This document shows positions 1-64,000 of a stretch of 64,000 nucleotides of DNA, one piece after another. A program made the position numbers and the translations under genes. The notes beneath the pieces are model-generated. The model worked only from the letters and a program-made list of their open reading frames with translations. It was not told the origin of the DNA and did not search any database. Numbering within the stretch: the first letter of the stretch is position 1; every line of letters begins with the position of its first letter. This DNA is from Buchnera aphidicola (Sitobion avenae) (GTDB lineage Bacteria > Pseudomonadota > Gammaproteobacteria > Enterobacterales > Enterobacteriaceae): assembly GCF_005082585.1 (NCBI RefSeq), contig NZ_CP034855.1:186001-250000 (forward strand), written 5' to 3'.

Positions 1-1150
1 AAATCCTAATAATAAAAAAAAATATTTATCTGGTTTAGTAGAGTGTCTTTATTTATCAGAAACATACATTACATGGCAGTGTCTCGGTTTAAAATATAAA
101 AAGAAAATTGGTATAAAAATAAATCATCAAGATGCTTTAAATTTTATTATAGATCAAGTGCTGTCTCAAGAAAAAGATATTTTAAAAAATTTAATAGGTG
201 TAGGACATAGAGTAGTACACGGAGGAACTAAAATAAAAAAATCGATTTTAATTAATGATAATGTGATTAAATGTATTCAAGATGCAGTGTCTTTTGCTCC
301 GTTACATAATCCGGTTAATTTAATTGGCATTAAAACAATTATAAAAAAATATCCTGTTTTATCAAAAAAAAATGTAGCGGTTTTTGATACATCTTTTTAT
401 CAAAATATGCCTGAAACATCTTTTCTTTATGCTATACCGTATAATTTTTATAAAGAACATGGTATTAGACGTTATGGGGCTCATGGTACTAGTCATAATT
501 ATGTTGCACATAAAATGTCTTTTGTATTAAATAAAAAATTTAAACTTTTAAATATTATAATATGTCATTTAGGTAATGGAGCTTCTGTTTCTGCTGTTTG
601 CAATGGAATATGTGTAGATACTTCAATGGGATTAACACCTTTAGAAGGTTTAGTGATGGGTACTCGAAGTGGAGATATAGATCCTTCAATTATTTTTTTT
701 ATGAATAAAACTCTTAATTTAAGTATTGATGAAATTGAAACAATATTAACTAAAAAGTCTGGATTATTAGGTTTAAGTGGAATTAGTAGTGATTTTCGTT
801 ATTTTGAAAAAAATTACAATATGAAACAAGATGCAAGAAGATCTGTAGATATTTTTTGTCATCGTTTATCTAAGTATATTGCTTCTTATACGTGTTTAAT
901 GGAAAATCGTTTGGATGCGTTAATTTTTACTGGGGGGATTGGTGAAAATGTGCCTTTGATTAGAAAATTAACTCTTTCGAAATTATCTCTACTAGGTTTT
1001 AAAATTGATTCTAAACTAAATTTATTTACTATCGGAGGTAAATCAGGATTAATTACTGAGTCTTCTTCCAGTCCTGCATTCGTAATTACGACAGATGAGG
1101 AATTAGCAATAGCTCAAGAAACTAGAAACATAATAATTAATATAAAATAG
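1..1150 (+). CDS. ackA: Acetate kinase, 5'-partial (start lies before the window)
   Basis: Acetate kinase interconverts acetyl phosphate + ADP and acetate + ATP in the cytoplasm; it is the partner of Pta. The reading frame is open from base 2, so the true start is upstream. About 382 codons are visible, against 400 residues in E. coli, so roughly 20 N-terminal residues are missing, including the phosphate-binding NxGSSS segment. Visible family motifs are GHRVVHGG, FAPLHNP, the DTSFYQNMP stretch with its catalytic Asp, RRYGAHGTSH, CHLGNGASV, DTSMGLTPLEG, TRSGDIDP and FTGGIGEN. The gene lies 44 bp before pta, the usual enterobacterial ackA-pta order. The frame is intact even though pta is damaged. 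The first ATG in frame lies well inside the conserved domain and should not be taken as the start. Confidence 0.97.
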   Translation, partial: NPNNKKKYLSGLVECLYLSETYITWQCLGLKYKKKIGIKINHQDALNFIIDQVLSQEKDILKNLIGVGHRVVHGGTKIKKSILINDNVIKCIQDAVSFAPLHNPVNLIGIKTIIKKYPVLSKKNVAVFDTSFYQNMPETSFLYAIPYNFYKEHGIRRYGAHGTSHNYVAHKMSFVLNKKFKLLNIIICHLGNGASVSAVCNGICVDTSMGLTPLEGLVMGTRSGDIDPSIIFFMNKTLNLSIDEIETILTKKSGLLGLSGISSDFRYFEKNYNMKQDARRSVDIFCHRLSKYIASYTCLMENRLDALIFTGGIGENVPLIRKLTLSKLSLLGFKIDSKLNLFTIGGKSGLITESSSSPAFVITTDEELAIAQETRNIIINIK

Positions 1151-1194
1151 TTATTTTTTAGTATATTATACTGATGCATCAGAATGGGATAATT

Positions 1195-3254
1195 ATGTCA
1201 TGTGTCATTAGGTTAATACCCTTAGATGAAGATGTTGGTTTAACTTCAATTAGTTTAAGCATGATTCATTTTTTTAATAAAAATAAATTTGAGAAGAAAC
1301 CTGTTCAATCTATATTATATTTTTTTTGTATAAAAAAATCATTAGATGATACATTATTCATTATCAATAAAAACTTTTTAAAAACTGTTTCTACAGTAGA
1401 TAATATAGATTTTTCTCAAATCCTTTTTAATTCTCCTGAATATTTTTTTTTATTAAATAAAATTTCTGATCAATGCCGTAGTAGTATGCATCTATATGAA
1501 GTTATTTTAATTGAAGGCATGAGTAATATTTATAGCAAATTTAGAAGATACGTCCCTAGAGTATATTACAAAAAAAGAAAATCAAATAAATTTATTTTTG
1601 AAACAGAAAAATTATAGGAATATTTTAGGTGTAATTTTCAATAAAATAAATTCTCCTTTTATAGAAAAAAATATGATTTTATAAAAAAACTAATGTATTT
1701 AAAGAAAATAAAACATAGAAAAGAAATGATTAATATAAAAAAAGTATTTAAAAATAATTTTTTTCAATTATAGCAGGTGTACCTTGGAATAAAAAAATTA
1801 TAGAAACATATGTAATAGATATTTATAATTTTTTAAATATACAATATATTAATTTAATTTTAAAAAATACTCGTGTTACAAAAGAAATAATTATATTTGA
1901 TGAAGGTTGTCTAAGTATATCAAGTAAAAATTATTCAAGTACTTTAATAATAGTTTCTTTTAGTCGTTTAGATGTTTTGATAGATTTTGTTAATGCTAAT
2001 TTTAGTAGCAATGAAATTAGTTGTATTATATTGACAGGAGTATTAAAATTAAAAAGATATATTATATCTTTGTATAAGATATTAATTGAAAGATCTATTC
2101 CTATATTTTTTACAAAAAAAAATACAATAAGTATTTTATCTCAATTACAAACTTTTAATTTCAACATTAATATAAAAGATACAATGTACATTAAAAAATT
2201 ACAAAAATATATTTCTAGTTTTTTTTCTTATTCTACTCTAAAAATTTCTAAAAATAATCACAATGATTATATAACATATTCTCCACAAGAATTTTGTTAT
2301 AATTTAAACTCATTATCAAAAAAAAGAAATAAACGTATTATATTACCTGAATCATATGAAGTTCGAATATTAAAAGCAGCTTCAATATGTCATGAATCTA
2401 ATATTGCTCAATGTATATTATTAGGAGATCCCAAAAAAATACATGCTATAGCAAAGTATGAAGGTATCAATCTAAATAAAAATATTGAAATAATCAATCC
2501 TGATTTAATAAGAGAAAAGTATATTTTACGTCTTTTAGAAATTCGAAAAGAAAAAGGTTTAAATGAATGTTCTGCTAAAAAACAATTAGAAGATAATACT
2601 ATTTTAGGCACATTAATACTAGAATCTAATCAGGTAGATGGATTAGTTTCTGGATCAGTAAATACTACTTCTAATACGATACGTCCAGCACTACAAATTA
2701 TTAAAACTCATCCTGATAATTTATTAGTTTCATCTATTTTTTTTATGCTATTACCACATAAAGTTTTAATTTATGGTGACTGTGCTGTTAATATTAATCC
2801 AACTGCAGAAGAATTAGCAGAAATTGCAATTCAATCTGCAGATTCATCAAGACTTTTTGGAATAGAGCCGCGTATTGCTATGTTATCTTATTCAACAGGT
2901 TGCTCTGGATTTGGATATCAAGTGGAAAAAGTTAAAAAAGCTACTTTTCTTGTCAAAAATAAAAGACCTGATTTAATTATTGACGGTCCTATACAATATG
3001 ATGCAGCAGTTTCTAAAACAGTTGCTAAATTAAAAGCACCTCGTTCTCCAATTTCTGGTTCTGCAAACGTATTTATTTTTCCAGATTTAAATTCTGGAAA
3101 TATTACTTATAAAGCAGTGCAGCGATCTACAAAAATAGTTTCTATTGGTCCAATGTTGCAAGGATTAAGAAAACCGGTAAATGATTTGTCACGAGGTGCT
3201 TCAGTAGAAGATATTATTTATACTATTGCATTAACATCAATTCAATCTCAATAA
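1195..3254 (+). pseudogene. pta: Phosphate acetyltransferase, N-terminal domain frameshifted and partly deleted, C-terminal catalytic domain intact
   Basis: Pta converts acetyl-CoA + Pi to acetyl phosphate + CoA. The ATG at 1195 starts MSCVIRLIPLDEDVGLTS, which matches the E. coli Pta N-terminus. That frame is lost after an apparent deletion near 1520-1535 and stops at 1617. A second frame then carries NILGVIFNKIN (E. coli ITGVIVNKLN) until a stop after an A7 run (1665-1671). A third change occurs at a T7 run (1758-1764), after which AGVPWNKKI and the rest of the protein run to 3254. The segment from 1977 (TTG) is a 425-codon ORF with the whole PTA_PTB catalytic domain: LPESYEVRIL, EQ/KQLEDNTILGTL, VDGLVSG, DCAVNINPTAEELA, FIFPDLNSGN, GPMLQGLRKPVNDLSRG. 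Translation of the catalytic half alone is possible, for example from the ATG at 2184. Whether activity remains cannot be told from sequence. Confidence 0.85.
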
Positions 3255-3288
3255 AATTGATATTTTATAAAATAAAAAAATATATTGT

Positions 3289-3552
3289 TTAAATTTGAAT
3301 TATAATATTTCCATTTGGTTTGCAACAACATGGAAATATTTCTTGTTTTTGAAATAAAGCAGCCATAGGCTGTTTTATGAAATAAAATATTTTTCCTTTA
3401 ATTAATTTAATTCTGCACATACCACAATATCCAGATCGGCACTGATATTCTATATTAATATTATTTAATTCTAAAATAAATAATAAGGAAATATTTCTTT
3501 TATAAATAATTTTTTTTTTGATGTTTATTACTTCAATAATAGAGTATCTCAT
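3289..3552 (-). CDS. yfaE: 2Fe-2S ferredoxin, ribonucleotide reductase maintenance protein
   Basis: YfaE is a small plant-type ferredoxin that supplies electrons to build or repair the diferric-tyrosyl cofactor of NrdB. This copy has 87 residues, against 84 in E. coli. The cluster ligands are visible as YQCRSGYCGMCRIKL (Cys-x4-Cys-x2-Cys) and a later Cys in the PCCCKPNG segment. The ATG at 3552 gives MRYSIIEVI and aligns with the E. coli start; a longer frame upstream runs into the nrdB C-terminus and is unlikely to be used. The start lies one base after the nrdB stop, so the gene is the last member of an nrdA-nrdB-yfaE operon, as in E. coli. Confidence 0.95.
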   Translation of the reverse strand: MRYSIIEVINIKKKIIYKRNISLLFILELNNINIEYQCRSGYCGMCRIKLIKGKIFYFIKQPMAALFQKQEIFPCCCKPNGNIIIQI

Positions 3553-3553
3553 T

Positions 3554-4684
3554 TTACAATTCAAATTTTTTAAATGCATTATCAGAAACTTCTGAATCAA
3601 TTTGACCAACTAAATAAGAACTAATTTCTGTTTCTTGGGGAGCAGTTTGTATGTTTTCAGAAGTTAACCAATCATTAATCCAAGGTATGGGATTAGATCG
3701 TTTTTCAAAAGGCATTTTAAAACCTATTGCATGCATACGAATATTTGTAATATATTCTATATACTGACACAGTATATCTTTATTTAATCCCAGCATTGAA
3801 CCGTCTTGAAATAAGTATTCAGCCCATTTTTTTTCTTGTTGTGAAGCTGAAAGAAATATATTAATAGCTTCTTCTTTACATTCTAAAACTGCCTCTTCCA
3901 TTTTTTCGTTATTTATTATATTACTTACAAGATTTAAAATATGTTGAGTTCCTGTCAAGTGTAGTGCTTCATCACGTGCTATTAATCTTATAATTTTTGC
4001 ATTTCCTTCCATTAACTCTCTTTCTGCAAATGCAAATGAACATGCAAAACTAACATAAAATCTAATTGCTTCCAAAACGTTTACACTTATTAAGCATAGG
4101 TATAATCTTTTTTTTAGTAATTTTAAATTAATGTTAATTTTTTTTCCATTAATTAAATGATTACCCTCTCCTAATAGATGCCAGTAACTAGTTATTTTTA
4201 TCAGTTCATCATAATAAATTGTAATATTTTGAGCTCGATCATTAATATGTTTATTTGAAATAATATCATCAAATACTAAAGATGGAGAGTTAACAATATT
4301 TCTAATTATATGAGTATAAGAGCGCGAATGAATAGTTTCTGAAAAAGACCATGTTTCAATCCATGTTTCTAATTCGGGAATAGAGACAATTGGTAAAAAA
4401 GCTATATTAGGACTTCTTCCTTGAATAGAATCTAGTAATGTTTGATATTTTAAATTGCTAATAAAAATATGTTTTTCATTATCTGGTAAATTTTGAAAGT
4501 CTATTCTATCTCTAGAAAGATCTATTTCTTCAGGTCTCCAAAAAAAAGATAATTGTTTTTCGATTAATTGTTCAAATATAATATATTTTTGTTGATCGTA
4601 TCTGGCAATATTTACAGATTGTCCAAAAAACATAGGTTCTTTAAGTTGATTATTTTTTTTTTTTGAAAAAATGGTGTAAGACAT
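3554..4684 (-). CDS. nrdB: Ribonucleotide reductase class Ia, beta subunit (R2)
   Basis: NrdB houses the diiron-tyrosyl radical that starts ribonucleoside diphosphate reduction by NrdA. The ATG at 4684 ([10 protein letters not shown]) gives 376 residues, exactly the E. coli length; the frame upstream is an AT-rich extension without homology. Motifs seen are [19 protein letters not shown], the iron/radical segment [15 protein letters not shown] with the Glu, His and radical Tyr, the second iron-binding pair in [12 protein letters not shown] and [13 protein letters not shown], and the C-terminal tail [12 protein letters not shown] that docks on NrdA. It lies 47 bp after nrdA and one base before yfaE. 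All cofactor ligands I could locate are kept. Confidence 0.98.
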
Positions 4685-4731
4685 AATAATTATACCTAAT
4701 AAAGTTATATTGTAGTATATATTTGTGATTA

Positions 4732-7017
4732 TTATATAATACACGAGCCACTTTCACAAACATCTTCAGTTGTAGATTCAGATGTAATGTTTTGATTGTC
4801 TTCAGAACCATCTAAAGTGTTTTGATAATATAGTGTTTTTAAGCCAAGTTTATAAGATAGTAAAAGGTCATAAAGAAGTTGCTTCATGGGAATTTTATTA
4901 TTTAAAAATTTTTTTGGATCATAGTGAGTATTAACTGAAATAGACTGATCAATAAATTTCTGCATAATACCAGCTAGTTCCAGATATCCTGTATTATTTG
5001 GTATATCCCAGAGTAATTCATACTGTGATTTTAATTTTTTATATTCAGGAACAACTTGACGTAATATTCCATCTTTTGATACTTTAATGCTGACAAAACC
5101 TCTTGGTGGCTCGATTCCATTAGTTGCATTAGATATTTGAGAAGATGTTTCTGAAGGCATCAAAGCAGATAAAGTTGAATTTCTTAAACCATATTTTTTA
5201 ATTTTAAAACGCAATAAATCCCAGTTTAAATGAAGTGGTTCATTGCATATATTATCAATATATTTTTTATATGTATCTATAGGTAATTTTCCTAAATAAT
5301 AATTAGTGTGATGAAATAAAGAGCATGCTCCTTTTTCTTTTGCTAATTCACAAGATGCTTCTAATAAATAATACTGCATAGCTTCAAAAGTTCTATGCGT
5401 TAGATTTTTTGCACTTCCATCTGAGTAGCGTACTTTATTTTTAGCTAAATAATATGCGAAATTAATTACACCAATTCCTAGAGAACGTCTAGAAATAGCT
5501 GATTTCTTAGCAGCTAATATTGGATAATTTTGATATTCTAATATTTCATCTAATGCACGTACGGATAATATAGCTAGTTCTTTAAATTCATCAACATTTT
5601 GAATAGTTCCTAAATTAAAAGCTGACAACGTACAAAGTGCTATTTCTCCATCTTCATCATAAATATCATTTAATGCTTTAGTTGGTAGTGTAATTTCTAA
5701 ACATAAATTAGATTGTCTTATTGGAGATATTCGAGGGTTAAATGAACTATGTGAATTACAATGATCTACGTTTTGTATATAAATGCGTCCAGTAGAAGTT
5801 CTTTCTTGCATTATTAATGAAAAAAGATCAAGTGCTTTAATTTTTTTTTGTCTTATTTTTTTATTGTTCTCATATTGAAGATATAATTCTTTAAATGTTT
5901 TTTGATCAGAAAAAAATACTTCATATAAATTAGGTACATCAGAAGGACTGAATAATGTTATTTGATCTCCTAATAACATTCTTTCATACATTAATTTATT
6001 AATTTGAATTGCATAATCGATATGACGTACTCTGTTTTCTTCAACGCCTCTATTATTTTTTAAAACCAATAAACTTTCTACTTCTAAATGCCATATTGGA
6101 TAAAAAATAGTTGCAGCTCCACCTCTGACACCTCCTTGAGAACAGGATTTTACAGCACTTTGAAAATGTTTATAAAAAGGTATACAACCGGTATGAAATG
6201 CTTCTCCATTTCTAATTGGACTTCCTAATGCACGGATTTGTCCAGCATTGATACCAATTCCCGCGCGTTGTGAAACGTATTTAACAATAGAACTGCTTGT
6301 AGCATTGATAGAGTTTAAGTTGTCAGCACATTCAATTAACACACAGGAACTAAATTGACGTGTAGGAGTTCTTACTCCAGACATAATTGGTGTTGGTAAT
6401 GATATTTTAAAAGTAGAAATAGCGTTATAAAAACGATGAATGTAGTCCATTCGAATATTTTTTGGATATTTAGAAAATAAACATGCAGATATTAAAATAT
6501 ATAAAAATTGTGCACTTTCATATATTTTTCCACTAATACGATTTTGTATTAAATATTTTCCTTCTAATTGCTTTACAGCTGCATATGAAAAATTCATATC
6601 TCGCCAATGATTTATGAAAGAGTTCATCTGAAGAAATTCTTTATATGAATAATTTTTTAATAAATTTTTGTCATACTTTCCTAAAGCAACCATTTTTTTT
6701 ACATGATCATATAATTGAGGTGGTTCAAATTGACCATAAGCTTTTTTTCGAAGATGAAAAATAGCCAATCTTGCAGCCATATATTGATAGTCTGGTGTGT
6801 CCTGTGAAATAAGGTCTGCAGCAGCTTTAATGATAGTTTCATGGATATTAATAGTGGTAATATTATTATAAAACTGGATTCGAGAACATAATTCAACTTG
6901 TGATACGGATATGTTGTTTAATCCTTCTGCTGCCCAATTTAATACTTTATGAATTTTATCTAAATTTATTTTTTCTTTTCTTCCGTCACGTTTAGTGACA
7001 AACAGACTGTTTTTCAT
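4732..7017 (-). CDS. nrdA: Ribonucleotide reductase class Ia, alpha subunit (R1)
   Basis: NrdA reduces ribonucleoside diphosphates to deoxyribonucleotides in the cytoplasm. It has 761 residues, the same as E. coli. In order: the ATP cone near residues 5-95 ([16 protein letters not shown]); the ten-stranded barrel with [11 protein letters not shown] holding one redox Cys; active-site loop [10 protein letters not shown] with the Asn-x-Cys-x-Glu catalytic triad near 437-441; CTLSAFNLG holding the second redox Cys; the [15 protein letters not shown] loop; radical-transfer tyrosines in the late LKTLYYQNT segment; and the C-terminal ESGSC tail that relays reducing equivalents from thioredoxin or glutaredoxin. 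It heads the operon with nrdB and yfaE. The preceding 95 bp to gyrA is AT-rich, and I saw no convincing NrdR box there. Confidence 0.98.
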
Positions 7018-7112
7018 AATTAATTTGACTTATTTTAAAAAAAGTACAAGAAAATATTTATTTTATTTTATCAGAAATATATATTATCTATTTTATAGAT
7101 AAATGTGTATTT

Positions 7113-9614
7113 TTAAAGAGGTTCTATAATTCTTTGTAAAGCAACGACTTTTTCGTTTTTTGATGTTCTAATTAATATTACACCTTGTGTGTTTCTTCCC
7201 AACACTCCTACTTCAGAAACTCTGATTCTAACTAACGTTCCAGCATTAGTAATCATCATAATTTGATCTTTTTCTATCACTTGTATTGCTCCAATAATTT
7301 TCCCATTTTTTTTCGTGATTTTAATAGAGATCACTCCTTGGGTAGCACGTGATTTTATAGGAAAATCAGTAATTTTTGTACGTTTTCCATATCCATTTTT
7401 TGTTGCTATTAAAATGCTACCTTTGTTTTTAGGTACAATTAAAGAAACAACTTTATCATTTTTTTTAATTTTAATGCCTTTCACTCCAGATGCAGTTCTA
7501 CCCATAGTTCGGACGCTTTTTTCTAAAAACTGAACTACTTTGCCATTTTGCGTAAATAACATAATATTATTATTTCCATCAGTCAACGAAACTCCAATAA
7601 GTTCATCGTTTGCATGCAAATTGATAGCGATAATTCCTGCAAATCTGGGTTTTTTGAATTGTGTTAAAGAACTTTTTTTTACTATTCCATGTGCAGTAGT
7701 CATAAAAATATTGAGGTTGTCTTTATATTCATGCACTGGTAATATAGCTGTAATTCTTTCCTTTGGACTTAAAGGTAATAAATTGACTATAGGTCTTCCT
7801 CTCGCATGTCTACTAGATTCTGGTAATTGATAAACTTTCATCCAATATAGAAGTCCTCGACTAGAAAAGCATAATATAGTATCATGCGTGTTTGCTATAA
7901 CTAAACTTTCTATAAAATCTTCTTCTTTTATTTTTGCGGCTGATTTTCCTTTTCCACCTCGTCTTTGAGCATTATAATCAGAAAGAGGTTGATATTTTAC
8001 ATATCCTGAATGAGATAGTGTGACTACTACATCTTCTTGATTAATTAAATCTTCGATATTAATATCAGTATGATTTTCAATAATTTCTGTTCTTCTTTTG
8101 TCACTAAAATTATCTTGTATAGATAATAATTCTGATTTGATCACATTAAGCATACAGTTTGGATTTTCAAGTATTTCTTTTAGTTCTTTAGTTTTTTTTA
8201 TTAATTCATTATATTCTATAATAATTTTTTTTTGTTCTAAATTTGTTAATTTATGCAGTCGTAAATCTAATATAGCTTGTGCTTGTTGTTCAGTAAAACT
8301 GTATTTATTTTTTTTGCATAAATGATTTTTTTCTTGTAAATTATAAATTTCTTCTATATTTTCAGAGATCCATTTTTTTTTAATTATTAATTTTTTTGCT
8401 TCCAGTGCATTTCCTGAATTTTTTATTATTTCAATAATTATGTTTATATTTATTAAAGCAGTATTCAGTCCTTCAAGAATATGAATACGATTCTTGGTTT
8501 TTTTTAATTCAAACAGACTCCGTCTTGTAATTATTTCTTGTCTATGAGATAAAAAATTTTTTAATATTTCTTTTAAAGATAAGGTTTTTGGTTGTCCTTG
8601 ACATAAAGCAACCATGTTAATACCAAAAGATATTTCTAACTGAGTGAGAGAATACAGTTGATTTAAAATTATTTCAGATATGGCTTCTCTTTTAATTTCT
8701 ATAACAATTCTCATTCCATCTTTATCGGATTCATCGCGCAAAGCAGTAATTCCATCAATTCTTTTATCTTTTACTAGTTCTGCTATTTTTTCAATTAAAC
8801 GTGATTTATTCACTTGATAAGGTATTTCATCAAACACAATAGATTCTTTTTTATTTTTTTTATTTTTTTCGATTTTATTACGTGCTCGAATATAAATTTT
8901 ACCTTTTCCTGTACGATAAGCTTCTTCGATGCCTAGTTTTCCATTAATTATTCCGGCAGTCGGAAAATCTGGTCCTGGGATATATTTGATTAGTTCCCCT
9001 AAGGTAATGTCATTATTATCAATATAAGCTAGGCATCCATTAATTACTTCATGTAAATTATGAGGTGGAATATTAGTAGCCATACCTACAGCTATACCTG
9101 ATGAACCATTGATTAAAAGATTAGGTATTTTTGCTGGAAGTATTTCTGGAATATATTCGGTTCCATCATAGTTTGGTAAAAATTCCACAGTTTTTTTTTC
9201 TAAGTCATTTAACAGTTCATGAGCTATTTTAGACATTCGAATTTCTGTGTATCGCATTGCTGCAGCAGAATCTCCATCTACGGAACCAAAATTTCCTTGA
9301 CCATCTATCAACATATAACGTAATGAAAAATTTTGAGCCATGCGTACTATGGCATCATATACAGCAGAATCTCCATGAGGATGATATTTTCCTATAACGT
9401 CACCTACTACACGAGCGGATTTTTTATATGATTTATTCCAATCATTATTTAGTACATACATTGCAAAAAGTATTCTTCGATGAACAGGTTTTAAACCATC
9501 TCGAACATCTGGTAAAGCTCGGCCAACTATTACAGACATAGAATAGTCTAAGTAAGAGCTCTTCAACTCTTCTTCAATATTGACCTGTATAATTTCTCGT
9601 GCAGGGTCTTTCAT
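7113..9614 (-). CDS. gyrA: DNA gyrase subunit A
   Basis: GyrA is the DNA-breaking and wrapping subunit of gyrase, which introduces negative supercoils. At 833 residues it is shorter than the 875 of E. coli; the loss is in the acidic C-terminal tail. The winged-helix region holds [13 protein letters not shown] with unsubstituted quinolone-region Ser and Asp, and [10 protein letters not shown] carries the active-site Arg-Tyr. The coiled-coil tower is rich in Lys and Asn. The C-terminal pinwheel retains the GyrA box QRRGGKG near residue 560, which marks it as gyrase rather than topoisomerase IV. The ATG at 9614 follows an AAAGAG element. The gene stands upstream of nrdA on the same strand. Confidence 0.98.
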
Positions 9615-9883
9615 AGAACTTTTATCTCTTTAATTAAAGCAATCAAATTAAGTATAAAAGTATAACATAATTAAACTATTAGATGCATATAAAGAAAACT
9701 ATTCTTGATTATAAATAGTTTTATAAAATAATTACATTGCAATAAAAAATATTTTTTATATTGTTTATTTGAAATGAAAGTATTATTATAAATTATAATT
9801 ATATAAAATATAATTATAAATTAAAGAAGTCATCATTAAAATATAATGGTTTGTTAACTTGATTTTAAAATGAGATCTTACTT

Positions 9884-10624
9884 ATGAAAGATGAAGAAAA
9901 AAATTTAATAGAAAATTTATTTCATCGTTTAAAAAAAGCTGAATTGAACACTTCTGAAAGAGATAGTTCGGCAGATGAGTTAATTCAAAATTTAGTAAAA
10001 AAACAACCTGCTTCTTCTTATTATATGACTCAAACAATATTGATCCAAGAAACAGCGATAAAAAAAATGAGCATGAAAATTGAAGAATTGAAAATGCGAA
10101 TAAAATCATTAAATAATAATAAAGAAGAATCAAACAAAAAAACAAGTTTTTTATCCAGTTTTTTTAAAAAAAACCCGACTCCTCAAAAAGCATCTAATGA
10201 TGATATCTGGAAAAAAAAAGAAGATATTCTACCGCCTAATTATTCTAATACAACTGTTTTGCCCACAACTCAATCATTACCCACAGTAAACAGTAGAAGC
10301 AGTAGTTTTCTTGGCAGTGCATTGCAAACTGCAACAGGTGTTGCAGGTGGTATGATTTTAGGCAATATGTTGATGAATGTTTTTAGTCATTCCAAACCAG
10401 AAGAAGATATATTTGATACTGTTAATAAATCATCTTTAGATCAGTATCAAGAAGAAAATTTTTTAAATAATGATCATCATGATCATCATGATCATCATGA
10501 TTTGATAAACTATGAATATGATAACGAATCAGATATTTATGAAAATGAATTAAGTTCTTCAAATACTTTCGTAAATAATGATGTTTATAATACAGATGAT
10601 ATTGATGATGATAATTTTATTTAA
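9884..10624 (+). CDS. DUF2076 family protein with a His/Asp-rich repeat
   Basis: I recognise this as a DUF2076 (PF09849-type) protein of unknown function. The first 70 residues follow the family pattern: acidic start, LIENLFHRLKKAE, a region like DELIQNLVKKQPASSYYMTQT, and a helical ILIQETAIKKM segment likely to form a coiled coil. A Lys/Ser-rich linker (about 85-135) leads to SSFLGSALQTATGVAGGMI, the family's Gly/Ala-rich hydrophobic helix, which may insert in a membrane. The tail from about residue 165 is strongly acidic and holds three tandem Asp-His-His units (10472-10501), then Asp/Glu/Asn-rich sequence. There is no signal peptide at the start. It is 246 residues long, stands alone between gyrA and a peroxiredoxin gene, and ends at a shared terminator. 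Its function is unknown; metal binding by the tail is only a guess. Confidence 0.85.
   Translation: MKDEEKNLIENLFHRLKKAELNTSERDSSADELIQNLVKKQPASSYYMTQTILIQETAIKKMSMKIEELKMRIKSLNNNKEESNKKTSFLSSFFKKNPTPQKASNDDIWKKKEDILPPNYSNTTVLPTTQSLPTVNSRSSSFLGSALQTATGVAGGMILGNMLMNVFSHSKPEEDIFDTVNKSSLDQYQEENFLNNDHHDHHDHHDLINYEYDNESDIYENELSSSNTFVNNDVYNTDDIDDDNFI
10472..10501 (+). repeat. Three tandem 9-bp units (GATCATCAT) inside the DUF2076 gene
   Basis: Three exact copies of GATCATCAT, followed by GAT, encode Asp-His-His repeats. The unit keeps the reading frame, so copy-number change would lengthen or shorten the protein without breaking it. This points to replication slippage as the origin. Confidence 0.9.
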
Positions 10625-10705
10625 CTAATATATGTCTAAATCATAATATATAATGTGTGATAATATATTTAGTTTATAAGAACAGACTAAAAAATTTAAA
10701 AAAAT

Positions 10706-10739
10706 AAAGCCAGCATAAAAAATTTTTTTTGCTGACTTT
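10706..10739. terminator. Bidirectional intrinsic terminator between DUF2076 and peroxiredoxin genes
   Basis: The arms AAAGCCAGCA (10706-10715) and TGCTGACTTT (10730-10739) pair with one mismatch or wobble, and the AT-only inner sequence extends the stem. It lies between two convergent genes, so it probably ends both transcripts. Confidence 0.7.
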
Positions 10740-10747
10740 AAATTTTT

Positions 10748-11341
10748 TTAAGAATATTTACTTAAATATTCAGAAACTCCTTCTTCAGATGCTTTCATGC
10801 CCCTTTCCCCTTTTTTCCAATTTGCAGGACACACTTCTCCAAATTTATCATGAAAATCTACAGCATCTACCATTCGTATTATTTCTTTTATATTTCGCCC
10901 AAATGGCAGATCGTTTACTACTTGATGACGTATAATCCAATTAGAATCAATTAGAAATGAAGCTCTTAGTGCTATACCAAGATTTGGATGTTCAATTCCA
11001 TAAGATTTTTGAATAGTATGTTTTATATCAGATACCATAGGAAAATTGATTTTTCCAATTCCACCATTTTTAGGTAGCGTTTTTTGCCATGCCTGATGAA
11101 CAAAAACACTATCAATGGATACCCCTACAATTTTTACATTTCTTTTTTCAAAATCCGTATAGAGTTTATTAAATTCGATAATTTCAGATGGACATACAAA
11201 AGTAAAATCCATAGGCCAGAAAAATAGTACAATAGGTTGACCATTAGAATATTTTTTTAGATCAAATTGTTCAACAATTTGATTATTTTTTAAAATTGCT
11301 GGAGCTATAAAGTTAGGTGCATTTTGTGTTACTAAAACCAT
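10748..11341 (-). CDS. ahpC: 2-Cys peroxiredoxin (AhpC/TSA family)
   Basis: This thiol peroxidase reduces hydrogen peroxide and organic peroxides. It has 197 residues. The peroxidatic Cys lies in DFTFVCPSEIIEF near residue 50, with FFWPMDFTF before it. The resolving Cys lies in GEVCPANWKKGE near residue 170, and the C-terminal extension ends EYLSKYS. The EVCPA context and length resemble the typical 2-Cys TSA/Prx1 branch, so the symbol ahpC is used loosely and tsa would serve as well. No ahpF reductase is adjacent, so the electron donor is probably thioredoxin or an unlinked reductase. The ATG at 11341 follows an AGGGAAAAA Shine-Dalgarno-like stretch. Confidence 0.93.
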   Translation of the reverse strand: MVLVTQNAPNFIAPAILKNNQIVEQFDLKKYSNGQPIVLFFWPMDFTFVCPSEIIEFNKLYTDFEKRNVKIVGVSIDSVFVHQAWQKTLPKNGGIGKINFPMVSDIKHTIQKSYGIEHPNLGIALRASFLIDSNWIIRHQVVNDLPFGRNIKEIIRMVDAVDFHDKFGEVCPANWKKGERGMKASEEGVSEYLSKYS

Positions 11342-11413
11342 TTTTTTCCCTTATAATTTTATACTGGTAAAAGAAAAATATTATTAAAATTTCACTAAAA
11401 ATGGAAAATAAAA

Positions 11414-12079
11414 ATGAATAAGATTTTATCTTGGAAAGATGTGTTATCTCAAGAAAAAAAAAAATATTTTATTAATATAATGAAATTTCTTAAACAAGAA
11501 CGTTTGAAAAAAATAATTTATCCAGATCAAAAGGATGTGTTTAATGCTTTTTTTCTAACCAATTTTAATGATATAAAAGTTGTTATCCTTGGACAAGATC
11601 CATATTATTCAAAAAATCAAGCGCATGGTTTGTCATTTTCTGTACCTAAATATTTTACTATACCACCTTCTTTAAAGAATATATATAAAGAGTTAAATAG
11701 TGATTTTAAAAAAAAACATATTTTTAATCATGGATGTCTTAAAAATTGGGCCAATCAAGGTGTTTTTTTATTGAATACTATTTTAACAGTTGAATCAGGA
11801 AAACCAAAGTCGCATAGTGATATAGGATGGAATATTTTCACTGATAAAGTTATTTCTGTAATTAATTTATATAGAGATTCTGTTATTTTTTTACTATGGG
11901 GAAATAATGCGCAAACAAAATGTAGTTTAATTAATAATAATAATCATTATATATTAAAAACATCACATCCTTCTCCATTATCAGCATATAGAGGGTTTTT
12001 TGGATGCAAACATTTTTCTTTAACAAATAATATACTTCTTGAAAATAAAAAAAAACCAATTAATTGGTTTTTGATTTAA
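11414..12079 (+). CDS. ung: Uracil-DNA glycosylase
   Basis: Ung removes uracil from DNA as the first step of base excision repair. The length of 221 residues is close to the 229 of E. coli. Motifs are the water-activating loop VILGQDPYYSKNQAHGLSFSVP near residue 60, the LLNTILTVESGKPKSH segment, LLWGNNAQTK, and the minor-groove loop HPSPLSAYRGFFGCKHF near residue 188. It is transcribed divergently from the peroxiredoxin gene and ends in a perfect palindromic terminator that overlaps its stop codon. Retention fits a genome under heavy cytosine deamination pressure. Confidence 0.97.
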   Translation: MNKILSWKDVLSQEKKKYFINIMKFLKQERLKKIIYPDQKDVFNAFFLTNFNDIKVVILGQDPYYSKNQAHGLSFSVPKYFTIPPSLKNIYKELNSDFKKKHIFNHGCLKNWANQGVFLLNTILTVESGKPKSHSDIGWNIFTDKVISVINLYRDSVIFLLWGNNAQTKCSLINNNNHYILKTSHPSPLSAYRGFFGCKHFSLTNNILLENKKKPINWFLI

Positions 12080-12107
12080 AAATAGAAAAATTTTTTCTAT
12101 TTTTAAA
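12075..12107. terminator. Palindromic terminator shared by ung and grpE
   Basis: A perfect AT-rich inverted repeat with 16-bp arms (TTTAAAAATAGAAAAA and its complement) overlaps the ung stop codon. The grpE gene converges on it from the other side, so it may act in both directions. Confidence 0.7.
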
Positions 12108-12153
12108 TGCTATAATATTATTGTTTAAGTAAATGTTTTACAAATAGAAAATA

Positions 12154-12675
12154 TTAACTTTTAGAAATTGTAACAATTGCTTTTCTTAAAAGTGTTTTAT
12201 TAAAAGTGAATCCTTTTTTATTAGTAAAAATAATATGATTAGGTGGTATTTTTTCGGATGATTCTGTTGATAGCAATGTATGAATTTCAGGGTTAAAAAG
12301 TTCATTTTTTTGACCCTCAATAGTAACTCCTAATTTACATAATATATTTAATAAAGATTGTAATGTTAGTTCTATGCCTTTTATTAGAGGTTTATCTTTA
12401 ATATTTAATGTGTTAGATAGTATTAATATATCTTCTAAAGAATCTATAATTGGAATTATTTTTTTTAAAAATCTTTCAATTTCTGTTTTTTTGATATTTT
12501 TTATTTTTTTTTCAGTATTTTTTTTTATATTTTCTATATTTGCTAGTTTGCGGAGTTCAATATCATTTATTTTTTTTTGGTTTTGAAGTAATTCTAATTT
12601 TAAATCATCTATTTTTTTATTTTCGAGAGCAGTTGCATTAGTATGATTTTTTTGTATTGTTTCTTGATTATCCAT
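12154..12675 (-). CDS. grpE: Nucleotide exchange factor GrpE
   Basis: GrpE releases ADP from DnaK in the Hsp70 cycle. It is 173 residues long, against 197 in E. coli. A long N-terminal coiled coil (about 20-75, rich in Lys, Ile and Asn) leads into the four-helix and beta-wing head, where FLKKIIPIIDSLEDIL, GIELTLQSLLNIL, NPEIHTLLS and the final RKAIVTIS match the family. The sequence is divergent but the pattern is clear. A promoter-like element 58-86 bp upstream carries a CTTGAAA box. It is divergent from nadK, the same neighbour as in E. coli. Buchnera genomes can carry two grpE copies; I cannot see from this window whether a second exists. Confidence 0.92.
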   Translation of the reverse strand: MDNQETIQKNHTNATALENKKIDDLKLELLQNQKKINDIELRKLANIENIKKNTEKKIKNIKKTEIERFLKKIIPIIDSLEDILILSNTLNIKDKPLIKGIELTLQSLLNILCKLGVTIEGQKNELFNPEIHTLLSTESSEKIPPNHIIFTNKKGFTFNKTLLRKAIVTISKS

Positions 12676-12732
12676 AAATTTTTATCACTTATAAATTTAA
12701 TAATTAAGATATTAAAAAAAAAGATGGTATAT

Positions 12733-12761
12733 ATTATAAAGCCTATAATTAATCTTTCAAG
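12733..12761 (-). promoter_or_regulatory. Candidate grpE promoter
   Basis: On the minus strand, TTGAAA (12755-12760) and TATAAT (12733-12738) are 16 bp apart, a near-consensus sigma-70 pair. The -35 lies in CTTGAAA, which is also the sigma-32 -35 consensus, and grpE is a heat-shock gene. No CCCCAT -10 for sigma-32 is visible, so heat control is uncertain. Confidence 0.5.
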
Positions 12762-12815
12762 ACTGTTTAGTATTATAATATAATAAATATTATTTTTATT
12801 AGGAATGTTTATGTG

Positions 12816-13694
12816 ATGAAGCAACACTTCACTTGTATAGGTATTATCGGACGTCCGCGTTATGCGAGTGCATTAATAACACATAAGAAGCTTTATAAGT
12901 GGTTAATAAAAAACGGTTATAAAGTTTTTATTGAATATACTGTTGCTCAAGAATTGAAATTAAATAATCCTAATACTGCTACATTAATTGAAATTGGACA
13001 ATATTGTGATTTAGCAGTAGTGATTGGGGGAGATGGTAATTTATTATGTGCTGCGCGTGTTTTATCATTTTACAATATTAAAATTATTGGAATCAATCGA
13101 GGTAATCTAGGTTTCCTTGCTGATTTAAATCCTGATACTGGTTTAAAACAATTATCAGAAGTGTTATCTGGGAATTATCTGTTAGAAAATCGTTTTTTGC
13201 TTGATGCGCAAGTTTGTGAAAAAAAAATAATTTCAAGATCTAGTATAGCTATTAATGAGGTAGTGTTACATGCAAAACATTTAGCTCATATGATAGAGTT
13301 TGAAGTTTATATTGATAATAAATTTTCTTTTGCTCAACGTTCCGATGGATTAATCGTTTCAACACCTACAGGTTCCACGGGTTATTCATTATCAGCTGGC
13401 GGACCAATTATAGCAGCTTCTTTAGATGCAATTGTATTAGTACCAATGTTTCCACATACTTTGTCTGCTCGTCCTTTAGTCATTCATAGTGATAGTACAA
13501 TTTGTTTAAAATTTTCTAATATTGAAACTAATTTAAATATAAGCTGTGACAGTCAAATTGTTTTAACAATTGAAAAAGGTGAATGTGTGTTTATTCGTCG
13601 AAGTTGTTATTATTTGAATCTTATTCATCCTAAAAGTTATAATTATTTTCAAACTCTAACTTCTAAGTTAAATTGGTCTAAAAAATTTTTTTAG
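12816..13694 (+). CDS. nadK: NAD kinase
   Basis: NadK phosphorylates NAD to NADP using ATP. Starting at the ATG at 12816 gives 292 residues, the E. coli length, with AGGA 11 bp upstream; an in-frame GTG directly before it is the less likely start. The ATP-NAD kinase motifs are the GGDGN loop in [13 protein letters not shown] near residue 70, [19 protein letters not shown], the conserved [23 protein letters not shown] near residue 180, and [14 protein letters not shown]. The C-terminus WSKKFF matches E. coli. It is followed by a weak AT-only hairpin. Confidence 0.97.
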
Positions 13695-13713
13695 ATTATT
13701 AAAAATAAAGTGG

Positions 13714-13742
13714 TATATAAAAAAATAAGTTTTTTTTATATA
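13714..13742 (+). terminator. Weak AT-only hairpin after nadK
   Basis: TATATAAAAAAA pairs with TTTTTTTTATATA across a four-base TAAG loop and ends in a T-run. All pairs are A-T, so strength is doubtful. Confidence 0.4.
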
Positions 13743-13829
13743 ATTAATGTTTTTTGCTGATATAAAATATTGTATTATGCGAATAAAAGTATTAATTATT
13801 TTTTATGTAAACTATAATAGGATATTACA

Positions 13830-14141
13830 ATGAATAATTATATGAAAATACTATTCATAGTTATCTTATTTTCTAGTTGTTCAATTTTAGATAAAGAAAA
13901 ATATAATATTAGTTCTTTAGAAAAAATGCACTATTTAAATCAAGATATTTTAAATAAAAGTTATATTGGGATGACAAGAGAGCAAATAATTTATATATTG
14001 GGTGTGCCGATTATTTCTGATTCTTTTGATAATGGTTATCACTATTATTTAAAGGATCAAGAAAATGAAGAACTTCTTCAAAAAGATATGTTAAATCTGT
14101 ATTTTAAAGATAATAAAGTCTATAAATTTAATATTACATAG
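13830..14141 (+). CDS. bamE: Outer-membrane assembly lipoprotein BamE (SmpA)
   Basis: BamE is a lipoprotein subunit of the BAM complex that inserts beta-barrel proteins into the outer membrane. It has 103 residues, against 113 in E. coli. The N-terminus is a lipoprotein signal: MNNYMKILFIVILFSSC, with lipobox LFSSC and the lipidated Cys at residue 17. The mature domain shows the SmpA/OmlA signature YIGMTREQIIYILGVPIISDSF, equivalent to [21 protein letters not shown] in E. coli, then the YHYYLKD strand. It is transcribed toward ssrA. Its presence implies that some barrel assembly remains in this reduced envelope. Confidence 0.92.
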   Translation: MNNYMKILFIVILFSSCSILDKEKYNISSLEKMHYLNQDILNKSYIGMTREQIIYILGVPIISDSFDNGYHYYLKDQENEELLQKDMLNLYFKDNKVYKFNIT

Positions 14142-14178
14142 TTTTGAGAAATTTTTAAAATATTAGATGCATCTTTTT

Positions 14179-14546
14179 TGGAGCTGGCGGGATTTGAACC
14201 CGCGTCCAAAATTTCTACGAATAAAGTACTACATGCTTAGTTTTTTCTTTATGACATTCATTACCTAATTTGGAAAAAACACATTTTAGGTATATAGCTT
14301 GAAAAATTACTTCGTGTTATCGTCAAGCTTGATACTCACGTTTTTCTCTTATTTTTGACCTTTCTGTTTTCTCGTCTTTAAGAGAAAAAGGCTGAGAAGA
14401 AAGGGCTTTATACAGTTTTTTAAGCTGCTAAAGCGTAGTTTTGTTTGTTATTTGCAATTATTTTTTTACGGCTTTTATCGAGGCAAACCGTTCCTCGGCA
14501 TGCACTTTATTTTGTTGATAATTTTGTCAAATCCAAGAACAGCCCC
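14179..14546 (-). ncRNA. ssrA: Transfer-messenger RNA (tmRNA)
   Basis: tmRNA frees stalled ribosomes and tags the nascent chain for proteolysis. On the minus strand the 5' end GGGGCTG (14546) pairs with CAGCTCC near the 3' end (14179). The tRNA-like T arm reads CGGGTTCAAATCCCG. The resume codon GCA begins a tag reading frame at 14455 that ends with TAA at 14420 and encodes ANNKQNYALAA, preceded in the cell by the alanine carried on tmRNA. The ALAA end is the usual ClpXP/Tsp degron. The terminal CCA is not encoded: AGCTCCA is followed by AAAA, so CCA must be added by tRNA nucleotidyltransferase. The length of 368 nt is close to the 363 of E. coli. SmpB is not in this window. Confidence 0.97.
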
Positions 14547-14563
14547 TTTTATTCTAACAACGT

Positions 14564-14592
14564 AGTATTGCAAAAAAAAATAATTTTGTCTA
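14564..14592 (-). promoter_or_regulatory. Candidate ssrA promoter
   Basis: On the minus strand TAGACA (14587-14592) and AATACT (14564-14569) are 17 bp apart and lie about 20 bp before the tmRNA 5' end. Five and four of six bases match the sigma-70 consensus boxes. Confidence 0.4.
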
Positions 14593-14678
14593 TCAATTAT
14601 TTTCTTGTATTTTAAAAAAACTTTTATATAGATTATTTAGATATGTATTTTATGTAAATTTTAACAATGGAAATGAAT

Positions 14679-15005
14679 ATGAGTATTTTAAAAAAAATAA
14701 AACAACAAATTAAAGATAACATTATTTTAATTTATATGAAAGGAACTCCAGAATCTCCTAGTTGTGGTTTTTCTTCGCAAGCTGTGAAAGCTTTATCGGT
14801 TTGCGGAGAAAAATTCGCCTATGTAGATGTTTTAGAAAATATGGATATTAGAAATGAATTGCCAAAATATGCTAATTGGCCAACATTCCCTCAATTATGG
14901 ATAGATGGCGAATTAATTGGCGGTTGTAGTATTATACTTGAAATGTTGGAAAATGGTTCATTGAAAGAACTAATATTAAAAACAGTAAAAAAATATAATA
15001 CATAA
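14679..15005 (+). CDS. grxD: Monothiol glutaredoxin Grx4
   Basis: GrxD is a CGFS monothiol glutaredoxin that carries and hands over iron-sulfur clusters. The ATG at 14679 (MSILKKIKQQI) aligns with the E. coli start and has GGAAA 6-8 bp upstream; an in-frame ATG at 14667 has no such site. The protein has 108 residues, against 115 in E. coli. The motifs are YMKGTPESPSCGFSSQAVKAL with the active-site CGFS, YVDVLENMDIR, NWPTFPQLWIDGELIGGCSII, which binds glutathione. The E. coli-type acidic tail is missing. The gene is followed by a long intrinsic terminator. Confidence 0.96.
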   Translation: MSILKKIKQQIKDNIILIYMKGTPESPSCGFSSQAVKALSVCGEKFAYVDVLENMDIRNELPKYANWPTFPQLWIDGELIGGCSIILEMLENGSLKELILKTVKKYNT

Positions 15006-15024
15006 TTTATGTATATAAGAAATT

Positions 15025-15082
15025 AGATATGACATTAAATAAAGAATCTAAATTTTTTATCTTTATTGTTAATGTCATATCT
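15025..15082. terminator. Terminator between grxD and rnt
   Basis: The perfect 14-bp arms AGATATGACATTAA (15025-15038) and TTAATGTCATATCT (15069-15082) are followed by a T-run, and an inner ATAAAGA/TCTTTAT pair extends the stem. The two flanking genes converge on it. Confidence 0.75.
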
Positions 15083-15120
15083 TTTTCTTTTTCAGAAAAA
15101 TTTTAAAGATGTAATATAGG

Positions 15121-15795
15121 TTATTTTTTATTATTAGTTATACTATTTAAATTGTTTTTTATTATATTTAGAGGCCATCCACCTAAACGTTTCCAACGAT
15201 TTACTAGTTCACAAAAAAGATTGGCAGTTTGTAAAGTATCATAAAGTGCAGAATGAGCTTGATGGTTGTCAAATGACAAGCCGATAGCTTTACATGCTTT
15301 AGACAAAACGGTTTGACCAACTACTAATCCACTTAACGCTGCAGTATCAAATGTAACAAATGGATGAAAAGGATTATTTTTTACTTTTACTCTTTGAATT
15401 GCTGCCATTAAAAAATTATGATCGAAATTAGCATTGTGTGCTACAACAATTCCTCGACTACACCCTTGTATTTTAATTCCCTTTTGTACCATTTTCAATA
15501 TAGATTGAATTGCTATTTTTTCGCTAATAGCTCCACGAAATGGATTGAATGGATCAATTTTATTAAAAGCTATTGCATCAGAATTTATCATAGATCCTTT
15601 AAATGGTTCTATATGAAAATGCAATGTTTTTTCTTTATGCAACCATCCTAATTCATCCATTTTTAATGTTATCATGGCAATTTCTAATATTGCATCAGTA
15701 TTTGGATTAAATCCTGCTGTTTCAATGTCTATAACAACAGGATAAAAAGTTCTAAATCGGTCACTTAATAAATTGAATTCTTGAGTTGTAGACAT
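15121..15795 (-). CDS. rnt: Ribonuclease T
   Basis: RNase T is a DEDDh 3'-5' exoribonuclease that trims tRNA, 5S and 23S rRNA ends and turns over tRNA CCA. The ATG at 15795 gives [15 protein letters not shown] and 224 residues, against 215 in E. coli; the frame can be opened one codon earlier at a TTG, which is not needed. Catalytic motifs are VIDIETAGF (Exo I Asp and Glu, near residue 25), [10 protein letters not shown] (Exo II Asp), and [10 protein letters not shown] (Exo III His and Asp, near 183). [12 protein letters not shown]-like sequence closes the conserved domain, with a short Lys/Asn tail. It is a single gene convergent with grxD. Confidence 0.96.
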
Positions 15796-16015
15796 CAAAA
15801 TCTCATTTTCAAATACACTCTGTGTTTAATGTGGTTAATTTTTTATGTTTTTACGATTTTAACTTTATATATTTTAAAAATATGTATTATGATTCTTGTG
15901 AATAATTTAACCAGTGTACTATAATTTACAAAAATATTTAAGATTAAATTATTAATTTAATTTTTTTAAAAAATTGCGATATAATTTTCTTTTCAATCAT
16001 ATCTAAGGAATTAAA

Positions 16016-16627
16016 ATGAGTTACGTTCTTCCTCCTTTACCTTATGCATATAATGCATTAGAGCCATTTTTTGACGAACAAACTATGAGAATTCATCATA
16101 CTAAGCATCATCAAAATTATATTAATAATGCTAATTCTATTTTAGAAAATACAACTTTTTCTTCATTATCTATTGATGAATTAATGTCTATTTTTAATGA
16201 GATTGTTTTAGAAAACAAGAATTCATTACGTAATAATGCGGGTGGTCATATAAATCATAGTTTTTTTTGGAAGAGTTTAAAAGTAGGAACAGTTTTAACA
16301 AATGATTTAAAAATAGAAATAGAAAAACAATTTGATACTTTTGATAATTTTAAAGAAAAGTTTGAATCTGTAGCATTAAATCATTTTGGATCTGGATGGG
16401 TTTGGTTAGTAAATCAAAATGGTATTTTATCTATTGTTTCTACTATTAATCAAGACAATCCTTTAATGGGTAAATTAATATCTAATACTTATGGTGATCC
16501 TATTATTGGTTTAGATATTTGGGAACATGCCTATTATTTAAAATATCAGAACAGACGATTAGATTATATTAAATCTTTTTGGAACGTTGTTAATTGGGAA
16601 GAAGCTTCGAATCGTTTGCAGAAATAA
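16016..16627 (+). CDS. sodA: Superoxide dismutase (Mn type)
   Basis: SodA converts superoxide to oxygen and hydrogen peroxide. It has 203 residues, against 206 in E. coli SodA. The metal ligands are the His in [11 protein letters not shown], the His in [10 protein letters not shown], and the Asp and His in [22 protein letters not shown] and the general SodA-like spacing support the Mn rather than the Fe paralogue. The ATG at 16016 follows AAGGAA. It is a single gene with its own perfect palindromic terminator. The 220 bp upstream are very AT-rich and show no obvious operator. Confidence 0.96.
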
Positions 16628-16710
16628 TATATAAATGACATTAAAAGAATATTTTTTTATGTAAATAATATATTATCTATTTTAATTTAAATTTCTTCAT
16701 ACTTATTTTT

Positions 16711-16742
16711 AAAAAACATATAATGCATATTATATGTTTTTT
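16711..16742 (+). terminator. sodA terminator
   Basis: AAAAAACATATAAT (16711-16724) and ATTATATGTTTTTT (16729-16742) form a perfect 14-bp stem with a GCAT loop and end in T residues, immediately before the pth region. Confidence 0.7.
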
Positions 16743-16783
16743 TAATGTGTTTTATGAAAAATCAAAGTAATTATTTTAAAATT

Positions 16784-16789
16784 AAAGGA
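16784..16789 (+). promoter_or_regulatory. Ribosome binding site that decides the pth TTG start
   Basis: AAAGGA lies six bases before TTG at 16796, and no comparable site precedes the earlier in-frame start codons. Confidence 0.65.
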
Positions 16790-16795
16790 TATTTT

Positions 16796-17344
16796 TTGAA
16801 TACTATTAAAATGATAGTAGGACTATCTAATCCAAAAATAGATTATCATAATACACGTCATAACGTAGGTTCTTGGTTTGTTTATTCTTTGGCAAAAAGT
16901 TATTTGAAGAATTTAAAAAAAGAAAAGAAATTTCTCGGTTTCACTACTTCTTTTAGTATTGAATCAAATTATATTCGATTACTTGTACCTGATATATTTA
17001 TGAATATAAATGGTCATTCTATATTAAAAATGGCATCATTTTATAATATTAATTTAAGTGAAATACTAATAGTTCATGATGATTTAGAACTTGATCCTGG
17101 AATTATAAAATTAAAATATAGTTATGGACATAATGGACATAATGGATTAAGAAATATTATTAGTGTATTTAACGAGAAAATTAGTTTTCATAGATTTAGA
17201 ATTGGAATCGGTCGTCCAATAAATCGTAATCAAACAGCTTCTTTTGTATTATCAAAACCTACAGAAAATGAAAAACAGTTAATTCAAAAATCAATTCTAC
17301 ATGCAATAGAAGAAAATTTTATTTTAAAAATTTTAATAAGATGA
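16796..17344 (+). CDS. pth: Peptidyl-tRNA hydrolase, probable TTG start
   Basis: Pth cleaves the ester bond of peptidyl-tRNAs dropped from ribosomes. I choose the TTG at 16796 as the start, because it follows AAAGGA (16784-16789) by six bases and gives [13 protein letters not shown], which aligns with E. coli MTIKLIVGLANP. The ATG at 16754 or the GTG at 16745 would add residues without homology. That gives 182 residues, against 194 in E. coli. Motifs are [11 protein letters not shown] with the catalytic His, [22 protein letters not shown] and [19 protein letters not shown]. The C-terminal helix is shortened. It lies 33 bp before ychF, the same pair as in E. coli. Confidence 0.94.
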
Positions 17345-17377
17345 AAATATCTTCTAGTTTTTAAGGCGTATTAAGAT

Positions 17378-18466
17378 ATGAGTTTTAAATGTGGTATTAT
17401 AGGATTACCTAATGTTGGAAAGTCTACTTTATTTAATCTTCTAACTAAAGGTAATTCAGCAGTTGCTAATTTTCCATTTTGTACTATCAAACCAAATATA
17501 GGTATTGTTCCAGTTCTTGATGAACGTATTAACACTCTTGCTGAAATTGTTTCTCCTGAAAAAATAGTTAATGCATGTATAGAATTTATAGATATTGCAG
17601 GTTTAGTTAAAGGCGCATCTAAAGGTGAAGGATTAGGCAATCAATTCTTAGGTAATATACGTGATGCACATGCTATAGCACATGTTGTTCGTTGTTTTAA
17701 AAATGATAACATTACTCATGTTTATAATAAAGTACACCCTATTAAAGATATAGATATTATCAATACTGAGCTTATATTGTCTGATTTTGATCTATGTGAA
17801 AAAACTATATTACAATTGCAAAAAAAAACAATTTTCAAAAATAATGAAGCAGAAAAAAAAATAAAAGTTTTAAAAAAATGTTTTAATCATTTAGCACAAT
17901 TTTTAATGTTAAAAACTCTGATTTTAAATGAAGATGAAAAACAACTAATTAGTTATTTGCGTTTTTTAACTTTGAAACCAACTATGTATATTGCTAATAT
18001 TAATGAAGAAAAAGAATCTTTTTGTTTTTTAAATGAACTAAATGATATGGCTCAAAAGGAAGGATCAATAGTTATTCCAATTCACGCAAATCTAGAATTA
18101 GATTTGGTTAAGATGAATAATGAAGAACAAAAATATTTCATGAAAGAATTTAATATAAAAACTTTGGGTTTGAGTAGTATTATTTCTTGCGGTTATAAAC
18201 TATTAAATTTAATAACTTTTTTTACTGTAGGTGTAAAAGAAATTCGAGCCTGGGGAATTCTTAATGGTAGTACTAGTATTCAAGCTGCTCATAAAATACA
18301 TAGTGATTTTAGTAAAGGTTTTATTCGAGCACAAATTATTAAATATGTAGATTTCATAAAATATAAAAGTGAAGCAAAAATTAAAGAAATGGGAAAATTT
18401 AGAACAGAGGGAAAACAATATTATATTCAAGATGGTGATATCATTCATTTTTTATTTAATATTTAA
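17378..18466 (+). CDS. ychF: Redox-responsive ATPase/GTPase YchF (Obg family)
   Basis: YchF is a translation-associated P-loop NTPase of the Obg group that prefers ATP. It is 362 residues, against 363 in E. coli. The G1 motif GLPNVGKSTLFN is at residues 8-19, followed by NFPFCTIKPNIG (switch region), IDIAGLVKGASKGEGLGNQFLG (G3), and an atypical G4 with NINEE instead of NKxD, which explains the ATP preference in the family. A coiled-coil insertion (about 125-200) and a C-terminal TGS domain (SDFSKGFIRAQI, GKFRTEGKQYYIQDGD) complete the protein. It follows pth by 33 bp with AAGG before the start, so the two are probably co-transcribed. Confidence 0.97.
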   Translation: MSFKCGIIGLPNVGKSTLFNLLTKGNSAVANFPFCTIKPNIGIVPVLDERINTLAEIVSPEKIVNACIEFIDIAGLVKGASKGEGLGNQFLGNIRDAHAIAHVVRCFKNDNITHVYNKVHPIKDIDIINTELILSDFDLCEKTILQLQKKTIFKNNEAEKKIKVLKKCFNHLAQFLMLKTLILNEDEKQLISYLRFLTLKPTMYIANINEEKESFCFLNELNDMAQKEGSIVIPIHANLELDLVKMNNEEQKYFMKEFNIKTLGLSSIISCGYKLLNLITFFTVGVKEIRAWGILNGSTSIQAAHKIHSDFSKGFIRAQIIKYVDFIKYKSEAKIKEMGKFRTEGKQYYIQDGDIIHFLFNI

Positions 18467-18503
18467 AGATAATTAATTTTTGAAGTTTTATATACATTGT
18501 GTT

Positions 18504-18536
18504 TTAGAGAGGAAAAAATTGTTTTATCCTCTCTAA
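18504..18536. terminator. Bidirectional terminator between ychF and thrC
   Basis: TTAGAGAGGA (18504-18513) pairs with TCCTCTCTAA (18527-18536), giving the most GC-rich stem in this stretch, and it lies between two convergent operons. Confidence 0.75.
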
Positions 18537-18544
18537 TATAATAT

Positions 18545-19834
18545 TTATTTTTCTAATAAAAATTTTTTTAATTTGCTAAAAACAGGATTAATATTATGAG
18601 ATAATAATGGTAAATCAACTCTACTTTTTAGTTCATCAGGTAATAAAATTTCATTTTTTAATATTTTTTCTACTGTATTTTTGAATTTAGCTGGATGTGC
18701 AGTACCTAAAAATAAACCAAATTCATTTTTCTTTAATTGATCTCGCAATAATCTATATGCTATTGCAGCATGAGGTTCGGAAATATAACCTAATTCAAAT
18801 AGTTCTTTTAATGTTTCTTTAGTAGAAGAATCTGATACACTTCCAAATCTAAGTTCTTTTAAATTCCATTTTTTTCGATGAAATAATTCTTCAATTCGAG
18901 TCCAATTATTAGGTTGACTAATATCCATAGCATTAGAAATTGTAGATACAGTTTTTTTTGCATCCCACACTCCATTTTTAAGAAATCTTGGAACTGTATC
19001 ATTGGAATTTGTACATGCTATGAATGATTTAATTGGTAAACCAAGAGACTTAGATAATAGTCCAGCAGTTAGGTTGCCGAAGTTACCACATGGAACTGCT
19101 ATAACTAAATTTTTTCTTTGTTCTTCTGAAATCAAAGAAAAAGCTTCAAAATAATAACAAATTTGTGCTAGCAATCTACTTATATTAATAGAATTAGCAG
19201 AATTCAATCCTATTAGTTCTTTAAGTTTTTTATCGTTAAACGCTTCTTTTACTAGTTTTTGACAATCATCAAAACTACCGTTAATTGATATAGTTTTGAT
19301 ATTTTTATCTAAAGTACAAAATAATTTTTCTTGTAATTCGCTAATCTTCCCTTTTGGGTACAATATAATTACTCGTACATTCTTCATTCCATAGAATGCA
19401 TGAGCAACTGCTGCACCTGTATCACCTGATGTCGCAGTTAAAATAGTAACAGACTCATTTTTTTTATTTAGTAATAGTATCATTTGAGCCATAAAACGCG
19501 CACCAAAATCTTTGAATGCTAATGTAGGACCGTGAAATAGTTCAAAACAGTGTATGTTTTCTGTAATTTTTGTTTTAATTGGATGTTTGAAAGAAAATGC
19601 TTTTTTAACATGTTTGTGTAGTTCTGATTTAGATATTTCATGATAAATGAATTTGGAAAGTATTTCAGTACTACGAGTAATAAAGTCCATTTTTAATATT
19701 TCTGATAATTCATCAGAGTGAATAATAGGTAATTTTACTGGAAAAAATAATCCTTGTTGCTGTCCTAATCCTAGTTTTACGGCAGTTTCAAAGTCTACTT
19801 GTTCTCTATGATCTTTTAAATTGTAAAGTTTCAT
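18545..19834 (-). CDS. thrC: Threonine synthase
   Basis: ThrC is a pyridoxal-phosphate enzyme that turns O-phosphohomoserine into threonine, the last step of the pathway. It has 429 residues, against 428 in E. coli. Visible motifs are the PLP lysine segment GPTLAFKDFGARFMAQ near residue 100, ATSGDTGAAVAHAF, the phosphate-binding CGNFGNLTAGL, NSANSINISRL, and GTAHPAKF near the C-terminus. It starts 3 bp after the thrB stop and closes the thrABC operon. Threonine is an essential amino acid for the host, so the gene is central to the symbiosis. Confidence 0.98.
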   Translation of the reverse strand: MKLYNLKDHREQVDFETAVKLGLGQQQGLFFPVKLPIIHSDELSEILKMDFITRSTEILSKFIYHEISKSELHKHVKKAFSFKHPIKTKITENIHCFELFHGPTLAFKDFGARFMAQMILLLNKKNESVTILTATSGDTGAAVAHAFYGMKNVRVIILYPKGKISELQEKLFCTLDKNIKTISINGSFDDCQKLVKEAFNDKKLKELIGLNSANSINISRLLAQICYYFEAFSLISEEQRKNLVIAVPCGNFGNLTAGLLSKSLGLPIKSFIACTNSNDTVPRFLKNGVWDAKKTVSTISNAMDISQPNNWTRIEELFHRKKWNLKELRFGSVSDSSTKETLKELFELGYISEPHAAIAYRLLRDQLKKNEFGLFLGTAHPAKFKNTVEKILKNEILLPDELKSRVDLPLLSHNINPVFSKLKKFLLEK

Positions 19835-19837
19835 TTT

Positions 19838-20767
19838 TTATCCTATTTTACGTACACCTTTTAAATCTAAAAAACAAATATGAACAAATCCTGTTTTATT
19901 TTGCAAATAATTCTTTGTTAACCATGAAGAGATTTTTTTAGCCATTTGTATATTATCAGTAACGGAAAAAATAGTAGGACCTGAACCAGATATTCCACAA
20001 CTTATAGCACCCATTTTTTTAATTTTTTCTTTTGTTTTTAAAAAATTCGGTAATAATTTAATACGATATGGTTCCGCTATAAAATCTTGCATTAATCGTG
20101 CAGCTAAATAAGGTTGTTTACTATATGAGGCATGAATAAAACCAGCTAAATGACGACTATTTTTAACACATACTTCTTTATTATATTTTTTTGGTAATAT
20201 TTCTCTTGCTTCTGAAGTAGAAACTTTTACACCCGGCCAAGCTATTATCCAGAACCAATTTTTAAAACTTGGGATTGTTTGACTTATTATTTCAGAATCA
20301 TTTAATATTAGTTGTAGTCCGCCAAGATAAGATGGAGCTACGTTATCATAGTGTATGCTTCCTGATATTTCACCTTCTACCTCTCCCATAAGAAGTAATA
20401 ATTCTTTTGAACTTAAAGGTTTTTTGCAAAATTCATTCATAGCAACTAAAGTAGCTACTACTGAACAAGCACTAGAACCTAGTCCTGATCCAATAGGCAT
20501 ATTTTTTTCTAGTATAATTGAAACAGGAATATTTTTTTTTATGATTTTGCAAAATTTTAACCAGCATTTCCAAACAATATTTTCTTCGGTATCTTTAGGT
20601 AATTTTTCAGCAAAAATACCTTTATTAATTAAATTGAATTTTTCTGATAATTGCACTGTTACAAAATCACCTAATAACATACCATTAATGGGTACAATTG
20701 CTGCACCTAAAATATCAAACCCCACTCCAACATTACCAATAGAAGCTGGTGCATAAATTTTAATCAT
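19838..20767 (-). CDS. thrB: Homoserine kinase
   Basis: ThrB phosphorylates homoserine with ATP. The ATG at 20767 gives [23 protein letters not shown], matches the E. coli start and is preceded by AGGAGC; a longer frame runs back into thrA. It has 309 residues, against 310 in E. coli. GHMP-kinase motifs are the N-terminal [13 protein letters not shown], the ATP loop [14 protein letters not shown] near residue 90, and the C-terminal [12 protein letters not shown]. It is the middle gene of the operon, 19 bp after thrA. Confidence 0.97.
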
Positions 20768-20786
20768 GACTATATGCTCCTGACGT

Positions 20787-23237
20787 TTATGATAGTGTGC
20801 GCAGTAAGTCGGAAAATACGCCAGACGCTGTAACATTATTACCAGCACCATAACCTCTTAGTACTAAAGGAATTGGTTGGTAATAATTAGTATAAAATGC
20901 TAATGCATTTTCACCATTTTTTATTTTGTATAATGGATCATTAACATCCACTTCTTCAAGTTTTATAAAAAATTTTTTTTCTGGCTCTATTGTAGCAACA
21001 AATCTTAGTACATTTCCTATATTGCGTGCTTTATTGACTTTTTTAAAAAAATACGAATCGAGTTCTTTTAATTTTGATAGGAATACATCGGCATTTTTAT
21101 ATTTCTTAAAAATATCTGGTAATATAGATTCGATTTTAATATCTTTTAATTCTATATCATATCCAGATTCACGTGCTAAAATTAGTAATTTTCTTGCAAC
21201 ATCTACACCTGATAAATCATCAGATGGATTCGGTTCAGTAAAACCTAGTTCTTTGGCTTCTCTAGTAGCTTCTGAAAGCAAAATTCCTTCTTCCAATCTT
21301 CCAAAAATAAAGGATAGCGATCCAGATAATATACCTTTAAAGCGAATTAGAGTATCACCTGTTTTAAATAAATTTTGAAGTGTTTCAATAACTGGTAATC
21401 CTGCTCCAACATTAGTTTCATATAAAAATTTTTTATTTGTTTTTCTAATAGCATTTCTTATTTTTTTATAGTAAGTCCATTCACCAGTATTTGCTTTTTT
21501 ATTTGAAGTTACTATATGGAAGTCATTGTTAATAAAGTTTACATATTGTTCTGATAATAATTGATCTGATGTGCAATCAATAATAACTGAATTTGGAAAA
21601 TTATTGTTTTTTATTAAATTATTCAAAAATTCTAAATTAAATTTTGTAGTTGATTTATTAAAATCGTTTTTCCAATTAGATAAATTATATGTGTCATTTA
21701 ATAATAATATTTTTTTACTATTTGCAATAGTACAAATTTTAATTTCTATATTTTTCTTATCTAAAAAATTTTTTTGTTTTAATATTTGATCTAATAATGT
21801 ACTACCAATTCCACCTATTCCCAGCAAAAAAACATGAATTATTTTTCTATTGCAAAATAATACATCATGAATATTTTGAACTGCTTTTAAAGCGTATTCT
21901 TTTTTAATCACTAGTGAAATAGAATGTTCTGAAGATCCTTGTGCAATTGCAAATATATTAATTTTTGAAGCACCTAAAGCAGAAAAAATTTTTGATGCGA
22001 TATTATATTTTTTATAAATATTTGATCCAACTACTGAGATAATAGATAAATTTTTTTTTGTTTTAAAAGGATTTAATAATTTATCTTTTAATTCTAGTTG
22101 AAATTCTTTATTTAATAAGTATAGAATTTTACAAACGTCATGTTCAAAAATACAAAAATTAATTTTATTTTCTGAAGATGATTGAGTGATAAATAATATT
22201 TTAATATCATCTCGTGATATTATCGTAAATATACGTGATATCATATTCCTTATGTATTTTATATGAGATCCAGATATATTAAACATTACTATGTTATCAA
22301 GATGAGTAACACCTTTCATAAAATCTTTTTCAGAACGATTGTTTTCGCAAATTAGAGTTCCAATAGATTTAATATTAGCAGTATTTTTAATAAAACATGG
22401 AATTTTAAATTGCGAGATTGGTTCAATAGTACGAGGATGTAATACTTTAGCACCAAAATAAGATAATTCCATTGCTTCTTGATAGGATATAGATTTTAAT
22501 AAATAAGTATTGAGAATTTTTCTTGGATCAGAAGTAAAAACTCCATCAACATCAGTCCAAATTTCACAACAATTTGCATCTAAACAAGCAGCTAAAACTG
22601 CAGCAGAATAATCAGAACCATTTCGTCCTAATACTACTAATTTTTTATCTTGATTACCGGCAATAAAACCAGCCATTAAAATAATATCATTTTTTTTAAT
22701 ATATATGTTATTAATACATTTTTTAGATTGGGATATATCAACAGTGCAATCTAAGTAGTTATTACCTATAGAAATAAAATTTTTAACAGGATTAATAATA
22801 GTTACGTTATAATTTTTAGATTGTAATATACTTTTCATTATAAAAACTGAAAGTATTTCTCCTCGAGAAATAATAGTTGCACGAATGTTATCTGGACACT
22901 GTTTTAATAATATTATTCCATGTATTATTTTTTTTAATTTATTAAATTCTTTTTTTATAATTTCCTCGATTTCTTGGTAAGGAAAATTAGATTGTATTTT
23001 CAAAAGATTTTTTATTAAATCAATAAATATATTTTCTGCAAGATGTATTGTTTCTAAAATTTGATCATTATTAATGATATTTTCTACAATATGAACAAGA
23101 TAGTTAGTAATTTTAGCTGGTGCTGAAAGTACTACTGCAATTTGATCTGTTTTAATATTTTCTTCTATAATACCAGCTACAGATAAAAATTTTTCCGCAT
23201 TAGCCAATGAAGTACCACCAAATTTTAATAATTTCAT
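20787..23237 (-). CDS. thrA: Bifunctional aspartokinase I / homoserine dehydrogenase I
   Basis: ThrA carries out the first and third steps from aspartate to homoserine. It has 816 residues, against 820 in E. coli. The aspartokinase part (about 1-250) opens [17 protein letters not shown] and has [14 protein letters not shown]. The regulatory ACT region (about 310-460) follows. The dehydrogenase part (about 465-816) starts with the NAD(P)-binding [15 protein letters not shown] and contains [31 protein letters not shown], and [16 protein letters not shown]. It lies directly after a leader with a strong intrinsic terminator (23272-23295). Whether feedback inhibition by threonine persists cannot be read safely from the sequence. 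Confidence 0.97.
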
Positions 23238-23383
23238 ATTTTATGATTCCTTATATTTATGTCATAAAAAAACCCGCCTTTCAGCATGAGCGGGTGTTTT
23301 AGAAAATTATCTGAGCCCACATCATTATGACTAGTTATAATAATTAGAATAGCTATTCTAGTGAAGAGGCTATAAATAGACAT
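23234..23383 (-). promoter_or_regulatory. Candidate thr operon leader with Ile-rich reading frame and attenuator
   Basis: An ATG at 23383 opens a 49-codon frame. Residues 10-18 read IAILIIITS after FTR, rich in isoleucine and with threonine either side. In E. coli the thr operon is attenuated by both amino acids. The frame runs through the terminator hairpin and ends with a TGA that overlaps the thrA start, which is unusual for a leader peptide. A shorter frame (MMWAQIIF) starts at the ATGATG that follows and stops just before the hairpin. A palindrome AGAATAGCTATTCT lies within the frame and could form a pause or antiterminator structure. The regulation is inferred, not shown. Confidence 0.4.
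23264..23295 (-). terminator. Intrinsic terminator in the thr leader (possible attenuator)
   Basis: On the minus strand ACCCGC (23295-23290) and GCGGGT (23277-23272) form a GC-rich stem that runs directly into seven T residues, 35 bp before the thrA start. The position is that of the E. coli thr attenuator. Confidence 0.75.
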
Positions 23384-23848
23384 TAATATTTTTTTACGAA
23401 TGCGTAAAGTGTGTTAATTAATTTTATTAGGTAATATTTTTAATTAAAAAAATATTTTTATTTATTTAGTATGCTTTAAAAGCAGTATTTTTGATTTTAT
23501 CATAAATTAGATGTATTTATGTTTATAAAAAAATTATGTATTATTTTTTTAAAATTTAATTTTTTATTTTATAAAATATCACATAAATTACATTTTGATA
23601 TAAATAGAATATATGTTTTTTAATTATTTTACTTTTAAAAAAAAATATTTTATTAGAAATGTTTTTATTTAATTGATTTTTATAACATAATGATCATTAT
23701 TAGTGCAACAGTTAAAAAAATAAATATTTCATTTTTTAAATATATATTAGAAATTTCTTTATTCAACATGTTGTTTTTTAAAAAAATATCATGTGATATT
23801 TTATATTTTTAATATAATTCAATTCACGCTAACTATTTAATGAATCTT
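23384..23848. other. Divergent intergenic region between thr leader and hpt
   Basis: This is very AT-rich sequence between two divergent transcription units. An inverted repeat TTTACG-AATG-CGTAAA (23393-23408) lies just upstream of the thr leader frame and could be an operator or part of a promoter. I recognise no gene remnant, RNA or further structure in the rest. Confidence 0.4.
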
Positions 23849-24391
23849 ATGAAACATACTCTTCAAGTTATCATTACTGAAAAAGAACTTGATATCCGCG
23901 TTCGAGAATTGGGTCAAGAAATTACTAAAAAGTACAGAAACAGTAAAAATAAAATGATATTAATAGCATTACTACGTGGTTCTTTTGTATTTATAGCAGA
24001 TTTATGTCGCAGAATTCACATTAAACATGAAATAGATTTCATGACAACTTCTAGTTATGGAAGGGGGATGCTATCTAGTGGGGATGTTAAAATTATAAAA
24101 GATTTAGATGAAGATATATATAATAAAAATGTTTTAATTGTAGAAGATATTATTGATTCAGGAAAAACTTTAAGTAAAGTATTAGGTATTTTAAAACTTA
24201 GAAATCCAAAATCATTATCCGTTTGTACTCTTTTGGATAAGCCAGAGTGTCGTGAAGTTGACATTAGTGTTGATTTTGTAGGTTTTTCTATTTTAGAAAA
24301 CTTTTTTATAGTAGGTTACGGTATTGATTATGCTCAATCTTATCGTTATTTACCATATATAGGAAAAGTAGTTTTTAAAGAATCAAATTAA
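23849..24391 (+). CDS. hpt: Hypoxanthine phosphoribosyltransferase
   Basis: Hpt salvages hypoxanthine, and guanine less well, to IMP or GMP using PRPP. The ATG at 23849 ([10 protein letters not shown]) aligns with E. coli MKHTVEVMIP and gives 180 residues, against 178; an ATG three codons earlier is possible since neither has a clear Shine-Dalgarno. Motifs are [21 protein letters not shown], the PRPP loop [17 protein letters not shown] near residue 100, and [18 protein letters not shown]. It converges on panC with only 12 bp between stops. Confidence 0.96.
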
Positions 24392-24432
24392 TAATAAAAA
24401 TATTTAATTAATTAAAAGTATTTTTTTATTAT
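24391..24432. terminator. Weak AT-only hairpin between hpt and panC
   Basis: ATAATAAAAATA (24391-24402) pairs imperfectly with TATTTTTTTATTAT (24419-24432), overlapping the ends of both convergent genes. Confidence 0.35.
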
Positions 24433-25258
24433 CAATTAATCGCGTTTTTCCCAACCACACACATGCGAGAAGAATTAATTTTTTAATGTTTTCAGATGAA
24501 TTTTCTAATGTTTTAGAATTGTATACATCAAATATATCAATAGAAAATCCTTTTTTTATTAATAAAATTTTAGATGCATGAATAATATTTTTTCTAGTAT
24601 TGTCTCCTTTTATGATTTCTTCACATGTTTTTTTTATTATTTTGTATAAATATGGTGCTATTTTTTTTTCTTTAGAATTTAAATTATTATTTCTTGAACT
24701 TAGGGCGAGTCCGTTTTTTAATCGTATTGTAGGCAAGCTAATTATTTTTATCATGTAATTCAATTCTTTTATAAGAATTTTAATTATTAATAATTGTTGA
24801 TAATCTTTTTCTCCAAAAAAAGCAAAATCCGGTTGTATAATATTAAATAATTTACAAACAATTGTTGTGACACCGTTAAAATGCCCAGGTCGTGCGCTAC
24901 CTTCTAAAATTTTAGATAATTTAGGAACTTCTACAAACGTTTGTTTTGTTATACCATTCGGATAAATCTCATCTATATGAGGAAAAAAAACTATATCTAC
25001 ATTGTGTTTCTTTAATATTATGCAGTCTTCTGTAAAGCTTTGAGGATAATTTTTTAGATCTAACAAATTGTTAAACTGCATGGGATTAATAAAAATACTT
25101 ACGATTATAATATCTGCATATTTTTTTGCTAATAATATTAGTTTTACATGACCATTATGTAAATTGCCCATTGTAGGGACTAGTCCTATTTTTTTATTTG
25201 TTTTTTTTAAAAGTATTATTGTTCTATGTAAAATTTTTATTTTTTTTATAATGAGCAT
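24404..25258 (-). CDS. panC: Pantothenate synthetase (pantoate-beta-alanine ligase)
   Basis: PanC joins pantoate and beta-alanine with ATP to make pantothenate. It has 284 residues, against 283 in E. coli. Nucleotidyltransferase motifs are PTMGNLHNGHVKLI near residue 28 (with the HxGH signature), SIFINPMQFN, the EGSARPGHFNGVTTIV segment near residue 150, FFGEKDYQQLLII, and the KMSKS-like LSSRNNNL. It follows panB by 16 bp. No panD is seen next to it, so the source of beta-alanine is not shown here. Confidence 0.97.
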   Translation of the reverse strand: MLIIKKIKILHRTIILLKKTNKKIGLVPTMGNLHNGHVKLILLAKKYADIIIVSIFINPMQFNNLLDLKNYPQSFTEDCIILKKHNVDIVFFPHIDEIYPNGITKQTFVEVPKLSKILEGSARPGHFNGVTTIVCKLFNIIQPDFAFFGEKDYQQLLIIKILIKELNYMIKIISLPTIRLKNGLALSSRNNNLNSKEKKIAPYLYKIIKKTCEEIIKGDNTRKNIIHASKILLIKKGFSIDIFDVYNSKTLENSSENIKKLILLACVWLGKTRLIDNKKILLIN

Positions 25259-25274
25259 TTTAACCTCGTATTTC

Positions 25275-26066
25275 TTAAAAACTATATTGTGGACTTGGAT
25301 AAATACCTGTTTTTACTTCATGTATATATTTTTGAATTGCTTTTTGAATACTTCCACTTTCAGAAAGAAAGTTTTTTGAAAAGCTAGGTATTTTCCCTTC
25401 AGTAATTCCTAAAAGGTCATGCATTACAAGAATTTGGCCATCAGTATTTTTTCCTGATCCTATACCAATAACTGGAATAGATAAACATTTAGTGATTTTT
25501 TCTGCTAATTTTTCTGGAACACATTCTATTACAAGCATTTTAATTCCAGATTCTTCTAGTACTAAAGCTTCATCTATTAATTTATTTGCATCATTTTGTT
25601 TCTTTCCTTGAATTTTATATCCACCTAAATAATGAAAATATTGTGGTGTTAAACCTATATGACCACATACTAATATTGATCTATTAGATAGTTCTTTAAT
25701 AATTTCAATCAACCATTTTCCGCCTTCTAATTTTATCATATTGGCTCCAGATCTTATTATTTTTGCTGTATTTTTAAGAGCTGTTTTTGTGTCATAATAA
25801 GACATGAAGGGTAAATCAGATATTAAAAAAGTATTTGGTGCTCCTTTTCTAACTGCTTTTGTATGATATTCAATATCTTTAATTTTTACTGATAATGTCG
25901 AAGCATGACCCTGTATAGTCATACCTAAAGAATCACCTATAAGTATAACTGGAATACCTTGATTAGAAAATAATTTAGCAAAGCTAAAGTCATAAGCTGT
26001 AATAGCAGGAAATTTAATTTGTTTGTTTTTCCAATCATTTATTTGTGATATTGCAATATATTCCAT
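25275..26066 (-). CDS. panB: Ketopantoate hydroxymethyltransferase
   Basis: PanB adds a hydroxymethyl group from methylene-tetrahydrofolate to ketoisovalerate, the first committed step to pantothenate. It has 263 residues, against 264 in E. coli. Barrel motifs are [65 protein letters not shown], and the catalytic-Glu segment LVIECVP, then [20 protein letters not shown]. It is the first gene of panBC and draws its substrate from the valine pathway, which the ilvIH genes elsewhere in this window feed. Confidence 0.97.
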
Positions 26067-26115
26067 ATTTACTCCAGTTGATTATATTATGATAATAATA
26101 CAAATTGAATTAAGA

Positions 26116-26156
26116 AAGGATACTCGAATTGATTTTCGAATCAACCGAACATCCTT
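26116..26156 (-). terminator. Stem-loop between dksA and panB
   Basis: AAGGAT (26116-26121) pairs with ATCCTT (26151-26156), and an inner, slightly imperfect TCGAATTGAT/ATCAACCGA pairing extends it. It follows dksA and may end that transcript, but no clear U-tract follows on the minus strand. Confidence 0.5.
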
Positions 26157-26183
26157 ATCTAAGTATTTTAATCTATACGAGAA

Positions 26184-26639
26184 CTAACCAGTCATTTGTT
26201 TTTCTCTAATTTCTGCTAATGTTTTACAATCAATACATAGATTAGCAGTGGGTCTGGCTTCTAAACGACGAATTCCAATTTCAATGCCGCAAGAACTACA
26301 GTAACCAAAATCTTTTTCTTTAATTTTTTTTAAAGTCATTTCAATTTTTTTAATTAGTTTTCGACTGCGATCACGATTTCGTAAATCTAAACTAAATTCT
26401 TCTTCTTGTGCAGCTCGATCAATAGGATCTGGAAAATTTGTAGCGTTATCTTGTATATAGAATAGAGTATGGTTAATTTCGTCTTCTAATTGATTTTTCC
26501 ATGTTTTAAGAATTTTATGAAAATGTAGCATTTGATCTTCATTCATGTATTGTTCATCTATTTTTTTTTGATATGGCTTTAAGCCGGCAATAGAAAGAAC
26601 ATTTAAAGATGATGTATTTTTATTTTTTTCTTTTTCCAT
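26184..26639 (-). CDS. dksA: RNA polymerase-binding transcription factor DksA
   Basis: DksA binds RNA polymerase in the secondary channel and, with ppGpp in E. coli, tunes rRNA and amino-acid promoters. The ATG at 26639 ([17 protein letters not shown]) gives 151 residues, exactly the E. coli length, with GGAGG just upstream; an in-frame TTG four codons earlier overlaps that Shine-Dalgarno and is not the start. The coiled coil (about 33-110) keeps the tip [12 protein letters not shown] with its acidic residues. The zinc site is [27 protein letters not shown], four Cys. It is one of few transcription regulators kept in such genomes. Confidence 0.97.
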
Positions 26640-26644
26640 AGTTT

Positions 26645-26649
26645 CCTCC
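26645..26649 (-). promoter_or_regulatory. Ribosome binding site that decides the dksA start
   Basis: GGAGG stands five bases before the ATG at 26639 and includes bases of the alternative upstream TTG codon, so initiation at that TTG is unlikely. Confidence 0.7.
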
Positions 26650-27018
26650 AAGATAATATTTTTAATAAATAATAAACATAAAAAAATGAATAATAATATT
26701 TATTATTAAATTAATAAAAGTTGTTTAAGTTATATGAAATATATCTTTTTGTAATATATTATTTGTATTTTTATTGAAAGAATTTAAAATAAAAAAATTT
26801 ATCTGTTTTTTAGAAAAAATATTTTATTTATATTAAATATATAATTTTCTCTTATTTTTTTTAATTCAAATAAATTATTATAATAAACTATTTTAACATA
26901 AACTATAATTAAATATTTTTTATATCATTGAATTTATTTCCGAAGATATACAGAACTTCTTTATAAAAAATATAAATTTATTATTTTGATTAATATTCAT
27001 GATAAGGTTTTCATTAAA
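26650..27018. other. Divergent intergenic region between dksA and truA
   Basis: About 370 bp of very AT-rich sequence presumably holds the promoters of both genes. I see no gene remnant, RNA gene or convincing hairpin in it. Confidence 0.4.
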
Positions 27019-27819
27019 ATGGTAGAAAAAAACATTAAAAAGTTTGCTTTAGGAATTGAATATGATGGAAGTTTTTATCATGGATGGCAGCGTCAAAAAA
27101 GAGTGTCTAGTATTCAAGAAGAAATAGAAAGAGCTTTATCTATAATTGCTAATCATAAAATAGACGTTATATGTGCAGGTCGAACTGATGCTGGAGTTCA
27201 TAGTGTAGGACAGGTAATACATTTTAATACTACAGCCATTAGGAAAAAATCGTCTTGGTTAATGGGTGCAAATACTTACTTATCTAAAAATATTTCTATT
27301 ATATGGGTAAAAGAAGTTCCAGAAAGTTTTCATGCTCGTTATAGTGCTATTACACGCTCTTATCGTTATATAATATATAATTATAGTATCCGCTCTGCTA
27401 TTTTACAAAATAAATCGAATCATATTTATAGAAAACTAAATGTAAAAAAAATGTATTCTGAAGCTCAATTATTATTAGGAGAACATGATTTTACATCTTT
27501 TAGAGCACTTAGTTGTCAATCACATTCTCCTTGGAGAAAAATTATAAAATTGAATGTTTTTCGTATTAATAATTTCGTAATGATTGATATTACAGCTAAT
27601 TCTTTTTTACATCATATGGTTCGAAATATTGTTGGTTCTTTAATTGAAATCGGAATGTCTAATAAAAAAGAATGTTGGATGAAAGAATTATTACATAAAA
27701 AAAATAGAAATTGTGCTGGAGCTACTGCACCTGCTAAAGGTTTGTATTTGGTACATGTAGATTATCCTTTACGTTTTAATTTTCCAAAATCAGAACAAAC
27801 TTATATGTTTTTTAAATAA
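27019..27819 (+). CDS. truA: tRNA pseudouridine(38-40) synthase
   Basis: TruA makes pseudouridine at positions 38-40 of the tRNA anticodon arm. The ATG at 27019 ([17 protein letters not shown]) gives 266 residues, against 270 in E. coli; a TTG 33 bp upstream extends the frame without homology. Motifs are [15 protein letters not shown], the catalytic Asp in [15 protein letters not shown] near residue 58, [26 protein letters not shown] and the C-terminal [15 protein letters not shown]. It is followed by the mrcB remnant. Confidence 0.96.
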
Positions 27820-27899
27820 AGTAATATTTAATATTATTTAAATGGTCTTTTATGGCTTGTGTTTATTTTTTAATAAATATTTATAAAAATTAACAGAAA

Positions 27900-29400
27900 T
27901 ACTGATAGTAGTACTAAATAAGTATTTTTATCAAAATGATTCTATTCATACATCTTTTATAAGTCTATTTTGTTCAAAAAAATTCTATAGTGAGTTGTGG
28001 TGTATAAAGTGGTAGTACGCTTGCGTAATAATTGATACAAAATTTATATTAAAATAATATTCATTTAATTTTAAAAAAATAAATGAAACATGTGGTTTTC
28101 ATTGTAAATTTTTTACAGAAAAAGATCAGTTTTTAAAAATATATTTAAAGAAAATTTATTTAAGATGGAATGGTGGTGAAAATATCGAATTTTTCTTATT
28201 GTTGCTTCTTATTATTTTTAGTTAGAAAATATATGAACTGATATTAGAAAAATATTTTTTATCAGTCGGAATAGTTAAAGAATCTATTTTATATTTTTTT
28301 CGATTTATCTTAAATTTTCATTAAAAAAAGAATTGAATTTTATTTTTAAAATTTCAAAAAAAATATTGTAAGAAATATTTATAAATTTTCATTTAAACTA
28401 TTTTTAAATATTTAATTTAAAGAGTATATCATTTTATATGATTCGCATTTTAATAATTTAAGAAAATAGGAATCATATCTAATCAAAATTTTTAAGAATA
28501 AAGATATTTAGAAGCTTCTATAATAGTTATTAGATAGATTTACAGAAAAGATTTAACACCTTATTCTAAGTTATAAATTAGAATTTAATAATTATAATCA
28601 TATTTTATAATCTTGTCGTTCTATTAGTTCGATATCTAAAATAATAATTTTTTTAACTGATTTATTATGATCTGACAAACACAATATTCATATTTGAATC
28701 TCTAATTATCTCATTTGAATGAAATTAGAGCACATTAAATTCTAAAGTTAAAAAATAATATTTTTTTAGTGTAAAATCAACATTATTTGATGCTTTAGCA
28801 AATTTAATTGGTGTTTTTATATTTAATTTTAAGACAGGTTTAAGTTTAAAAAAATAGTTAATGGTTTTTTAAATTTAGATATTTCTAACAAATGGAATAC
28901 ATTTTCTTTTTGATATTTTTAAGTCATCTTGATTTAAGATTTTTAAATTGGAACTAGTATTTAAAATAATTTTAAATAGTGGCTATAGATTATCATCGTT
29001 AGTTAGGTTAATTCTATCTGGTAATGAAAAAATATTTTTAAAAAACTATATTGCAATTCAAATATATCATCTTTTCTAATTTTTTTGATATTGTGTGTTC
29101 ACACAACAAGTAGTAAAAATCAGAAGTATAAAATTTGTTCAGAGTAATTGTTAAAGAGTTCTTTTTATCTAGAAAGAATAGTGCTATTACTAATGTAGTT
29201 TATAATTAGTATTATATCTATTGATAGAAAAAAATTGTAATGATTTAAATCGAAATAGATGATGTTTTTTTTTAAAAATTATATATTTTTTGTAAAGCAA
29301 TATAGATTAATGAGTAGTATCTTTAATATCAACACCTGACACTACTAATGTTGAAATTTCTAAAAAAATATTAAATGTTTTATACGCATAATTAAGAAAG
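27900..29400 (+). pseudogene. mrcB: Decayed mrcB (bifunctional penicillin-binding protein 1B)
   Basis: There is no intact ORF, but shifting frames read as successive PBP1B segments in the right order and spacing. NKYFYQNDSIHTS (27917-27955) matches the DRHFYEHDGISLY segment, with the catalytic Glu position lost. GSTLA**LIQNLY (28011-28049) matches GSTLTQQLVKNLF with both Gln codons now TAA. QFLKIYLKKIYLRWNGGEN (28127-28183) matches RILELYMNEVYLGQSGDN. LFDALANLI (around 28780) matches LVDALTRSM. ELVFKIILNSGYR (28951-28989) matches EVAQAFQTIASGGNR. STPDTTNVEIS (around 29330) matches the KTGTTNNNVDTW box. PBP1B makes and cross-links peptidoglycan. The N-terminal 200 or so codons are missing. Its place between truA and secA is where Buchnera relatives keep mrcB. 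Ends are approximate. Confidence 0.85.
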
Positions 29401-29671
29401 ATTATTTTTTTAAGAAATGATAAATATAATTAATTATTAATATGGTCTATAAAAAATTTTATAGACAAAATAAATGTTGAGAAAAAATAAAAAAAGAAAG
29501 AATTTTTTTAACCACATATTATTAATATTCATTTAATAATATTTTATTAATTGAAAGTTTTTAATAAATCATATATTCATTAAGTTAAAATAATCTATTA
29601 AATTACTTAAAGAATAATGAAAAATTTTTAATTGTTACTTAATTTAAAAAATTAAAATATGAGAATATAGT

Positions 29672-32296
29672 ATGTTCATTAAATTTTTAACTAAAATATT
29701 TAGTAATCGTAACGATCGTATTTTAAAAAAGTTTAAAAAAATAGTAATTTCCATTAATCAATTAGAAAAAAAATTTGAAGTCTTATCAGATATAAAATTA
29801 CGAGAACAAACGAAATTATTTCGTTTAAGATTAAGTGATGGTGAAACTTTAGATGATATATTACCGGAAGCTTTTGCTGTAGTAAGGGAAGCAAGTAAAC
29901 GTATTTTTAATATGCGTCATTTTGATGTGCAAATTCTTGGGGGTATAGTTTTAAACGAACAATGTGTTGCAGAAATGCGAACAGGTGAAGGAAAAACTTT
30001 AACATCAACATTGCCAGCCTATTTGAATGCATTAAGTGGAAAAGGTGTTCATATAGTAACTATGAATGATTATTTAGCTCATAGAGATGCTGAAAAAAAT
30101 ACTCCATTATTTGAATTTCTTGGTCTTACGGTTGGTTTAAATTTATCTGAAATGTCTTTTTTTTCTAAAAGAAAAGCTTATTTATCTGATATCACTTACG
30201 GTACAAACAACGAATATGGGTTTGATTATTTGCGGGATAATATGGTTTTTTCTGCTGAAGAAAGAGTGCAAAGAGAATTAAACTATGCATTAGTAGATGA
30301 AGTAGATTCAATTTTAATAGATGAAGCCAGAACTCCTTTAATTATTTCGGGTCCTTCAGAAGATAGCTCTGAATTGTATAAAGAAATTAATAAAATTGTT
30401 CCTTTATTAACTTTTCAAAAAAAAGAAGATTCAGATATTTTTTGTGGAACAGGAGATTTTTCTATTGATGAAAAAGCCAAACAAGTATATTTAACGGAAA
30501 GAGGATTGATTAAAGTCGAGAAAATATTATTTAACAAGAAATTAATGAATACAGGCGAATCATTGTATTCTTCCAATAATATAATATTAATGCATCATAT
30601 TTTGTCAGCACTCCGTGCTCATAAATTGTTTATTCGAGATGTTGATTATCTTGTAAAAGATAATAGTGTGATTATTGTAGATGAACATACAGGTCGTACT
30701 ATGCCAGGAAGAAGATGGTCGGATGGATTACATCAGGCAATAGAAGCAAAAGAGAACGTTACTATAAAAAATGAAAATCAAACGCTAGCATCTATTACTT
30801 TTCAAAATTATTTTCGTTTATATAGAAAAATAGCAGGTATGACAGGTACTGCCGAAACTGAATCTTTTGAATTTAGTTCTATTTATAATCTTGATACTAT
30901 TGTAATACCAACAAATAGAAAAATGATACGTCAAGATTTACCTGACTTAGTATATATTACTAAAAAAGAAAAAATTAATGCTATTGTTAAAGACATACAA
31001 GAATGTATAAAATTGAATAAACCTGTATTAGTTGGTACGGTTTCTATTGAAAAATCAGAGATTATTTCTAAAGAGTTATTAAAGTTAAATATTAATCACA
31101 GTGTTTTAAATGCTAAGTTTCATGCTAAAGAAGCTGAAATTATAGCACAGGCAGGAAAACCTAAATCAATTACAATTGCTACGAATATGGCTGGTAGAGG
31201 TACAGATATAGTTCTTGGTGGCAACTTAGAAGTAGAATTAAAGAGATATCCAAATATGACTTCATATGATATTGATAAAATTAAAAAGAAATGGCAAAGA
31301 GAACATGATTTAGTTGTTTCAGCTGGAGGATTACATATAATTGGTACTGAACGTCATGAATCACGTCGGATTGATAATCAATTAAGAGGTCGTTCTGGTC
31401 GTCAGGGAGATAGTGGTTCTTCACGTTTTTATATTTCTATGGAAGATTCATTAATGCGAATTTTTGCATCTGATAAAATCATTCATATGATGCGCAAGTT
31501 AGGATTAGCTTCGAATGAAGCTATTGAACATCCTTGGGTAACAAAAGCTATAGAAAACGCTCAAAAAAAAGTAGAAAATCGAAATTTTGATATTAGAAAA
31601 CAATTATTAGAATATGATGATGTTATTAATGAACAACGCAGTGCAATTTATTCTCAACGTAATAAGTTGATTGATGCACTAGATATTAAAATTATGATTT
31701 ATGACATTATAAAAGATGTTTTGAAAAAAAGTATTTGTCTATATATACCTAAAAATACAATAAAAGATAAATGGAACGTTGTTGATTTAGAAAACAAATT
31801 AAATATGGATTTTCATTTAAATATGCCAATTTTAGATTGGTTAAAAACTGAACCTAATTTAAAACATAAAGAAATTGTAAAAAAAATAATTGATTTTGCA
31901 AAAGACAATTATGAAAATAAAGAAAAATTAATTGGTGCGAATAATATGCGTGTTATAGAAAAAATGATTATGTTGCAAACATTAGATTCACTTTGGAAAG
32001 AACACTTATCAGCTATAGATTATCTAAGACAAGGTATTCATCTACGTGGTTATGCTCAAAAAGATCCTAAACAAGAATATAAACGAGAATCTTTTAATAT
32101 GTTTTCTAACATGTTAGAATTATTGAAATATGAAGTAGTATCGTTTCTTAATAAGATTAACTTATCTTATGCAAAGAAATATATAGATTTAAATAAACAT
32201 TTAATAGTAACTGCTAATAATATTAAAATGGGTCGAAATGTACCTTGCATTTGCGGTTCGGGGAAAAAATATAAACATTGTCATGGTAGTTTATAA
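29672..32296 (+). CDS. secA: Preprotein translocase ATPase SecA
   Basis: SecA is the motor that pushes preproteins through SecYEG. It has 874 residues, against 901 in E. coli. Domains in order: nucleotide-binding domain 1 with MRTGEGKT (Walker A, near residue 104) and [20 protein letters not shown] (DEAD-like Walker B, near 209); the preprotein crosslinking domain; nucleotide-binding domain 2 with [16 protein letters not shown] and [23 protein letters not shown]; helical wing and scaffold domains; a C-terminal zinc motif [14 protein letters not shown] for SecB or ribosome contact. The shortening is in the C-terminal linker. SecM, which regulates secA in E. coli, is absent. Confidence 0.98.
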
Positions 32297-32350
32297 ATTT
32301 TTATTTTTTTATAAAAAATAGAAAATGTTTTTTAGTCAAGGACATATTTC

Positions 32351-32740
32351 ATGAAGGATACAGAAGCTGTAATTGGTATAATTATACATGGAAAAAAAAT
32401 TTATGTAACTCGAGGCAAATATAAAACAAATATTTGGGAATTTCCAGGTGGAAAAGTTAAAAAACATGAAAGTATAATGCATGCATTAAAACGGGAATTA
32501 TTGGAAGAAGTTGGAATTATCGTCATAGAAGTTAGTTTTTTTCAATATACAGAATATGTTCATCTTAAGAAAAAAATAAAATTATATTTTTTTTTAATAA
32601 AAAAATGGAAAGGGCAACCATATAGCATTGAAGGGTACTCTTATCATTGGAAGTTCGTATACAATTTAAGACCTCTCGATTTTCCACTTGCTAATCATCA
32701 TGTTATAATGTCTCTTAAAAATAAATATTTATTTATTTAA
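32351..32740 (+). CDS. mutT: 8-oxo-dGTP diphosphatase
   Basis: MutT hydrolyses 8-oxo-dGTP and so prevents A:T to C:G transversions. It has 129 residues, the E. coli length. The Nudix box GGKVKKHESIMHALKRELLEEVGI (residues 38-61 or so) keeps the GX5EX7REUXEEXGU pattern. An opening segment VIGIIIHGKKIYVTRGKYKTNIWEFPGG binds the nucleotide. It follows secA by 54 bp on the same strand, as in E. coli, and converges on coaE with 35 bp between. Confidence 0.95.
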   Translation: MKDTEAVIGIIIHGKKIYVTRGKYKTNIWEFPGGKVKKHESIMHALKRELLEEVGIIVIEVSFFQYTEYVHLKKKIKLYFFLIKKWKGQPYSIEGYSYHWKFVYNLRPLDFPLANHHVIMSLKNKYLFI

Positions 32741-32775
32741 AGAATTTTTTTAAATTATAAATATATTTTATTTTT

Positions 32776-33429
32776 TTAGTAAAACGTTGTTAAATAATTT
32801 TTTTTAATGTTTATAGTTTTATTTTTATAATACTCCTTTGATAGATATGAATACAGTAAATTAAAATAACTAATATATAAATTCATTTTTTTCATATTTT
32901 TTTTATTGAAAATAATATCATCTGACATAGATATTCTTTTGTTTCTCGTGGCCTGTAATGAAATGATTTTTTTGGCTTCTAGAAATGTAATATTATCTCT
33001 TTTAACTATGCGTTTTATTTGTTCTTTCACAGGTATGTCAACTAAAAGAACTCGATGAGCTTTTTTTTCTAATTTTTTTTCAATTAGCAATGGTACTACC
33101 CATAAACACCAATTTGATTCTACAAGTTTTATTTGACGCTTAGTTTCTTGATAAATTTTAGGATGTAATAGATTTTCTAACCATACACGATAGTTCTTTT
33201 CATTAAAAATGTATTTTCTAAGTAAAAATCGATTAATTGAATGATCTAAGTTTAATATTTTTTTCCCAAATTTTTTCTTAATAGAAGATGATATATATTT
33301 ATCATGTTCTATTATATTTCTAGCAATGATATCTGTATCGATAATATTAACGCCTATTTTTTTAAAACAATTAGAGACGGTAGTTTTTCCACTACCAATA
33401 CCCCCAGTAAGTGCTACAATATAAGTCAT
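32776..33429 (-). CDS. coaE: Dephospho-CoA kinase
   Basis: CoaE phosphorylates the 3'-hydroxyl of dephospho-CoA in the last step of CoA synthesis. It has 217 residues, against 206 in E. coli. The P-loop VALTGGIGSGKTTVSN is at residues 4-19, followed by IIDTDIIAR, LLHPKIYQET, VVPLLIEKKLEKKAHRVLLVD, and RDNITFLEAKKIISLQ. The C-terminal tail beyond the conserved domain is Lys/Tyr/Asn-rich and looks like AT-drift. It is divergent from guaC. It complements panBC in this window by completing the route from pantothenate to CoA. Confidence 0.96.
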   Translation of the reverse strand: MTYIVALTGGIGSGKTTVSNCFKKIGVNIIDTDIIARNIIEHDKYISSSIKKKFGKKILNLDHSINRFLLRKYIFNEKNYRVWLENLLHPKIYQETKRQIKLVESNWCLWVVPLLIEKKLEKKAHRVLLVDIPVKEQIKRIVKRDNITFLEAKKIISLQATRNKRISMSDDIIFNKKNMKKMNLYISYFNLLYSYLSKEYYKNKTINIKKNYLTTFY

Positions 33430-33484
33430 AATATTTTAAATTTTAATTATTAGTATTATACATTCAAATTAGGATAATAATTTT

Positions 33485-34534
33485 ATGAGAATTGAAGAAG
33501 ATATTAAATTAGGTTTTAAAGATGTATTAATTAAACCTAAACGTTCTATATTAAAAAGTCGTTCTGAAGTTAATCTTGTTCGTCGTTTTTCTTTTAAATA
33601 TTCTTCTAATATATGGTCTGGAATTCCTATTATTGCAGCAAACATGGATACAATAGGTACATTTGAGATGGTGAAATCTTTATCAGATTTTAATATACTC
33701 ACTGCAGTACATAAATATTATTCTCTTGAAGAATGGAAAACTTTTATTGATTTATCTTCTAAAGAGGTATTAAATCATGTAATTGTATCAATTGGAACTT
33801 CTAATATAGATTTTTTAAAAATTAAAAAAATTTTTTTGTTGTCTTCTGAGTTAAAATATATTTGTATTGATGTTGCAAATGGTTATTCTGAACATTTTGT
33901 TTCTTTTTTAAAGTTAGTAAGAGATTATTTTCCAGATAAAATTATTTGTGCTGGCAATGTTGTTACTGGAGAAATGGTTGAAGAATTAATACTTTCTGGA
34001 GCAGATATAGTTAAAGTTGGTATTGGTCCAGGTTCTGTATGTACTACACGAATTAAAACTGGAGTTGGTTATCCTCAACTTTCAGCTATTATAGAGTGTG
34101 CTGATGCAGCGCATGGATTAAATGGTCAGATTATTAGTGATGGAGGGTGTTCTGTGTCTGGAGATATTGCTAAATCTTTTGGAGGTGGAGCGGATTTTGT
34201 AATGTTAGGAGGAATGCTTGCAGGTCATAGAGAATGTGCAGGGAAGTTAATAGAAGAAAAATCAAAAAAATATATGTTATTTTATGGTATGAGCTCTATT
34301 TCTGCCATGAAACGTTACGAAGGCAAAATTGCAGTATATCGTGCTTCTGAAGGTAAGACTGTGAAAATACCTTTCCGGGGGGATGTAGATACTACTATAC
34401 GTGATATTTTAGGAGGATTACGTTCTTCTTGCACCTATGTCGGTGCTGCAAAGTTAAAAGAGTTGACAAAAAGAACTACATTTATACGAGTCACTGAGCA
34501 AGAAAATTGTGTTTTTAATATCTTTGCAGAATAA
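33485..34534 (+). CDS. guaC: GMP reductase
   Basis: GuaC deaminates and reduces GMP to IMP with NADPH, returning guanine nucleotides to the adenine branch. It has 349 residues, against 347 in E. coli. IMPDH/GMPR barrel motifs are [55 protein letters not shown], the active-site loop [22 protein letters not shown] near residue 180, [32 protein letters not shown], and FYGMSS. AGGATAA lies upstream of the start. It ends in a 17-bp stem terminator. Confidence 0.97.
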
Positions 34535-34566
34535 AAAATGACATTCATTTAAAATTTTTATATTTC

Positions 34567-34622
34567 AAAATCAATAAAATTAATTATATTTTATATATTT
34601 AATTTTATTGATTTTTTTTAGA
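34567..34622 (+). terminator. guaC terminator
   Basis: AAAATCAATAAAATTAA (34567-34583) and TTAATTTTATTGATTTT (34599-34615) form a perfect 17-bp stem followed by more T residues. Confidence 0.7.
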
Positions 34623-34732
34623 CATTTATGATTAATTTTTAGTTAAAATAATAGTGTGTAAAATAAAATTTTTATTAAAATTAAAATTTAATTTATTTAT
34701 TTAATGCATATAATGTATAAGGAATTTATACC

Positions 34733-37399
34733 ATGTCAGAACGTTTATATAATGACGTGGATCCAATTGAAACTAGTGATTGGGTACAAGCTATTGAATC
34801 CGTTATTCGCGAAGAAGGTCGCGAAAGAGCTCATTTTTTAATTGAACAAGTTTTAAAAAAATCTAAAATAAATAGAGTAGAATTTTTTAGATGTTTTTTT
34901 ACTAGTAATTACATTAATACTATTTGTAGTGAGGATGAATCTCAATATCCTGGAAATCTCATTTTAGAAAAGCGCATTCGTTCAGCAATTCGTTGGAATG
35001 CTATTATGATGGTACTCCGCGCATCTAAAAAAAATTTGGAATTAGGCGGTCATTTATCATCTTTTCAGTCATCTGCCACCATATATGAAGTATGTTTTAA
35101 TCATTTTTTTAGAGCTAAAAATGATAAAGATGGCGGTGATTTAGTTTATTTTCAAGGTCATATTTCACCAGGAATCTATGCTCGTGCTTTTTTGGAAGGA
35201 CGGTTATCAGAAGAGCAAATTAATAATTTTAGACAAGAAGTTGATGGGAAAGGTTTGTCTTCTTATCCTCATCCTAAATTAATGCCAAATTTTTGGCAAT
35301 TTCCTACTGTATCTATGGGTTTAGGTCCGCTTTGCGCTATTTATCAAGCAAAATTTTTAAAGTATTTGCAAAATAGAGAATTAAAGAATACTTCAGAACA
35401 AATAGTTTATGCCTTTTTAGGTGATGGTGAAATGGATGAACCGGAATCTAAAGGTGCTATTTCTATAGCTGTACGTGAAAAACTAGATAATTTGATATTT
35501 ATAATTAACTGTAATTTACAAAGATTAGATGGTCCAGTAGTCGGTAATGGAAAAATTGTAAATGAATTAGAAAGTTTTTTTTATGGTGCTGGATGGAAGG
35601 TGATCAAAGTTATATGGGGTGGAAGATGGGATTGTTTGTTAAAAAAAGATAAAACTGGTAAATTAATTCAATTAATGAATGAAACGGTTGATGGAGATTA
35701 TCAAACTTTTAAATCTAAAGATGGCGCATATGTTCGTAAATATTTTTTTGGTAAATATCAAGAAACATATGAGTTAGTTAAAGACATGACTGACGAAGAA
35801 ATATGGAGATTAAACAGAGGGGGGCATGATCCAAAAAAAATGTTTAATGCTCTCAAAAAAGCAAAAGAAACAAAATATAAACCAACAGTTATTTTGGCTC
35901 ATACTGTTAAAGGATATGGAATGGGAGTAACCGCAGAAGGTAAAAATATTGCCCATCAAATCAAAAAAATTAATATAAATGGAATAATGCATATTCGAGA
36001 TCGTTTTAATATTCCTGTATCAGATGATGATATAAATAAATTACCATATGTAACTTTTAAAAAAAATTCTGAAGAATATTATTATATACACTCACAGAGA
36101 AAAAAATTGGGTGGTTATGTTCCATTTAGATTATCTCATTTTACTACTACTACATTAGTACTACCAGAATTAATAGATTTTCAACCATTATTAGAAGAAC
36201 AAAAAAAAGATATTTCTACAACTATAGCTTTTATACGTGTTTTAAATATTATATTAAAAAATAAATCTATAAAACATTTAATAGTCCCAATTATTGCGGA
36301 TGAAGCACGTACCTTTGGAATGGAAGGATTATTCCGGAAAATTGGTATTTATAGTTCTAGCGGTCAAAAGTATATTCCTCAAGATCGAGAACAATTAGCA
36401 TACTATAAAGAAGAAAAAAAAGGTCAAATATTACAAGAAGGAATAAATGAATTAGGTGCGGCTTCGTCATGGTTAGCTGCTGCTACTTCCTATAGTACTA
36501 ATGATTTTCCTATGATCCCTTTTTATATTTACTATTCAATTTTTGGTTTTCAAAGAATTGGTGATTTATTTTGGGCTGCTGGAGATCAACAAGCAAGAGG
36601 TTTTTTAATTGGAGGGACTTCAGGAAGAACTACTTTAAATGGTGAGGGATTACAACATGAAGATGGACATAGTCACATACAGTCTTTAACTATTCCTAAT
36701 TGTATATCTTATGATCCTTCTTTTGCCTATGAAGTTGCTGTCATCATACAAGATGGTTTAAGGCGCATGTATGGTCCTTCTCAAGAAAATATATACTATT
36801 ATATTACTACAATCAATGAAAACTATCATATGCCTGCTATGCCTGTAGGTGTAGAAGAAGGTATTTGCAAAGGAATTTATAAATTAAAAACTTTACATGG
36901 TACTGCATCAAAAGTACAGTTAATAGGTTCTGGTGCCATTTTACGTTCTGTCTGTGAAGCTGCAGAAATTTTATTTAAAGACTATTCTTTGACAATAGAT
37001 GTATATAGTGTTACTTCTTTTACAGAATTAGCTAGAAACGGTGAAGATTGTGAACGATGGAATATGTTACATCCTAATGAAAAAAATAAAACAGCATATG
37101 TCAAACAAGTTATGAATGACAATCCTACAGTTGCTGCTACTGATTATATGAAATTATTTGCTGAGCAAATTCGTCATTATATTCCGTCACAAGAATATCA
37201 TGTATTAGGAACAGATGGTTTTGGTCGTTCAGACAGTCGTGAAAAGTTACGAAATCACTTTGAAGTAAATGCGTATTATATTGTTGTATCTGCTTTAAAT
37301 TTATTAGCTAATATAAATCATATTAAGAAAAAAGTAGTAGAAGATGCAATTATTAAATTTAATATTAATGCTAATAAAATCAATCCGCGTTTGGCTTAA
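34733..37399 (+). CDS. aceE: Pyruvate dehydrogenase E1 component
   Basis: AceE is the thiamine-diphosphate decarboxylase of the pyruvate dehydrogenase complex. It has 888 residues, against 887 in E. coli. Homodimeric E1 motifs are GGHLSSFQSSATIYEV and FFRAKNDKDGGDLVYFQGH near residue 105-145, the thiamine-diphosphate motif GDGEMDEPES...NCNLQRLDGPV (about 230-265), and later ADEARTFGMEGLFR, QEGINELGAASSW, GLQHEDGHSH and the C-terminal TDGFGRSDSREKLR. The ATG follows AAGGAA. It heads aceE-aceF-lpdA; no pdhR precedes it, unlike in E. coli. Confidence 0.98.
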   Translation: MSERLYNDVDPIETSDWVQAIESVIREEGRERAHFLIEQVLKKSKINRVEFFRCFFTSNYINTICSEDESQYPGNLILEKRIRSAIRWNAIMMVLRASKKNLELGGHLSSFQSSATIYEVCFNHFFRAKNDKDGGDLVYFQGHISPGIYARAFLEGRLSEEQINNFRQEVDGKGLSSYPHPKLMPNFWQFPTVSMGLGPLCAIYQAKFLKYLQNRELKNTSEQIVYAFLGDGEMDEPESKGAISIAVREKLDNLIFIINCNLQRLDGPVVGNGKIVNELESFFYGAGWKVIKVIWGGRWDCLLKKDKTGKLIQLMNETVDGDYQTFKSKDGAYVRKYFFGKYQETYELVKDMTDEEIWRLNRGGHDPKKMFNALKKAKETKYKPTVILAHTVKGYGMGVTAEGKNIAHQIKKININGIMHIRDRFNIPVSDDDINKLPYVTFKKNSEEYYYIHSQRKKLGGYVPFRLSHFTTTTLVLPELIDFQPLLEEQKKDISTTIAFIRVLNIILKNKSIKHLIVPIIADEARTFGMEGLFRKIGIYSSSGQKYIPQDREQLAYYKEEKKGQILQEGINELGAASSWLAAATSYSTNDFPMIPFYIYYSIFGFQRIGDLFWAAGDQQARGFLIGGTSGRTTLNGEGLQHEDGHSHIQSLTIPNCISYDPSFAYEVAVIIQDGLRRMYGPSQENIYYYITTINENYHMPAMPVGVEEGICKGIYKLKTLHGTASKVQLIGSGAILRSVCEAAEILFKDYSLTIDVYSVTSFTELARNGEDCERWNMLHPNEKNKTAYVKQVMNDNPTVAATDYMKLFAEQIRHYIPSQEYHVLGTDGFGRSDSREKLRNHFEVNAYYIVVSALNLLANINHIKKKVVEDAIIKFNINANKINPRLA

Positions 37400-37414
37400 G
37401 AGGTAAAAAAACAA

Positions 37415-38623
37415 GTGGATATTGAAGTAAAAATGCCTGATATTGGCTTAGATGAAGTAGAGGTAATAGAAATATTAGTTAATATTAATGAAAAAATAGA
37501 AACGGAACAAGGATTAATAGTTGTAGAAGGAGATAAAACTTCTATGGAAATACCATCACCCATATCAGGTATTGTAAAAAATATTTACATTAAAATTGGG
37601 GACAAAATTAAAACAGATTCTCTTATAATGATGTTTATAGAAAATGATACTAATTTTCATAAAAAGCAAAAAGAAGAAAATTATTTAGATAGAAATGATA
37701 AAATTCATATTGAAAAAAAAAATAAAGAAGATGTTTTTTTTCATGCCACTCCAGTTGTAAGACGTTTAGCACGAAATTTAAATATTAATTTATGTAGTAT
37801 AATTGGTACTGGACCTAAAAATCGAATTTTAAAAGAAGATGTAGAATTGTATCAAGACAATTATAAAAAAAACGTTTTAGAAAATAAAAAATCTGTTAAT
37901 TTCAAAAATGATGAGAATTTAAAAGAAGAAGAGTTTGAACTAAGTAGCGTTCAAAAAATGATTGGTAAAAATTTACATCAAAATTGGATGAATATACCGC
38001 ATGTCACACAATTTGATGAAGTTGATATTACTACATTGGAAAAATTTCGCAAAAAATATAATTTTGAAAAATATGGTCATAAAAAAACAAGTAATAATAT
38101 TACAATATTAGTTTTTGTAATTAAAGTAGTTGCGTATGCATTAGAAAAATTTCCTATGTTCAATAGTTCTTTTACTCTTAAAAATAAAAAAATTATTTTA
38201 AAAAAATACATCAATATTGGATTTGCTATAGATGTAAATAATGATTTATTCGTTCCTGTATTAAAACATGTTAACACAAAAAACATTGAACAATTATCCT
38301 CTGAATTAATATTACTATCAGAAAAAGCACGGAAAAGACAATTAAATCTTTCAGATATGACAGAAGGATGTTTTACAATATCTAATTTAGGAGGAATAGG
38401 AGGAAGTTGGTTTTCTCCGATTATTAACTCACCAGAAGTTGCAATTCTTGGTATTTCAAAATCTCAGGTTAAACCATTATGGAATGGAAAAGAATTTATT
38501 CCTTCTTTAATGTTGCCTTTGTCTTTATCTTATGATCATCGTGTAATAAATGGAGCTTATGCAGCACGTTTTATTGCGTTTATTAGTAAACTTCTATCTG
38601 ATATACATTTTTTAATTATGTAG
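37415..38623 (+). CDS. aceF: Dihydrolipoamide acetyltransferase (PDH E2) with a single lipoyl domain, GTG start
   Basis: AceF is the E2 core that moves acetyl groups from E1 to CoA. It is 402 residues, far shorter than the 630 of E. coli, because only one lipoyl domain is present (about 1-75, lipoyl Lys in VEGDKTSMEIPSP) instead of three. A linker leads to the peripheral subunit-binding domain (ATPVVRRLARNLNINLCSIIGTGPKNRI, about 109-136), then the acyltransferase core ending SLSYDHRVINGAYAARF with the catalytic His. Asn replaces the usual Asp in that motif, a variant known in some bacterial E2p. The GTG at 37415 follows AAGAGG and aligns with the E. coli start. It lies 15 bp after aceE. Confidence 0.97.
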   Translation: MDIEVKMPDIGLDEVEVIEILVNINEKIETEQGLIVVEGDKTSMEIPSPISGIVKNIYIKIGDKIKTDSLIMMFIENDTNFHKKQKEENYLDRNDKIHIEKKNKEDVFFHATPVVRRLARNLNINLCSIIGTGPKNRILKEDVELYQDNYKKNVLENKKSVNFKNDENLKEEEFELSSVQKMIGKNLHQNWMNIPHVTQFDEVDITTLEKFRKKYNFEKYGHKKTSNNITILVFVIKVVAYALEKFPMFNSSFTLKNKKIILKKYINIGFAIDVNNDLFVPVLKHVNTKNIEQLSSELILLSEKARKRQLNLSDMTEGCFTISNLGGIGGSWFSPIINSPEVAILGISKSQVKPLWNGKEFIPSLMLPLSLSYDHRVINGAYAARFIAFISKLLSDIHFLIM

Positions 38624-38688
38624 TTTTTATAAATTTTTTTATTATTAAAAGAATATTTTCTTTAAATTTATTTATAAGAGGTTGTGTG

Positions 38689-40110
38689 ATGCATCAAAAA
38701 ATATACGCACAAGTTGTAATTATTGGATCGGGCCCCGCAGGTTATTCTGCAGCTTTTCGTTGTGCAGATCTAGGTTTAGATACTGTTTTGATAGAGCGTT
38801 ATAACAAATTAGGTGGTGTTTGTTTAAATGTTGGTTGTATACCTTCAAAAACGTTATTACATATAGCCAAAGTTATTAAAGAAGCAAAAGAATTACATGA
38901 AACTGGTGTATCTTTTAGTAATCCAGAAATTGATATTAATAAAATAAAAAGTTGGAAAGAAAATATTATAAATAAACTGACTCATGGTTTATCTAACATG
39001 AGTAAAAAAAGAAAAATAAGAATATTCCAAGGTAATGCTGTTTTTAATACTGAAAAAAGCCTTTTAGTTATTAGTCAAAAAGATACATTTACTATTTTTT
39101 TTGATAATGCAATTATTGCGACAGGTTCTAAGCCGATTAAAATTCCTTCAATTCCTAAGGATGATGAAAGAATTTGGGATTCAACTGATTCTTTATCATT
39201 AAAAAAAATACCTAATCGTTTTTTAATTATAGGTAGTGGAATTATTGGTTTAGAAATGGCAACAATATATAGTGCATTAGGATCAAACGTTGATATTATT
39301 GATAGATTTAATCATTTCCTTCCTTCAATAGATAAAGATATTACTGATATATATAGAAAATCTATTAATAAAAGATTTAATTTAATGTTAAATACTCACA
39401 TAGATACGGTTAGTTTAAAAAAAAATGGATTATTAGTAAATATGGTACAAGATAATTGTGCTAATACAGATGTATTTTATGACGCTATATTAGTTGCAAT
39501 AGGTAGAACTCCTAATATTAAAGAATTAGGATTAGATAAAATAGGATTAAAAATCAATAGTTTTGGGTTTATTGAAGTCGATAAACAATTAAAAACAAAT
39601 ATATCTCATATTTATGCCATTGGTGATGTAACTGGTGCACCTATGTTAGCCCATAAAGGTGTACATGAGGGACATATTGCAGCAGAAGTTATTTCTGGTA
39701 AACAACATTATTTTGAACCTAAAGTTATTCCATCCATAGCATATACTGAACCTGAAATTGCTTGGGTTGGATTAAATGAAACACAGGCTAAAAAGGATAA
39801 TATAGTTTATGAAACTGCAATTTTTCCTTGGAGTGCATCCGGGAGAGCTATTGCTTCAAATTGTAGTACAGGAATGACTAAACTAATTTTTAATAAACAA
39901 GATAATAAAATTATTGGTGGGTCTATAGTAGGAACAAATGCTGGGGAGTTAATTGGTGAAGTTGGACTTGCTATTGAAATGGGGTGCGACGCTGAGGATA
40001 TCGCATTAACTATTCATGCCCATCCTACTTTATATGAATCAATTGGTTTATCTGCAGAAATTTTTCAGGGTACAGCAACAGATGTGTTAAATTTTAAATT
40101 AAATAAATAA
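38689..40110 (+). CDS. lpdA: Dihydrolipoamide dehydrogenase (E3)
   Basis: LpdA reoxidises dihydrolipoamide with FAD and NAD for PDH, and for 2-oxoglutarate dehydrogenase if present. The ATG at 38689 gives 473 residues, against 474 in E. coli; a GTG one codon earlier is in frame but less likely. Motifs are the FAD site VVIIGSGPAGYSAAF, redox disulfide GGVCLNVGCIPSKTLLH near residue 45, NAD site LIIGSGIIGLEMATIY, IYAIGDVTGAPMLAHKG, and the active-site His-Glu pair in IHAHPTLYESI. AAGAGG precedes the start. It is 65 bp after aceF and ends in a perfect terminator. Confidence 0.97.
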   Translation: MHQKIYAQVVIIGSGPAGYSAAFRCADLGLDTVLIERYNKLGGVCLNVGCIPSKTLLHIAKVIKEAKELHETGVSFSNPEIDINKIKSWKENIINKLTHGLSNMSKKRKIRIFQGNAVFNTEKSLLVISQKDTFTIFFDNAIIATGSKPIKIPSIPKDDERIWDSTDSLSLKKIPNRFLIIGSGIIGLEMATIYSALGSNVDIIDRFNHFLPSIDKDITDIYRKSINKRFNLMLNTHIDTVSLKKNGLLVNMVQDNCANTDVFYDAILVAIGRTPNIKELGLDKIGLKINSFGFIEVDKQLKTNISHIYAIGDVTGAPMLAHKGVHEGHIAAEVISGKQHYFEPKVIPSIAYTEPEIAWVGLNETQAKKDNIVYETAIFPWSASGRAIASNCSTGMTKLIFNKQDNKIIGGSIVGTNAGELIGEVGLAIEMGCDAEDIALTIHAHPTLYESIGLSAEIFQGTATDVLNFKLNK

Positions 40111-40140
40111 TCGTTATTTTTTAAAAAGTTCTATTTTTTA

Positions 40141-40176
40141 AACTAATAAAGTTTTTTTAGAAAAACTTTATTAGTT
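40141..40176. terminator. Terminator between lpdA and speD
   Basis: AACTAATAAAGTTTTT (40141-40156) and AAAAACTTTATTAGTT (40161-40176) form a perfect 16-bp stem with a TTAG loop. It lies between two convergent operons. Confidence 0.75.
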
Positions 40177-40236
40177 TGAATTACTACTTTATAATTTTAA
40201 TTGTTTTTTAAAACACATATTTTAATTAAATACGGA

Positions 40237-41037
40237 TTAAGCAAAATCTATCATAGATATATTTCTACCATAATAGATTTCACGCATTTCCCTCCAGAGC
40301 AAGTTAACAATATAAGAACGTTCTTTTTGTTTTAGATCTTCTAAATGAATGTTAAACAAGTAATTTTTCAAATTAAATTCTCTTAATAACATTCGGGTGT
40401 GAAAAATGTTTTCTTGATATACATTCACATCAACCATATCATACATTGATTTTATGTCATTCGACATAAAATTTTGAATAGAATTAATTTTATGATCGAT
40501 AAAATGTTTTGTCCCATAAATATCTCTAGTAAATCCCCGAACACGATATTCAATTGTTACAATATCTGACTCTAATTGATGTATTAGATAATTTAACGCA
40601 TTTAGAGGTGATATAATTCCACATGTTGACACTTCGATATCAGCTCGAAAAGTGCAAATTCCATTCTGAGGATGACTTTCTGGATACGTATGTACACAAA
40701 TATGACTTTTATCTAAATGAGCAAGGACAGAAGATGATACAATATTGTTGTTTAAAATATTAATTTTATCTCTATTAATTGGCTCTTCACATACTAAAAT
40801 AGTAACACTTGCACCTTGAGGTTCATAATCTTGATGAAATATATTCAATACGTTAGCACCAATAATTAAACAGGTTTCTTTTAAAATTTTAGTCAATCGA
40901 ATAGCATTATATTGTTCGTCAATATAAGAAATATAACTGTTACGTGAATCATTAGTATTCGCATAGCAAATATCATAGATACAAAAACTTAGGCTTTTAG
41001 TTAAATTATTAAAGCCATGTAATTTTAGTTTTTGCAA
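40237..41037 (-). CDS. speD: S-adenosylmethionine decarboxylase proenzyme
   Basis: SpeD makes decarboxylated SAM, the aminopropyl donor for spermidine. It has 266 residues, against 264 in E. coli. The proenzyme self-cleaves to form a pyruvoyl group; the cleavage motif is [17 protein letters not shown] near residue 110, with Lys-Ser the processing site. [22 protein letters not shown] supplies further active-site residues. It lies 27 bp after speE; the pair speE-speD is as in E. coli. Confidence 0.97.
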
Positions 41038-41064
41038 TTTAATTGCTCTCCTATGAAAGCATTT

Positions 41065-41925
41065 TTAACTTTCATCTAATATATTGAGAATATATTGAGG
41101 TAAATAAAAACTGCTCATATGAATTTTAGCATTATAGTAATTAAAAGCTAACTTTGTATGTTTTATGCGTGATTTTATGTTTTGTAGATTATTTTTATAC
41201 AATTCTGTATTGTTGCTACCCCATGCAAAAATCATTATTCCGCCGTAATAAGTTGGAATATTTGCTTGATAAAATCTTGTATCACAGAAGTGTTTTTTTA
41301 AATTTTTATAAGTAAGAATGCTTTCATTTTTTTGAAGAAAAAAAACACCATTTTGTGCTACAAAAATTCCGTTTTTATTCAAACAATTTTTACAATTAAA
41401 ATAAAATTCTGATAAAAATAAATTTTTCCCACAACTAACAGGATCTGTAGAATCAGATATAATTAAATCAAACTTTTCTTTTGTTTTTTTTGTAAAATTT
41501 AAACCGTCATCAATAATTAATTTTAAACGAGAATCTTGATAAGCGTTTTTACTATGATTGGGAAAATATTTTTTACACAAATTAATAATATCGATATCAA
41601 TCTCTACCATAGTAATATTTTCAATATTTTTATGTCTACATACCTCACGAAGTATGCCTCCATCACCTCCTCCTATTATTAATACGTTTTTTATTGAACC
41701 ATGAGAAAATATAGGTACATGAGTTAGCATTTCATGATATATAAATTCATCACGTTCAGTTGTTTGAACAATATCATCTATCACCATAACTTTGCCAAAG
41801 ATAGAATTTTTAAAAATCATTACTTTTTGATAAGCAGTTTTTTTTTTATATAGTAGTTCTTCAATTAAAAAATATTGTCCAAGATGACAATAAAGTTTTT
41901 CGTGCCATTTTTTTTTCTGATCCAT
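41065..41925 (-). CDS. speE: Spermidine synthase
   Basis: SpeE transfers the aminopropyl group from decarboxylated SAM to putrescine, giving spermidine and methylthioadenosine. The ATG at 41925 (MDQKKKWHEKL) matches E. coli MAEKKQWHETL and gives 286 residues, against 288; an upstream TTG extends the frame without homology. Motifs are DDIVQTTERDEFIYHEMLTHVP, the SAM site VLIIGGGDGGILREV near residue 82, MVEIDIDI, DLIISDSTDPV with the catalytic Asp, and PTYYGGIMIFAWG. No speA, speB or speC lies beside it, so the putrescine source is not shown here. Confidence 0.96.
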   Translation of the reverse strand: MDQKKKWHEKLYCHLGQYFLIEELLYKKKTAYQKVMIFKNSIFGKVMVIDDIVQTTERDEFIYHEMLTHVPIFSHGSIKNVLIIGGGDGGILREVCRHKNIENITMVEIDIDIINLCKKYFPNHSKNAYQDSRLKLIIDDGLNFTKKTKEKFDLIISDSTDPVSCGKNLFLSEFYFNCKNCLNKNGIFVAQNGVFFLQKNESILTYKNLKKHFCDTRFYQANIPTYYGGIMIFAWGSNNTELYKNNLQNIKSRIKHTKLAFNYYNAKIHMSSFYLPQYILNILDES

Positions 41926-42181
41926 GGTTTTATTTATATATCCTATAAAATGCAATGTTATAGATTATTTTGGGATGCATAAAAAATTACGAGTATTTTG
42001 AAATAGTAGATTTTATTTTCAGATTTTTAAAAGAAGGATAATGATTCTTACGAAATAAATTACTTTTAAAAATAATTTTATCACTTATATTAAAAATTTT
42101 TTATAATAACAATTATGAAAAAATTATCTTAAATAAAGGTTATCAAAAATAGTATCAGAATGCTATTATTTATTAAACGGA

Positions 42182-42880
42182 TTACATGTTATTTAGATTT
42201 TCTAAAATTATTTTTACAAATTTGGCAGATTGAAATGATGCAATTGAAATATTTTTTTTGAAATTAAATGTAGCGCTATTATCAGATAAATCAGAGATAG
42301 ATTTTATAACAATTAGAGGAATATTAAATGTATAGCAAACTTGAGCTATTGCTGCGGATTCCATTTCAACGGCTATAGCATGAGGAAATTTATTTTTTAA
42401 ACTTTTTATACGTGAGTTTTTTCTGATAAACGAATCTCCACTAACAATAAGTCCTTTCGTACACTTTAATTCATATTTAGAAGTATTTTTTTTGCAAAAA
42501 TTATATATTTTATCGTTGATAATAAATTTTTCTGGATATTTAGGTACTTGTCCTAAAGCATATCCAAAATTAATTAAATCTACATCGTAGTAACATGTTT
42601 TTTCAGGAATAATAATATCGCCAATTTTTAGCAATGCATTTAAACTACCAGCAGAACCGCTATTGATAATAATATCTGGTTGATATAAGTTAATAAGAGT
42701 CATAGTTGACATGCTGGCAGCAACTTTTCCTATTCCTGATTTTATTAAAAAAATAATATTTTTTTTAAATTTTCCTTGATAAAGTTTAATATTACTAATA
42801 TTGTTTTTTATGTATGGATGTATTATTTTTTTAAGTGTTTTAATTTCTTGATTTATAGCACCTATTATTCCAATTTTCAT
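42182..42880 (-). CDS. mtn: 5'-methylthioadenosine/S-adenosylhomocysteine nucleosidase
   Basis: Mtn (Pfs) splits methylthioadenosine and S-adenosylhomocysteine to adenine and the thioribose. It has 232 residues, the same as E. coli. Motifs are the N-terminal GIIGAINQEIKTLKK with the catalytic Glu, SGIGKVAASMSTMTLI, IINSGSAGSL, the substrate loop AVEMESAAIAQVC near residue 172, and IKSISDLSDN with the catalytic Asp. It clears the methylthioadenosine made by SpeE, whose gene is upstream on the same strand 300 bp away. Confidence 0.97.
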   Translation of the reverse strand: MKIGIIGAINQEIKTLKKIIHPYIKNNISNIKLYQGKFKKNIIFLIKSGIGKVAASMSTMTLINLYQPDIIINSGSAGSLNALLKIGDIIIPEKTCYYDVDLINFGYALGQVPKYPEKFIINDKIYNFCKKNTSKYELKCTKGLIVSGDSFIRKNSRIKSLKNKFPHAIAVEMESAAIAQVCYTFNIPLIVIKSISDLSDNSATFNFKKNISIASFQSAKFVKIILENLNNM

Positions 42881-42947
42881 TTTTATATAACGTATATTTA
42901 AAGATAAAAAAATTATGTAAGATTATCAGATATATCTTGTTGTGTTT

Positions 42948-43292
42948 TTAAATGCTGAATGATGAACCGCATCCACATGTATTTTTTGCATTAGGATTAG
43001 AAACTATAAATTTAGAACCTTCTAAATTTTCTAAATAATCTATTTTACCTCCATATAAATACTGCAAACTAATAGGATCAATAATTAATGAGATATCCGA
43101 TTGAACAATTATAATATCATCTTCATTTATTAAAGTATCAAAGATAAATTGATACTGAAAACCACTGCATCCTCCACCATTTATATAAATTCTTAATTTT
43201 AAATTATTGTTGTCTTTTATTGCAACAAGTTCTTTTATTTTTTTAATTGCTTTTTCGGTAAATGTAAGATAATCTTTAAAAGATTTTTCCAT
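42948..43292 (-). CDS. erpA: Iron-sulfur cluster insertion protein ErpA
   Basis: ErpA is an A-type carrier that hands iron-sulfur clusters to target enzymes. It has 114 residues, exactly as in E. coli. The three conserved Cys are in [11 protein letters not shown] (near residue 42) and the C-terminal [38 protein letters not shown] is the usual core. It stands alone, 67 bp before mtn. In this window possible clients or partners are YfaE and GrxD. Confidence 0.97.
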
Positions 43293-43410
43293 TTTTATTT
43301 TATTCTCATGATATTGTAAAACTTATATATAGTACATATCTTATTAATAATTTTATCATAAATAAATATTTTTTAAAAATGTTATATGCGTGTTTTTAGT
43401 TGAATTAAGA

Positions 43411-43475
43411 CATCCGTGCGCCGATAGAGAAGCTGATCATTATTGGCGCAGGTTGTTAAAGATAATGATATTATT
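43411..43475. other. GC-rich inverted repeats between ftsZ and erpA
   Basis: TGCGCC (43417-43422) and GGCGCA (43445-43450) form an inverted repeat within a stretch noticeably richer in G and C than its surroundings. A second AT-rich hairpin follows (GTTAA...TTAAC, from 43454). On the minus strand it lies downstream of the ftsZ stop, in the place where E. coli has lpxC. No tRNA pattern and no lpxC similarity are visible. It could be the ftsZ terminator, though no U-tract follows, or a small RNA. Confidence 0.4.
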
Positions 43476-43529
43476 AACCAGTACTTAATGAAATATTTTT
43501 AAGAAAGATTTTAATAATTTGAAAAAAAA

Positions 43530-44690
43530 TTAATCCGCTCTTTTACGAAGAAAAGATGGTATATCTAAATATTCTGGTTCTTTTTTAATTTTTTCTTCTG
43601 AGTTTTTTATTTCTTTTTTTATAGTTTTTTTATCAATTTTTGTAGGAGATATATTTAAATATTGGTAACGATAATCCATTAATACTTCTCTAGAAGACTT
43701 GTTTTTTATTTGATTAATATCTGCTGCTGAATGTTTTTCCATTCCAATTCCAGTAGCAACAACTGTTACACGAAGCGTATCATTCATATCAGGATCTAAA
43801 GAAGTACCTATAACAACTGTTGCGTTATCTGAAGCGAAAGATCTAATAGTATTTCCAACTGTTTCAAATTCATCTAACTTTAAATCAAATCCAGCAGTAA
43901 TATTTACTAATACACCCCGAGCTCCAGACAAATCTATATCTTCTAATAAAGGACTGGATATAGCTATTTCTGCAGCTTCTTCTGCGCGATTTTCTCCAGA
44001 AGATATTCCAGTACCCATCATGGCATATCCCATTTCCACCATAACAGTGCGTACATCAGCAAAATCCACGTTCATTAAACCTGGTCTTGTAATTAACTCA
44101 GCAATACCCTGTACAGCTCCTTTTAAAACATTGTTAGCTGCGCTAAAAGCATCAAGTAAAGAAATTCCTCGACTAAGAACTTTTAATAATTTATCATTAG
44201 GAATTGTAATTAAGGAATCAACATATTTTGATAATTCTACTATACCTTGTTCTGCAACGATCATTCTTTTTTTACCCTCAAAATTAAAGGGTTTTGTGAC
44301 TACAGCAACAGTTAAAATACCTAATTCTTTTGCAATTTCTGCTACTACAGGAGCAGCTCCAGTTCCAGTACCCCCTCCCATTCCAGCTGCTATAAAGACC
44401 ATGTCCGAACCATCTAATGCAGATTTTAATAGTTCTTTATCTTCTTCTGCTGATGTACGTCCAATTTCTGGATTAGCTCCAGCACCCAATCCTTTTGTTA
44501 TATTATTGCCTATTTGTATGGTTTGTCCTACTTCTATTTTTCTTAATGCTTGCGCATCAGTATTGACTGCAAAAAACTCTACGCCTTCAATACGTTCTCT
44601 AACCATATGTTCTACTGCGTTTCCACCTCCACCTCCGACGCCAATTACTTTAATTATTGCATTATTACTTAATTCTGAAGATTCAAACAT
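43530..44690 (-). CDS. ftsZ: Cell division protein FtsZ
   Basis: FtsZ is the tubulin-like GTPase that forms the division ring. It has 386 residues, against 383 in E. coli. Motifs are [18 protein letters not shown], the tubulin signature [18 protein letters not shown] near residue 104, the NxDxxD-like [12 protein letters not shown]7 loop near residue 208, a Lys/Glu-rich linker (about 335-370), and the conserved C-terminal peptide [13 protein letters not shown] that binds FtsA and ZipA. It is last in the dcw cluster, 54 bp after ftsA. Conservation is far higher than in ftsL or murF of the same cluster. Confidence 0.98.
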
Positions 44691-44744
44691 AATTTATTTC
44701 CATAATATATCTATATTTTATAAAGTTTTGAGTATAATATATTT

Positions 44745-46001
44745 TTAAAATTCTTTTTTAAACCAATTGTTAATTTGTTTTAAAAACTTTTCAAAAAAAG
44801 AAAACTCTTTTTTTTTCTTATCAATATTTGTGTACGATTCTCTTCCATAATGCAACAAACCAATTACTGTTGAGTAATCTGGTTCAGTTACCTTCTCAAT
44901 TAATCCAGAAACGTTAAAAGGCTTAGCAATTCGTACTTTTTTATTAAAAATTTTTTCTGCACAGTCAGTTAAACATGGAATCTTTGATCCACCTCCAGTA
45001 AGCACAATTCCACTTAATAATTCATATTTCTTTCCCTTTTTTTGAAGTTTTTTTTGTATATGAATAATTTCATTATCTATTAAAGATAATAGTTCTATAT
45101 ATCTCGATTCAATTACGTCTATTAATGCATCTTGTTGTAAAGTTTTTTGAAAATTACTATTGATATCAGAAAAATCAATATTTTTTGATGATCCTAAAGA
45201 TGGTTTCATTGTAGAACCATATTTGATTTTCATGTTTTCTGCATCATAATAAGAGGTACTAAAAGCATATGAGATATCACTTGTTACAATATTTCCAGCA
45301 TATGGTATCACTTGGCTATACTGTATGGATCCATCGATATAAATAGTAAAATCTATTGTGCCTCCACCTATATCAATCATACATACACCAAGATTACATT
45401 CATCTTCAGTTAAAACGGCTTTACTCGACGCCAGACCCGAAAAAATAACTTGATCTACTTTTACATCGCATTTTTCTACAGCTTTAATAATATTCTTAGC
45501 CATATTTTGATGGCAAGTAATCAAATGAACTTTTACCTGCATACGTACTCCGGACAAACCTATAGGATTTTTTATTCCGGATTGTTGATCAATTGAATAT
45601 TCTTGAGGTATCACATGTAATATATGATGTTCATTAAGAATTTGAACGGATTTCGCAATATGTATTACATTTTCCAGATCGTCTTTTGTTACTTCATCTT
45701 CAGAAATTGGAACTATACCTATTTCGTTTTGACAATTAATATATTTATTTGATAAAGACATATGTACAGAAGTAATTTGACAATCTGCCATGATTTCAGC
45801 TTTATTAATTGACTCTTGTATACATGAAACTATGGAATCTAAATTATTAATTCTTCCTTTATCTATACCTTTAGACGCACAAGTTCCTAATCCAATGATT
45901 TTAATCGTATCATCTATTAATACTTCTCCTACCAAAGTTACGACTTTAGTAGTACCAATTTCTAATCCTACTACTAATTTTCTGTCTTTTGATATGATCA
46001 T
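44745..46001 (-). CDS. ftsA: Cell division protein FtsA
   Basis: FtsA is an actin-like ATPase that ties FtsZ filaments to the inner membrane. It has 418 residues, against 420 in E. coli. Actin-fold motifs are VVGLEIGTTKVVTLVGE near residue 10, GVCMIDIGGGTIDFTIY near residue 205, and GIVLTGGGSKIPCL near residue 335. The C-terminal amphipathic helix that targets the membrane is kept (FLKQINNWFKKEF). The gene precedes ftsZ. The 185 bp between it and ddlB, where E. coli has ftsQ, hold no recognisable ftsQ. Confidence 0.98.
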   Translation of the reverse strand: MIISKDRKLVVGLEIGTTKVVTLVGEVLIDDTIKIIGLGTCASKGIDKGRINNLDSIVSCIQESINKAEIMADCQITSVHMSLSNKYINCQNEIGIVPISEDEVTKDDLENVIHIAKSVQILNEHHILHVIPQEYSIDQQSGIKNPIGLSGVRMQVKVHLITCHQNMAKNIIKAVEKCDVKVDQVIFSGLASSKAVLTEDECNLGVCMIDIGGGTIDFTIYIDGSIQYSQVIPYAGNIVTSDISYAFSTSYYDAENMKIKYGSTMKPSLGSSKNIDFSDINSNFQKTLQQDALIDVIESRYIELLSLIDNEIIHIQKKLQKKGKKYELLSGIVLTGGGSKIPCLTDCAEKIFNKKVRIAKPFNVSGLIEKVTEPDYSTVIGLLHYGRESYTNIDKKKKEFSFFEKFLKQINNWFKKEF

Positions 46002-46186
46002 TATTTTTAGCCTGTACTATATTTCTTTAATTATTACTTTTTTAATAAAATAATTCTTTATTTTTTATATTCATGATATATTCAAATTTAATAAGTAAAT
46101 TTTATTGTCTTTTTCTTTATTTAAATATTAAGCATTAGATTAGTATTGTTTGGTGTTAATCATCAATTATTTTGATTAACGTTATA

Positions 46187-47119
46187 TTATAATAAATTCT
46201 GATCATTCATATTTAAAATCAACAAAACTAGTTTATCAAATGATATTCCCATGTTTTGTGCGGACATTGGAACTAAACTTCTATTTGTCATGCCAGGTAT
46301 AGTATTAACTTCTAATAACCAAAATTTATTCTCATTATCTAATATCACATCAATTCTTCCACATCCACTACATCCTAGTGTGTTCCACGCTAAGATTGCT
46401 ATCTTTTGCAATTCTGTTTCTTGAAGTATATTTAATCCACTTGGACATGAGTATTGTGTAGAAGAAGACATATATTTAGCATCATAATCATAAAAATTAT
46501 TTTTGGTGGAAATATGAATAGAAGGGAGTACTTTTTCACCTAGAATAGAAATTGTATATTCTTTTCCTTTTATAAATTTTTCAATGAGAATATTATTATC
46601 ATAACTAAAAGCTATTTTTATAGCATTTTTCAGTTGATCAAGACAAGATACTAACGTTATACCTATACTTGATCCTTGATTATTTGGCTTAATTAAAACG
46701 GGGAATCCAAGTTTTAATGTTTTTTTTACTATAAGAGGATATATTGATGCAATATTTTTTTTTTTTGAAATGTAAATGTCAGGTGCGGTTAAAAGACCAC
46801 GAGATTTCCATAATAATTTAGTACGAAATTTATCTATAGAGATTGAAGAAGACATGATCCCGCTACCTGTATAAGGAATATTTAAATATTGAAGGACTCC
46901 TTGAATACTTCCATCTTCGCCACCATATCCATGTAATGAAATATATACCTTATCAAAACCTTCTTGTTTTAATTTCATTATAGAATAATCACGTGTATCG
47001 ATTGGATATGCATTTAATCCAGATTTCAGTAAACTGTTAAGAACAGCATATCCTGATTTGATTGAAATTTCTCTTTCAGAAGATGTTCCTCCTAATAAGA
47101 CAGCTATTTTTTTATTCAT
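46187..47119 (-). CDS. ddlB: D-alanine-D-alanine ligase B
   Basis: DdlB joins two D-alanines with ATP for the peptidoglycan stem. The ATG at 47119 ([17 protein letters not shown]) overlaps the murC stop as ATGA and follows GGAG; a GTG three codons earlier is in frame. It has 310 residues, against 306 in E. coli. ATP-grasp motifs are [26 protein letters not shown] near residue 65, [40 protein letters not shown], and [25 protein letters not shown] near residue 270. It follows murC as in E. coli. Confidence 0.97.
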
Positions 47120-48570
47120 TTGCTCCACTTTTTTATTTTTTTAATTAACATTGTACGTACGATTTTATCTACGTTTCCAGCACCCTGTATTAAAACAATA
47201 TCGTTTCCACTTAATTGAGGCATAAGAGCATCTAATATTAGATTATTATCAGAGATTAAAATAGCATGATTTTTTCCTGTTTTTTTTACATCATTAAAAA
47301 GTGAGAAACTATCTGCTCCTAGAATAAATTTTTCGTTTGAAGAGTATACATTTAATATCAATAAAACATCTACCTTAGATAAAACATAAACGAAATCATT
47401 ATACAAATTATATGTTCTTGTATATCGATGAGGTTGGAATATCATTATTAAGTTTTTATTTGGCCAACTCATTCGTATTGTTTTAATAGTCTTAGATAAC
47501 TCCGTAGGATGATGTCCATAATCATCTATTAACATGCAATTAGTATTTGTACCAATATTTTTCTCAATTGAAAGAAATCCGAGGAATTCAAATCTTCGAC
47601 AAGTACCTTGGAAATTTTTTAGAGATAAAATTATATTGTGACTACTTATGCCTTCATTAATTGCCAGAGCAATTGCAGCTGCAGCATTTAACGCATTATG
47701 TTTACCAGGTATATTCAAAGTTATATTTAATTCTTTTTTATTTTTTAGGATAATTGTGAAATTTCCAAAAAAATAATTTTGTTTGTAAAAAAAAACTCGA
47801 ATATCTGCATTTTTATTGAAGCCATATGTAATTACTTTGCATTTAATATCAGTTAAAATATCACAAATAGCACTATCATCTATACATACTATAGCTATTC
47901 CATCTGATGGAATTTTTTTTAAAAAACATAAAAACGTTTTTTTTAATTTTGCAAAACTATTATTATAATGATCCATGTGATCAGGTTCAATATTAGTTAG
48001 AATCACTATTTTTGGATTTAGATATAGAAAAGAAGAATCACTTTCATCTGCTTCTGCAATAAAGTAGTGAGAAGATCCTAATTGAGCATGAGAATTAATT
48101 GATTTTATTAAACCTCCATTAATTAAAGTGGGATTTATACCGCTTTCGATAAAAATATCTGAAATCATCGAAGTAGTAGTGGTTTTACCATGTGTTCCGG
48201 AAACTGCTATTCCAAATTTAAAATTCATGAATATTTCAAGCATTTCTGCTCTTAATAATATAGGTATATTACGTTTTTTGGCTGCTATAATTTCTTTATT
48301 TTTTTGTGAAATAGCACTAGATTTAATGATGAAATCAATATTTTGAATATTTTTTTCAGAATGTTGAAAATATATAGTTGCTCCTAGATTAATTAATTTT
48401 TTTGTATTAAAACTATTTGATAAATCAGAACCACTGATTTTATATCCTAGTTTTAATAAAATTAAAGCGATTCCTGACATGCCGGAACCACCAATACCAA
48501 TAAGATAAATATTTTTATATTTTTTTTTAGAAATAAAAAAGTTATTTTTTTTTATATCTTGTACATTCAT
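47116..48570 (-). CDS. murC: UDP-N-acetylmuramate-L-alanine ligase
   Basis: MurC adds the first amino acid, L-alanine, to UDP-MurNAc. It has 484 residues, against 491 in E. coli. Mur ligase motifs are [18 protein letters not shown] (UDP site), the P-loop [13 protein letters not shown] near residue 123, [34 protein letters not shown], and [14 protein letters not shown] and FQPHRYTRT. It overlaps ddlB by the ATGA sequence and follows murG by 41 bp. Confidence 0.98.
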
Positions 48571-48611
48571 ACTTTTATCTTTTCAATTCTACTTTATTGT
48601 AAATGTAAGAT

Positions 48612-49676
48612 TTATGTTTTTTTGGAAATATTATTAATTATATTGAAAATATTTAATATTGAATCGCGAATTCCAAGAGAATAAGCTTTTTTCGCCATTA
48701 AAAAAAGCGTGTCTCGATTTAGAGAATTAAGTAAATTAACAAGCAATTTAGTATTAAATTGTGACTGATCAATTATTTTTGCTGCGCCAATTGATTCTAA
48801 ATCTTGTGCGTTTCGGTGTTGATGTTGATCTTTATGTGGATAAGGTACAAAGATAGCAGCTAACCCTACTATAGATATTTCGCTGACAGTCAATGCTCCA
48901 GAACGACAAATAATTATATCAGCCCATTGATATGCAGCAGATATATTTTTTATAAAACAACTAATTTTATATTGATTTAATTGGAATTTTTCATATTTTT
49001 TTTTTGTTTTTTCTAATTCTTTAAAACCTGTTTGATGCCAAATAATAATTTTTTCTTTTAGTACTAATGATACTTCTGGTAGTATCTGATTTAAAATAGA
49101 AGATCCTTGACTTCCACCAATAACTAGTACTCTTAAAAGACCTTCTCTATTTTTAAAACGATTCATAGGAGAAGGAATGTTTATAATTTTTTCACATACT
49201 GGATTTCCTACTACTTCTGCATTTCTTAAAACTCCAGGATATGCTTGCATGTTTTTTATAGATATTTTAGATAGCCATTGATTTGTAATACCTGCAATTT
49301 TATTTTGTTCATGTAGAATTAATGGAATTCTACAATTCCAAGCAGCAATTCCTCCTGGACCGGATACATATCCCCCGAGTCCTAGTATAATATCTGGAGA
49401 CCAATTTTTTATTATTTTTTTAATATTATAATAAGCGCGTAATATATATATTGGTGAAAGGATTAAATTTTTTAAGCTAGTATTACGTAGTCCCTTAATT
49501 TTAATATAATGTATTTTAATACCATATTTAGGTATTATTTTGGATTCTATACCATTTTTTGTCCCTATCCAATTAACACTCCATCCTTTTTTAATGAGAT
49601 AACGAGCTATAGTTAGTCCTGGAAAAACATGGCCACCACTTCCGCCTGCCATAATTATTATTTTTTTATTAATCAT
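48612..49676 (-). CDS. murG: UDP-GlcNAc:undecaprenyl-PP-MurNAc-pentapeptide GlcNAc transferase
   Basis: MurG makes lipid II from lipid I on the inner face of the membrane. It has 354 residues, against 355 in E. coli. GT28 motifs are the N-terminal G loop [32 protein letters not shown], the HEQNKIAG segment, [16 protein letters not shown] (second G loop, near residue 190), [36 protein letters not shown] (UDP-GlcNAc site, near residue 265). The start overlaps the ftsW stop by ATGA. Confidence 0.98.
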
Positions 49677-50872
49677 CCAGATCCTCTAGGAAATGCTTGC
49701 GATGTTTTTAATCTTATTTCAAAATCGATTCTTAATAGAAGAAAAATAGCAATTGAATTAATAATCAAACTTGACCCGCCATAACTAATAAATGGTAAAG
49801 TAAGTCCTTTAGTTGGTAAAATACCAGTTACAGCACCAACATTAATTAATGTTTGAAAGCCAAACCAAATACCGATAGAACAAGCTAAAAATCCTGGAAA
49901 AATTTGTTCTTTTTCTAAAGCTTTTTGTCCGATATACATAGCGCGCAAAGCAAGTGAAAAAATGAGTAATAAAATTAAAAAAGCACCAATATAACCCAAT
50001 TCTTCACCTATGATAGAAAATATAAAATCACTATGTGCATCTGGCAAATAATCTAGTTTTTGTATTGAATTACCTAGACCTTGTCCTAAGAAGTTTCCAC
50101 GACCCAATGCTATTAATGATTGTGTTAATTGATATCCATTACCAAATGGATCTTCCCAGGGATTCCAAAAAGACAAAACTCTTTTAATACGATAAGGTTC
50201 TAATAATATTAATAAAATTATTGTTAATATGCTAATGGCAATAATAATGCAAAATTGTCCTATTTTAGCACCAGAAATAAATAAAATTGATAAAGTGGTA
50301 AAAAAAAGAACAACTACAGTTCCTAAATCAGGTTCTGCTAACAAAAGAATTGATTGTATAATAATAACACTCATGGGTTTAAAAAAACCCCAGAAATTAT
50401 TACGTACTTCGTTAGATTTTCTTGATAAGTAACTAGATATATAACAAAAAGAGGAAATTTTACATATTTCGGAAGGTTGTATGTGCAAGAAACCTACATT
50501 TATCCATCGGAAAGATCCGTGTATTGAATGGCCGAATAGGAGTACAAAAACTAGTAATAGAATTGAAATGATAAGGATAATATTACTGTTATTTTTCCAA
50601 AAAATAATTGGCATACGTAAAAAAATAAAAGATAATAAAAATATTAAGAAAAGATAAAAAATCTCTCTTTTAATAAAAAAAAATGGATTATGATATATAT
50701 TTTGACTTATAGGAATGGATGTTGAGATAACCATAATTAACCCGATAGAAAATAAACTCAAGGTTAACCATACTAATATACGATCATATAATATAAAAAA
50801 AGAATCTTTTTTATTACATTTTTTTTCAGTATTTTTTTTATTTTTTACATTTTTGTTGTATAAGTGTATCAA
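49673..50872 (-). CDS. ftsW: Peptidoglycan glycosyltransferase FtsW (SEDS family)
   Basis: FtsW polymerises lipid II at the septum together with FtsI. It has 399 residues, against 414 in E. coli. About ten hydrophobic segments are visible. Family motifs are [18 protein letters not shown], the [14 protein letters not shown] loop with the catalytic-region Asp, [22 protein letters not shown], and [19 protein letters not shown]. The N-terminal 25 residues are Lys/Asn-rich cytoplasmic sequence. The start overlaps the murD stop (ATGA). With mrcB decayed, this is the only peptidoglycan polymerase seen in the window. Confidence 0.97.
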
Positions 50873-52191
50873 GTGATTTCCTTTATTAATTTTATAAAAA
50901 GATTACCCCTCTCTTCAAAATTAGAAAATTGATCTAAACTGCTACATCCAGGAGACAGTAGTACTGTATCACCTGGTTTAACTTGTTGTGAAATTAATAT
51001 CATTGCTTCTTTTAAATTTTCAACATAAATAGATTTTTTTTTATATATTTTTGAAAGTTTAATACCATCTTTTCCAAAACAGTAAATTTTTATTTTTAGT
51101 TTTTTGAAATAAATTTTTAATTTATTAAAATTTCCAGATTTACTATCTCCACCTAATAACAATCTTATTTTTCCTGTTGTTTTTATGGAATTTAAAGCAA
51201 CTTCAGTACTATTTACGTTTGTAGATTTAGAATCATTGATCCAATTTATTCCCTTTTCATTTTTTATTATTTGAAATCGATGAGGCAGGTTTTGAAAATT
51301 TTTAATTACATTTATTGTCTTATTTCTAGGAAATTTCATTGCATCTGAAACAGCAATAGAGACTAATGCATTATTATAATTATGGTAACCATACAATGAG
51401 ATTTCTCTCGTATTCAATATCTTTTTATTTTTAAAAAATAAAAAATTATCTTGATTTTCATGATGTATATGATAATCACTTGTACTAGTTCCAAAACTAA
51501 TCCATTTTTTATTTTTAATATGCGCAAGATCATTTATTAAGTCATCATTTGAATTAGTTATGCAAATTTCCGCTTGATTATAAATAGATATCTTGGTTTT
51601 TTTATATTGTTGAAACCCTTGTGGATATCGATTGATATGATCCTCGCTAATATTGAGAAGAATTGCTATTTTAGATTTTAAAGTAAATGTGTTTTCTAGC
51701 TGAAAACTAGATAATTCTATTATGTATAAATCCGCTGTTTTATCAAGCATTTTTAATACAGGAAAGCCAATATTTCCACCTAAAAAAGATTTATAACCTG
51801 CATTTTGCGCGATTTTTGTTATCATTGTAGCCACAGTGCTTTTCCCATTAGTTCCTGTAATTGAAATAATAGGAACATTTGTTTCTCTAGAAAATAATTC
51901 AATATCGCTAATAATTTCAATTCCTAATGTACGTGCTTTAATTAAAGTAGGTTTCAATGAAGAAATTCCTGGACTTATAATAATTAAATCTGATTCTAAA
52001 ATCCATTTATGTTCTAAGTTTCCTAAACTATATTTAATATTTTTAGGAATCTTAAAAAGATTCTTAGGATTTTTAGACTCGTCAAGAATTTTAGGTCTTA
52101 TTCCTTGTTTTAAAAAAAAATTAATACATGACATTCCTGTCAATCCCATACCTAAAATTAATATTTTTTTACTAAAATAATTATATGACAT
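50869..52191 (-). CDS. murD: UDP-N-acetylmuramoyl-L-alanine-D-glutamate ligase
   Basis: MurD adds D-glutamate to UDP-MurNAc-L-Ala. The ATG at 52191 ([19 protein letters not shown]) shares one base with the mraY stop and follows AAAGG; the frame continues upstream into mraY but that part lacks homology. It has 440 residues, against 438 in E. coli. Motifs are [24 protein letters not shown], the P-loop [13 protein letters not shown] near residue 115, [52 protein letters not shown], and [19 protein letters not shown]. Confidence 0.97.
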
Positions 52192-53258
52192 TAATACACC
52201 TTTAAGGAAATAAGACTTATTAATAGTAATATTAATGATACGATCCAAAATCTCACCACAATTAAAGGTTCTGATATACCTTTAATTTCATAATGGTGAT
52301 GAATTGGAGCCATTTTAAATATTCTTTTTTTTCTTATTTTGAATGATATAATTTGTAAAATAACAGATATTGTTTCAAAAACAAAAATACCACCCATAAC
52401 AGTAAGTAGTAATTCTTGATGCAATAATATTGCTATAGTTCCTAAAGCACCACCTAGTGAAAGAGAACCCACATCTCCCATAAATACCTTGGCTGGATAG
52501 CTGTTAAACCACAAGAAACCTAATCCTGAACCAATAATTGCCATGCATAATACAGATAATTCTTCTGAATTTTTTATATAATGAACATGTAAGTGAGTAG
52601 CACTGTTTATATTTTCACTAAATAAAGATATTAATGTAAAACCACAAGTTAAAAAAATAACAGGCATAATGGCTAATCCATCTAATCCGTCTGTTAAATT
52701 AACTGAATTACTAGTGCCAACAATTACAAAATAAGAAAGAAATATGTATAAATAATGTATTTCAAAAGAATTTTTTACATAAAAAGGAATGATTAATTTA
52801 GTAGAAATGATTTCTTTGTTGCTAGTATTTATTATGTAAATGAATACTAAAGCAATGACAGACAACCAAAAATATTTCCATATTAATTTTAATCCCTGAG
52901 TGTTTTGGTATTTTATTTTTTTATAATCATCTATTAAACCTATTATGCCATATCCTATTAAAATACTTATAACATACCAAATATAAATACATGATAAATT
53001 ACAATATAATATTATAGAAAATAATATAGAAAAAATTATAAAAATTCCACCCATAGTTGGAGTATTATTTTTTGAAAAATGTGTTTTAGGTCCATTTTTT
53101 CGTATTATTTGATAATTTTGCAATTTTTTAAAAAAATATATGAAATATGGTCCAATATATAAATTAATAAAAAAAGAAGTTAATAAGCTGAATATTGCAC
53201 GATATGGAATATTAAAAATAAAATTTAAATTAAAATATTTATTTAAAAAAATTAACAT
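52191..53258 (-). CDS. mraY: Phospho-N-acetylmuramoyl-pentapeptide transferase (lipid I synthase)
   Basis: MraY moves phospho-MurNAc-pentapeptide to undecaprenyl phosphate at the membrane. It has 355 residues, against 360 in E. coli, with about ten membrane segments. Motifs are GPKTHFSKNNTPTMGGI near residue 55, GLIDDYKKIK with the catalytic Asp pair, VGTSNSVNLTDGLDGLAI near residue 183, FLWFNSYPAKVFMGDVGSLSLGGALG near residue 255, and the FKMAPIHHHYEIKG histidine loop. It overlaps the end of murF by seven bases and murD by one. Confidence 0.98.
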   Translation of the reverse strand: MLIFLNKYFNLNFIFNIPYRAIFSLLTSFFINLYIGPYFIYFFKKLQNYQIIRKNGPKTHFSKNNTPTMGGIFIIFSILFSIILYCNLSCIYIWYVISILIGYGIIGLIDDYKKIKYQNTQGLKLIWKYFWLSVIALVFIYIINTSNKEIISTKLIIPFYVKNSFEIHYLYIFLSYFVIVGTSNSVNLTDGLDGLAIMPVIFLTCGFTLISLFSENINSATHLHVHYIKNSEELSVLCMAIIGSGLGFLWFNSYPAKVFMGDVGSLSLGGALGTIAILLHQELLLTVMGGIFVFETISVILQIISFKIRKKRIFKMAPIHHHYEIKGISEPLIVVRFWIVSLILLLISLISLKVY

Positions 53259-54618
53259 TTTTTTTTGCTCTCTTTGATAAGTTTTTCTACTATTTCTTCC
53301 ATTTTTGCACTGCGAGATCCTTTGACTAGTATTGTTATTTGTTCTTGTTTTAAAAATAGTTTTTTTAAATATTCACTGAGATTCTTTTTATTAAAAAAAT
53401 GTTTTCCATTATTGCAAACTTTAGTAATTTCATTGCTTATGTTACCAACGCTAAACACTTTATTAATTTTTGATAAATTAGCAGTATTTCCTATCATTCT
53501 ATGATATAAAGCACTTTTTTCTCCTAATTCGGCCATATCTCCAGTTACTAAAATTTTATAACCTGGCATGTTTTCTAAAACTTTTATTGCTGAAATCATA
53601 GATGAAACATTAGAATTATAAGTATCATCAATTAAAATTTTATTGTTTGCTAATGTAATTAGTTCTAATCTTCTTGAAACAATAGGAGTATTTAATAGTC
53701 CTATTTTTATTATTTTTAAAGGTATTTTTACTGCAAAAGAAAGGGCTGTAGCTGCTAATGCATTAGATATGTTTTGATAGCCTAAAAATGGCAGTGAAAT
53801 ATCTATGTTTCCACATGGTGTATGTATTGTAAAAGATGTACCATATACATGAATTTTAATATCACTAGAAAAAAAATTACTATATTTTTTTTTTTGATAG
53901 AAAAATATAAAATATTATTTTTATATATATCTTTTTTCCATAGTGAAAGATGATGGCTGTCTAAATTAATAACCACTGTTCCATTTGGTTTTAAACCAGA
54001 AAATATTTCTGATTTGGCTTTAGATACTCCTAATAACGATTTAAATCCATTTAAGTGAGCACAGTGAATATTATTAATTAAGATAATTTCTGGTTGACTA
54101 ATATTGCTGGTATAAGAAATTTCACCTAATTTGTTTGCACCTAATTCAATCACAGCGTATTTATGTTTTTTTGTCAGTCGTAACAAAGTCATAGGTACAC
54201 CAATACTATTATTTAAATTGTCAATAGTAGATATTGTATTTCCATTCTGCCTAAGAATAGATGCCGTCATTTCTTTAACTGAAGTTTTTCCACAAGAACC
54301 AGTAATAGCTAATATTTTTGCATTAGTTTTTTTGCGAATCCAATTAGAAATCTGTCCTAAAGCAATAGATGTGTTGTCTACTATAATATAAGAAATATGG
54401 GATTTTATATTTTTCTGTGTAATTACAGCAGAACAGCCTTTTTTAATAGCATCTTTTACAAATATATGAGCATCAAATTTTATACCTATTAAAGCGATAA
54501 AAAGACAACCTGGAACAATTTTTTTAGTATCAATAACAATTTCATTTATAAATAAATTGTTTCCATATAGTTTTCCATTAGTAATTAAGGCGATTTTTTT
54601 CAATGATACAGAAATCAT
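53252..54618 (-). CDS. murF: UDP-MurNAc-tripeptide-D-Ala-D-Ala ligase, broken by a one-base frameshift in an A11 tract
   Basis: MurF adds D-Ala-D-Ala to UDP-MurNAc-tripeptide, completing the precursor. Residues 1 to about 244 read from 54618 and include the UDP site, P-loop ITGSCGKTSVKEMTA, LNNSIGVPMTLLRL, and NNIHCAHLNGF. This frame hits a stop at 53803. The rest, including LPFLGYQNISNALAATALS, ILIDDTYNSNVSSM, ENMPGYKILVTGDMAELG, and ILVKGSRSAKMEEIV, lies in another frame down to 53252. The switch is at 11 A residues (minus strand; 53885-53895): 12 would restore a single frame of 455 codons, against 452 residues in E. coli. No conserved segment is missing. It overlaps murE by ATGA. It is either rescued by slippage, a recent null, or a sequencing error. 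Confidence 0.9.
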
Positions 54619-56108
54619 ATTTTATTTTCCAATAAGTTTAATACTGTTTTTTTATCTGAATATTTTATATCTCTATTTTTAATTATTTGTTGTTCTTCAT
54701 GTCCTTTTCCTGCTATTAAAATTATATGATTATGTTTTGATTTAAGATATGCATAATATATTGCTTTTTTTCTATTTGGAATAATTAGTATTTTTTTCTT
54801 GTTTTTACAACCACTTAGAATATCTTGTATAATTTTTATTTCTTTTTCATTTCGCGGATTATCGTTTGTAAGAATAACTTTATCTGACATTTTTTCCGCA
54901 ATAGCCCCCATAATAGAACGTTTTTTTTGATCTCTTTCTCCTCCGCATCCAAATATACACCAAATGTATTTTCGATAATGTAAATAAATTGCATCAAGTG
55001 TTTTTTGTAATGCATCTGGTGTATGAGCATAATCAATAATAAAAGTTGGTTTTTTAATACGAAAAAATGTTTCCATTCTACCATGTACAGGTGTTATTTT
55101 TTTAGATGTGCGAATTAAATCAGACAAATTATAACCTAATTCTAAAAGACAAGCTAAAGATAATAAGAGATTGGTGACATTGAAATATCCAATTAGACAA
55201 GATGATATCTCACCCTTTCCCCAACTTGATTCGAATGTAATACGAACAGAATGATTATAATATTTAATATCTGTGGCATTGATCCATTTTGTAGAATATT
55301 TTCTCTGTTCAGAATTTTTAATCGTAACCGATATTGTATAGAAATCGAGTAATTTTTTTAACCATATTTTACCGTATTGATCATCAGCATTTAATATAAT
55401 TTTTTTAACTTTATGCGTGCTAAACAATAACCATTTTGCTGATTCATATTGTTTCATATTTATATGATAATCTAAGTGATCTTGTGTTAGATTTGAAAAT
55501 ATTGCAATATGAAAAGGAACGTCTTTTACACGATTTTGTATCAAACCATGTGAAGAAACTTCCATAGTCACTAATTTAGCTTGTTTTTCTAATGCCATAG
55601 ATAAGAATGAATGAATAAAAATAGCAGAAGAGGTCGTGTTTTTTGAAGGTTTTAAAAAGTTATAAACACCGTTTCCTAAAGTTCCCATGGTTGCAACTTT
55701 ATTGCCTAAAATTGTACTCCATTGATTAATCAATTGAATTATAGTCGTCTTTCCATTAGTACCAGTAACTCCAATTATTTTTAATTTTTTTCCTGGTTCT
55801 TTATAAAAACGGCTTGCTATCATCGATATTTTTTCGGATAGTTTAAAAAAGTATATTATAAGAATATTATTAATATATTTAAATATTCCATGAATTTCTT
55901 TTTTTTCAGTTTCATATAGAATTGTTGACACTTTTTTATAAATCGCTTCGAAAATAAAGTTGCGTCCATCTTTTTTTATTCCAGGCACAGCTATAAATAA
56001 ATCTCCTTTATTCAAATTTCTGCTATCCATATTTAAATTTAAAATATATTTGTTTGGAATATTTTTAATCCATGGTGATAGTAAATATTTTAAGGAAGTT
56101 TTGTTCAT
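54615..56108 (-). CDS. murE: UDP-MurNAc-L-Ala-D-Glu:meso-diaminopimelate ligase
   Basis: MurE adds meso-diaminopimelate to the peptidoglycan precursor. It has 497 residues, against 495 in E. coli. Motifs are the P-loop VTGTNGKTTIIQLINQW near residue 112, TTSSAIFIHSFL, EVSSHGLIQNRV, NLTQDHLDYHINM, GYFNVTNLLLSLA, VIDYAHTPDALQKTL, FGCGGERDQKKRSIMG, and the DNPRNE motif that selects meso-DAP over lysine. It starts 33 bp after ftsI and overlaps murF by ATGA. Confidence 0.97.
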   Translation of the reverse strand: MNKTSLKYLLSPWIKNIPNKYILNLNMDSRNLNKGDLFIAVPGIKKDGRNFIFEAIYKKVSTILYETEKKEIHGIFKYINNILIIYFFKLSEKISMIASRFYKEPGKKLKIIGVTGTNGKTTIIQLINQWSTILGNKVATMGTLGNGVYNFLKPSKNTTSSAIFIHSFLSMALEKQAKLVTMEVSSHGLIQNRVKDVPFHIAIFSNLTQDHLDYHINMKQYESAKWLLFSTHKVKKIILNADDQYGKIWLKKLLDFYTISVTIKNSEQRKYSTKWINATDIKYYNHSVRITFESSWGKGEISSCLIGYFNVTNLLLSLACLLELGYNLSDLIRTSKKITPVHGRMETFFRIKKPTFIIDYAHTPDALQKTLDAIYLHYRKYIWCIFGCGGERDQKKRSIMGAIAEKMSDKVILTNDNPRNEKEIKIIQDILSGCKNKKKILIIPNRKKAIYYAYLKSKHNHIILIAGKGHEEQQIIKNRDIKYSDKKTVLNLLENKI

Positions 56109-56141
56109 TCAGTTTTGTAATTTAATTTAAATAATAATATT

Positions 56142-57854
56142 TTAATTAGATAGATTATCTGGTTTTATATTCATTTCTTTTAATATTAATTGCATTACAC
56201 CGCTAAAAACTGGAGCGGAAACTGCACCTCCATAATATTGATTTCCTTTAGGATTATCGATAATAATTATCAATGAAAACCTTGGATCACTCGCTGGAGC
56301 AATTCCCGCAGTATAAGCTGTGTATTTTTTAATATAATGTCCATTAATACCGACTTTTTTTGCAGTTCCTGTTTTAATAGCAATACGATACCCTTTAACT
56401 GCAGCTTGTCTACCGCTTCCTCCTATTTTAGCAACACTTTCCATCATATTAATTACTTTTTGAACATATTTTTTTGGGAAGATTCTCTTTTCATATAATG
56501 GTTTTTTAATTTTTATAATAGAAAGTGGGCGATATATTCCATAACTTCCGATAGTAGCATATAATCTGGCTAGTTGAAGAGGGGTTACCATAAGTCCATA
56601 TCCAAAAGAGAAAGTAGCTTTATCTAAATCAGACCATCTTTTTCTTTTAGGTATCAATCCGCTTTTTTCTCCAATTAATCCTAGTTTAGTAGGTTTTCCT
56701 AATCCAAATTTTGTATAGCCGTCAAGTAATTTTAAAATTGGCATAGAAAGTGCAATTTTTGATACTCCTACATTGCTTGATTTTTGTAATATACCAGTGA
56801 TAGAAAGTTGTTCATGATAAGAAACATCTTTTATTCGATGACTTTTAATGAAAAAAGGTTTTGTATTTATTATAGAATTTTCTTGAATTGTGCCAAGTTC
56901 TAATCCTTCTAAAATCACTATTGGTTTTACTGTTGAACCAGGCTCAAACATATCTGTAATTGCTCTATTACGAATATTTTTTTTTATTGTATTTTTCATA
57001 TTATTAGGATTATATGAAGGACTATTTGCCATAGATAAAACTTCTCCAGTTTTGATATCAATCAAAACTGCAGTGCCACAATCAGCTTTATTTTTTTCTA
57101 CTGCATCGTGTAATTTATCATATATAATATTTTGTAATTTTGTATCAATACTGAGTGTTAAATTATTGGATGGACTTTTATTAACTAAAGATATATTTTC
57201 AACAACATGTCCTTTATTATCTTTTCTTATTTTTCTTTTTCCTGGTTTTCCTGTCAACAGTGAATTAAAACTTTTTTCTATTCCTTCAATTCCGATTCCA
57301 TCTATGTTAGTTATACCTATAAGTTGAGCTGCGATTTTTCCAAAAGGATAATATCTTTTTGGTTCTTCTAATAAAAAAACACCAGATAAATGTAATTGTT
57401 TAATATAATCTGAAATCTCAGGATTTATTTGACGAGCTAAATAAATAAATTTTGATTTTTTATAAGAATTTATATGTGAAATTACATCTTGTAAAGGAAT
57501 AGATAGAATTTCTGATAAAGCTTTCCATCGTTTATCATTTTTAATATTTTTGATATCAAGAATTGCAGATGGATCTGCACATATCGCATTAACTGATACA
57601 GTGACTGCTAGAGGGTATCCTCTTCGATCATTAATAATTCCTCTTGTCGCAAGTAAAGATTGTGTTCTTAATGTTCTACGATCTCCTTCTATTATAAGTG
57701 GATTCGGATTAATTATTTGTAAAAAAATTATGCGCGAAGTTAAAATAAGTAAAGATAAAAAAATAAAACTATATAATATAAAAAAACGCCAATTTATATA
57801 ATCTATTTTTTTTATTTTTTCTTTAAAAAAATTAATTTTTTCTTTTTTATACAT
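56142..57854 (-). CDS. ftsI: Septal peptidoglycan transpeptidase FtsI (PBP3)
   Basis: FtsI cross-links septal peptidoglycan. It has 570 residues, against 588 in E. coli. A short cytoplasmic segment and one membrane anchor ([23 protein letters not shown], near 24-46) lead to the class B pedestal domain ([27 protein letters not shown]), then the transpeptidase domain with the active Ser in [11 protein letters not shown] (near residue 300), SSN in [11 protein letters not shown], and KTGTAKK near residue 485. The only transpeptidase in the window, since mrcB is decayed. It sits between ftsL and murE as in E. coli. Confidence 0.97.
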
Positions 57855-57900
57855 TTTCTAAATAATATCCATCAATTTACATTTTTTTATCAAATAAAAA

Positions 57901-58160
57901 TTATTTTTTTTGAACTGTAGAGTGAATAGATAAAGAATTTTTTTCAATTATTAAATTTCTCCATTCTTCATTTTTCTCTTTTTTTTTAGAATGAGATTTT
58001 CTTCTTGAGAAATTAATAATCGGGTATTGTAAACTGTAATAATAACAAAACTAGCAGATAATATAATAGCTATTAATAGCATTAAGTGTATTTTCCCATG
58101 GGAAAGTAAATCTTTTTTAATTATTTTTGGTAAATCATAACGTTGAATTTTCATATTCAT
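57901..58160 (-). CDS. ftsL: Cell division protein FtsL, frameshifted at an A9 tract and C-terminally shortened
   Basis: FtsL is a bitopic divisome protein that, with FtsB and FtsQ, activates FtsW-FtsI. The frame from 58160 gives 69 residues: [49 protein letters not shown], with one membrane segment and the conserved NTRLL, then stops at 57951. With one more A in the A9 run (57979-57987), the frame continues as [26 protein letters not shown] to a stop at 57901, which matches the E. coli [21 protein letters not shown] segment. Even then the last 25 or so residues of E. coli FtsL are lacking. It overlaps rsmH by ATGA. FtsQ is missing from the cluster. Confidence 0.8.
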
Positions 58161-59095
58161 TCTTTCATTTCTGCTGTACGAAGTATAGAACTTCGAGCTC
58201 TGGGATTATTACTTATTTCATTTTTAGTGGGTAATATACGATTAATAATTTTTAATTTGCATATTTTTAAATTGTTTAATTGTTTTTCTGTAATAGGCAT
58301 ACCATATGGAACTATTGCTTTTTTACTATTTTTTATCATAAATTTCTTTACTATTCTATCTTCTAAAGAATGAAAACTAAGAATTGATATCCGTCCTCCT
58401 GGTTTTAATATTTTCAGTGTACTTTCTAAAGCGGCTTCAATTTCTTTCAATTCTTGATTAATATAAATTCTAATTGCTTGAAAACTTCTTCTTGCTGGAT
58501 GTTTAAACTTGTTTTTTATCGGTATTGCTTTTTTTATAATACTTGCTAATTCTAGAGTGCTTGTTATTTTTTTTATTTTACTTGTTTTTTTTATTGCATA
58601 AGCTATTTTTTTTGAAAAACGTTCTTCTCCAAAATTTTTTAAAACAAAAGAAATTTCATCAACATGACTTTTAAACAGCCATTCTGAAGCAGAAATGCCG
58701 GATTCAGGATTCATTCGCATATCTAAAGGACCATCTTTTTTAAATGAAAAACCTCTTTTACAGTCGTCAATTTGTAATGAAGACACTCCTAAATCAAATA
58801 TAATTCCATTAACTTTTCCTGCAATTTTTTCGTTTTTTGCATAATCTAGTAATTTTGAAAAATTCTTGTGAACTATATGAAAACGCATGTCTTGAATATT
58901 TTTTCCAATAGAAAAAGCTATTGGATCTCTATCAATAGAATATAATCTTCCATCTTTTCCTAATTTTTTTAAAATTTCATATGAATGTCCACCAGATCCA
59001 AATGTGCTGTCAATATAAATACCATTTTCTTGAATCTTTAAAGAACGAATTAGTTCTTCTTTCATTACTGGAATATGCTTAATTATATGATTCAT
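58157..59095 (-). CDS. rsmH: 16S rRNA (cytosine-1402-N4)-methyltransferase RsmH
   Basis: RsmH (MraW) methylates N4 of C1402 in 16S rRNA. The ATG at 59095 ([16 protein letters not shown]) gives 312 residues, against 313 in E. coli; the frame upstream lacks homology. Motifs are [17 protein letters not shown] (SAM site near residue 35), [69 protein letters not shown], and [18 protein letters not shown]. It is the first gene of the dcw cluster here; mraZ, which precedes it in E. coli, is missing. Confidence 0.97.
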
Positions 59096-59130
59096 TCTGA
59101 AATGTATATGATGTAAAGTAAAAATATTAT

Positions 59131-59164
59131 AATACATAGTCGTTTTTTTAAACGACTATGTATT
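59131..59164 (-). terminator. Terminator after ilvIH
   Basis: AATACATAGTCGTTT (59131-59145) and AAACGACTATGTATT (59150-59164) form a perfect 15-bp stem. On the minus strand it follows ilvH and precedes rsmH, with a short T-rich stretch after it. Confidence 0.7.
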
Positions 59165-59317
59165 ATATGTATATTTAGAATACTTACTATTCAAATAGTA
59201 TGTTATAAAATTTAAAAAATTTTTTTAATATTTTTATCAAAACATTTAAAAAATTTATAAATAAATTAAAAATTTTTAGTAGAAAAATGAGTACGTATTA
59301 TTTTTATTTTTAATCAT

Positions 59318-59794
59318 TTATCCTCGAGAAATACCAACAATTCCAGAACGAGTTACTTCAATAACTTCTGATATATTTCGTATGATTTTAAGAAAAGAAT
59401 CAATTTTTTTTGTAGTACCAGACAATTGTAATATATATGTTGCAGATGTTATATCTACAATTTGTCCTCGAAATACTTCGATAATATGTTTTATATAATC
59501 TCGTCTATAATCGTTTATCTGAACTTTTAGTAATATAATTTCACGTTCGACATGAGAAGACTGTCCAATTTGTACAACTCTTAATACATCTATCAATTTA
59601 TGAAGTTGTTTTTCAATTTGTTCAATGGCTTTTTCATCGCCTACTGTTTGTATAGTCATTTTTGATAAAGTAGGGTCTTCAGTAGGTGCTAATGTAATAG
59701 TTTCTATATTGTATCCTCTTTGCGAAAAGAGTCCTATTACTCGTGATAATGCACCTGATTCATTTTCTAATAGAATAGATAGAATTCTTCGCAT
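59318..59794 (-). CDS. ilvH: Acetolactate synthase III regulatory subunit
   Basis: IlvH is the regulatory subunit that activates IlvI and carries valine feedback in E. coli. It has 158 residues, against 163. The ACT domain (1-80) reads [41 protein letters not shown], where Gly and Asn residues known to line the valine site in E. coli are kept. The second domain (80-158) ends [10 protein letters not shown]. It starts 3 bp after ilvI, so the two are co-translated. Confidence 0.97.
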
Positions 59795-59797
59795 ATT

Positions 59798-61513
59798 TTA
59801 GGAGACCTCTTTTTTCCTTAACAACATTTCATTCATACCGCCGCCTTGAATCTGCATGGGATAAACGTGCTCAGAATTATCTATTTGAACGTCTACAAAT
59901 ACTAAATGACCATGAGATAATTTATTTAATGCTAATGTTAACTTTTCTTCTAATTCTATAGGTTTAGTAATTTTAAGACCAAAGTGTCCATAAGATTCTG
60001 ATAATTTTACAAAATTTGGAAGTGAGTCCATATAAGAATGAGAATGCCTTCCTGAATAAATCATATCTTGCCATTGTTTAACCATTCCTAAAGAAGAATT
60101 GTTAAGATTTAATATTAATATTGCTAAATTATATTGTTTCGCTGTAGATAATTCTTGAATATTCATTTGAATACTACCGTCTCCAGTGATACAGATGACA
60201 GTTTCTTTTGGCAAAGCTAGTTTTACACCCAATGCTGCAGGAAGTCCAAATCCCATAGTTCCTAGACCACCTGAATTAATCCAATGTCTAGGCTTGTTAA
60301 ATGGATAATACAATGCAGTAAACATTTGATGTTGTCCAACATCTGAAGTAATATAAGCTGTACCTTTTGTTAGTTTAAAAAGAGTTTCAATAACTTTTTG
60401 AGGCTTAATCTCATTACCTGTTTGATCATATTTGAGACTATTAACTTTTTTCCATTTTTTAATAGTATCCCACCAATTTTTTAATAGCGGAATTTTTTTT
60501 TCTTTCTTTAATAATTCCAACATTTTTCGAAGTACATGTTTCGCATCTCCAACAATAGGTATATTAGCAGACACAGTTTTAGAAATAGAAGTAGGATCAA
60601 TATCAATATGTAAAACAACAGCGTTTGGACAGTATTTTTTTAAATTATTTGTTGTTCGATCATCAAATCTAACCCCTATAGCAAAAATAACATCGGCATG
60701 ATGCATAGTCATATTAGCTTCATAAGTTCCATGCATTCCCAACATAGAAATATTTTGAGCATGATTTCCCGGAAAAGCTCCTAGTCCCATCAAAGAAGTA
60801 GTAACAGGACAGTTTGTCTTCTCTGCAAAAACACGTAGTTCGTCACTACCATCAGAACTAATAATTCCACCACCTGCATAAATTACAGGTTTTTGAGCTT
60901 TTAATAATGTGCAAAGTGCTTTTTTAATTTGTCCTATATGACCTTTTGTGGTTGGATTATACGATCGTATATGAACTTTTTCTGGCCATTCATAATAAAA
61001 TTTATTTTCTTTTTTTAAGATGTCTTTAGGCAAATCAATTACCACAGGTCCTGGACGTCCACTTGATGCTAACCAAAAAGCTTTTTTAAAAACCATAGGT
61101 ATATCTTCAGTTTTTTTAACTAAAAAACTATGTTTTACTACCGGACGAGAAATGCCAATCATGTCACATTCTTGGAAAGCATCATAACCAATTAATGAAG
61201 AAGCAACTTGACCAGATATGACAACCATAGGAATAGAATCCATATATGCTGTAGCAATACCAGTAATAGCATTTGTTGCACCTGGTCCAGAAGTAACTAA
61301 TACAACTCCTGTTTTTCCAGTAGCACGAGAATAACCATCAGCCATATGAGTTGCAGCTTGTTCATGTCTTACTAAAATATGTTCAATGCCACCAACAGTT
61401 TTTAGAGCATCATAAATATCTAGTACAGCACCACCAGGATAACCAAATATATGCTGTATTCCTTGATCAATTAATGATCGAACAACCATTTCGGCTCCTG
61501 ATAATATTTCCAT
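59798..61513 (-). CDS. ilvI: Acetolactate synthase III catalytic subunit
   Basis: IlvI condenses pyruvate to acetolactate, or with ketobutyrate to acetohydroxybutyrate, using thiamine diphosphate and FAD; this begins valine, leucine and isoleucine synthesis. It has 571 residues, against 574 in E. coli. Motifs are [33 protein letters not shown] with [15 protein letters not shown] (catalytic Glu), [41 protein letters not shown], and the thiamine-diphosphate site [10 protein letters not shown]...[12 protein letters not shown] near residue 440. It has a strong GGAGG before its ATG, partly inside a possible stem (see 61520-61579). Confidence 0.98.
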
Positions 61514-61519
61514 TTTTTT

Positions 61520-61579
61520 CCTCCAGGATAATAATTTATTAGGTTTATTCCCTAGCTCTCTATCTATCAGTTTATCCTG
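61520..61579 (-). promoter_or_regulatory. Structured ilvI 5' leader next to its ribosome binding site
   Basis: On the minus strand CAGGATAA (61579-61572) is the exact complement of TTATCCTG (61531-61524), whose last base is the first G of the ilvI GGAGG (61524-61520). The intervening 40 nt contain a further short hairpin. Folding would place a stem against the ribosome binding site and might modulate ilvI translation. Eight pairs only; regulation is inferred. Confidence 0.35.
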
Positions 61580-61673
61580 TAGTTCATCTAGATAAAATTA
61601 GCGCTATTTATTATAAAATTTTAAAAAATATCTTGTGTCCAAGATTTATATTTTTCATATGATTGTTCTGTGT

Positions 61674-61748
61674 TTAACAGTCAATGACTTCAACGGCGTT
61701 TGATTCTGAATTAGTCTTTAGTGTAAGAGGAGTAATATTAATTTTCAT
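61674..61748 (-). CDS. Possible small ORF (24 codons) in the ilvI leader
   Basis: ATG at 61748 to TAA at 61676-61674 encodes MKINITPLTLKTNSESNAVE followed by VIDC. The stretch 61690-61740 is richer in G and C than its surroundings, which stands out in this genome. It lies 160 bp before ilvI and downstream of the apbE remnant. It is not rich in Ile, Val or Leu, so it does not look like a classical attenuation peptide, and no good Shine-Dalgarno precedes it. It may be chance or a relic of a lost gene. Confidence 0.2.
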   Translation of the reverse strand: MKINITPLTLKTNSESNAVEVIDC

Positions 61749-61899
61749 TATTACAAATATATCAGAGATTATCAATTAATAGAAAGTATTAAGTTTACTT
61801 TATTATAATTTAGTTTTTACATTACTAAATTAGTATAATTTTATTCTTTAGCTAAAAATATTTTAAATTCAGGGGGGGAATCTATGTTTAAAAAATCTT

Positions 61900-62820
61900 T
61901 TTGCTTGTGTAAAAAGAAAAATTTCTAATTTTTTTTTTAATGCTAATTTTTAGCTTTTTTAAAACTTGATATTAACAACTCTGTATTCCAGATATTTGCT
62001 TCTAATGCTATTGATGTAATGACGCTGACTTATACTAAGTTATAAATTATAGGTTTCTTATTATAAGGATCTCAATTAAATGTGAAATATATTTTTTTTG
62101 AAGTAATAATTTCGATAAGTGCCTGTTGTACTAATTGAATTATTTTTTAAACATACGAGTAAAAGTGTCAATTTTTTCTTATTAATTAGTTTTTGAATTA
62201 CAATAATTTTATAATTTTGTTTACGTTATTTTTTTATTAATACATATTGTATATGATCTACAGTAAAAACGTTTACCAAAACTAGAAAGATTAATTTCTA
62301 TTCTATTTAAATCTTTTTCTATAAATATTCTAAAATAATTTTTAGCAAGTTTTATGTTTTGGTCTCCAGAAAGATGTGTTTTTCTTATTTTTTTTATAAG
62401 GATAACTAGTTGATTTTTTTAGCACCTAATCCCCATATATGAATTAATAGGCTAATTATAATATCTAATTTTTCATTAATTTTTATTAACATTTAGAACT
62501 TTTACAGTAATATTAAAAAAATTTTTATTGATGAGTTGTGGTTGATTTTTTCATTTTTATTAAATTGAGGTGCTATAGAATTTTTTCTTCAAGCATGAAA
62601 TCATTTTTTCATCTTGATCTAAATATGTTTATATTAATTTTTTTATGTATATTTTTTCTAAATCAGGAATTTTAACATACCAATTATGTCCCTATAGTTT
62701 TTCTATAAAATATTGTAATATTTTTTTCTTTATTTTAAAGGTTTATTATAAAAATTAATTTTTATCAATATAATGCAAAAAGACTATAAATTAAATAAGA
62801 AAATAAAATTATATGTATTT
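61900..62820 (-). pseudogene. apbE: Decayed apbE (FAD:protein FMN transferase)
   Basis: No ORF survives, but broken frames on the minus strand match ApbE in order. GHNWYVKIPDLEK...DQDEKMISCLKKK (about 62690-62600) resembles the TMGTFWRASIPGID and DADDQLLSTYKK segments. LIHIWGLGAKK (about 62456-62420) resembles LVNLWGFGPEQ. KDLNRIEINLSSFGKRF (about 62321-62271) resembles KDLPDLYVDLSTVGEGY. NLV*VSVITSIALEANIWNTE (62043-61981) resembles NLVSVTVIAPTALEADAWDTG. Spacing between the matches agrees with the E. coli protein. ApbE attaches FMN to periplasmic subunits of flavoproteins such as RnfG. Multiple stops and frame changes show long-standing loss. Ends are approximate. Confidence 0.75.
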
Positions 62821-63013
62821 TAAAAGCATTAAATATTTATTGTTTTATAGTTTTTTCTGATCTTGATATTAGTATAAATTTTTATATTATAGATATTAAC
62901 AAGCAATGGAGTTAAATTTTAATGGAGTGTATAATAAAAATTTATTCCATTGCATAATGCATTATAATAATTTTTTTATCTACATATTAGATTGTAATTA
63001 TGAGAAAGAAATA

Positions 63014-64000
63014 ATGAAAAAATCAGCTATAATATCAAGTGAAATAATTCTGATTTTAACGCTATTACTAAGTTTTGGAATGTCTTGGAACGATATTACT
63101 CCTGCTATAAAAAATAGCACTGTTTCGAAAGAAACATCTCCTAGTTTAGCGCCAATGTTAGAAAAAGTTATGCCTTCAGTAATTAGCATTAATATTGAAG
63201 GAAGTACTGTTGTGCATACTTCTCGGTTGCCTCATCAATTTAAACCATTTTTTGGTGATAACTCTCCTTTTTGTCAGGATAATTCACCATTTCGAAATTC
63301 TCCTTTTTGCCGAGTTCATCCTAATTCTGATAATAAAAATGAAAAATTTCACGCATTAGGTTCTGGTGTTATTATTAATGCTGATAAAGGATATGCAGTA
63401 ACAAATAATCATGTTGTTGAGCATGCAAACAAAATTCATGTCCAATTAAGTGATGGACGTCGTTATGAAGCTCGAGTAATTGGCAAGGATTCGCGTTCTG
63501 ATATTGCTTTAATACAATTAAAAAATGCAAATAATTTAAGTGCGATAAAAATTGCTGATTCTGATACTTTGCGGGTAGGAGATTATACTGTAGCTATCGG
63601 TAATCCATATGGTCTTGGAGAAACTGTTACTTCAGGTATTATTTCTGCGTTAGGACGAAGTGGTTTAAATATTGAGCATTATGAAAATTTCATTCAAACT
63701 GATGCAGCAATTAATCGAGGCAATTCTGGTGGAGCATTAGTTAATTTAAACGGCGAATTAATAGGAATTAACACTGCTATTTTAGCTCCAGATGGTGGAA
63801 ATATTGGAATTGGATTTGCTATTCCCGGAAATATGGTAAAAAATTTAACTGCACAAATGGTTCAATATGGACAAGTAAGACGAGGGGAATTGGGCATAAT
63901 AGGTATGGAATTAAACTCAGATTTGGCACAAATTATGAAAATTAATGCACAAAAAGGTGCTTTTGTTAGTCGAGTTTTACCTGATTCTTCTGCATTTGAA
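63014..64000 (+). CDS. degP: Periplasmic serine protease/chaperone DegP, 3'-partial
   Basis: DegP (HtrA) degrades or refolds misfolded envelope proteins. The gene is open to the window end (329 codons seen; E. coli has 474 residues), so the second PDZ domain is outside. A signal-anchor-like N-terminus (about 1-25, hydrophobic from IILILTLLLSFGM) is followed by SLAPMLEKVMPSVISINIEGS and the Cys-bearing loop SPFCQDNSPF. The trypsin-like domain has the triad His in VTNNHVVEH (near residue 136), Asp in DSRSDIALIQL, and Ser in NRGNSGGALVN (near residue 241). The first PDZ domain begins at VRRGELGIIGMELN. The ATG at 63014 follows GAGAAAGA. Confidence 0.97.
   Translation, partial: MKKSAIISSEIILILTLLLSFGMSWNDITPAIKNSTVSKETSPSLAPMLEKVMPSVISINIEGSTVVHTSRLPHQFKPFFGDNSPFCQDNSPFRNSPFCRVHPNSDNKNEKFHALGSGVIINADKGYAVTNNHVVEHANKIHVQLSDGRRYEARVIGKDSRSDIALIQLKNANNLSAIKIADSDTLRVGDYTVAIGNPYGLGETVTSGIISALGRSGLNIEHYENFIQTDAAINRGNSGGALVNLNGELIGINTAILAPDGGNIGIGFAIPGNMVKNLTAQMVQYGQVRRGELGIIGMELNSDLAQIMKINAQKGAFVSRVLPDSSAFE

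Follow-up and report, generated by a model that had tools for sequence, protein, structure and literature searches.

How might Buchnera aphidicola keep a working MurF when murF, alone among the genes of the peptidoglycan precursor pathway in the region analysed here, is cut into two reading frames? A preliminary description of this region (a stretch of 64,000 nucleotides, hereafter the window) had proposed that the two halves of the gene can be joined at a tract of 11 A residues, and that slippage at this tract rescues it. The window belongs to a genome (G000) composed of a chromosome of 636,177 bp and two small contigs, one of which (7.7 kb) matches leucine plasmids of Buchnera over its first 3 kb, the best matches (~87%) being those from Acyrthosiphon caraganae, A. 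kondoi and Macrosiphum albifrons. Our comparison of murF across the genus suggests that slippage at the A11 run very probably still yields the full-length protein. This mechanism is already known for murF, and the window represents a further strain of a published case, for which a clearer genus-wide picture can now be given.

Structure of the split murF gene

The first half of murF (53803..54618, minus strand) extends from an ATG start to a stop in frame 0 and encodes 271 aa, matching positions 1-221 of TIGR01143, the family model of MurF (UDP-MurNAc-tripeptide D-Ala-D-Ala ligase), and positions 1-151 of the Pfam domain Mur_ligase_M. Its last ~26 residues are an out-of-frame extension past the A tract. 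The second half (53252..53884, minus strand; 210 codons) is open in another frame and reaches the native C-terminus, with matches to positions 220-418 of TIGR01143, positions 154-199 of Mur_ligase_M, and Mur_ligase_C. The two frames part at the A11 tract (53885..53895, minus strand; T11 on the plus strand), which is uninterrupted in the murF mRNA, constitutes the proposed slippage site and was compared in 35 genomes. The offset of a single nucleotide sits exactly at this tract: the junction between the same two anchor residues spans 77 nt, i.e. one less than the 78 nt found in six intact relatives, which confirms that the halves lie in different frames and are joinable at A11. From the tract to the stop of frame 0 both frames are open (53803..53884, minus strand), and in this overlap conservation is higher in the frame of the second half than in frame 0.

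Both halves combined cover the whole of TIGR01143 (418 positions), and the conserved segments of MurF are thus indeed present on both sides of the tract, although neither piece alone reaches the curated cut-off of the model. Since the break cuts the central domain (Mur_ligase_M, 200 positions), neither half makes up a complete enzyme. In the frame of the second half, the earliest ATG, GTG or TTG codon occurs at position 53599, ~95 codons into that half. The flanking genes, murE upstream (54615..56108, minus strand; 4-nt overlap with the start of murF) and mraY downstream (52191..53258, minus strand; 7-nt overlap with its end), are single ORFs, as are murC, murD, murG and ddlB within the window, so that the rest of the pathway is intact, as had been stated.

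Distribution of the break within the genus

We searched 36 Buchnera genomes, including that of the window, with the MurF family model and found the gene in 35 of them, six copies being intact and 29 split; this genus-wide count is new. The one genome of the 36 with no match to the model (G025) is nevertheless rated 99% complete. Comparison with sister strains, suggested in the preliminary description, revealed that all 29 split copies are broken at the same tract, and that 28 of them, including the copy in the window, are one nucleotide short (the one-short class), the exception being G031 (A14), which falls into the other frame class. As the same site is affected in 29 of the 35 genomes with murF, the break is not a matter of chance. 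The 77-nt junction of the window is shared by 26 other genomes, and the two remaining split copies have junctions of 71 nt (G019, one-short class) and 76 nt (G031, other class). All 29 carry a run of at least A9, the lengths ranging from A9 to A14.

No more than one break occurs in murF of 34 of the 35 genomes, and all split copies but one have a second half that stays open for 207-214 aa (28 of 29); a second break is present only in G019 (L077). In that genome murE is also broken, in the other frame class, and so is murC, which possibly reflects a real, ongoing loss.

Several of the genomes match named Buchnera strains: those of Acyrthosiphon pisum Tokyo (G030), A. kondoi (G002), U. ambrosiae (G017), S. 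graminum (G001) and R. maidis (G008). In a tree inferred from eight operon proteins (RsmH, FtsI, MraY, MurD, FtsW, MurG, FtsA and FtsZ), built by a quick method with SH-aLRT support only and with 6 of its 32 inner branches open, the state of murF requires at least seven changes. Lineages with an intact gene are scattered across one half of the tree, and a clade of 13 genomes, which includes those matching the S. graminum and R. maidis symbionts, is entirely one-short.

Selective constraint behind the A tract

Selection was assessed in nine close pairs of genomes in which both members are split. Of the 29 split genomes, 18 are covered in this way and 11 are unpaired; on the tree, five of the pairs are sisters and the remaining four sit in unresolved forks. 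The pooled dN/dS was 0.162 for the first half of murF and 0.221 for the second, and in the same nine pairs the neighbouring genes gave 0.200 (murG), 0.227 (murD), 0.214 (mraY), 0.175 (ftsI) and 0.044 (ftsZ). Not a single stop codon was seen in the 18 copies of the second half, versus ~113 expected under neutral decay since the pairs split, according to a simulation with a simple F81 model (25% GC) that used the observed synonymous distances of each pair. Since dN/dS resembles that of the neighbours and stops are missing, we infer that this half does get translated, in its own frame.

The stretch with two open frames points in the same direction. Changes in this segment, which follows the tract, fell 18, 5 and 37 times on the first, second and third codon positions, respectively, of the frame of the second half, and residue identity amounted to 179/206 in that frame versus 156/197 in frame 0, a difference not seen in every pair. 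Between two parts of the 13-genome one-short clade (36 pairs), the second half showed a median dS of 0.91 and a dN/dS of 0.19. In lineages with a broken murF, the second half is thus under purifying selection in its own frame, although part of this selection could date from in-frame periods if flipping between the two states is rapid. Taken together, this selection, the frame-specific conservation and the fact that 28 of the 29 split genomes share one frame class argue that a full-length product is made.

Direction and strand of the breaks

The direction of the breaks is by itself a weak argument. In three chromosomes, 34 one-short and 3 other breaks were counted at A runs of at least 8 (uncurated ORF-against-genome counts, with likely gene-end artefacts), 2 one-short and no other breaks at T runs (likewise uncurated), and 12 one-short and 14 other breaks at shorter runs (uncurated, again with likely gene-end artefacts). 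Six breaks of G001, situated at short runs or at none in four neighbouring genes, are all one-short; a deletion bias of mutation may therefore explain the direction, and we dropped this feature as a proof of selection. Selection is needed, on the other hand, to explain why the frame class persists while the remainder of murF stays conserved.

A runs of at least 10 in 12 operon genes were in frame in 107 cases, one-short in 53 and shifted the other way in one. Among runs of at least 9, 56 of 373 A runs were broken versus 1 of 71 T runs (Fisher p = 0.0007), or, with murF excluded, 26 of 291 versus 1 of 68 (p = 0.039). This test of strand proved unusable, since nearly all T runs are exactly 9 long, a length at which just 2 of 212 A runs are broken. 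A- and T-tracts of equal length are not comparable because sense T runs of at least 10 are rare (6 versus 161 A runs).

Breaks in other genes

The same 12 operon genes of the 35 genomes were compared by frameshift-aware (DP) alignment, which calls many events at gene ends; those within 30 residues of the start or 20 of the end were dropped before counting. Internal breaks of murF numbered 29 in the one-short class (28 genomes, plus the second break of G019) and one in the other. For murC we counted 10 one-short breaks, for murE 7 one-short and 1 other, for ddlB 6 one-short and 1 other, for ftsI, mraY and ftsW a single one-short break each, and for murD 1 other, these counts leaving aside the dropped gene-end events. 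The latter include murC breaks near residues 15-18 in five genomes, which are either real or alternative starts, and a murD break near residue 27 of G008 that turned out to be a real event. At the site of the murC break, A runs of at least 10 are confined to G019 and an Aphidini-like half of the tree with 14 genomes; of these 15 genomes, 10 are one-short and 5 in frame, and behind the break murC is open for 374-385 codons in all 10 one-short ones.

Within the window, ftsL (57901-58154, minus strand, between rsmH and ftsI in the same operon) is split at an A9 run in the same frame class as murF, a break that is absent from the preliminary description. In a coarser treatment of this gene, 18 of the 35 genomes were one-short and 17 were counted as in frame, G023 being ambiguous. 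Elsewhere on the chromosome of G000, one-short breaks at A10-A11 tracts occur near positions 121437, 181657, 274880 and 493795 (L085, L088, L090 and L101), in genes with homologues that match PriA, IspE, RNase HI and RecB. The genome matching the A. pisum Tokyo symbiont (G030, L044) has an intact murF and a ddlB that is one-short at A11 near residue 121, a site at which ddlB of the window has A12 and is in frame. Near position 1728 of the window there is a possible break of the other class by a T7 run, relative to the G030 homologue, which may be a difference in start site.

Cell-wall genes in the genome matching the R. maidis symbiont

The genome matching the R. maidis symbiont (G008, L060) holds full-length copies of murC, murE and murF, each of them interrupted by a single break, at an A10 tract, which is a new observation. 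The same three genes are broken at A tracts, with near-full coverage on both sides, in G008 and its relatives G001 (L057), G010 (L059) and G031 (L066). Two further genes of G008 are affected: murD has one frame break near residue 27, at a T8-A7 stretch (the frame is kept there in G010 and G001), and ftsL has one at an A10 run. The murD break is either real, and needs rescue too, or an assembly error; in general, any rescue in G008 would have to cover murD and ftsL as well, or else these breaks are errors.

A 2022 study from whose data frameshifted genes were removed concluded that Aphidini symbionts are without murC, murE and/or murF; as it reports, the R. maidis symbiont builds a cell wall, and compensating mechanisms were proposed. 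The words "slippage" and "Tamas" are absent from its main text. A 2023 review repeats this conclusion; of 38 Aphidinae Buchnera genomes, it credits 29% with murF and 97% with murC and murE. Our literature search, which was thin on subscription journals, found no work linking slippage to the Aphidini cell-wall puzzle.

Discussion

Judging from DNA, we consider it likely that murF of the window is a working gene that is one nucleotide short at its A11 run, and that slippage of RNA polymerase yields an in-frame fraction of mRNA encoding full-length MurF. The polymerase would slip on the A11 tract, the resulting mRNA pool would carry variable numbers of A's, and the in-frame part of it would direct synthesis of the complete protein, the remainder giving the truncated product of 271 aa. 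Such a rescue would make the in-frame and one-short states nearly equivalent, so that, as a matter of reasoning only, lineages would flip between them, most being one-short at present. The preliminary description had favoured this reading, which gains support from the selection acting behind the tract, from the frame-specific conservation there and from the frame class common to all split genomes but one. The assignment of the slip to transcription rather than to translation is drawn from published work on Buchnera.

The abstract of a 2008 PNAS paper by Tamas et al. reportedly names murF, together with immunostaining of its product (full-length MurF in a split strain). Slippage at poly(A) frameshifts of Buchnera and Blochmannia is attributed to this study in three later papers (PMC3164680, PMC5009743, PMC3017870), in agreement with the earlier statement that such rescue had been reported for Buchnera genes. 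As those accounts present them, the Buchnera cases of Tamas et al. resemble murF of the window in the bacterium, in the type of gene (cell-wall genes of aphid symbionts) and in the break at an A tract. They differ in that the frame was found to be restored in a fraction of transcripts, while murF of the window is known from DNA alone, and in the aphid lineage (the nearest leucine plasmids of our genome come from Acyrthosiphon and Macrosiphum). Corrected transcripts make up 12-50% in frameshifted endosymbiont genes, including cell-wall genes of aphid symbionts, according to a review in NAR; Williams and Wernegreen state that such genes give full-length functional products, and Degnan et al. (2011; PMC3164680) cite slippage as shown for a locus of the R. 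padi symbiont. Of the 157 transcription insertions that Traverse and Ochman report for Buchnera, 151 lie in homopolymers, and rates climb with run length; their 2017 work on strain LSR1 reports no transcription error that restores a frame in Buchnera, which counts against rescue by slippage.

The same paper by Degnan et al. describes a homopolymeric frameshift of murF in the Buchnera strains Ak, Ua, Sg, 5A and Tuc7, i.e. the same gene and the same kind of break as in the window, with Ak, Ua and Sg being represented in the present set. It counts four independent inactivations of murF among its own genomes, whereas among the 35 compared here the one-short state is the rule and the second half is fully constrained. 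A parallel exists in Blochmannia, where, according to another paper's summary of Wernegreen et al. (2010), homopolymer frameshifts are likewise shared between species in a gene without decay.

The slip might instead occur on the ribosome, which would move back by one nucleotide on A-rich codons (A AAA AAA or A AAA AAG) and continue in the frame of the second half. A AAA AAG is the slippery motif of E. coli dnaX, a gene whose -1 frameshifting resembles the murF case in its A-rich slippery sequence and in its direction. A -1 slip would restore the class found in 28 of the 29 split genomes, and a slippery heptamer is present in the right phase, as A AAA AAA in the genome of the window and as A AAA AAG within GAA AAA AAA AAG in several relatives. 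The stimulators, however, were not found: unlike dnaX, murF lacks a Shine-Dalgarno-like motif within 20 nt upstream of the tract (35 of 35 genomes, as scanned) and a consistent stable structure downstream, fold z-scores ranging from -1.11 to 1.75 in 32 genomes (-0.52, -0.86 and 0.07 for the window). Values of -0.27, -2.58 and -1.79 were obtained for G005, G029 and G032, respectively, but these were taken at a neighbouring A10 run. Moreover, tracts of at least A9 are longer than a ribosomal site needs (although long tracts also mutate most), G031 belongs to a class that a -1 slip does not restore, and published work places the slip in the RNA. Ribosomal slippage as the main route to MurF is therefore unlikely in our estimation.

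Slippage by RNA polymerase also has to be set against readings in which no complete MurF would be made, or in which the break is not real. That murF died recently and independently in many lineages, and is on its way to being lost, would agree with the scattered distribution of intact and broken states (at least seven changes on the tree), with the reported difference in murF state between A. pisum strains and with the second break in G019. Against this, one would need to have sampled 29 of 35 lineages shortly after the gene had died, the one-short state is common to a whole clade of 13 genomes, and the constraint on the second half, stop-free in 18 copies, equals that of intact neighbours; we regard such a decay as improbable. 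Homopolymers are error-prone in sequencing and assembly, and a mistake in the assembly of G000 could in principle mimic the break, yet the same frame class appears in 27 other assemblies, among them those matching the A. kondoi, U. ambrosiae and R. maidis symbionts, which are reported to have been sequenced with two types of reads, and an error is accordingly very improbable. The conservation of both halves would also be expected if they were produced separately and acted as two subunits. This idea has the least to recommend it, as the break cuts through the central Mur ligase domain and the stretch that precedes the first start codon of the second half (53599) is conserved too.

A broader proposal, which is speculative and in our opinion rather doubtful, is that the level of MurF, and in some of the Aphidini that of MurC and MurE as well, might be set by the fraction of slippage at long A tracts, perhaps with ribosomal aid. 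The one-short state would then be a setting kept across the Buchnera of Aphidinae, and Aphidini symbionts said to have lost murC, murE or murF would still use them. Frameshifted genes of this kind get dropped by gene-content surveys, and the metabolic novelty proposed for the Aphidini becomes a simple test on RNA. If the proposal is true, the cell-wall supply of the symbiont would pass through a recoding step.
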